Virus record (IMG/VR): IMGVR_UViG_3300032242_000743
Location: 1 to 33,792 of that record
DNA from: a virus
Direction: 5' to 3' (one strand)
Length of the DNA stretch: 33,792 nt
Shown: in pieces, positions 1-33,792 of the stretch
Position numbering within the stretch: position 1 is the first letter of the stretch
Layout: each line of letters starts with the position of its first letter
Notes under the pieces: model-generated
What the model saw: the letters and a program-made list of their open reading frames with translations, nothing else
Databases searched by the model: none
Told to the model about the DNA's origin: nothing
Translations under genes and position numbers: made by a program

Positions 1-3000
1 CAAGGCACTTACCCAAGAATTTGGTGCAGTTCCACTACTATTTACAACAAATGAAGATGATGCAGTATTACTTGAAGTACCTATTGTTGCATTTGCTGCA
101 ACCGCTAATCCATTAGTAGGTGCAGCAGTTGAAGCTGAATATCCAATAGCAGCGTTTCCGTTTACTTGAAACTTACTTCCTATTGTAGTTGTGCCTATAC
201 CAACATTTCCTGTACTTAATACATATAATCTAGCGGTACTTCCATCACCACTTCTAAAATAGTGGTTTGCTGCATCATAATAGTTATCATTGGTACTATT
301 ATAGTTAATTTTAAGTTGATTTGTTGGAGTTCCACCACCAGTTAATACGTGTAATTTAGAATCAGGTGTTGTAGTTCCTATACCAACGTTACCTGTACTA
401 TTAATAAACATAGCAGCAGTAAATGTCAATGCAGCATTTGCACCTGAAGCATTATTACCAGCTACATAAAATAAATGCCCACCTGTTGAAAGACCATTTT
501 GTTGATATAAAGAAGCATATCCATTATTAATATACTGAAATGCTGAACCTGTATAGTACCCATTATAACCAATATTTAAGTTAGCAGTACCATTACTATA
601 AAATGAAGCATATCCTTTTTGTAATGCTTCAAAACCACTACCCCAAGCTGATACTGTTGTAGTTCCAAAACCAATACTTCCTGCAACCGCTAGTCCGTTT
701 GTTGGTGCTGCGGTAGATGCTGAATAACCAATAGCGGCGTTACCATTAACTTGAAACTTAGAACCAATTGTTGAAGTACCTATACCAAAATTACCGTTAG
801 AATCAACTCTAAATCTTTCTGCGGATGCAGTATAATCATACAAACCAAATTCGCCAACTCCTGTAATAAAATTACTTCCTATGCCATATATCCTACCATT
901 AGTATAAGTTGATTGCATTCTTATTACAGTTCCTAATGATGTAGAAGTAACTAAATCCAAAGTTCTTACAGGTGTATTTGTTCCAATTCCTACATATCCT
1001 GATGCGACTACTAAACCTGCACTTGTATAAGTAGAAGCACCACCTGCGTTAAAAGTAGGATTTATATACAACCCTGTTAAAACATCACCATTAGCAGCAG
1101 CAGTTAATGTAGGAGTGAAAATAGTACCTCTTGCAATTGCACCTGATACCGTTATACTTGGACTAAATGTAGTTTGTGGATTTATAGTTAAAGTAAATCC
1201 TCCTGCACTTATTGTTCTATTTGATGCTAAAGTGCCATCAGCAGTATAAATATTAGAAGATACCCCACCTAATCCTGCTAGAGTATAGGTAGGTATATTT
1301 AAAGTACCTGAACTAAATGTAGCTGAACCACTTGAACCCGTTGTAGTCAGGGTGATTGGAGTTTGATAGGTTGCTGTATCTAAAGTAAATGTCCCTGCCG
1401 CAGTCATCTTAACAAAAGAAGCAGAAGCATAAGAAAGGCCTGCTAAAGATGTTAAGTTAGTTGACAACGGTTGTGCTCCTAAATTAGTCAAAGCAGCAGC
1501 CGCAGTTGAAGCACCTGTTCCACCTCTATTTATCGCTATAACATTACCATTCCAAGTTGCACTTGTTATTGAACCTGCATAATCTAATGTGTTTGTACTC
1601 CAAGAAACATTTGAAGGTGCATAAAAATGCTCATCCCAACCGCCTGCAGAAATTGTATTATCAATTAAAGTCAAAACTAAATAACCACCTGAAGAAACTG
1701 ACTTAACTAAAGTATTTGAGTTATTGTTTACTAAAATAGCACCACTACTTTGATTATTATTAAAATAAAAATCAGCACCATTAGGTAATGTAGTGGCATC
1801 AGGAAGTTTAAATGTTTGACCACCCGAACCCGTTACTAAATAACTTGGGGTAGAATTTACCGTTAAAACTATTTGCGTACCCGAAGCAGCAACTGAAGTA
1901 AAACCATCAAAGTAAGCATTTCCATAATAATTTTTAGTTCCTAAGTTTAAATCTTGAGTTGCCCCTGTATAAGGAACGTAACCATTTAATGCTGAACCGT
2001 AATTAGGAATATTTAAGGTCCCTCCTGAATATGTAGCAGCACCTGAACTACCCGTAGTTGTAAGGGCAATTGCGTTTTGTGCTCTTGTATTAGTAAAGTA
2101 AAGATTTGTACCCTCAGTTACTAATGTTGTGGTATAGTCTCCTGATTGAGCAACTACCACACCTGTTCTACCAAATACAGAGGTTACAGGTATAGATATT
2201 GTCCATGTTCTATCAGCTGATAGGTCATAGGTAGTTCCATTTATAGTTAACTGTCTTGTATTTGGAACAGGCGTATATCCCAATGCAGTTTGCTTATTAT
2301 TAAAGGTATTCCAATCAGTTGAACTCAAATAACCATTTGTACTTGTAGTTGACTGGCTAATTGAAATCACCCCTCCGCTATATGAAATTGGAGCAGTAGC
2401 GCTTATGCTAGGAATATCTGTTAATAATGCCAAGGTACCTGTTGAACCTGGCAATGTATAGGTATATGTTCCGTTTGTTATTGTAGAGCCTAATGTTAAT
2501 TGACCGCTGATTCGAGTAGTACCATTAACATCTAATAAAAAAGCAGGGCTTGTGGTATTTAATCCAAAATAACCATTAGAGGATAATATCCTTGCTCTTT
2601 CAGTATTTGAGGTACCAAAAATTAAATTACCTCCATTCATAGTACCTATTGCAAAGTTTGTTGCATAATTACTAAAAAATGTTGCTAGTCCTGCTCTTGC
2701 CAAACCAAAGTCATTTCCTGATGTGGCTGTTGAATATTGTCTAAAATAAGAGGTAGCAGTTGAGTTATCATTTCTTACTGATATCTCAGAGTAGTTTGTT
2801 GTACTATTTGTTTGTAATAAGAATGAGGCAGCAGCAGAAGAGTTATAAACATGAAGGTTTGCTAATACCGTAGATGGATTTCCTATTGTTAAATTTGTTC
2901 CATCAAACTTTAAAATATTAGAACCTGTTTGTGTATTTGTACCATTCCAATAAGCTACCTGACCAATCGCACCCGTTCCTGTTATTGCATTAGTTATTGC

Positions 3001-3306
3001 TCCTTGCTTATTGTTAAAGGTATTCCAATCTGTAGAACTTAGGTATCCGTTGGTTGTTGAGGATGCCTGTGATATAGATATTATTGGTGTTAACCCTCCC
3101 GTAGAAGATAATGGTGAGTTTGCTGATAAACTACTTAAATAACTAAGTAAGGGTATTTGAGAGACAGGAACTAAACCAGAGCTATCTAATGTAGCAACCC
3201 CGTTAGCCCCACCTAAAGGAACTGTTGTAACAATACCTGTATTTGCTACTAAAACTCCGTTATCGCTTCTTAGCCTTAATTCATGCTCAATATACGCTTG
3301 GCTCAT
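1..3306 (-). CDS. Tail fibre / receptor-binding protein, 3' end outside window
   Basis: An open frame runs from an ATG at 3306 to the left edge with no stop in the lines translated, so at least 1,102 codons are present and the C-terminus is missing. The start reads MSQAYIEHELRLRSDNGVLV. The protein is rich in Ser, Thr, Gly and Asn. It holds two copies of NGYLSSTDWNTFNNKQ, two of LTTTGSSGxATxSxGTLNIP, about five GNVGIGTTTP-like units, and two copies of IGSKFQVNGNAAIGYSAST. These motifs are typical of trimeric beta-rich phage fibres, often ending in a self-cleaving S74-type chaperone domain. Such a domain would lie beyond the window and cannot be confirmed. The gene is last in the structural cluster and starts 8 nt after a small accessory gene, consistent with host recognition at the virion surface. 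Confidence 0.88.
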   Translation of the reverse strand, partial: MSQAYIEHELRLRSDNGVLVANTGIVTTVPLGGANGVATLDSSGLVPVSQIPLLSYLSSLSANSPLSSTGGLTPIISISQASSTTNGYLSSTDWNTFNNKQGAITNAITGTGAIGQVAYWNGTNTQTGSNILKFDGTNLTIGNPSTVLANLHVYNSSAAASFLLQTNSTTNYSEISVRNDNSTATSYFRQYSTATSGNDFGLARAGLATFFSNYATNFAIGTMNGGNLIFGTSNTERARILSSNGYFGLNTTSPAFLLDVNGTTRISGQLTLGSTITNGTYTYTLPGSTGTLALLTDIPSISATAPISYSGGVISISQSTTSTNGYLSSTDWNTFNNKQTALGYTPVPNTRQLTINGTTYDLSADRTWTISIPVTSVFGRTGVVVAQSGDYTTTLVTEGTNLYFTNTRAQNAIALTTTGSSGAATYSGGTLNIPNYGSALNGYVPYTGATQDLNLGTKNYYGNAYFDGFTSVAASGTQIVLTVNSTPSYLVTGSGGQTFKLPDATTLPNGADFYFNNNQSSGAILVNNNSNTLVKSVSSGGYLVLTLIDNTISAGGWDEHFYAPSNVSWSTNTLDYAGSITSATWNGNVIAINRGGTGASTAAAALTNLGAQPLSTNLTSLAGLSYASASFVKMTAAGTFTLDTATYQTPITLTTTGSSGSATFSSGTLNIPTYTLAGLGGVSSNIYTADGTLASNRTISAGGFTLTINPQTTFSPSITVSGAIARGTIFTPTLTAAANGDVLTGLYINPTFNAGGASTYTSAGLVVASGYVGIGTNTPVRTLDLVTSTSLGTVIRMQSTYTNGRIYGIGSNFITGVGEFGLYDYTASAERFRVDSNGNFGIGTSTIGSKFQVNGNAAIGYSASTAAPTNGLAVAGSIGFGTTTVSAWGSGFEALQKGYASFYSNGTANLNIGYNGYYTGSAFQYINNGYASLYQQNGLSTGGHLFYVAGNNASGANAALTFTAAMFINSTGNVGIGTTTPDSKLHVLTGGGTPTNQLKINYNSTNDNYYDAANHYFRSGDGSTARLYVLSTGNVGIGTTTIGSKFQVNGNAAIGYSASTAAPTNGLAVAANATIGTSSNTASSSFVVNSSGTAPNSWVSAL

Positions 3307-3314
3307 AATTATTT

Positions 3315-3911
3315 TTAGTTAAACAATGCAACAATATTCACCCCAGCTCCAAGAGCATTACCAAATGTTATCTTACCTGTATTGGTATCCCATAATACTT
3401 GGTCAGTAGTTGGGGTGCCACTTGTTATAATTTGATTAACAGTAACACCACCTCTTGAAATATAAACTAAAGACTTACTAATCATATCTGAATATGTTAT
3501 AGAAGTCTCACCACCTGCTGCAGTGTATGATTTATTTATTATCGTTACTGAGTAAACAACATTTGTAATAACAGTAGATGTTGGATTACCAGTAATAATG
3601 CCATTTGGATTGTTAGCTATAATAGCAGCATTCTGAACCCAATGACCTATGTAGGTATATAAGAAATTTACAAGTCTATCGTAAGTAGGATTACCTGCAT
3701 AACCTGGAACATAAGCCTGAATAGCCGTATTTAAACTATTATAATAAGGTTGATAATACCTTAAAACATCATCCAATATATAAATTAACTCTAATCTATC
3801 TGTCTCATCTACCCAATTATAAAACTTCTCTATCTCATATTCATCAGCACCTAGGTACATTGATATATCAGCATATTGAAGTATTGCGGTTATTTGGTCA
3901 TTAGTATGCAT
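3315..3911 (-). CDS. Fibre- or tail-associated structural protein (198 aa), hypothetical
   Basis: The function is not recognised. The N-terminal 60 residues look helical and acidic. The C-terminal part is beta-rich and ends in DQVLWDTNTGKITFGNALG followed by a hydrophobic tail, a style seen at the ends of tail-fibre attachment proteins. Its ATG shares one base with the stop codon of the gene upstream (TAATG), which suggests translational coupling. It lies directly before the fibre gene, so a fibre adaptor or baseplate role is likely by position only. Confidence 0.7.
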   Translation of the reverse strand: MHTNDQITAILQYADISMYLGADEYEIEKFYNWVDETDRLELIYILDDVLRYYQPYYNSLNTAIQAYVPGYAGNPTYDRLVNFLYTYIGHWVQNAAIIANNPNGIITGNPTSTVITNVVYSVTIINKSYTAAGGETSITYSDMISKSLVYISRGGVTVNQIITSGTPTTDQVLWDTNTGKITFGNALGAGVNIVALFN

Positions 3912-4453
3912 TAGAATCTGATACTTGATTGTGATATAATATCTGCAGCTCTTTGTAAAGCAGCCTGGGCAGAGAATTGGTCTCCATAACTACCTGCATT
4001 TACAGCAGTAACCTTCTCTCTTTGTAGCTGAACTAAACTATCCTTGAATACTGGGTCAGATAATCTTACAGGATTGCTAGCCAAAATCTGAGCAGCATTG
4101 TAAATAGCCTGATTTGTAAACCCTACCATCGTAACTATATTAGTAGATGTATATACCGAACCAGAAACAGGAGCACTCTTATTAACAGTCATTTGAATAC
4201 TCAAGGCCAAATCAGCAGTAAAACCCGTGATAGTAATACTGTTACCTCCTGAAAAAGGAAAGTCAACATAACCTGTGGTATTGCCTGCAGGATACACCAA
4301 GGCTGTACCATCTACATAGTAGATATACAATCTTCTCCAGTTAAAACCACTCTGCGGCTCACCAGAGGCAGTGTAATTAGACGTATCTGTAATAGTTAAT
4401 GATGTACCATTAGACGATTGCTGAACTGTATATGAAGCTATAAACGAACCCAT
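3911..4453 (-). CDS. Beta-rich tail accessory protein (180 aa), hypothetical
   Basis: The start, MGSFIASYTVQQSSNGTSL followed by TITDTSNY, resembles the N-termini of beta-sandwich proteins found beside tail fibres in Bacteroidota phages. The C-terminal third becomes helical (LVQLQREKVTAVNAGSYGDQ). No catalytic motif was seen. The N-terminus looks complete, which argues against a 5' exon upstream of the neighbouring HNH gene. A TATATTTG element lies 15 nt before the ATG, so this gene may open a small unit with the 198-aa protein and the fibre. The role is inferred from position. Confidence 0.72.
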   Translation of the reverse strand: MGSFIASYTVQQSSNGTSLTITDTSNYTASGEPQSGFNWRRLYIYYVDGTALVYPAGNTTGYVDFPFSGGNSITITGFTADLALSIQMTVNKSAPVSGSVYTSTNIVTMVGFTNQAIYNAAQILASNPVRLSDPVFKDSLVQLQREKVTAVNAGSYGDQFSAQAALQRAADIISQSSIRF

Positions 4454-4467
4454 AAAATTATTTCTTA

Positions 4468-4475
4468 CAAATATA
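4468..4475 (-). promoter_or_regulatory. Candidate -7 element before the tail accessory genes
   Basis: On the minus strand this is TATATTTG, a match to the Bacteroidota -7 consensus TANNTTTG, 15 nt from the ATG at 4453. No TTTG lies at the usual 19-nt spacing upstream, so it is a half match. Confidence 0.4.
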
Positions 4476-4489
4476 AGCTTTTTTTAGCT

Positions 4490-4828
4490 TTAGTATTTAG
4501 GCTTCCTTCTCATAATATTTGTAGCAATTCTTACAGACACTAAATTTAATTTTGCATAATCATGAACTTCTTGATGACAATTTTTACATAGACATATTAT
4601 TGTTCTTAATTCATGCTTAGTATGTATCCATTTATAAGAAGTATGATGTAAATGTAAATTTTCTTTTGATTTACAAAATAAACAAGACTGATAGCATTTT
4701 CTTTTTGATGCTTTTTCTTTTACTGATTTCCACCAATCACTATTTAAGTAATCAGTATATGATTCGTAAATCATGTTTGAATCTCTTCTATTCCATGTAT
4801 CGTTGTATGTATAATCTATATCTTTCAT
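4490..4828 (-). CDS. HNH endonuclease (112 aa), probably homing-type
   Basis: A small HNH nuclease with a zinc-ribbon frame: C49 and C52 (CLFC), the pair H61-H62 in LHLHH, and C81, C84, H85 and H89 in CLCKNCHQEVH. This order (Cys pair, HH, Cys pair, His) is the normal HNH arrangement in phage endonucleases, which cut DNA and often spread as selfish genes. The N-terminal 45 residues are polar and may help bind DNA. It is the only gene after a 470-base structured non-coding stretch with its own promoter. Group I introns and HEARO-type RNAs can carry HNH genes, but neither could be shown here because the genes on both sides look intact. Confidence 0.82.
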   Translation of the reverse strand: MKDIDYTYNDTWNRRDSNMIYESYTDYLNSDWWKSVKEKASKRKCYQSCLFCKSKENLHLHHTSYKWIHTKHELRTIICLCKNCHQEVHDYAKLNLVSVRIATNIMRRKPKY

Positions 4829-5131
4829 AATGTGTTGATTTATAATGTTTTGTAAAATAACAACCTACCCAAAGGTTGTAACTAGAGCAAGGAGGTAAGG
4901 GAAATGGTAAGTCAGCCCCCTGCCCCCAACAGAGAACTGACTTTATATCCTACCCAATAGGCGTGAACTTATCGCGAAGTGAGGCTGAATGGTTACTGCA
5001 AGTCGTGAAGCTATACCATTCATTTAAAAGATTAAATATCAGATTCCCAAGGATGGTCCTTATGCGTTTACCTACAATAGTCTAGGACTATGTTCAGTTG
5101 CAGTAGCCATATTGCTTTGACTACATCCAAT
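4829..5131 (-). other. Structured non-coding leader of the HNH gene, with a likely pseudoknot
   Basis: No convincing ORF was seen in this stretch. On the minus strand it can form several helices: 5015-5022 with 4986-4993 (8 bp), 4937-4943 with 4909-4915 (7 bp, loop with two runs of five G), and 4873-4879 with 4860-4866 (7 bp). A further 8-bp pairing joins 5098-5105 (TACTGCAA in the RNA) with 4994-5001 (TTGCAGTA), which lies in the loop of the first hairpin and would make a pseudoknot. The motif CCTnTGGGTAGG occurs twice. Function is unknown. It would be transcribed only by read-through of the terminator at 5132-5160. Confidence 0.5.
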
Positions 5132-5160
5132 AAAAAACCCACCAAGTGAGATTTGATGGG
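5132..5160 (-). terminator. Rho-independent terminator of the putative RNA
   Basis: In the minus-strand RNA, CCCATCAA pairs with TTGGTGGG (8 bp with one G-U pair) around a 7-nt loop and is followed by six U. The loop is almost exactly the 3' strand of the competing outer helix. Confidence 0.75.
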
Positions 5161-5266
5161 TTGATTAGAAACACTCTTCTTTAAGGAGTGTCGTTCCAAA
5201 GATTCTATCTTATGGAGGGTTCTTGTCAACCCAATAACGTAATCTCACTACCTTATCGGATTTGCA
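5132..5266 (-). ncRNA. Putative phage small RNA or riboswitch-like leader, three-way junction
   Basis: A transcript of about 130 nt starting near 5266 would end at the terminator at 5132. Two nested helices close the fold: an outer 9-bp helix (5241-5249 with 5145-5153) and an inner 8-bp helix (5226-5233 with 5157-5164), both without mismatches. Inside are two hairpins, 5195-5203 with 5207-5216 (9 bp, one bulge) and 5171-5176 with 5186-5191. The 3' strands of the closing helices overlap the 5' arm and loop of the terminator, so the closed fold and the terminator exclude each other, as in riboswitch expression platforms. No known RNA class was recognised. Confidence 0.55.
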
Positions 5267-5269
5267 ACA

Positions 5270-5300
5270 CAAAGATATGAACTTATTTTATTCTACCAAA
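5270..5300 (-). promoter_or_regulatory. Bacteroidota-type promoter, perfect consensus
   Basis: On the minus strand this reads TTTG, 19 nt, TATCTTTG, matching the -33/-7 consensus TTTG-N19-TANNTTTG exactly. It begins immediately after the stop codon of the 959-aa gene and points into the non-coding locus. Transcription should start near 5263-5266. It is the only full match I found. Confidence 0.7.
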
Positions 5301-8180
5301 TTATTTTCTAGCACCTCTTTTTGTTTCTCTCATAGATGACCTTCTCATCTTATTTTCTTGCTTCCTTAAATTATTTGCTATCTTAAGATTATCAATATGT
5401 GGCTTAAACATATTAGGGAACATCATTTGTTGAATATCCCCAAATATCTTAAATGAGTTTTCATCCTCAGCTGAATATTTAGGCTTAAAGTCAAAACCAA
5501 AATGTTCAAACATCCTTCCTACAACTGGGTTTATATCCTCTAATCCCTGTGCAATATTGGCTCCAGATTGTTCAAGACCATTTTTCATAGTCTTAACGCT
5601 TCTCATCAATCCTAATTCTGGCTTACCTGTCAAATTATCTCTCAATGATGATATGTGAGGAGAAACTCCTAATGTAGCAGTAGTAAGGAACTTTATACCA
5701 GGTGAACTTACTAATGGTGTTAAGAATGAGTTTAATTGGTCTTTTTTAACAGCCTCAGATGCCTGACCTAATGTAGCACCTTGAATATAAGAATTATATG
5801 CAGCCTCGGCACCTATAGCTCTTTCACCTCTTTCTATTATCGGATTAAGGAATCCCATATTAAAATCTTGAAGCTGCCCATTCTTATAGAACATAGACTT
5901 TAACAAAGGATTGCTATCAATTGTTTTTTTGCCTTCAGGAGTTACCCTAAGTTTTAAAAATCTAGATTCTTTATCATCCCATGGGAACTTCCCGTATAGT
6001 GCATAGGAGGCTGCAACCCATGTACCAACCAATCCGACAACACCTCCTGAAAACATGTGAGCAGCTCTCATTGTCATTCTTCTAGGTAGCGTTTGGCCTT
6101 CTGTTGGAAGTGGAGCCATGCCTAAAGAACCTTTTATACCATTTTTAAGGAAGGTAGATGATGCGGTAAAGAATGGAGCCATACCATTTCTCTTTACGGT
6201 TCTTTCTAGCTGACCTTCTAGACCTTTCACATAGTTACCTAGTTGATATGAAAATTGTCTTCTTTGTTCAGGTGTTGCATCTGGATTTATTTCAAGACAT
6301 ATTCTATCCATTAAAACCCTTGCTTTAATATCAATACCCTTTCTACCGTACAATATTCTTGATGGGTCTATTTTCCATACTTTCTTAGCTCCTGTTGCCT
6401 CAGATATTTCTTGAGAGCCAGTTAATGAACCAGACTTTTCAGGTAATAATCCAATAGCAGCCATTTCTTGTATATGCTTGATAGCATTTTCACTTGTTAC
6501 ATCTTCTGAAATAATATTAAATATACCTGTAAATATTTTTGTTACAGGGGTGTTACCTATTGTTTTTGATAAAAGAGAGGTACCTGCCCATGGTGTTCCA
6601 TTAACCAAGGCACCAACAAGATTTGTAGAGTGTATTGATGCCTCTATTGGTCCACCTAATGAAAATGCTGTAATTTTATCCATTACCTTTCCGAAAACAG
6701 TTTTATTCATTACCCTCTCATTCAGCATTGGTTCAAGCTCTTTTGCTAACCAATTAGGTATTAAGGCTTTCTTGCCTGGCACTCTTTTGCCATTTATTAT
6801 TCTATCTTCCGTTATCTGAACTACAGTGGCATTGTAGTCAACTCCATTAATAGTTATTTTTTTATTAGTAAGCTCTTCTGCAGTTCCTATCTTCAATAAG
6901 CCAGCATCTTGCATAGACTTTATAAGAACGTTTTTATTGTTAGCCTTGAATGCTGCTGTTACTCTTTCAGATAGTTTATCAACGGCAATATCATAAGCAT
7001 TGGAAAGACCTGTAGCAAATGTATTTGCCTGATTTCTTCTGCTATTTAATTTTGGTCCTCTCTTTGTAAATAATTTATTACCCTTCTCATCTAAAGGTAT
7101 TAATGGATAATATGTATCTAGTTCTCCAAGCGCATTAGAAAATACACCTTCGTTTGAGGCGTGATTCTCTGTTAATGGAGCCTCTATAAGCTCCTTATAC
7201 ATTGATAATGCCTCTTGTGTTTTTTGGTCATTTTTTATTTCTTCATAACTAGGCCCACCACTAAAGTCAATTTTGGCTACATTTTCTGATGCGTTTTTAA
7301 ACGCTCCTGATAGAAGTGCTCTTAGTTGTTCAAAGTCTCCTGATTCCAACAATGTAGCTGCATCTGTTTGTAAATTTGATAATGGATTTCTTTGTTCTAT
7401 TTCATTTAACAATACAGCATAATTACCACTCCCCTCAGCCTTAAATCCATTTACTAAATCTTCATCACTCATTGTAAGAACTGTTCTAGACATATCTTCC
7501 CATCTATGTCTTATACCATCAAGTCTAGACTGAACTAATACTTTTCTTAAATTACTCCAAGTTTCATTACCATATTTTCTAGAAATCTCAGATACTGCAC
7601 CTTTAAGCAAAGAAGCAGCCTGTGAGGCTGATGAGAAATATTTTGCAACAGCATCTTTTACATCTTGAGAAATCTTACCTAACTGATTAAAATTACTTAC
7701 AAAATAATCTTTAGCCCACGGTATTAAGCCTACTCTTTCTTTTTGTTTATTACCTTCTTGTTGTTGCTTTTCTCCTACAACATTTGTAAATAAATTTTGT
7801 GAAATTTTACCTGCCTCATATTTATTTTTACCGTCCTCGTATATTTTTCTAAGGTTTTCATCTGTTTGGTCTATTCCAAATCTATTAGAGAAACTTTCCT
7901 TGAAATCATCAAAACTTAATTCTCCTTGGCCATTAATAAACTGACCTCTAGCATAGTTAACCCATTTATTATATTGAGCTTCTTCTCTGCTAATCTTTCC
8001 TAAAAGATAATCAATAGCTTTATCAACAGGAGGAGTATCTCCATATCTATGAAAAGCCATTTCAGCTATTTCTTCTATTTGTTCATCAGTATAATCACTT
8101 CCTTGTTGTTTAAATTTTTCTTTTAAACCATTTTTAAGGTCATACCATTCTTTAGAACTTTTATTTGGGCAAATAGACAT
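5301..8180 (-). CDS. Large internal virion (ejection) protein candidate (959 aa)
   Basis: I start it at the ATG at 8180 (MSICPNKSSKEWYDL), one base after the stop of the 50-aa gene. An in-frame start 33 nt further up would overlap that gene. The protein is mostly helical. The N-terminal 70 residues resemble the opening of large polyvalent phage proteins in Bacteroidota phages (CPNKSSKEW with a DEQIEEIAEMAFHRYGD helix). One membrane-like helix is visible in the last third (SGGVVGLVGTWVAASYALYG), and the C-terminus is basic (RRSSMRETKRGARK). No catalytic site was seen. Length, position after the nozzle gene, and the membrane-like segment fit a protein stored in the head and ejected with DNA. 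That role is inferred. Confidence 0.72.
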   Translation of the reverse strand: MSICPNKSSKEWYDLKNGLKEKFKQQGSDYTDEQIEEIAEMAFHRYGDTPPVDKAIDYLLGKISREEAQYNKWVNYARGQFINGQGELSFDDFKESFSNRFGIDQTDENLRKIYEDGKNKYEAGKISQNLFTNVVGEKQQQEGNKQKERVGLIPWAKDYFVSNFNQLGKISQDVKDAVAKYFSSASQAASLLKGAVSEISRKYGNETWSNLRKVLVQSRLDGIRHRWEDMSRTVLTMSDEDLVNGFKAEGSGNYAVLLNEIEQRNPLSNLQTDAATLLESGDFEQLRALLSGAFKNASENVAKIDFSGGPSYEEIKNDQKTQEALSMYKELIEAPLTENHASNEGVFSNALGELDTYYPLIPLDEKGNKLFTKRGPKLNSRRNQANTFATGLSNAYDIAVDKLSERVTAAFKANNKNVLIKSMQDAGLLKIGTAEELTNKKITINGVDYNATVVQITEDRIINGKRVPGKKALIPNWLAKELEPMLNERVMNKTVFGKVMDKITAFSLGGPIEASIHSTNLVGALVNGTPWAGTSLLSKTIGNTPVTKIFTGIFNIISEDVTSENAIKHIQEMAAIGLLPEKSGSLTGSQEISEATGAKKVWKIDPSRILYGRKGIDIKARVLMDRICLEINPDATPEQRRQFSYQLGNYVKGLEGQLERTVKRNGMAPFFTASSTFLKNGIKGSLGMAPLPTEGQTLPRRMTMRAAHMFSGGVVGLVGTWVAASYALYGKFPWDDKESRFLKLRVTPEGKKTIDSNPLLKSMFYKNGQLQDFNMGFLNPIIERGERAIGAEAAYNSYIQGATLGQASEAVKKDQLNSFLTPLVSSPGIKFLTTATLGVSPHISSLRDNLTGKPELGLMRSVKTMKNGLEQSGANIAQGLEDINPVVGRMFEHFGFDFKPKYSAEDENSFKIFGDIQQMMFPNMFKPHIDNLKIANNLRKQENKMRRSSMRETKRGARK

Positions 8181-8181
8181 A

Positions 8182-8334
8182 TTACTTTTTCTTTTTAGCA
8201 GCACTAATTGCAATTGCTACAATCTGTTTTTGGGTTCTTGGTTTAGTTCCCTTATGTGCTAGTTCATGAATATTAGCGCTAATAGCTGATTGGATAGCTT
8301 TTTTACTTTTACCTTTAGCAGACTTTAGTGGCAT
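8182..8334 (-). CDS. Small lysine-rich protein (50 aa)
   Basis: A short gene that fits exactly between its neighbours: ATG at 8334 just after the ATP-grasp stop, TAA at 8182-8184 just before the next ATG. It reads MPLKSAKGKSKKAIQSAIS at the start and ends KPRTQKQIVAIAISAAKKKK. The last part matches a motif common in small basic phage and bacterial proteins (K/R-QAIAIALSEA; I think of DUF6496-like proteins, from memory). It is probably nucleic-acid binding or a minor virion component. Exact packing between two genes supports translation. Confidence 0.75.
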   Translation of the reverse strand: MPLKSAKGKSKKAIQSAISANIHELAHKGTKPRTQKQIVAIAISAAKKKK

Positions 8335-8335
8335 C

Positions 8336-9637
8336 TTATTTCTTTTTAGATAATTTAATCATTGTGTTAAAAGCCTCAATAGCCTCGTCAGCACCTTCGG
8401 TCTTTACATTCAAGTCATATCCTTTAATCATTTCAGCCATCTTATCAATCTTCTTTTTACACTCCTCGTGGCTTTTACCAACCGCAACCAAGCTACCTAT
8501 AGTTGAAGAATCTCCTAAACGTAATACATGGTAAGTTCCATCAATCTTGATAGGATTAATTAATTTAACCCATTGGCGAATCTCTGGAGGGAAGTAGACT
8601 GTTTGGTGATTACCGCTATGCCATCCTGAGCTGATAAGTATCTCCATTCCATAAGGATTATCTGTCTCTGGGTCTACTAATTTACCATTAGCTCCTTGCC
8701 AAATAATATCTCCTAGGTTTTTATATATCTCTTGATATAAGGCATTTGGAGGCAATCCTAAACGCATACATGGGTCAATGAAATAATGTTTACCATTCTT
8801 CGTAGTTCTAACCTCAGTTGAGAAAAATCCATTATGGTCATACTTTTTAAGTAATATTCCGAATTTCTCATTTACAGCCTTATTACCGACACTTAACTCA
8901 CTATCGTCAATTAACTTACCTGCATAAGAAACATCCTTAATTTCGCATCCTGTAAACATTTTAGAAGGCAATACACCATCAATAGCGTATGCATCTATAC
9001 CTTCTTCTACAATAGCCTCAATAGAATCAACTACCACAAACTCACAAATGTATTTTAATGGTCCTAATGTAGCCTCTAAATTATCTAATAATGGTTCAGA
9101 AAGTCTATAGTCTATATGATGGAATGTTTCAAATGTCTTTCTATATTTAGATATTTTAACATACTTGTCTTTGTTTTTCATTAAGTGTTGTCTTAAGGCA
9201 GCAATACCAACAATTCTTACAGTTGGAGCCACATCCATACCTAACTTAGCCATTTCTACTGCGGTCTCGTATCTATTCAATTCAAGACGCTCTGCCTTAC
9301 CTGAACCAAAGCATGGTACACCTGAAGCCTCTAAAAGCTCTAGTAAGTCTCCGTCATATATGTCTGGGGTAAAGAAACAATCTATCTTATCCATTACCTC
9401 AAAAAGATTCTCAATACGCTCAATATTCTTACCATCAAATGTATTAAGCTTTCTTCCATTTTTCCACTCTGTTCCAACAACAGCCTCTGCCATACCTGGA
9501 TAAGCGTCTTTCCATTCTGTATAATAATATACCTTTTTAAAGTAATCAGCAAGCTTTAAGCAAAACTCAAAAAATAGACCATTGTCTACACATAATATCA
9601 CTTTGTCTTTGGCATTGCCTAGGGTTATTTTTTCCAT
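8336..9637 (-). CDS. ATP-grasp domain enzyme, PurD-like (433 aa)
   Basis: The layout matches ATP-grasp ligases of the glycinamide ribonucleotide synthetase type. There is an N-terminal pre-ATP-grasp region (VILCVDNGLFFEFCLKLADY), a lysine segment near 157-165 (KYVKISKYRK), an acidic hinge with E199 (YICEFVV), and the core GFFSTEVRTTKNGKHYFIDP followed by CMRLG at 270-294. That last part aligns with the PurD stretch ending ExNxRxG, which binds metal. Here it is D288-P-C290-M-R292, so the usual Asn is Cys. The C-terminal part (VAVGKSHEECKKKIDKMAEM) resembles the PurD C-terminal domain. The substrate is unknown. Real purine synthesis is unlikely because the gene sits among virion proteins. A peptide-ligase or protein-modifying role is one option. 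Confidence 0.72.
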   Translation of the reverse strand: MEKITLGNAKDKVILCVDNGLFFEFCLKLADYFKKVYYYTEWKDAYPGMAEAVVGTEWKNGRKLNTFDGKNIERIENLFEVMDKIDCFFTPDIYDGDLLELLEASGVPCFGSGKAERLELNRYETAVEMAKLGMDVAPTVRIVGIAALRQHLMKNKDKYVKISKYRKTFETFHHIDYRLSEPLLDNLEATLGPLKYICEFVVVDSIEAIVEEGIDAYAIDGVLPSKMFTGCEIKDVSYAGKLIDDSELSVGNKAVNEKFGILLKKYDHNGFFSTEVRTTKNGKHYFIDPCMRLGLPPNALYQEIYKNLGDIIWQGANGKLVDPETDNPYGMEILISSGWHSGNHQTVYFPPEIRQWVKLINPIKIDGTYHVLRLGDSSTIGSLVAVGKSHEECKKKIDKMAEMIKGYDLNVKTEGADEAIEAFNTMIKLSKKK

Positions 9638-9649
9638 GGTCTAAAGTTA

Positions 9650-9934
9650 CTATTTTTTCTTTTTAAAGACTGATTTAAGTCTATTTACAAAACTTTCTGC
9701 GAAGGAATTCTTCGACTGATTCATCGAACTCTGCATATCGCTCTGACTCATATTCTTGTTGGAATCGCTCTGGGTCTGATTTCCTTGAGGCTGAGAACTC
9801 ATCAAAGGTCTGTTGTTCTTTAGGCGTTGCTGATTCAATTGGTTCAGCCTTACCTGTAGGTTCTCCTGAAACTTCTCCTGCAGCTCCTGTGGCAGTTTCT
9901 GTGCGAAGTCCAGCACTTCTTGCTTCGTTTTCAT
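9650..9934 (-). CDS. Possible overprinted small ORF (94 aa)
   Basis: This frame overlaps the last 85 codons of the 983-aa gene and runs 31 nt past its stop. It would encode a Gln/Ser/Asn-rich protein with a helical start (EVLDFAQKLPQELQEKFQEN) and a basic end (FVNRLKSVFKKKK). An AAGGA lies 7-8 nt before the ATG. Its third codon positions are GC-rich, unlike the rest of the genome, whereas the 983-aa frame shows the normal A/T-ending codons. It may be a genuine overprinted gene or a chance open frame. Confidence 0.25.
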   Translation of the reverse strand: MKTKQEVLDFAQKLPQELQEKFQENLQVRLNQLNQQRLKNNRPLMSSQPQGNQTQSDSNKNMSQSDMQSSMNQSKNSFAESFVNRLKSVFKKKK

Positions 9935-12632
9935 GTTCTGTTCCTTTTACTGTTTCTAATAACGCCTCTTTATGGGCATTTAATTCTTGTTTATTGTCTG
10001 ATACCTTTTGTAAATCTTGTTCAGGTATTTCTTGTATTGTTTTATAATTAGTACCTAATTCAGATTTTAATTTAGGCATTAAATCTTCAATAGTAGATGT
10101 TGTATCTTCAGGAAGCGTTATGGATGCTGACTTGAAGCCTGGCCTTCCAAAATCATCAGAGACAGTTGTATCAACTAATGTAAATGTTTTTTTGCCATCT
10201 TTAACAGTTTCTTTGGTAAAAGAATCTTTGCCTGCTGCTCTTGCTTCTGATGCTTCTTGTCTTATATCTCCTATAGCATTTTCTTTATTACCACTAAGAA
10301 CTTGATAACCTTGTTTTGTTCCTTCTACCGTTACCTCTGGTGTAACTTCAGTTGGCTCACCTCCTTTTGTTATTGACACACGTTGTGTAGTTTCAGCAGG
10401 TGTTTCAGTAGTTGGTTTACCACCTATGTTAAATGATACACCTGTCTTGCTTTCTAAAGCCTTTAATTCTGCATCATATTTAGCATCAATTGCTTCCGCC
10501 TCTTTGCTCTTTAATGTTATAAGGTCTGATTGATATTCAATACCCTTATTAGGTAATTTATCTAATTCCTCTTGTCTCCTCTTTTCTATATCATCTTTTT
10601 TAACATCCATAAGAGTACGGTCTTCTGCCACAACTGGCTTAGTAGTTGGTTTGGTTGTAGCCTGTATCTCCTCATCAGACATTTTTAATGGATTGCCTGC
10701 ATTATCTTCCTCATGTAATAATGGGTCTTGATTTATAAATATGTCATCTATTTCGCTATCAAGTATTGCCATTTTCTTTATTAACTCAGGCTTCTCTGCA
10801 TTAACCTGGGTTTTTTCTAGCTGACTTTTTAATGACAACTTACCCATTAGTTTACCAGTTAATGCATCTTTAACATTTGTATCTGTAACCGTTTTTGGGA
10901 CAAGACCCTCAGCCTCTCTATATTTTCTTATGGTCTCTATCATAGAGTTTTTAGTACCCATTGGTACTACCCCATCACTCTCTGCCTTACCATAAACATT
11001 TTCAATAATTTCATCAGGGAACTTACTTACAACTGATAAGCTTCTAGAATAAGCTGCCTTAGATGGAGCCTGTATTTTATTAGCAGCTAATGACCAAGCA
11101 TGTGTTACTGCTGATTTCAAGGCATTACCTAAAAACAATTGACTTGGTAATACGGCAGACTCAACCGCTGCCCCTAGTCCTTCTGAAAATATATCACCTG
11201 CAGTTTCTCCTGAACCATACGCAGCTCCTATACCTCCCTTTATTATAGAACCACCACCAGCTATTGCAGCAAATTTTGGCAACTCACTTGCAGTATGTTT
11301 TGCACTAGCAAGCAATGTTTGCATATATCCATTTGCAGACTCAGGTAAACCTTTTGCAAGTTTTGTTAAGGGCATACTAAATAAAGCACCCTCTCCTGCA
11401 CCAACTAACTCTGATGCTTGTGCTGATTTAATGGCATTAGAGGCAGCCACTATTTTTTGTTCCTTAGTTGGATTAGGAATATTTTTTAAACTATTATGGT
11501 AATTTTTATGAAGACTCTGGGCGTATGAACTCGTTCCGTTATCCTCCATAAATGCTAATGTATTAGCAAAGTTTGTTACATTTTCTATATTAGCTGCTGT
11601 TTGAACAGCAACAGATTCTCCTCCCGAAGCAGCCATTGTTCCTTCTGCAACAGCTCCTGTTAATCCTGCCGCACCTGCTAATAATGCACCTCCTGAAGCA
11701 GCAGCTATACCATAAATTATAGGCCTCTCGAATGAACTGAGTAATCCTCCACCAAATCCTAATATGTTACCAAAAAATCCAGCAGGTTGTCTACCTATCT
11801 CATCATCAATTGATGCTTGTTCTTTTTGTATTTCGTAATATTGTACTAATTCTGCTGGAGACAATGTCTTAATATATTCATTCTCCATGCTTTGGTTTTT
11901 CCCTCTTGAATACACATCAGAAAATGACGTAAATCCATTTGTATTTGCAATAGCAGGTATTACCTGACCGTTTCTACTATCATAATCTAAAACAAACTCC
12001 CCAGATTCAAATTTCTTTGCATAATCATCATACAATCTTCTGATGTCTTGTTCGTTGTAAGGAGTACCGCTTTTTAGAGCTTTCTTTGTTTTTCTTTCTA
12101 CTAAATTATATGCAGCCTCTTGTTCTAATCTTTTTTGTTCTGCTTTGTTTGCCTCCTCTTTCTTTCTTATATTTTCTCTAACATCCTCAGCTGTAATAGT
12201 ACGAATTACATTTATTTTGCCAGATTTTATTTGAGCGTCTAACGCCCTGGTCATTATTTCTTGCTCAGTAAGACCTGTACCTTTATACCCACCTTTTCCT
12301 TTCATTGCACCTGGTTTTTCTTCAGGAAGTGAGGATATGAATTTAGATATTGATTCAACTTGTTTTGGAGATGCCTCTTTACCATCAATCGTAAACTTAC
12401 CTGAACCTGCTATTTTAGGCTTAGGACCACCCCACATATCTGATTTAAAGGTATTAAAATCAGGTAGGTCATAATGGTCTGCCATTAAATTTTTATGCAA
12501 AGAACTTAGCTTAGACTCATCTTGCATATCAGCACTAAAAACAGCAAAATCAGCAGGCACATCATAATTATCTTTCAATAAATTTTGATGAAGTCTTTGC
12601 AATTTGCTTATAGGGTCTCCTTGTTCAAGCAT
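9681..12632 (-). CDS. Internal virion (ejection) protein candidate with N-terminal repeats (983 aa)
   Basis: The N-terminus carries two copies of about 30 residues with the pattern LHxNLxxDxYDxPxDFxxFxxDM (about residues 14-37 and 45-67), a motif I recall from other Bacteroidota phages. Next come a coiled, Lys/Glu-rich stretch (130-190) and a region rich in Gly and Ala with membrane-like segments (GFFGNILGFGGGLLSSF, IIYGIAAASGGALLAGAAGL, FAAIAGGGSIIKGGIGAAYG). The rest is polar and low in complexity, ending in FDESVEEFLRRKFCK. Such mixed hydrophobic and coiled proteins fit T7 gp15/gp16-like ejection roles, forming a conduit through the cell envelope. That function is inferred. The start lies 3 nt after the stop of the 441-aa gene. 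Confidence 0.75.
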   Translation of the reverse strand: MLEQGDPISKLQRLHQNLLKDNYDVPADFAVFSADMQDESKLSSLHKNLMADHYDLPDFNTFKSDMWGGPKPKIAGSGKFTIDGKEASPKQVESISKFISSLPEEKPGAMKGKGGYKGTGLTEQEIMTRALDAQIKSGKINVIRTITAEDVRENIRKKEEANKAEQKRLEQEAAYNLVERKTKKALKSGTPYNEQDIRRLYDDYAKKFESGEFVLDYDSRNGQVIPAIANTNGFTSFSDVYSRGKNQSMENEYIKTLSPAELVQYYEIQKEQASIDDEIGRQPAGFFGNILGFGGGLLSSFERPIIYGIAAASGGALLAGAAGLTGAVAEGTMAASGGESVAVQTAANIENVTNFANTLAFMEDNGTSSYAQSLHKNYHNSLKNIPNPTKEQKIVAASNAIKSAQASELVGAGEGALFSMPLTKLAKGLPESANGYMQTLLASAKHTASELPKFAAIAGGGSIIKGGIGAAYGSGETAGDIFSEGLGAAVESAVLPSQLFLGNALKSAVTHAWSLAANKIQAPSKAAYSRSLSVVSKFPDEIIENVYGKAESDGVVPMGTKNSMIETIRKYREAEGLVPKTVTDTNVKDALTGKLMGKLSLKSQLEKTQVNAEKPELIKKMAILDSEIDDIFINQDPLLHEEDNAGNPLKMSDEEIQATTKPTTKPVVAEDRTLMDVKKDDIEKRRQEELDKLPNKGIEYQSDLITLKSKEAEAIDAKYDAELKALESKTGVSFNIGGKPTTETPAETTQRVSITKGGEPTEVTPEVTVEGTKQGYQVLSGNKENAIGDIRQEASEARAAGKDSFTKETVKDGKKTFTLVDTTVSDDFGRPGFKSASITLPEDTTSTIEDLMPKLKSELGTNYKTIQEIPEQDLQKVSDNKQELNAHKEALLETVKGTEHENEARSAGLRTETATGAAGEVSGEPTGKAEPIESATPKEQQTFDEFSASRKSDPERFQQEYESERYAEFDESVEEFLRRKFCK

Positions 12633-12634
12633 TC

Positions 12635-13960
12635 TTAATAAAGTTTTTTCTTAGGAGTAGATTTTCTTATTTGTCCAGTTATTTCGCTTGTCAATTTCAT
12701 AATATCAGCAGTAGTTGCATTATCAAAATCTATTCCCTGATTAACTAATTTATCTCTATAATCATCACCTAAAAGTCCAAATAATAATTTTGCAGTACCA
12801 CCGAGCTCTCTATTTTCTTCTGCAAATATTCTTTTATTATCGAATGCCTGAGCCATATTTTGCTGTGCATAAATTTGCCTTTGCGCCATAAGAGAAGATT
12901 GTAATTTAAGTGCAAGTTTGCTTGCAAACTCTTTTTTACCAGTTTCTCCACCCTCGTAATAAGTTTGATTTGCTTTTTCTAAAACAGGACTTTTAATAGA
13001 ACTTACTATAGGCCTAGCAGTTAAAAAAGCAGAAAGTTTTGCCTGAGGTGTACTAGCATCAAATTTTAAATCAGGCTTTCTAGTCTGAGGTATTGTTACA
13101 TCTCCAAATGGATGATGCATTGGGAATAAATCTGCACCTTCTGCTGTTTTAAATTTAGCGAAATCCTCATCTTTTAAATTACTATAATCAGATGCTACTT
13201 GGTCAACCTGGTCACCAAATTTTTCTAAAATAGAAGAAGCTGCTTTAGATGGACTTCTTTGTAAAGACAACAATGAATTAACATCATTAGATATTTTTAC
13301 AGGGTCTAATATGTTATATGAATTATAAACATAGGCTTTATTTTGAGCATCCTGATGTGTAATAATTCTAGCACTTATACGATTATTTTTATCATTCTCA
13401 ATACCTGAAAGCTCTTTAGTAAATTTTTGCAAATCTGGTCCTTGATATACATATTTACTCATATCGTCAAGTCCCATATTAATAATATCAGCAGTCTTCA
13501 TATTTGACAACGAAGATATTGTTTGTAAAGCGCCATCTTCAAATTTTTCTGGATTTTTAGATGCATAATCATGCATTTTAGAAATTTTATCTTGCATCAA
13601 TTTACTTGTGTTTACAAGAGTAGATGCCTTAGTATACGCATCTTCAGACTCAGAAGTTAATTTACCATATTCTTCTGGGTTAGATTCTATTAATTTAGGA
13701 TTCGAAATAAGCCTTTGTTGAGCTGATTTATATCTATTATAATGAGACATAAACTCCTCACTGTCATGTGGATTCATTTTATCCTTATTCTTATTAAGAG
13801 AAGCCAGTGATGTGTAGTATTCTTTTTGTAAGGCTTGTCTTTCAAGCTTGTCGGTATACTCAGATTTCTTTACGATAGCTTCTATGCCTTTATATAGCCC
13901 ACTTAAATCTATTGGGCCGTAAGCTGCTTTTATTGCACTTTCAGATATACCTAATGGCAT
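12635..13960 (-). CDS. Helical internal virion protein candidate (441 aa)
   Basis: The family is not recognised. It is predominantly helical, with charged heptad-like stretches (for example KLERQALQKEYYTSLASLNK) and a basic end (STPKKKLY). It lies between the 212-aa Gly/Ala-rich protein and the 983-aa repeat protein, with gaps of 14 and 2 nt, the same order as the three ejection proteins of T7-like podoviruses (small, medium, large). No membrane segment or catalytic motif was seen. Confidence 0.7.
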   Translation of the reverse strand: MPLGISESAIKAAYGPIDLSGLYKGIEAIVKKSEYTDKLERQALQKEYYTSLASLNKNKDKMNPHDSEEFMSHYNRYKSAQQRLISNPKLIESNPEEYGKLTSESEDAYTKASTLVNTSKLMQDKISKMHDYASKNPEKFEDGALQTISSLSNMKTADIINMGLDDMSKYVYQGPDLQKFTKELSGIENDKNNRISARIITHQDAQNKAYVYNSYNILDPVKISNDVNSLLSLQRSPSKAASSILEKFGDQVDQVASDYSNLKDEDFAKFKTAEGADLFPMHHPFGDVTIPQTRKPDLKFDASTPQAKLSAFLTARPIVSSIKSPVLEKANQTYYEGGETGKKEFASKLALKLQSSLMAQRQIYAQQNMAQAFDNKRIFAEENRELGGTAKLLFGLLGDDYRDKLVNQGIDFDNATTADIMKLTSEITGQIRKSTPKKKLY

Positions 13961-13974
13961 AATTAATTTATTTA

Positions 13975-14613
13975 TTAATATGGATTGTCAACTCCTGGAT
14001 TACTATAATTTAATCCCATTGATTTTTTCTTTTTACCAAATAATCCAGCTATTGGATTCTTTTCACCAGACATAGCTCCTGCAGTCAAGCCACTTCCAAT
14101 GGCAGACAATCCTTGAGAAATAGCTGCACGTTTAGAAGCAACCTCTTGCAAGGCAACATTAGCCTTAAGAGATTGTTTTTCTTGCTGACTCTTAAATGCC
14201 TTTTCTTTCTCTCTTGCCTCAAGTCCTGCTGCCTGAGTTAATGCCGCTTGGTTTTGTCTTTGAGCTGCATCTTCTTGTCCTGCTAATTGTAATGCTCCTT
14301 TTTGTCTTTGAGCTTGAATTGAACCAATCATGCCAAGACCAGCCTTTCTGTCCTGAGAAGCACCCATAGCAGCCTGAGCACCTGCTTCAATACCCTGTGT
14401 AGCCAATTGTCTAGCAGCACCACCTAGGCCTTTTGTAGAACGCATTTTAGCACCCTCATACACACCAGATATTTCTTGAGATGGTCTATAAGTGGACATG
14501 GCATCAATAGCTGCATTTGCCTTTCTCTTTGCCTTACCCATCCCAATTAATCCTGTAATTGCTTGTGCAGCTCCAACTCCTGCTTCTAAAAATCCTAATC
14601 CTGGTAATGCCAT
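13975..14613 (-). CDS. Small Ala/Gly-rich internal virion protein, T7 gp14-like in character (212 aa)
   Basis: The N-terminus is hydrophobic and glycine-rich (MALPGLGFLEAGVGAAQAIT followed by GLIGMGKAKRK). A long Ala/Gln-rich helical body covers residues 60-170, and a second hydrophobic stretch is AISQGLSAIGSGLTAGAMSG. It ends in LFGKKKKSMGLNYSNPGVDN and two further residues. This composition is usual for the smallest podoviral ejection protein, which inserts in the outer membrane during DNA entry. Similarity is in composition and position rather than in clear sequence motifs. Confidence 0.7.
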   Translation of the reverse strand: MALPGLGFLEAGVGAAQAITGLIGMGKAKRKANAAIDAMSTYRPSQEISGVYEGAKMRSTKGLGGAARQLATQGIEAGAQAAMGASQDRKAGLGMIGSIQAQRQKGALQLAGQEDAAQRQNQAALTQAAGLEAREKEKAFKSQQEKQSLKANVALQEVASKRAAISQGLSAIGSGLTAGAMSGEKNPIAGLFGKKKKSMGLNYSNPGVDNPY

Positions 14614-14616
14614 AAT

Positions 14617-17600
14617 CTATAAGTTTCTGTTTGACAATTGATAACCCAAATATAATCCCGACAAATATACTAAATTAGTCGCACTATTAGAAAATTTTGT
14701 TTGTAACCATGTGCCTTTAAGATAGTCTCCATTAATAATACCACCTAAGCTATTATTGTCTCTTTGTAAGGCTCCGTGATAAAGACCCTCATGAATCTCA
14801 TAATCTGATTGAACCAAATTACTTGATTGACCTAAAGATGTGCTTACATCTCCCATACTAGGCGATGTCCAATAGTCAGTAGCATCAATAGTCAAATAGT
14901 CAAATGTCTTTTTAATAATGTTGTCTTTATTAAATGTAAGTGTAATACTTGAACTATATTGACTACCGTAAAAGTTATTTCGGGTACTAGAATCATGAAT
15001 ATATAGCTGCCCATTTTTAAAGCTAGCAAGCTTGTTTTCGAAGTTTAATATCGCCTCTGGATTGAAACTATAAAAACTTGTAAAGCAGTTTTTAACCTCA
15101 TTAAATGCTAATGTATATCCTGAAGATAGTCCCGTACCTGGTTGTAATACTGATATAAACTCCCCATCTCTGTCTTTAGAAAAATAAAATGCTCCTAATA
15201 TTTTAGCATTACCGCCTGTAGAATAAGCGTGGCTTGATAAATAATTAGGTAAATTATTTCCTGCAAATGTTTGCATTTTATATAACTCGCTGATAGGAGT
15301 TAATCCATCTTGAGAAAGTCTTACATAATATCCCTTAACAGGGTCAGCAAAATAATCAGCATATCCTGATGTAGCCAAGCTAGTTGGTTGATTGCCAATA
15401 CCAAATTCGCCTTCATAATATCTAATTGGATTAATTATTTTAGATGAGGCAACTAGGTTATTTGTGCCATCTTGATTTAGTGTCTCAACAGAATATACTG
15501 GTGTTACACCACATTTTTTATATTGGAATATCCTCAAATCTCTATTATGAAGCTTCATCCTCATAATATCTCCAAACTTCTTATCGTAGGTATCTGAATC
15601 TAAATAATAGAATCTGTTGGTCCCATTAATACTTGTTCCTTGCTGATATGCCTGAGAGTATCTAACTAGGGTAGAATAATAAGCTTGTTTTGCATTAATA
15701 TCTACTATTAAAGGTCTTGAACTAGAATTAGTTTGAAGATTAAATACGTCACTAAATGATGGGTCATCTACAAGTATATTTATAGTTCTTAATGGAGTTA
15801 TATTTAAAACAAAAGGACTAATTCTTATTTGTGATGCAACATTAATGTTTGCAAAAATTAAAGATGCTTTATATCCAGCTGGCACCTTAACAATTGCATC
15901 TATATTTATATCAAATGATTGATAAGATGTAGCTCCACTAACAGCCTGCGGAAGTGCTATAGGATTTAATATTTTTGTAATTGGACTTGATGATGTAGGG
16001 AATCCTGTTGATGCGTTATAAACCTTAACGTAAATTTCAAGTGAAGAAGACTTGCTTACATCTGTATTGTATACATTAAAAGAAAATTTAAACCTAACAT
16101 TATAGTCAATAGAAGATGTATTTTGATAATTGAATGTACTATCTCCCCATGAAGGGTATTGGTTATAAGCCAACTGATTTGGCATACCACCACAATTCTG
16201 CGCAAGAGAATGTCCTATTGTATAATTAGTTGTTATAACATCCTGAGATGAATCACCTATAGCAACAGTCCAGTATTTATCAGGGAATCCTGCAATACCT
16301 TGAGACGTAATAACTTGGGTTGGACTCACAATAACATTCCTATTTCTGAAGAATATATCTCCATCATAAAAATTAATTATAGCTGATTGTGAGCTTGTTT
16401 GGTTTTGATAGTTCCCACCATGGTAACCATTTATAATAGAATATTTTTGTCCAAACTCAAAATAAGTCTGCTCGCTAGCTGATGCAGTAGCAGCAGGGTT
16501 GTAGATAAATATTTCGTAGTTCTGATATTCAGGTGAATTAGTAAAATCAAAACTAGAGCTTATATCAGATGTAGGGTATGCTATTTTTAAGAAAGAGCCA
16601 GTCTTTGCAATACCATTCATTACTGGATTTGCCTCTAAGCTGATAATAGGATAATCAAAATTATTTGAAGCTAAATCAGTATACCCACCACCTGTAGAAT
16701 TAAATAACTTTATAAACTTAACTCTATCTCCAGGAGCAAACGTATATCCTACAACACCCTCAGTAGCCTTAATAGATAAGTTATAATCATATATATTATC
16801 TATTCTAATGTAAGCATACTTTTGATTTACAGAGACATCCTTGTCTGAGAACGCCCCGCTAGATACCCAGTACAAGGCCTTGTCTCCATAAGAAAGATTA
16901 TTAGTTCTTACTATCTGATAATACGCAGCCCAACTAGGAGGCGTATTTGTTATCGTTAATTGTCTATATGTATATAATGCTTCTTTTTCGGGGTCTGGAT
17001 ACGAATTGTTTGTATTCGTATTTAGTTTTAATGCTTGTAAGGTATTTACACCATTTGTTTTACCATTAGCATCATAATAAACTATACCATATTGATAAGC
17101 AGCATTTGCATATAAGCTATATATAACCTCCCACTTATTATTAGCAAGGTTATTAAAATTATATTGACATTGAGTAGAGCTTAATAAAACACCCGTTTTA
17201 TTTACAGTTAAAATATTACCACTGATTGCAGCCGTAAATCCTTTTGCAATAGCAGCATTAGCCAATCCCAAAACCAATCCATATATTGTAGTATCTGTTG
17301 GGGTATATGTAAATGATAGATTTGTATTTGAGGAATCTGTGCAATTTACATTAAATACAACCCCACCTCCAGAAGAATCATAAATAGAAGCAAGTGTACT
17401 AGGTATATTACCAACGGTACCATCAACAAATATTTTAATTGTATTAGCTGATATTTGTTCAGCACCAAATAGCAAACCATTTCTGCAGGTATATTTTATA
17501 GAAGCAGAAGTGAATTGTTGAGTTATAGATGCATTTAAAGGTACGTTAGCATATCCTTCTGTTATACCACCATATATTAAGGTTGCACCATTAAGCAATT

Positions 17601-18561
17601 CTTGTGCATTTGCTTTTTGTGGAACATAATCAAATAAAAGTAATTGTTCTACCTTGTCTATAAAAGTATATACACCACTCTTGTAAAAGTTGTAATTATA
17701 AACATCATTACTACTAATACCTAGGTCACTCTTTACAAATGACGTAATTAAGCTATAATCACTCGTAGCACCATCTCTTGTCTCCCTAAAAGCAAGTTCT
17801 ATTTTTTTAACATTAATATCTCCTGTAGGGAAATATAAAGCTATGTAGTTGTTTAGATATTTTGCGTTTGTTATAGTACCATCATTATTAGGCATGAATG
17901 GTAATGGAACTTCACTACCCGTACTCCAAACGCTCTTTTCGTTATCATCATATACATAACGATAAATAAACTGAAATAAGCCGTTATTTAGGTTGTTGGT
18001 ATTAGTGGTAGTATCTGCACCATAAGCTGCCTTAATTGGGCTGCTAGGTGGCATCTTAGCCACATCTAAATAACTTCTTTGAATAGATGTATATGTACCA
18101 GCTAAATATCTTTGTACGTTTAATTTCGTAGGCCTTCCTAATGTATCTACAAAATATAATATATCACCATCTGTGGGGTCTCCATATATAATATTTATAG
18201 AGGTTATAGGACTTGCAGTAAATCCTAAAACATCACCTACTGTATTAGTTCCTGATTGTATTAAAGTCTGAAAGGTTCCTGCTTGGGTATTGTAAATATA
18301 TATCCCATGCGTACCATTTGAATTATAGTTGAAATAAAATATTCTATTATTAAGAGAGTCGTAGTGTGTACCTATCGTTTGATTTGTACCACTAGGTAAT
18401 GTATTGGAAACCAATCTAGTACCAGGTAAATTCTCTGCTTGCATATTTACCCCATTACCCCTAAAAACAATATTTTGAGCATCCTTGTGATGATGAATAG
18501 GCAATATATCATTGCTGTCATCTACATTCAGTACGCCACTAAAATTCTTTTGTTCAATCAT
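14617..18561 (-). CDS. Tail nozzle / stabilisation-type protein (1,314 aa)
   Basis: The N-terminus MIEQKNFSGVLNVDDSNDIL leads to a DAQNIVFRGNG segment, the pattern that begins podoviral tail tubular protein B and the so-called stabilisation proteins of crAss-like phages (NFxGGLNxDDxxxxxPxxxYxDAxN). The remainder is beta-rich with many aromatic and Asn residues, as in a beta-propeller or repeated sandwich fold. It would form the tip of the short tail. It follows the collar genes, apart from an endonuclease gene that ends 2 nt before its start codon. The frame is intact. The stabilisation name is used loosely in databases, so the exact role is less sure than its virion location. Confidence 0.75.
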   Translation of the reverse strand: MIEQKNFSGVLNVDDSNDILPIHHHKDAQNIVFRGNGVNMQAENLPGTRLVSNTLPSGTNQTIGTHYDSLNNRIFYFNYNSNGTHGIYIYNTQAGTFQTLIQSGTNTVGDVLGFTASPITSINIIYGDPTDGDILYFVDTLGRPTKLNVQRYLAGTYTSIQRSYLDVAKMPPSSPIKAAYGADTTTNTNNLNNGLFQFIYRYVYDDNEKSVWSTGSEVPLPFMPNNDGTITNAKYLNNYIALYFPTGDINVKKIELAFRETRDGATSDYSLITSFVKSDLGISSNDVYNYNFYKSGVYTFIDKVEQLLLFDYVPQKANAQELLNGATLIYGGITEGYANVPLNASITQQFTSASIKYTCRNGLLFGAEQISANTIKIFVDGTVGNIPSTLASIYDSSGGGVVFNVNCTDSSNTNLSFTYTPTDTTIYGLVLGLANAAIAKGFTAAISGNILTVNKTGVLLSSTQCQYNFNNLANNKWEVIYSLYANAAYQYGIVYYDANGKTNGVNTLQALKLNTNTNNSYPDPEKEALYTYRQLTITNTPPSWAAYYQIVRTNNLSYGDKALYWVSSGAFSDKDVSVNQKYAYIRIDNIYDYNLSIKATEGVVGYTFAPGDRVKFIKLFNSTGGGYTDLASNNFDYPIISLEANPVMNGIAKTGSFLKIAYPTSDISSSFDFTNSPEYQNYEIFIYNPAATASASEQTYFEFGQKYSIINGYHGGNYQNQTSSQSAIINFYDGDIFFRNRNVIVSPTQVITSQGIAGFPDKYWTVAIGDSSQDVITTNYTIGHSLAQNCGGMPNQLAYNQYPSWGDSTFNYQNTSSIDYNVRFKFSFNVYNTDVSKSSSLEIYVKVYNASTGFPTSSSPITKILNPIALPQAVSGATSYQSFDINIDAIVKVPAGYKASLIFANINVASQIRISPFVLNITPLRTINILVDDPSFSDVFNLQTNSSSRPLIVDINAKQAYYSTLVRYSQAYQQGTSINGTNRFYYLDSDTYDKKFGDIMRMKLHNRDLRIFQYKKCGVTPVYSVETLNQDGTNNLVASSKIINPIRYYEGEFGIGNQPTSLATSGYADYFADPVKGYYVRLSQDGLTPISELYKMQTFAGNNLPNYLSSHAYSTGGNAKILGAFYFSKDRDGEFISVLQPGTGLSSGYTLAFNEVKNCFTSFYSFNPEAILNFENKLASFKNGQLYIHDSSTRNNFYGSQYSSSITLTFNKDNIIKKTFDYLTIDATDYWTSPSMGDVSTSLGQSSNLVQSDYEIHEGLYHGALQRDNNSLGGIINGDYLKGTWLQTKFSNSATNLVYLSGLYLGYQLSNRNL

Positions 18562-18563
18562 GA

Positions 18564-19088
18564 TTATCCTTTAATTAACTGATTGGTATAATTAATATAT
18601 GCTTCAGCAGCCTCTTCTTCTTTATCAAAATACCCCAAACTTATTTGTTTTTTATTTACAACAATTCTAGCTTGCCATTTTCCAAATTTATGCAATCTTA
18701 CTCCAGTATATATTGATGATTTATCTTTTTTAAATATTTTGTTTTCAAATGAATTGTTTTGTCTTTTTGTGCACCATCTTAAATTAGAAAAATGATTATT
18801 TAATTTATTTCCATCAATATGGTCTACGCACTCATAATTATCTGTATTTTCTATAAAATGAATTGCTACTAATCTATGTATTGATATTGTTTTATATTTA
18901 CCATTTTTTCTTAAAACTAAATTACAATACCCTCCACTATTTATAGAATGTTTTAATATTGATTCTTCTTTTTTCAATACAGCATTACTTCTTCCTGATA
19001 TCCATTCTTTTTTCATAGACTTAACTAATCCAGTATTGCTTACTTGATATAATCCTTCAAATCCTTTTATGTCTTTCCAAATTTCCAT
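18564..19088 (-). CDS. Homing endonuclease: NUMOD4 + HNH + AP2 domain (174 aa)
   Basis: Three domains are visible in order. NUMOD4 is at 1-25 (EIWKDIKGFEGLYQVSNTG). An HNH_3-type core lies near 70-112, with IHRLVAIHFIENTDNYECVD followed by HIDGNKLNNHFSNLRWCT. An AP2-like DNA-binding domain lies near 125-170 (YTGVRLHKFGKWQARIVVNK, then SLGYFDKEEEAAEAY). This is a standard free-standing homing endonuclease. It sits between two tail genes with gaps of only 2 and 12 nt and appears intact, so it was inserted without breaking either neighbour. Confidence 0.93.
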   Translation of the reverse strand: MEIWKDIKGFEGLYQVSNTGLVKSMKKEWISGRSNAVLKKEESILKHSINSGGYCNLVLRKNGKYKTISIHRLVAIHFIENTDNYECVDHIDGNKLNNHFSNLRWCTKRQNNSFENKIFKKDKSSIYTGVRLHKFGKWQARIVVNKKQISLGYFDKEEEAAEAYINYTNQLIKG

Positions 19089-19100
19089 ATAATTATTTTA

Positions 19101-19871
19101 TCACCCCTTAACCCCCAATGTTTGAGCTTCTCTGTAATATTGTTCAGAAACTTGTAATCTAAATGGTTTTATTCTCTTACGAGCCATTCTCTTTTGATTG
19201 TAATATTCTCTTTCTCTCATGGTTTTTTCGCTGATATTAGCCCTGTTAGTTGCAGGAACAGATTGTATATCTTTCCATCTTAACCATGCAATCATAGCCT
19301 CTTGGGTAAGCATATCAATAGTATAGTCATCATCCATAATAGGACTAGAAATATACTCTAATACTACCTGATTATATCCAAACTGAGGGTCTAAAACAAT
19401 TACATTATTGGCTGCGTCTACCCTGCACTCTCCTGCCTGAACCATTCCAGAACCTGCTCCAAAGTAATGCTCATAACCTTGCTCATCCCAATATCCATAC
19501 CAATAAGGATATTGAAGATAGTTTATATCAGCTCCTAATGGAGAGGTAATATCATCAAGTCTTGATGGTACAGTATCTCTATAGGTAGTCAACTGTTCAT
19601 TAACCCTTAGTGTTGCTATTTCTCCAACTGAGTTGAATATACCAACTCTTACCCATTGAAGATAGTCGTCTGGTAATGTAACAGTTTTATTTGAGTTTAC
19701 ATCCAACAAATGCATCTTTGGACTCCAAGAAACATCCATTCCAATTTCTTGCAATCCTCTAAATGCTAACACCCAAAGTCTTCTAAAGTCTTTAGATGTT
19801 AATCTAGCTTCATCAATATAGTAGTTAACTACATCTCTAAGCTTAATGTATTTTTGTATTTGATTATCCAT
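19101..19871 (-). CDS. Tail tubular / collar ring protein candidate (256 aa)
   Basis: The protein starts with a helical segment (YIKLRDVVNYYIDEARLTSK), then a beta-rich core (NSNKTVTLPDDYLQWVRVGI) with many aromatics, and ends with a helical, basic tail (REREYYNQKRMARKRIKPFR). The pattern of an N-terminal helix, a VTLPDDYLQWVRV strand and C-terminal helices is that of podoviral head-tail adaptor or ring proteins conserved in crAss-like phages. It lies 2 nt after the 211-aa gene, and the two probably act together in the collar. Confidence 0.68.
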   Translation of the reverse strand: MDNQIQKYIKLRDVVNYYIDEARLTSKDFRRLWVLAFRGLQEIGMDVSWSPKMHLLDVNSNKTVTLPDDYLQWVRVGIFNSVGEIATLRVNEQLTTYRDTVPSRLDDITSPLGADINYLQYPYWYGYWDEQGYEHYFGAGSGMVQAGECRVDAANNVIVLDPQFGYNQVVLEYISSPIMDDDYTIDMLTQEAMIAWLRWKDIQSVPATNRANISEKTMREREYYNQKRMARKRIKPFRLQVSEQYYREAQTLGVKG

Positions 19872-19873
19872 AA

Positions 19874-20509
19874 TTAACTTCTTTCAATTCCGTCTGTAAT
19901 ATTATCTTGAATAATGTTTTTTCTTGTTATGATTTTTTGCATAACTAAATCATACACTAAGCTAATAGCATCTGGAGGAACATTTATAGGAGCATCTAAA
20001 TTAGATGTTACATGTGTTGCCATTCTGACGCTAACCTGAGCACCAGGAGGCAAATTTGTCTTAACCCATAAATATAAGGTAGAACCCTCTACCCAATAAA
20101 AAGCTGCACCTGGAGGTGTAGCCATATTTTTAAAATAGTCAACTTCGTTTCCAGAAACATATAATATTGGCCTACTTTGACCCTTAGTACCTGAAAAAAA
20201 ACAAGAATTAATTCCACTGTTTTCAGCAAGCCCAAATGGAACATGAGGTAAAGTAGCATAATAATATCCTGTATCAGCATCTTTGGTGAATGATTTTAAT
20301 TTATAGGTAGTTATATATCCATCTGGAACCATTCTAATACCTGTAAGAGCAAAGGCATCATTTGTTTGCTTTACTGCAACAGCAGCTACAGCATCATTAA
20401 TATGAAGCAATAACTCATTGTCAGAAAGAACTGAATCATCTGACGGAAAATTATTATAATAACCTCTCCTTACCCTATCAATCATTTGAGATGTAGTGCA
20501 AATAAGCAT
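19874..20509 (-). CDS. Tail tubular / collar ring protein candidate (211 aa)
   Basis: I start it at the ATG at 20509 (MLICTTSQMIDRVRRGYYNN), 1 nt after the GIY-YIG stop. The frame is open 60 nt further upstream, but that would overlap the endonuclease gene and adds low-complexity sequence. The N-terminal helices (LSDNELLLHINDAVAAVAVK), a central beta region and a C-terminal PPDAISLVYDLVMQKIITRK helix match the architecture of small podoviral connector proteins. Position between two similar proteins supports a collar role. No enzymatic motif was seen. Confidence 0.66.
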   Translation of the reverse strand: MLICTTSQMIDRVRRGYYNNFPSDDSVLSDNELLLHINDAVAAVAVKQTNDAFALTGIRMVPDGYITTYKLKSFTKDADTGYYYATLPHVPFGLAENSGINSCFFSGTKGQSRPILYVSGNEVDYFKNMATPPGAAFYWVEGSTLYLWVKTNLPPGAQVSVRMATHVTSNLDAPINVPPDAISLVYDLVMQKIITRKNIIQDNITDGIERS

Positions 20510-20510
20510 T

Positions 20511-21158
20511 TTATATATATTTAAAATATTTATTATAAATTGTTTTCCTTCTTCCACAAGCAACAGCACAAATACTGCTTACTCTTATATTATTATCTCT
20601 ACTAGCATCAGCAACTGAATTATAGGATTTTATTATATCACCAAATTCATTTGTTAATGCAATTTTTTTAGTTAATTTTTCATTAATCCTATTTCTATGC
20701 TCATCTGAAAATGACTTACCTTTTCTAGTATTAGACATTTTCTTTTTAGTTTCTTCTGAATGCTTATTGCCTATATGTGATAAAGATAACTTTTTTTTAA
20801 CTTCTTCACTATACTTGTATCCTTTCTTTTTTTCTGATATTTTTTTTCTAGTTTCGTCACTAATAATAAAATTAGATTGACCTCCTCCTCCATCTGTTAA
20901 GTTGCATAATGGGCCTAATCCTAAATCTTCTCTTCCATATAAAGCTATAAACTCTATTTCTTTTTTATTAGCTTCTTCTAAAGTTAAATCATCCATTAAT
21001 ATTTCAACTTCATATTTAGTTTTATTTGCTATACGATTCCAATATTCGCTTCTTCTAGTTCCAATTTGAGCCTCTCTTTTATATTTTTTATTGGTACCTA
21101 CTCCTATATAAAATGGTTCATTTTTATCAATTCTAATATGTCTATATAAATATGCCAT
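20511..21158 (-). CDS. GIY-YIG homing endonuclease with NUMOD3 and NUMOD1-like repeats (215 aa)
   Basis: The N-terminus MAYLYRHIRIDKNEPFYIGV carries the GIY-YIG pattern in the form Y-L-Y...F-Y-I-G. It is followed by conserved Arg residues and E67-IEFIALYGR. Three or four NUMOD3-type units follow (SDETRKKISEKKKG, YSEEVKKKLSLSHIGN, HSEETKKKMSNTRKGKSFSD). The end is NUMOD1-like (SYNSVADASRDNNIRVSSIC). This is a free-standing homing enzyme. Its ATG overlaps the upstream stop by 1 nt (TAATG), and its stop is 1 nt from the next ATG, a very clean insertion between two connector genes. Confidence 0.92.
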   Translation of the reverse strand: MAYLYRHIRIDKNEPFYIGVGTNKKYKREAQIGTRRSEYWNRIANKTKYEVEILMDDLTLEEANKKEIEFIALYGREDLGLGPLCNLTDGGGGQSNFIISDETRKKISEKKKGYKYSEEVKKKLSLSHIGNKHSEETKKKMSNTRKGKSFSDEHRNRINEKLTKKIALTNEFGDIIKSYNSVADASRDNNIRVSSICAVACGRRKTIYNKYFKYI

Positions 21159-21823
21159 TATTCTCCTTTAGCTATTATCTGTTCACCAAATTGAATTAAG
21201 GAACCTTCCTTAAACGAAACACCTACAATCTTAGCTGCCCTAGCTACAATCTCATCTATGTCATTATTATTCCATACTGGGTCAACGCTACCTGTAGGAT
21301 TGTATACTGGCCTTCCACTTCCGTCTAATGTATAGTTCCAAACTACATCAGTAGGAACTGTTAAATACTTTAAGGTAACAGTGGTTAAGGTTGCAGGATA
21401 TACTCTCCAGTTCGTAGATTGTTCTATATAGAAAGCATTAGCTTCATCTATTGGGTCAATAGAATCCTGCATCCTTTCAGCAAATCTATTTTCTTCTATT
21501 CTATAAACTCTATAATTATTAGGCGTATACATTGCCAATAACTTGTTAAATCCTGTAGGCTTGGTAACTAAACCAGATGTAATAGTAGCTGATGAGGATA
21601 ACTCAAATGGCATCAATCTAGACACCACGTTATCGGTCATAGAAAGGCCTATTCTTGGCGTTGGCTTATCATACCTGTATTGCTCTATACGACCAACTAA
21701 AAGGTCGTAATAATTCCTCTGAGCAGTATTAAAAGCTAATTGGAAATCTGTAGGACTTAAACTTCCTAGCTGATTCTTTCTAACAATAAATTTAAGTATG
21801 GAATAGCATTGGTCTACAGTCAT
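21158..21823 (-). CDS. Collar / head-tail connector protein candidate (221 aa)
   Basis: The start MTVDQCYSILKFIVRKNQLG and the segment SLSPTDFQLAFNTAQRNYYD are helical. A beta-rich middle follows (RVYPATLTTVTLKYLTVPTD) with the phrase VVWNYTLDGSGRPVYNPTGS, and an acidic helix ends the protein (NNDIDEIVARAAKIVGVSFK). This order is typical of conserved connector proteins in crAss-like and other Bacteroidota podoviruses. It is first in the tail operon, after a terminator and a -7 element, so this unit may have its own transcription start. Confidence 0.68.
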   Translation of the reverse strand: MTVDQCYSILKFIVRKNQLGSLSPTDFQLAFNTAQRNYYDLLVGRIEQYRYDKPTPRIGLSMTDNVVSRLMPFELSSSATITSGLVTKPTGFNKLLAMYTPNNYRVYRIEENRFAERMQDSIDPIDEANAFYIEQSTNWRVYPATLTTVTLKYLTVPTDVVWNYTLDGSGRPVYNPTGSVDPVWNNNDIDEIVARAAKIVGVSFKEGSLIQFGEQIIAKGE

Positions 21824-21846
21824 TGGACTATTTTATTTATACGGTA

Positions 21847-21854
21847 CAAATATA
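21847..21854 (-). promoter_or_regulatory. Candidate -7 element of the collar/tail operon
   Basis: TATATTTG on the minus strand, directly after the terminator of the 301-aa gene and 23 nt before the ATG at 21823. No TTTG lies 19 nt upstream, so it is a half match supported by its position after a terminator. Confidence 0.45.
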
Positions 21855-21856
21855 AC

Positions 21857-21884
21857 AAAAAACCCCCACATAGACATGCAGGGG
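21857..21884 (-). terminator. Rho-independent terminator after the 301-aa gene
   Basis: The minus-strand RNA pairs CCCCUGCAU with AUGUGGGG (G) around GUCU, then runs into six U. Two pairs are G-U, so the stem is better in this orientation than in the other. Confidence 0.8.
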
Positions 21885-21910
21885 CTCTTAACCTAAAAAA
21901 CTATGAAGAA

Positions 21911-22816
21911 CTACAATTGCATTTTTAATGTACTTACAAATCCAGAACCTTCATCTGTAGAAGCAAACTCAGTCAAAGCATCTAATGGAGTTGCGTTTGC
22001 TGGTAACTCAGTAATTAACTGTTTTGTTGCAACCCAATGAGCTTGGTTCTTAACTAAACCTGTTGTTATGATTCCTTTGTCAAGACCATTCTCAACTAAG
22101 AATCTTAATTTAAGTTTAGGGTTATTAGCCATTAATAAGAACTTCTCAGGAGACTCTAAAGCCTTTGCCTTGTAATCTTCTCTGATAGCTTCCATATCTC
22201 TGTCCTCTCCTGTTGATGCATGTCTGAAAGGGATGCCTAAAAACTTTGCGTGTGGTATCATATCATCCTCAGAAGCTGAACGTGCTAAATCATAAGCTCT
22301 ATCTTTTTTCTTTCCTAATTCAACAATACTATCATCATTGTTCACAAAGTCTAATAATTTGTAGGTGTTTTTCACCATCTTGAACTTATTAGTGTTTTGC
22401 TCACATTGATTACTTAATAATAAGTATTGATACTTTGTTTTATTCCAAGAATCAACCTTTAGGTAGCCTTGCTCAAAAGTAAGTAAGTTAGTTTGCTTGT
22501 TTAATACGCTATCAGCTAATGGAGCCTTGGCTTCTTGCTCATCAACAAATATTGTCTTTAATCCATCTATATATCTAATTTCTCTTGGTTGAAAATCAGG
22601 CTCTTCTGCAGTACCATAGTTCCATAAAATAGTATCCTGATTAGGAATAGTAAATACTGGAGGGAATGGAGATGCCGCAGGATTAGATTTTGGATGCTCT
22701 TCAACCAATCTAAAAATGTAAAGTTCGGGTTCTTTTTTCGCCTTCTTTACCACAGTCTTTTTGGTAGTTGGCGTACCGATTGTTGGTACACTTGCCAACT
22801 CAGTTGTTTTTGCCAT
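21911..22816 (-). CDS. Hypothetical head-region protein (301 aa)
   Basis: The family is not recognised. I start it at the ATG at 22816 (MAKTTELASVPTIGTPTTKK). A TTG six codons upstream is also in frame but would lie within the promoter's start region. The N-terminal 35 residues are Thr/Lys-rich and probably flexible. The body is mixed, with helical charged segments (DRDMEAIREDYKAKALESPE) and KLRFLVENGLDKGIITTGLV. It stands alone between a repeat-rich control region and its own terminator, so it is probably regulated apart from capsid and tail genes. Location next to the capsid gene suggests a virion or assembly role. Confidence 0.72.
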   Translation of the reverse strand: MAKTTELASVPTIGTPTTKKTVVKKAKKEPELYIFRLVEEHPKSNPAASPFPPVFTIPNQDTILWNYGTAEEPDFQPREIRYIDGLKTIFVDEQEAKAPLADSVLNKQTNLLTFEQGYLKVDSWNKTKYQYLLLSNQCEQNTNKFKMVKNTYKLLDFVNNDDSIVELGKKKDRAYDLARSASEDDMIPHAKFLGIPFRHASTGEDRDMEAIREDYKAKALESPEKFLLMANNPKLKLRFLVENGLDKGIITTGLVKNQAHWVATKQLITELPANATPLDALTEFASTDEGSGFVSTLKMQL

Positions 22817-22831
22817 AAGTTTATTTTTTTT

Positions 22832-22862
22832 CAAAGTTAAGTAATAATATTACCTAAACAAT
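22832..22862 (-). promoter_or_regulatory. Promoter candidate for the 301-aa gene
   Basis: On the minus strand: ATTG, 19 nt, TAACTTTG. The -7 element fits TANNTTTG and the -33 element has TTG with correct spacing. The ATG follows 15 nt after the -7 element, and two 13-nt direct repeats lie just upstream. Confidence 0.55.
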
Positions 22863-22880
22863 AAAAATGCCAAACTTTTT

Positions 22881-22934
22881 TTTTGACACCTATGACAGAA
22901 ACATAAGTCAGAATGAGCCGATTTTGACACCTAT
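22881..22934 (-). repeat. Two 13-nt direct repeats, ATAGGTGTCAAAA
   Basis: Identical copies at 22881-22893 and 22922-22934, 41 nt apart, upstream of the promoter at 22832-22862. The second copy lies in the loop of a 7-bp inverted repeat (TGAGCCG at 22914-22920 with CGGCTCA at 22936-22942). They look like regulator binding sites. Confidence 0.6.
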
Positions 22935-23042
22935 ACGGCTCAACCATTGTAACAAATAATGTCCCTTATATGTCACAAATATTTACGATTTTGTTCTTTT
23001 TATGACAAGTTATTATAATATAGGTACAACAATTTTTTATAA

Positions 23043-23079
23043 TGTTCACGTATTCGTGAAAGGTTTAAAAATGTGAACA
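23043..23079. repeat. Nested inverted repeats around GTTCACG/CGTGAA
   Basis: TTCACG at 23045-23050 pairs with CGTGAA at 23055-23060 (4-nt loop). TGTTCAC at 23043-23049 pairs with GTGAACA at 23073-23079. One half site is thus shared by two alternative partners. Confidence 0.6.
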
Positions 23080-23113
23080 CTTGCGTAGTATTACTACCAA
23101 CAATTAACAAATT

Positions 23114-23164
23114 ATGTTACAAGTCTATATAAATCAGTAACATATATTACCCTAAATATGTTAC
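23114..23164. repeat. Three alternating GTAACAT half sites
   Basis: ATGTTAC at 23114-23120, GTAACATAT at 23137-23145 and ATATGTTAC at 23156-23164. The last two form a perfect 9-bp inverted repeat with a 10-nt spacer, the first two a 7-bp one. Alternating half sites are usual for dimeric DNA-binding proteins or cruciforms. Confidence 0.65.
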
Positions 23165-23203
23165 AACATTTTACATATTATACCCTAACTATTTAACACA
23201 TTA

Positions 23204-23231
23204 TGCATGAATATTCAGAAAAATTCATGCA
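23204..23231. repeat. 9-bp inverted repeat TGCATGAAT/ATTCATGCA
   Basis: Perfect arms at 23204-23212 and 23223-23231 with a 10-nt spacer, the same arm and spacer size as the 23137-23164 repeat. Two further TGCA cores follow (ATGCAT at 23245, ATGCAC at 23259). Confidence 0.6.
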
Positions 23232-23347
23232 GATTTAACCAAAAATGCATATCAGAAAATGCACTTTTTGAAACATATTGCAAATTTATCGCTCAAAAAA
23301 GCCGTTTTTTGATTGACAAATAACTTTGTTGTGAACGATAAAGGCAT

Positions 23348-23375
23348 AAAAAAAGCCCCCCATTTCTGGAGGGCT
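23348..23375 (-). terminator. Rho-independent terminator of the capsid gene
   Basis: On the minus strand AGCCCTCC pairs with GGGGGGCT (one mismatch or G-U) and is followed by seven T, 21 nt after the capsid stop codon. This is a strong canonical terminator. Confidence 0.88.
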
Positions 23376-23396
23376 CTGTTATTCAATCTGTTAAGA

Positions 23397-24803
23397 CTAA
23401 ACTCCTTGGAAGATTGCGTACTGATTTGCAGCAAATGTTCTAACACCTGGGTAACTCAACATAGAGATGGTCTTTTGAGCATCTGTAGTTTTGTTTTGAG
23501 GAGCTAACATACCTGTTTCAGTTGTCAATACTCTCTGTCCATTTACCTCTTGGAACACGATTTGGAAAGAAGGGAATTGCTTACCTGTCTTAGCATCGCT
23601 ATTAATCTTTTGAGGAATTAACACACCGTAGTTTCTCTTTTCTGGTACAGCTGAACCTGGGTTGAAGTTATACACTGCTTCTGGAGAGAACATGTTGTTC
23701 AAGTAGAAGTGGAATGTAAATCCATCAATTGAGAAAGAGTTGAAACCATAAGAAACCGCAGCCTCTTCGTTTCCACCTACTGAAGCGTAACGGATAGCAC
23801 CATTGTTATAAGTACCAAATAATAAGTCGTTAACCGCTTGTCTTTGGTAGATATCTTGTAAGAAATGGTATTCACCTGGAGAACCGTAGAAGTTCAATGT
23901 ACGAGTTAATGTATGGATGTTAGCCAAAGTTGGACCGCTTGAAGCAGTGTACTGAATAGTAGAACCACCAGCAGCAACACGAGGAATAACTCCTAATGTA
24001 CCTACAGAACCACCTGCAGCACCTAAGTTATCAATTGTAACACCCTCCATAATCTTGAAGAAAGCGTTGTTCATGTAACGACGGTTCATATCGTCCATTG
24101 CAAGGTAGTAGTAGTAGTGTTGTCCATTACCAAAGTCAACCTCGTTCTTTTCAATATCAGCACGGTCAGTGATTGTAAAGTCATCACGGTGCTCAGTAGT
24201 TGTATTTGTAATCTTATCTAAGATTGGAGCGATACCATTCAATTTAGATGATTGCTCACCAATGTTAACAGCACCTCTTAATAATAAGAAGTCAGTAGCT
24301 AATAAGTTAGCAGAACCAGCAGATACAAAAGCATCAGTAGTTCTTACAGGACGGATAACAGCAGTAGCAGGGTAAGAAGAGTTAGTTACTGAAATAACTT
24401 GTCCTTCAATACCTGAAGTCATAATACGAACAACCTCACCTGGTCTTAAAGGCACAGTAGAGTTGTAGTAGTAAGGGTCATTTGCATAAGTAGAACCTGC
24501 AGAGCTACCCAAAGTAACTGTAACGTCAGCACCAGCAGATGGAGCAGTTACAGCAGCCTTAACACCCACTACAGAGTGTAAGCTTCTTTTTTCAAAATGG
24601 TAAAATTGACGGTTGTCAGTTTTAGCTTCCATTACTGAGTTACCTAATGCCATTTGTACTAAGGCATAGTTTTCGTTACCATAAATTCTTACCAAATTCT
24701 TTTCAAAAGAACGGTCAAAAATGTTAAGGTTGTTAAGCAAGGTACGGTTCACCGCTGATGTAGCGATACCACCTTGCGCGTAAGTAGGCAAAGTATTAGC
24801 CAT
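23397..24803 (-). CDS. Major capsid protein (468 aa)
   Basis: The length, the place after portal and scaffold, and the sequence fit the HK97-fold major capsid protein of Bacteroidota podoviruses (crAss-like capsid proteins are of about this size). The start MANTLPTYAQGGIATSAVNR is followed by a helical LNIFDRSFEKNLVRIYGNEN segment. Codon choice in this gene is richer in C and G at third positions than its neighbours, as expected for a highly expressed gene. It is followed by a strong terminator, and no promoter is seen in the 20-nt gap from the scaffold gene, so these two are probably co-transcribed. No decoration-domain insertion could be defined by eye. Confidence 0.85.
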   Translation of the reverse strand: MANTLPTYAQGGIATSAVNRTLLNNLNIFDRSFEKNLVRIYGNENYALVQMALGNSVMEAKTDNRQFYHFEKRSLHSVVGVKAAVTAPSAGADVTVTLGSSAGSTYANDPYYYNSTVPLRPGEVVRIMTSGIEGQVISVTNSSYPATAVIRPVRTTDAFVSAGSANLLATDFLLLRGAVNIGEQSSKLNGIAPILDKITNTTTEHRDDFTITDRADIEKNEVDFGNGQHYYYYLAMDDMNRRYMNNAFFKIMEGVTIDNLGAAGGSVGTLGVIPRVAAGGSTIQYTASSGPTLANIHTLTRTLNFYGSPGEYHFLQDIYQRQAVNDLLFGTYNNGAIRYASVGGNEEAAVSYGFNSFSIDGFTFHFYLNNMFSPEAVYNFNPGSAVPEKRNYGVLIPQKINSDAKTGKQFPSFQIVFQEVNGQRVLTTETGMLAPQNKTTDAQKTISMLSYPGVRTFAANQYAIFQGV

Positions 24804-24823
24804 ATTTGTTTAGTTTTTAGTTT

Positions 24824-26065
24824 TTAATACATGTTTTGTTGTCTGTGCCCGTTAAAGAGTTTATCTAATAAGGTAGACTCCTCAGCAGCAGCACTTGGTC
24901 GATATGTTCCTTGTTGCTCTATGTCTGTAGTAATGTTTTTTCTTTGCTTCAACATTTCAATCCTAGTTTGGTTAGCTGTTTGGCTAATCACAGATTGAAT
25001 TATCTTTTCAAAGTTATCAGCAATATACAAGTCTTTTAAAAGTTTATCAGACTGATACTTACCATCTTGGTAGTATCTTTCTGCATAATAATCCTGTAAA
25101 CTTTCTGCAGCCTCACGGTACCTTGAAGCTTCCTGCGCAGGGATTTCAAACTTACCGTTAATACTTAGACTTGCTTTGTCGTCCTTCCAATTAAATGGAA
25201 TTGCTCCTACACGACCCTCAATTCCGTTCAAACTCTCTAGAAATCTTTGCCTTTCTTCTTGGGCTTCGAAATCAACTTCAGGTTCGAATCTTTGTTCTTG
25301 AGGTCTGGTGTATTGCGGAAACTTAACACTCTCAGACATATTGTCAAAAAACTCTCTAGCTACAGAAACATCACTTTTGATTTTCTGAGCTAATTTCTTT
25401 TGTTCTCTTTTGAGTTTGGATTCGTCAAACGCAAACTCATCTATAGAATATTTTTCCTCGTATTCAGCCTCTACATCATCATTGTCAAACTCTGGGTTCT
25501 GAAATTTGATATATGACTTTAATACGTTTTCATCTGGTTGTTGTCTAATGTCATCAGCTATCTTCTTATTGTAAAGGACATCAATAACCTCGTCAATCTT
25601 TCCTTCTGCAATAAGATTAAATAAAGCCTCTGCATTTTCATCCTGAAACTCAATCTCTCTTATATCCTCTTGTTGTTCTCCATTTAAGGCAGAATCTAAT
25701 TCTTCCCAAGAGTTAAATCTACCACCTGTTCTCTCTCTAATAAAATCTTCCTCATCAAGTACATCATCATCAAAATTTTGAGACTCTCCTTCAGTAGAAT
25801 CATTTGACATTTCAGTAGACTGAGCTTCTTCAATTTCTTTTAGTTGCTCCTCTGATAATGTTCTAGCAAACTCTTGTAGTGGGTCTAATTTCTCAGTCTC
25901 CACTGGAGTTATTGTTTGTTCAGCAGGAACAGCCTCTGCAGTTGGAACTGCTGCTTGCTCTTGCGTTAATTGGTTTGATTCTGTTGTCTCCGTTGTTTCT
26001 GTTAAAGAACTGTTGCTTGCTTGTTGCTCCGCAGCATATTGCTGCATAAAGTCAGTGTTTTCCAT
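24824..26065 (-). CDS. Probable scaffolding protein (413 aa)
   Basis: The protein is strongly acidic and polar: the N-terminal 110 residues are rich in Gln, Thr and Glu (NQLTQEQAAVPTAEAVPAEQ), the middle is coiled and charged, and the end is SAAAEESTLLDKLFNGHRQQ with three more residues. Scaffolding proteins of tailed phages are typically acidic, helical and encoded between portal and capsid genes, as here. There is no enzyme motif. An inhibitor or head-protease partner is less likely because no Ser protease signature was seen. The call rests on composition and position. Confidence 0.68.
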   Translation of the reverse strand: MENTDFMQQYAAEQQASNSSLTETTETTESNQLTQEQAAVPTAEAVPAEQTITPVETEKLDPLQEFARTLSEEQLKEIEEAQSTEMSNDSTEGESQNFDDDVLDEEDFIRERTGGRFNSWEELDSALNGEQQEDIREIEFQDENAEALFNLIAEGKIDEVIDVLYNKKIADDIRQQPDENVLKSYIKFQNPEFDNDDVEAEYEEKYSIDEFAFDESKLKREQKKLAQKIKSDVSVAREFFDNMSESVKFPQYTRPQEQRFEPEVDFEAQEERQRFLESLNGIEGRVGAIPFNWKDDKASLSINGKFEIPAQEASRYREAAESLQDYYAERYYQDGKYQSDKLLKDLYIADNFEKIIQSVISQTANQTRIEMLKQRKNITTDIEQQGTYRPSAAAEESTLLDKLFNGHRQQNMY

Positions 26066-26106
26066 ATTTATTTTGTTTAAAGGGATTTACTTGTCCTAAA
26101 CTACCA

Positions 26107-26114
26107 CAAATATA
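26107..26114 (-). promoter_or_regulatory. Candidate -7 element for the scaffold-capsid unit
   Basis: TATATTTG on the minus strand, 41 nt before the scaffold ATG and just after the portal terminator. A TTTG exists upstream but at 15 nt, shorter than the usual 19, so activity is uncertain. Confidence 0.45.
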
Positions 26115-26139
26115 AGGAATTTTATATTACAAAATTTTG

Positions 26140-26170
26140 AAAAAAAAAGGCCACCCAAGAATGGGCAGCC
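26140..26170 (-). terminator. Rho-independent terminator after the portal gene
   Basis: In the minus-strand RNA GGCUGCCCA pairs with UGGGUGGCC (9 bp, two G-U) around UUCU, then nine U follow. It separates the portal from the scaffold-capsid unit. Confidence 0.85.
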
Positions 26171-26206
26171 CTTTCAGCCATGAAAACACACACAAAGAAA
26201 GCTATG

Positions 26207-28552
26207 TTATTGAGCAGGCTGTTGCTCAGGTTCTTCTTCTTGTTGCTGAGATTGTTGTTCCTGCTGTGCTTGTTGTTGCGCAGCCATCATCTCTTGTTGC
26301 TTTTGTTGCATCTTTTCTTGCACTGCTGTTCCTAAAATAGAATCAGCTAATTGCTTGATTTCATCTGGCAATGTTTGTCCTGTCTTTAAAGATTCCATAT
26401 ACATTGTTGTTGCAAACTTAATAAGCTCTAGGTCTTTATCAGAATCTCCTTTTGTTTTATTAACTGCTATCTTACCTTGAGATTCTAACTGACTTAATTG
26501 AGCATCTTGTTGCATCTTCATTTGAGAAGATTGTTGCTGAATCTGAGCATTCATCTCTGCGTTTCTTTGAGCAGTCTCTTCAGCTTCTTTCTTAGCTCTT
26601 TTCATTGTCTTAGCTAGATACAATTCAGCCAACTTAACATCATCGATATTCTTAATCTTAAATACCTGCTCGTAGGTAATACCACCAGCCTGTAAGGCCT
26701 GCATCATTAGATTATTCAACTCAGCTCTTTCCTTGTCATCAGGCATCATCTGAACCTTTACATCAAATGACATATCTAAAAGGCTCATATCATAGCCTTC
26801 CATTTCCTTATACTTAGAAGCCTTAAATACAACTGAATCCCAAAGCATCATAGATATCTTCTCAGAAGTCTCCTCTATTAAGGTAGAAAATGCATCATAG
26901 ATATATTCTGTGGCTGAATTTGAGCTTTGTATTTGATTTTGCATTACACCTAATCCAGTCTTAACAGGAACACTTGAGCCATCTCTATACTCAGAAATAC
27001 CCATCTCCTCTCTTAATCTTTCTAACTCAAAGTTATATTGACTAATCAGGGTATTAAGTTGAGCTACGTTACCATTGTTTGGAAGCTGTTGGATAGGGAA
27101 TGCCTTAGGTGTTCCATCATCATTTTTAGAGCTCCAGAATACACGACCTGTTTGGTCATATATCTTCATTAATTTAAGTGGCTCTATTGAGTTACCTGTA
27201 CCTAAATCAACATCAGAGAATCCTTCAATGTCTACCGCAAATCCATCTGGCTTCATTAAAGAAATCAACTGTTGCATCTTTAGTCTAATAACTAACATTT
27301 GCCTAATTGGTCCCATAGCCTTTTCAATCATAGATGGGATTAGTGAACCATTGGCATTTGGACATATTACAGAATAGGTAAACATAGCGTCTACACCATT
27401 ATTGTAAGGTCTAATAGTATTAGAGTTTAAATTCCATTCTAACATGGTTTCGGTATCGCAAACCCAAACACCATGATAAATGTTCATTACTTTCGTTTCA
27501 ATAACCTCACCAGCCAATTCTTGGCCTGCTGGAGCCATTGGTTTACCTTGTTTAGGTATTGCAAGAATGTTACCATATTTATTTTCTGTTTTAACTGTGT
27601 ATTCTACATCTGTTGTCTTTACCTCGAAATCAAACACCAATAACGAATAGTCGTCGTAGGGCCTAATTTCTGTGTATTTATATGAATCTCTCCAATAAAG
27701 GTTTTCAGACCTTTTAAGTTCACGAGAAGCCTTTTGAGCCAACTTGAATAAAGTCTCTTCATCTAAATTGTATTTTTTTCTGATTACTGAAATCTTCATT
27801 GGCTTCACTTCCCCAATATATCCTAAGTCCTTACCATTGTCTGATTCAAATACATTGTAAATTAAGTTCTCTGGCTTAACTCTTTTAATCTTAATGTTAT
27901 GGTTAGCATCAAAATAAACCTTAGTTGCAGCAAAGTTTACATCTACAATATCCCTTAATAACGTTCTTTTTAAAACGCCATAATCGTTATCATCTAATGT
28001 TTTCTTAATCTTAGTCTCAAATAATATCTCCTCGGGTAGTCTATATTCTAAATCAAAGTATAATGCTATATCATCCTCATCATCTGGCATAAACTTATTA
28101 GACTCAATCTTATGTCCAACCTGCTCCTCAAGAGCCAATATTTGCTCTTTGTTTTTCATCCTAAATGCAGCCTCTTGCTTCTCCATTTCTTTAATAGAAA
28201 AACTTGAATCGTCAGTAGCCCTTACAATAGGCTTTTCTCTCCTAGACATAAATGTGCCTAAAAGAATCTCAACAAATTTTGGAGCAATTTTAATGGTACT
28301 CCAATCTAGGTTTATATATGTTTGATTGCCCTCTACTCTAAGTAAGTCCATGAATTCCTTCATATTGTTTGTCCCCATGGAAAACTCTCTATTAGCCTTC
28401 CATATCCTATACCTACGACCATAGAATCCATCGCTGTTTCTATCAGCTGAATTAAATATACCCTGTGCAACTTTTAAGCCATATTCTTTTGTCCTTTTCT
28501 TGGACGGCTTATCCATGTGCATAGAAAGTAAACTATCAATACTTGAAAACAT
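26207..28552 (-). CDS. Portal protein (781 aa)
   Basis: Length and sequence match the long portal proteins of crAss-like and related podoviruses. The N-terminal part has RRYRIWKANREFSMGTNNMK and a LKRTLLRDIVDVNFAATKVY segment followed by IKIKRVKPENLIYNVFESDN, a pattern of portal wing domains. A stem-like region follows near 510-570, with SQYNFELERLREEMGISEYR and PVKTGLGVMQNQIQSSNSAT. The C-terminal 120 residues are very Gln-rich (QQKQQEMMAAQQQAQQEQQS), probably a helical barrel or flexible tail. It forms the 12-subunit ring for DNA entry and exit. Terminase normally precedes it but is not in this window. A terminator follows the gene. Confidence 0.87.
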   Translation of the reverse strand: MFSSIDSLLSMHMDKPSKKRTKEYGLKVAQGIFNSADRNSDGFYGRRYRIWKANREFSMGTNNMKEFMDLLRVEGNQTYINLDWSTIKIAPKFVEILLGTFMSRREKPIVRATDDSSFSIKEMEKQEAAFRMKNKEQILALEEQVGHKIESNKFMPDDEDDIALYFDLEYRLPEEILFETKIKKTLDDNDYGVLKRTLLRDIVDVNFAATKVYFDANHNIKIKRVKPENLIYNVFESDNGKDLGYIGEVKPMKISVIRKKYNLDEETLFKLAQKASRELKRSENLYWRDSYKYTEIRPYDDYSLLVFDFEVKTTDVEYTVKTENKYGNILAIPKQGKPMAPAGQELAGEVIETKVMNIYHGVWVCDTETMLEWNLNSNTIRPYNNGVDAMFTYSVICPNANGSLIPSMIEKAMGPIRQMLVIRLKMQQLISLMKPDGFAVDIEGFSDVDLGTGNSIEPLKLMKIYDQTGRVFWSSKNDDGTPKAFPIQQLPNNGNVAQLNTLISQYNFELERLREEMGISEYRDGSSVPVKTGLGVMQNQIQSSNSATEYIYDAFSTLIEETSEKISMMLWDSVVFKASKYKEMEGYDMSLLDMSFDVKVQMMPDDKERAELNNLMMQALQAGGITYEQVFKIKNIDDVKLAELYLAKTMKRAKKEAEETAQRNAEMNAQIQQQSSQMKMQQDAQLSQLESQGKIAVNKTKGDSDKDLELIKFATTMYMESLKTGQTLPDEIKQLADSILGTAVQEKMQQKQQEMMAAQQQAQQEQQSQQQEEEPEQQPAQ

Positions 28553-28568
28553 ATTCTTGTGTTTACTA

Positions 28569-28576
28569 CAAATGTA
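28569..28576 (-). promoter_or_regulatory. Candidate -7 element before the portal gene
   Basis: TACATTTG on the minus strand, 16 nt before the portal ATG. No -33 TTTG at the expected place; half match only. Confidence 0.35.
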
Positions 28577-28587
28577 AGATTTTTATT

Positions 28588-29322
28588 TTACTTTGAGCCC
28601 CAATTAAATATAAGGGTCTTGTACCACTCATCCTCTACATTATACTTCTTAATCCATTTTGCCAATATATCAATCCTTTTCCCATTATCCTTTGGCATCC
28701 TCTTGTATCCAGAATCCCAAAATGGCTTCATCAGTTTAACATATTTGATACGTCTTTCTTTCAACTGCTCTTCAGAATACTTTGTTGGTTTCCTTAAAGA
28801 GTCGTTAGCATTTTTCATTTGGGTTACATCCTGCTTTATCTTGGCCATGTGCAAGAATGTCTTAATAGTATTCTTTTCGTAATACTCAACTACCTCCCTA
28901 CCTTTGTCTAGCAGGTAATGAAATCCTCTACCATCTTTTGATGACAAACCAATATTAACTAGATAGGTCATATCAAAACTAATTTGCCCAACAGGAATTC
29001 CAAGTTCAGCAAAGTCTTTTTTTATTTTTGTTGTATTGGTATAGTTACGCTCATACATATAAAATAAAATTAACATACGTCTCATGTTGAGCTTCTTGGG
29101 TAGAGGCTTCATGAGGTTATTTGATATGTATCCTAAATAGGCTATCCACTTCCTTTTTTTAAGTTGGAAGTGCATATTCTTAATGTAGTAGTCTCTTTTC
29201 TTTATGATGCCTTCTAAGTGCTTTATTCTTTCTTTGTATGGTATGGCTAAAGACTTTTCAAGCTCATCAGTATTAATAAATGCTGATATATTAATACCGT
29301 TACTTTGGCTTTTTATTTTCAT
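28588..29322 (-). CDS. Winged-helix DNA-binding protein (244 aa)
   Basis: Residues near 80-155 look like a MarR-type winged helix: helices in NMRRMLILFYMYERNYTNTT, then VGQISFDMTYLVNIGLSSKD with a wing GRGFHYLLDKGREVVEYYEK. The N-terminal 60 residues contain a charged helix (KERIKHLEGIIKKRDYYIKN). Candidate roles are a transcription regulator of the late genes or a terminase small subunit, because it sits directly before the portal gene where that subunit could lie. The sequence does not decide. It overlaps the coiled-coil gene upstream by 23 nt, so they are translated together. Confidence 0.68.
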   Translation of the reverse strand: MKIKSQSNGINISAFINTDELEKSLAIPYKERIKHLEGIIKKRDYYIKNMHFQLKKRKWIAYLGYISNNLMKPLPKKLNMRRMLILFYMYERNYTNTTKIKKDFAELGIPVGQISFDMTYLVNIGLSSKDGRGFHYLLDKGREVVEYYEKNTIKTFLHMAKIKQDVTQMKNANDSLRKPTKYSEEQLKERRIKYVKLMKPFWDSGYKRMPKDNGKRIDILAKWIKKYNVEDEWYKTLIFNWGSK

Positions 29323-29617
29323 TAATAAGTTGTTCTATTAGTGGTATTCCCTTCTTCTCGGCTTCTTTTGCTTCTGCCTCATCCATTTTAAGATAGTTTA
29401 CTCTTAACCAATTAACTGAATCCACCATGTCCTTTAGACTTGAGGTCAGCTTTTGGAAACGCTCAAATGTTTTGTCATCCCCATTTAAGTCTAGCGTAAT
29501 ACTATTAAGAGATACAGATAGCTCGTTAATCTTTCTATTTAAAGCAAAAAATAAGGCATACATACCATCTTGTTTGTATAACTTTATTTCTTCCTTTAGT
29601 GTTTCTAATTCAGACAT
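29300..29617 (-). CDS. Small coiled-coil protein (105 aa), hypothetical
   Basis: Short, charged and helical throughout (LETLKEEIKLYKQDGMYALF; ERFQKLTSSLKDMVDSVNWL), ending in EQLINENKKPK. No known family was recognised. It overlaps both neighbours by 13 and 23 nt, which indicates a tightly coupled operon with the GroES-like and winged-helix genes. Confidence 0.7.
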   Translation of the reverse strand: MSELETLKEEIKLYKQDGMYALFFALNRKINELSVSLNSITLDLNGDDKTFERFQKLTSSLKDMVDSVNWLRVNYLKMDEAEAKEAEKKGIPLIEQLINENKKPK

Positions 29618-29985
29618 ATAGTTGCTTTAATTGGCTCTTGGTCATTTACAATATGAATAGAAAATCTATTATCAATTATCCCATCATATATATTATTTAT
29701 TTCATCCTCTGTTAACTGCTGATTGGTATCTTTTATAATGTTATAATAAAATGCACCCTCTGGTTCTATGTCTTTCCCAAGGTCTTCTACATTATCTACA
29801 CTGCATCCAAACATTATAACCTCATATTCGTTATCATAGAATAATATTATTCCAGAGTTCATTGGCTTCTCATAATACAAATCCTTAATAGGTTTAAAGT
29901 CTATTACAAAATTATGAGCGTTTGCTAAGTTTATAATTAAGGCACTTCTCATGCCCAAATTTAAACCTTTAATTGAATACTCCAA
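29605..29985 (-). CDS. Hypothetical protein (126 aa)
   Basis: The family is not recognised. It has an alternating beta pattern (SGIILFYDNEYEVIMFGCSV) and an acidic second half (QQLTEDEINNIYDGIIDNRF). It overlaps the co-chaperonin gene by 17 nt and the coiled-coil gene by 13 nt. Confidence 0.68.
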   Translation of the reverse strand: MEYSIKGLNLGMRSALIINLANAHNFVIDFKPIKDLYYEKPMNSGIILFYDNEYEVIMFGCSVDNVEDLGKDIEPEGAFYYNIIKDTNQQLTEDEINNIYDGIIDNRFSIHIVNDQEPIKATICLN

Positions 29986-30562
29986 TGATATCCTCTTTAG
30001 TTATTCTAATAGCCCTATGCTCCTTATTCTTAAAATGATAAACCATTTCATAGTCAGAATATTTATAACATAATATTCTATCTCCAGTTTTAACATCCTC
30101 AAAGTCAGAGGCAACTGATACTACATCAAATTCATAGTCCTCAGTATAATTAAAATCAGGTGTAACCAAGGTTGTTTTGATTTCCTTAGGAATGCGTTTA
30201 GCAATTACATTACCATTTACAGGAGTTAATTCTCCAGTCTCCTTATCTATTTTAGCGTAGATTGTTTTGTCCCAAAATACGGCAACAACATCAGACATCT
30301 CAGCATTATCTTTTTCAATAATTAAGGCTTCGTTATCTAGGCAGTTGTGGTGTAAAATAAGAAGGTCTCCAACTACTATGTTGTTTACTTCTGGTCCAAC
30401 CGCAAGCACCTCGCATACTACAGGATTAATCTCACGATTGTTTTCTCCGTACTTTCTTCCGATGTAAAGTCTTAATGTTTCTCCGTTTTGTAAGGAAACT
30501 TCATGCACCTCTTTTTGCTCTCTGTAGCTTTTAACCACGAGCATCTTTCTTCTTGCTTTCAT
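29969..30562 (-). CDS. Two-domain GroES-like co-chaperonin (197 aa)
   Basis: Two GroES-like halves are visible. The first (about 7-100) has VVCEVLAVGPEVNNIVVGDL followed by LILHHN, matching the GroES stretch GxVxAVGxG...VKVGDxVLF. The second (about 113-197) has GNVIAKRIPKEIKTTLVTPD, where TLVTPD lies at the place of the mobile loop, then VVSVASDFEDVKTGDRILCY and a textbook GroES ending (AIRITKEDIIGVF). Phage co-chaperonins such as T4 gp31 replace or adapt host GroES for capsid folding, which fits its place shortly before portal and capsid genes. A double domain recalls chloroplast Cpn20. Start at 30562; a second ATG at 30544 is possible. Confidence 0.75.
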   Translation of the reverse strand: MKARRKMLVVKSYREQKEVHEVSLQNGETLRLYIGRKYGENNREINPVVCEVLAVGPEVNNIVVGDLLILHHNCLDNEALIIEKDNAEMSDVVAVFWDKTIYAKIDKETGELTPVNGNVIAKRIPKEIKTTLVTPDFNYTEDYEFDVVSVASDFEDVKTGDRILCYKYSDYEMVYHFKNKEHRAIRITKEDIIGVFN

Positions 30563-30575
30563 TGTGTTATGTGTT

Positions 30576-30842
30576 TTATTTTTTAGTAGAACTTCCGTCT
30601 TTGCCGTTCCTAGCTCTGTTAGATGATTGGCTTTCTTTTATCAGCTTCCCAGACTTGGTATGGCTCATATCTTTACCATCTCCATTACCATAGGTACCTG
30701 CTTGTCTATTGGCTTTATTTAGACGCACACGATACTTTTTTCTCTCAGGAGAAGAATGGTACTTTGTGTTGTACTCATTCTTCTTCTTTCGAGCTTCTGG
30801 ATTATTTTGAAAATAAATTGCTGATGCAGATTTACCTTTCAT
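30576..30842 (-). CDS. Small basic phage protein (88 aa)
   Basis: It begins MKGKSASAIYFQNNPEARKK, continues with EYNTKYHSSPERKKYRVRLN, and has AGTYGNGDGKDMSHTKSGKL and ESQSSNRARNGKDGSSTKK. I recognise this as a family recurring in many marine and Bacteroidota phages (YHxTPERxKYRxxLNxANR, GNGDGKDxSH), of unknown function. Very basic, probably nucleic-acid or virion associated. It lies 2 nt after the 80-aa gene. Confidence 0.78.
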   Translation of the reverse strand: MKGKSASAIYFQNNPEARKKKNEYNTKYHSSPERKKYRVRLNKANRQAGTYGNGDGKDMSHTKSGKLIKESQSSNRARNGKDGSSTKK

Positions 30843-30843
30843 A

Positions 30844-31086
30844 TTATTTCTTTTTACTAATAACTTTCATAGTCTTTTCTGGCAATGGAGTTACTTTCTT
30901 TTTTATTTCATTATGAACCATTTTTTTTGGAGCCTCTAACATAGCATCCATATCCTTAGCAGGTGTTTCTTTGTAGCCCATTTCACCATATCCAGCCTTA
31001 TATCCATATCCCATATCCTGTCCAAACTTTGGCTCTACAAATTTCTTTTTAGGACTTTGCTTTTTAGCTTTAACTCTTACTTTCAT
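30844..31086 (-). CDS. Lysine-rich protein with KVRVK N-terminal tag (80 aa)
   Basis: I start it at the ATG at 31086 (MKVRVKAKKQSPKKKFVEPK), 4 nt after the stop of the gene upstream. A longer frame to 31203 would overlap that gene deeply. The middle is Gly/Tyr/Met-rich (GQDMGYGYKAGYGEMGYKET), and the end is basic (EKTMKVISKKK). The first residues resemble those of three neighbours. Function unknown. Confidence 0.68.
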   Translation of the reverse strand: MKVRVKAKKQSPKKKFVEPKFGQDMGYGYKAGYGEMGYKETPAKDMDAMLEAPKKMVHNEIKKKVTPLPEKTMKVISKKK

Positions 31087-31090
31087 ATTG

Positions 31091-31663
31091 TTATTTTTTA
31101 TCTTCTGGTTTTGTTTGATAATGTTCAGGGTGGGTATCCTTATGCCATTTTTTCCAATTCCACTTATGAATATCTGGTGTGTATGTTTCATCATCTGGTT
31201 CACTTACTAATCCAGCTTTAGTCGTTAAGCGAGGTCCCTCAACAATGTTTCCTCCAACGGTAGCATATTTTGATGGAGTGTAACTTTCTCCTAATTTCTT
31301 TACTGTACCATCACTATACATTACATTTATTTTACCTATAGCACCTGGTCTTTTTTTATGAATATCTTCAGTTCTTTCAAAATCATAATCAAGTCCACCA
31401 CTAGAAGATAAATCTGGTCTAGTGCCAGTTTTTCTAGATATTTCATGCCATTTCTTAGACTTATATTCATCAGAATAAATTGTTTCTTTATTCAAGTCTG
31501 GTCTACTTCCTCTAACAGTTACTTCTGGTAAATCTTTTTCCCCTGGCTTAACACCCATTTCAACTTCTTTCTTTGGTTCTACTTTTTTACCATCAGTAGG
31601 TTTTGAAGACTTCTTTTTTTCTGGGTCTCCAGCTCTTTTAATTTTAACTTTAATAGTTGCCAT
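31091..31663 (-). CDS. Hypothetical protein with KVKIK N-terminal tag (190 aa)
   Basis: It starts MATIKVKIKRAGDPEKKKSS, then a Lys/Glu-rich linker, then PEVTVRGSRPDLNKETIYSD. That phrase resembles linkers of Bacteroidota phage virion proteins. The C-terminal part is Trp/His/Lys-rich (DIHKWNWKKWHKDTHPEHYQ). No enzymatic motif was seen. It follows the metallopeptidase candidate by 10 nt. Confidence 0.7.
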   Translation of the reverse strand: MATIKVKIKRAGDPEKKKSSKPTDGKKVEPKKEVEMGVKPGEKDLPEVTVRGSRPDLNKETIYSDEYKSKKWHEISRKTGTRPDLSSSGGLDYDFERTEDIHKKRPGAIGKINVMYSDGTVKKLGESYTPSKYATVGGNIVEGPRLTTKAGLVSEPDDETYTPDIHKWNWKKWHKDTHPEHYQTKPEDKK

Positions 31664-31673
31664 TTTTTTTATT

Positions 31674-32804
31674 TTATGATTGTTTATTTGTATTAAATAA
31701 TGCGTTACCTTTTTTAGATAAATTGTTTTCGTAAGCTACTCTATTGTTCAAATTAATTATAGACTCATCATCAAAGTTTTCTCTCATCCTTTGGAATTGT
31801 TCATCAGTATTTAGATTCTTATCTTTTATAGCTTTTTTCCATATTTCTGGAGTTATATCATCACCAAAGTTTTTAGTATAGCCATGTTTTTTAAGTAAGA
31901 ATCTAACAGCATCTAAATCTCCTTTGTTTTCAATTGCGCTATACTTATGAGCTTGCCAACCACCAGCAAATGGATTATCACTTGGGTTCATATCTCTTAA
32001 TCCCAATCCTTGATTATATATAGAAACATTATGAGATTTCCTTAAAAATTCTTGATTGTATGCTTCATTTTTCATTAAGTCCAAAGAAGGAAGTGTTTTT
32101 CTTTGATTAACAGGACTATTTGGATTTTTAAAATTTCCAAAAAACATTGGTTCCTTTTGTTCACTTAAATCAACATGTGTTCCTAATGGCCAAGCTTCAC
32201 TATATAATTGTTTATTTTTATTATAAACATAATCATTTAATGATGTACCACCAGTCAATTTATATATATAACTTCCTTTTGGAGCAACATAATTTAAGTT
32301 TTTATTTTGCAAATCAAAAAATAATTTTTCTTTTGGCGACATAGCGGTTGTCTCACCACTACTAATAAGTCTATTAAATTCTTTTGCTGCTTTATAATAA
32401 TTAAAATTTCTTCCTTCCTCGTCTGTTGGTTTGTAATTATCGTAATTTACTATATCATATAATCCAGAGGTAACATGACCTATCTCATGAGCTAATACAC
32501 TTCCACTTTGATATTTTGGATTATCTTGATTCCTTAATTTTATTATTGGTTGTCCATAATATTTATCAGTTAATGCAAGAGCCTCATCTGGTAGGTTAGC
32601 ATTATATTGTATTTTAGTTCTTTTTAATTCATCTATTCTATCTGCAATTAACTTATCAACAGTTTCTTTTGGTTGACCTAATCCAAGTAATCTTCTTTTA
32701 TATATTGGACTATTTATATAATCAATCTTCTCCTGTATCTGAGGATTTATTTTTTCAGATGTATTTGCTTCAGCTTTTTTAATCTTAACCTTAAGTTTAG
32801 CCAT
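31674..32804 (-). CDS. Putative zinc metallopeptidase (376 aa)
   Basis: I start it at the ATG at 32804 (MAKLKVKIKKAEANTSEKIN), 1 nt after the stop upstream. Residues 104-111 read LAHEIGHV, an HExxH zinc motif (H106, E107, H110) preceded by SGS and followed by a helix, as in zincin peptidases. A third zinc ligand could not be fixed; a Glu in YSEAWPLGTHVD is one candidate. The rest is unlike a known family. The N-terminal tag shared with neighbours suggests it may travel in the virion. Possible roles are processing of virion proteins or attack on a host envelope protein, both inferred. Confidence 0.6.
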   Translation of the reverse strand: MAKLKVKIKKAEANTSEKINPQIQEKIDYINSPIYKRRLLGLGQPKETVDKLIADRIDELKRTKIQYNANLPDEALALTDKYYGQPIIKLRNQDNPKYQSGSVLAHEIGHVTSGLYDIVNYDNYKPTDEEGRNFNYYKAAKEFNRLISSGETTAMSPKEKLFFDLQNKNLNYVAPKGSYIYKLTGGTSLNDYVYNKNKQLYSEAWPLGTHVDLSEQKEPMFFGNFKNPNSPVNQRKTLPSLDLMKNEAYNQEFLRKSHNVSIYNQGLGLRDMNPSDNPFAGGWQAHKYSAIENKGDLDAVRFLLKKHGYTKNFGDDITPEIWKKAIKDKNLNTDEQFQRMRENFDDESIINLNNRVAYENNLSKKGNALFNTNKQS

Positions 32805-32805
32805 G

Positions 32806-33090
32806 TTAGGATTTTTTATTTTTATTAGCAAATGCTCTCGCTTGTGCAGGTGAACTAAATCCCCAGGCTTTTAATGCCAAGGCTTTTCTAGTTGGTTCTC
32901 CATTTGGTTTTTTCATTGGACCAGCCATAGCAGCAAACCTAGCAGCAAAAGAAACTCTCCTTGGGTTAGTTCCTGACTTTACAGGTGCCTTTAAATTACC
33001 ACCATGAGCTTTATTGTATGAAGCTCTTCCTTTTGCATTTAATCCACCTTCTTTATTCTTACCCTCTTTTCTTTGCCAAGCCTCTGACAT
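32806..33090 (-). CDS. DUF6321-like small basic phage protein (94 aa)
   Basis: The start MSEAWQRKEGKNKEGGLNAK and the phrases NLKAPVKSGTNPRRVSFAAR and GEPTRKALALKAWGFSSPAQ match, as I recall it, a family of small basic phage proteins (AWQRKEGKNxEGGLNxKG; DUF6321). Function is unknown. It occurs often near head genes in marine and freshwater phages. It starts 1 nt after the 44-aa gene. Confidence 0.82.
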   Translation of the reverse strand: MSEAWQRKEGKNKEGGLNAKGRASYNKAHGGNLKAPVKSGTNPRRVSFAARFAAMAGPMKKPNGEPTRKALALKAWGFSSPAQARAFANKNKKS

Positions 33091-33091
33091 A

Positions 33092-33226
33092 TTATTTAGA
33101 TTTAGCTTTTATTTTTTTTTCCTGCTTTAACATTTCAGCAGTTGGTTTTTTACCACTACCTACAGCAGCACGAATGTTATCCCAAAGACCTCTCTTAGAA
33201 TAACTTCCGTCTTTTCTTTTTATCAT
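33092..33226 (-). CDS. Small basic protein (44 aa), KRGLWDNI motif
   Basis: Too short for usual ORF lists, but it packs exactly between its neighbours: ATG at 33226, TAA at 33092-33094. It reads MIKRKDGSYSKRGLWDNIRA then AVGSGKKPTAEMLKQEKKIK. The S-K-R-G-L-W-D-N-I phrase and GKKPT ending recur in small phage proteins (KKGLWDNI...GSGxxxxxPT), so it is probably translated. Function unknown. Confidence 0.75.
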   Translation of the reverse strand: MIKRKDGSYSKRGLWDNIRAAVGSGKKPTAEMLKQEKKIKAKSK

Positions 33227-33228
33227 TC

Positions 33229-33390
33229 TTACTTTTGCCACTTGCCTTTAATTTGGTTGTCCAATTTTTCCTTATACTTCTTATCAAGTAATTGCATAGC
33301 CTCATAAGAAGCCTTAGCTAACTTCTTTTCAACAGAGGGCTGAAACTCCCCCTTGTCTTCTTCTCTTTTCTTAACTCTAATTTTTGCCAT
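33229..33390 (-). CDS. Small lysine-rich protein with KIRVK tag (53 aa)
   Basis: ATG at 33390, TAA at 33229-33231, 2 nt before the next ATG. It reads MAKIRVKKREEDKGEFQPSV and continues as a charged helix (SYEAMQLLDKKYKEKLDNQI), ending GKWQK. The N-terminus matches the MA-K-V-K-I-K style of three downstream genes. A TATATTTG lies 3 nt before the ATG, which could mean a leaderless message. Confidence 0.72.
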   Translation of the reverse strand: MAKIRVKKREEDKGEFQPSVEKKLAKASYEAMQLLDKKYKEKLDNQIKGKWQK

Positions 33391-33393
33391 ACA

Positions 33394-33401
33394 CAAATAT
33401 A
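33394..33401 (-). promoter_or_regulatory. Candidate -7 element just before the 53-aa gene
   Basis: TATATTTG on the minus strand, followed by TGT and the ATG. If used, transcription would start at about the start codon. No -33 match at 19 nt. Confidence 0.35.
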
Positions 33402-33792
33402 CTACTTATATTTATTAATTATATCCTCTAATTCCTCACGAGTCCATTTCTTTATTCTATTGTTAATATACATAGATTCAAGTTCAGCTACGGCCTTCTC
33501 TCCTATCTTCTGAACCAAACCAACCCTATACATAACCTGATTACCATGAAGGTACAGATTACATCCTGCACATTGTAGATTAACATTCCATTCGTGGAAT
33601 CTTAGGGCACTTGATTGTTTAACTGAAATCCAATGACCTGCCTGGTTGGCTTTGTCTGAGCCACAGCTAATACATACCAATCCCTCATCACGGGTTCTTA
33701 TATACTTGTTAAATACCTGTTGGGCACTTTTAGTAAGCTTAGGTAAACTTATAAGTTTACTTTTAGGTTTCTTTTGTAAAGGTTTAGCTTTA
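33402..33792 (-). CDS. ninG: NinG/Rap-like recombination protein, 5' end outside window
   Basis: The frame is open to the right edge, so the N-terminus is missing; at least 129 codons are present. The visible part reads KLTKSAQQVFNKYIRTRDEG, then CISCGS (Cys pair), QAGHWISVKQSSALRFHEWN, VNLQCAGCNLYLHGNQVMYR and VGLVQKIGEKAVAELE. This is the pattern of lambda NinG/Rap proteins: CxxC, AGHY, ALRFxExNVxxQCxxCNxxLxGN, and YRxxLxxxIG. These are HNH-fold proteins linked to Holliday-junction resolution and phage recombination. It precedes the small-protein operon with 11 nt between the stop and the next ATG. The symbol marks family membership only. Confidence 0.8.
   Translation of the reverse strand, partial: KAKPLQKKPKSKLISLPKLTKSAQQVFNKYIRTRDEGLVCISCGSDKANQAGHWISVKQSSALRFHEWNVNLQCAGCNLYLHGNQVMYRVGLVQKIGEKAVAELESMYINNRIKKWTREELEDIINKYK

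Follow-up and report, generated by a model that had tools for sequence, protein, structure and literature searches.

A predicted promoter-driven RNA whose long-range helices compete with its own terminator, ahead of an HNH gene in a crAss-like phage

Two kinds of described RNA come closest to the locus analysed here. One is the leader that chooses between a terminator and an antiterminator fold; the attenuator of B. subtilis rplJL is an example that is controlled by a protein (PMC4538822). The other is the Bacteroides small RNA. GibS is around 145 nt long, its start site has been mapped and a terminator is present (PMC7366714). A consensus for sigma-ABfr promoters in Bacteroides has been described in the same paper (PMC7366714). 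The locus combines a promoter and an intrinsic terminator at small-RNA spacing, both recognised by sequence match only, with terminator and antiterminator folds that are computed to be mutually exclusive. The class of mechanism is already known; the RNA sequence itself was in none of the libraries searched and is a singleton.

The window, by which we mean the whole stretch of DNA analysed (33,792 nt), is a 33.8-kb virus record from a crAss-like phage. The C-terminal domain of its muzzle protein matches PF25729 (Pfam) and its portal protein matches phrog_6547. The RNA locus is on the minus strand, within 472 noncoding bases separating a 970-aa gene (5301-8213) from a small HNH gene (4490-4828). 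The stop codon TAA of the 970-aa gene occupies 5303-5301 (-) and the TTTG of the promoter begins at the next base. We note that the region also contains small ORFs of 20-53 aa. A search for tRNA and tmRNA found none. The features of the locus are as follows.

4490-5300, minus strand: candidate insert (RNA, spacer and HNH gene), approximate extent, absent from the relative L001
5270-5300, minus strand: Bacteroidetes-type promoter TTTG-N19-TATCTTTG, from a motif scan and the sigma-ABfr consensus (PMC7366714), with similar TATATTTGT boxes elsewhere in the phage
5132-5266, minus strand: predicted transcript of about 130 nt, running to the T-run of the terminator, its start placed at 5266-5263 from the sequence
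5257-5263, minus strand: 5′ strand of the outer helix, 5 Watson-Crick and 2 wobble pairs, partner the terminator 3′ arm at 5141-5135 (folding)
5228-5262, minus strand: 5′ hairpin X, 10+5 bp, of the terminator state (folding)
5241-5249, minus strand: 5′ strand of long-range helix A, AGTGAGATT, 9 bp (sequence and folding)
5226-5233, minus strand: 5′ strand of long-range helix B, TGGGTTGA, 8 bp (sequence and folding)
5195-5216, minus strand: inner hairpin 1, in both states (folding)
5170-5192, minus strand: inner hairpin 2, in both states (folding)
5157-5164, minus strand: 3′ strand of helix B, TCAACCCA, which is the terminator 5′ arm (sequence and folding)
5145-5153, minus strand: 3′ strand of helix A, AATCTCACT, which is the terminator loop and stem edge (sequence and folding)
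5132-5162, minus strand: intrinsic terminator, stem 5162-5153/5145-5136 and T-run 5137-5132 (terminator scan)
4860-4879, minus strand: second, weaker terminator-like hairpin upstream of the HNH gene (terminator scan)
4490-4828, minus strand: small HNH endonuclease gene, 112 aa (phrog_5200, E 3.6e-8; phrog_8048, E 3.9e-7)

A sequence-only reading of this DNA had proposed an exact promoter directly behind the stop codon, and its positions were verified on the minus strand (TTTG 5300-5297, N19, TATCTTTG 5277-5270). By itself the motif is not significant, with two seen against 0.97 expected. The call is strengthened by the resemblance of its −7 box to the TATATTTGT boxes ahead of other genes of the phage, by its placement right after a stop codon and by its fit to the Bacteroides consensus (PMC7366714). 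A −7 box is also present at 4475-4468 (-), ahead of the gene that follows HNH, and the insert thus reads as a unit of its own. The layout of promoters and terminators in this phage is regular: boxes of the TATATTTGT type precede other genes, at 4475 and 33400 (-), and strong intrinsic terminators at 26148 and 21862 (-) are each followed by such boxes before the next gene. Elsewhere in the window, an AT-rich gap of 560 nt (22835-23396, -) lies downstream of the gene for a 468-aa virion structural protein; near 23354 it has a strong terminator, and a hairpin within it is flanked by two AGGTGTCAAAA repeats.

The two perfect nested helices that had been proposed are both exact, with nine Watson-Crick pairs in helix A (5249-5241/5153-5145) and eight in helix B (5233-5226/5164-5157). 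The two inner hairpins are present as well, at 5216-5195 and 5192-5170. Given the terminator stem 5162-5153/5145-5136, the 3′ sides of helices B and A are also, as had been claimed, the terminator's 5′ arm and loop. A further proposal, that GGGTT (5232-5228) pairs locally with AACCC (5221-5217) as a second switch, fared less well: the two are complementary, but the small hairpin is absent from the predicted minimum-energy folds. The sequence-only reading had omitted the 15-bp 5′ hairpin (5262-5228) and a third long-range helix (5263-5257/5141-5135). Finding hairpin X and this outer helix makes the two-state design symmetrical. The computed competition of helices A and B is with both the terminator and hairpin X, such that segments 1-2-3/4-5-6 form either two hairpins (1:3 and 4:6) or a single long pairing (1:6, 2:5 and 3:4).

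The folding of the RNA is stronger than expected from its composition (z-score −4.57, with none of 200 shuffles equally stable) and its 140-nt window ranks second in stability among 1924 tiled on both strands. None of 2000 dinucleotide shuffles gave 17 nested perfect Watson-Crick pairs. When an upstream rival partner was sought for each of the 27 terminator-like hairpins in the window, the terminator of this RNA had 17 bp and the runner-up 8. The terminator state has a calculated energy of −40.7 kcal/mol and the long-range state with A and B one of −39.4 kcal/mol (model values at 37 °C), and the gap across calculations is 1.3-1.6 kcal/mol. Modelled helix probabilities are 0.78 for the terminator and 0.21 for the long-range fold. 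In folding of the growing transcript, lengths of 121-125 nt favour the state with A and B and lengths of at least 130 nt favour the terminator. A promoter-driven RNA in which the terminator competes with long-range helices is therefore well supported computationally, and the models suggest that it is probably a terminated transcript with a genuine terminator/antiterminator choice.

The same pairing could have arisen without function. If the terminator hairpin and the 5′ hairpin derive from one copied segment by inverted duplication, the long-range pairing would be a relic. Apart from small gaps the arms do align, as AAAYCC...AGTGAGATT...TGGGTTGA; further downstream, at 4992-4977, CCATTCAGCCTCACTT is a less exact third copy, and no conservation is demonstrable for the RNA. 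However, two states within 1.3-1.6 kcal/mol of each other are the balance expected under selection, whereas a relic would drift unless it were young. We regard this origin as unlikely.

Relatives of the RNA were sought in Rfam, viral contigs, phages and plasmids, and none was found. The Rfam 15 scan gave nothing at the gathering score and chance matches only at E up to 10; no RNA of such a kind was found described in the literature. An exact pattern of the 3′ strands of A and B occurs at 31 loci in the viral contigs, none of them like the RNA beyond the pattern itself. A pattern taken from the GC-rich spacer had no match in viral contigs, and the spacer had none in plasmids. No homologue of the RNA was found, hence no covariation by which to judge its helices. 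The proposal of a ligand-sensing leader found no support, given the lack of an RNA relative, of covariation and of an Rfam match, and an HNH start that lies 300 nt on, past a second hairpin.

The 970-aa gene has a single close relative in the viral contigs, phages and genome contigs searched, that of phage L001 (55% identity), which has neither the RNA nor the HNH gene. In L001 the structural genes are 44 bases apart, and the last of these bases resemble the window sequence after HNH and include the same TATATTTGTAA box. The absence of both RNA and HNH points to an insert of around 0.8 kb in the lineage of the window, or to a loss in L001. The C-terminus of the 970-aa protein is around 35 residues shorter than that of its L001 relative, and the insert may have removed this tail. 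In the L001 protein the tail (L001:8890-9003) is rich in Gly and Ser.

A group I intron carrying the HNH gene in the 3′ end of the 970-aa gene, with an accidental promoter and terminator, would account for the missing C-terminal residues. It was taken up for a P3-like inverted repeat of 13 nt, ATGGCTACTGCAA/TTGCAGTAACCAT (5110-5098/5001-4989), which flanks R/S-like motifs in the correct order (within 4936-5110, -), and was dropped after three negative model searches. RF00028 failed to match even with the threshold relaxed to E 10, whether 301 bases or the entire fragment were searched; P4-P6, P8 and a downstream exon had no credible candidates (the exon was judged by eye), and 5131-4945 folds no better than shuffles. 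An intron is thus very improbable. The spacer 5131-4945 (-) was also considered as a second structured RNA and rejected on the same folding result (z +0.13), its folding being ordinary.

The HNH protein has the HNH-type His/Cys motif, with HH, CxxC and CxxxH residues conserved in all six relatives, and matches phage protein profiles; it has no significant match in Pfam. Only five other phages yielded close relatives (L003, phiPsa397 (L004), L009, L010 and L011), and the genome contigs yielded none. In all six cases, few as they are and from unrelated phages, the gene follows a promoter-like sequence and then a leader of some 130-520 noncoding bases. Four of the leaders fold better than shuffles, with z-scores of −2.5 (phiPsa397), −2.2 (L009), −3.1 (L010) and −4.8 (L011); that of L003 does not (+1.0). 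The L003 gene is flanked by two similar promoter-like sequences, 3177-3219 and 3789-3831 (74% over 43 nt). At each of two sites the gene is present in one phage and absent from relatives: L001 is without the window copy, and phiPsa300, psageK4e and PN09 are without that of phiPsa397. The phiPsa397 gene (L004:2495-2857) replaces a different first gene, DUF4326-like (L005:1100-1408; identified by eye), precisely at the 3′ edge of a conserved region.

That conserved region is the phiPsa397 leader, an RNA-like sequence that also occurs in phages lacking the HNH gene; there, at least, HNH has therefore moved without the RNA. The element is structured, about 300-400 nt long and present in at least 61 records of Pseudomonas/Otagovirus-like phages (for example L004:2185-2420, L005, L007, L010:3604-4000, L013:2500-2840, L014, L015 and L053-L062), where it is unannotated or overlapped by small hypothetical ORFs. 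Two copies are carried by phiPsa397, one around 24.1-24.5 kb, the other around 60.3-60.5 kb. The copies compared with Rfam, those of L004, L010 and L011, match none of its entries. The 3′ module of the element, AGGC-hairpin-GTATG, is kept in 15 of 15 aligned sequences. A covariance model of this module, built with L010, L011 and L013 left out, finds L010 (E 4e-5) and L013 (E 0.008); L011 and the window RNA were not detected by it, and the AGGC-hairpin-GTATG module was not found in the window RNA. The order promoter, RNA, HNH is shared by the window with phiPsa397, L010 and L011, which would suit membership of the window RNA in one structured family preceding these HNH genes in Otagovirus-like phages. 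Covariance models of the 3′ module nevertheless miss the window, and an unfiltered search reaches no more than 9 bits, on the opposite strand. We give such membership hardly any credence. A broader proposal is that, in many phages, the HNH family works as a single unit with the structured RNAs ahead of it. The RNA gene would be either the enzyme's homing target and landing site or an RNA partner or switch that controls HNH; the window would then hold the crAss-like version, with a built-in terminator switch. This too seems rather improbable to us.

The reading we prefer, to which we give about an even chance, is that the RNA is a promoter-driven, bistable and mostly terminated unit heading the HNH insert, with read-through that can be controlled. 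RNA polymerase would start at the promoter 5300-5270 and make an RNA of around 130 nt, normally ending at the terminator at 5136. The default would be termination, with hairpin X and the terminator hairpin both formed. In the rival state the same strands would pair end to end through the outer helix, A and B. As both hairpins would then be undone, polymerase would continue towards the HNH gene. The rival state is predicted to be favoured only when the terminator loop has been made and the 3′ arm has not, so pausing or a bound factor could tip the balance. The net effect would be low and controllable expression of the HNH endonuclease, insulated from the late structural operon, and release of a stable small RNA. 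The analysis itself establishes the sequence, its complementarity, the calculated energies and the status of the insert, while transcription, switching, read-through and the purpose of the RNA are what we infer; a small-RNA role and control of read-through into HNH are both possible.

Several results favour a controllable, bistable unit. The 17-pair alternative is unique among the 27 hairpins and absent from the 2000 shuffles; the two states are near-equal in calculated energy and exchange rank as the modelled transcript grows; the promoter fits both the sigma-ABfr consensus and the other −7 boxes of the phage; other operons of the phage are closed by strong terminators that have TATATTTGT boxes after them (26148 and 21862); and the RNA and HNH are jointly absent from L001. 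It is weakened by the lack of a homologue and of a known ligand or binding protein, and by a 300-nt ordinary spacer with a second terminator-like hairpin, unusual for an attenuator leader. Read-through transcripts from the 970-aa gene would also reach the terminator, which may thus simply insulate.

The RNA may instead be a free-standing phage small RNA of around 130 nt that acts in trans; the long-range helices would then be either the fold in which it works or incidental, and whether transcription continues into HNH would not matter. Promoter and terminator are spaced 130 nt apart, much as in intergenic small RNAs of Bacteroides (GibS, for instance). To reach the HNH start codon, a transcript would have to run another 300 nt beyond the RNA terminator and through the hairpin 4879-4860; on account of this gap and hairpin, a plain small RNA reads nearly as well. 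Yet action in trans needs no exact competition between A/B and the terminator, which far exceeds chance, and no target was identified. We therefore hold the small-RNA explanation as possible but doubtful. Should the controllable unit behave as we predict, a crAss-like phage, from a group whose RNA biology is little explored, would have a terminator/antiterminator switch heading a homing-endonuclease insert, which would bear on how such selfish genes keep their expression low within late structural operons. Members of this HNH family repeatedly follow long noncoding leaders in phages unrelated to one another, a pattern that is open to immediate testing.

Several known systems share features with the locus. 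As with IscB/OMEGA, an RNA adjoins the gene, and among HNH domains of solved structure a profile comparison places those of IscB nearest, though weakly and without significance (best E 0.018, to an engineered IscB); the window protein, however, has only 112 aa, which leaves no room for the RuvC and RNA-binding parts. Like the free-standing HNH homing endonucleases of phages, the gene is small and absent at the same site in a relative (L001; compare phiPsa300 and others with phiPsa397). A difference is that each of its close relatives follows a long noncoding leader, and its own cleavage and homing are putative. The RNA resembles Bacteroides small RNAs such as GibS (PMC7366714) in its sigma-ABfr type promoter, its length of about 130-145 nt and its intrinsic terminator, and differs in being phage-encoded, in its strong long-range alternative fold and in having no homologue. 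Unlike riboswitches and attenuators, it is without a conserved aptamer, a known ligand or protein, or relatives, and 300 nt separate it from the downstream gene, which encodes a homing-type endonuclease. In common with terminator/antiterminator switches, both riboswitch platforms and the rplJL attenuator, it has two exclusive folds and an upstream promoter of its own, and the rival helices take their 3′ strands from the terminator's 5′ arm and loop.
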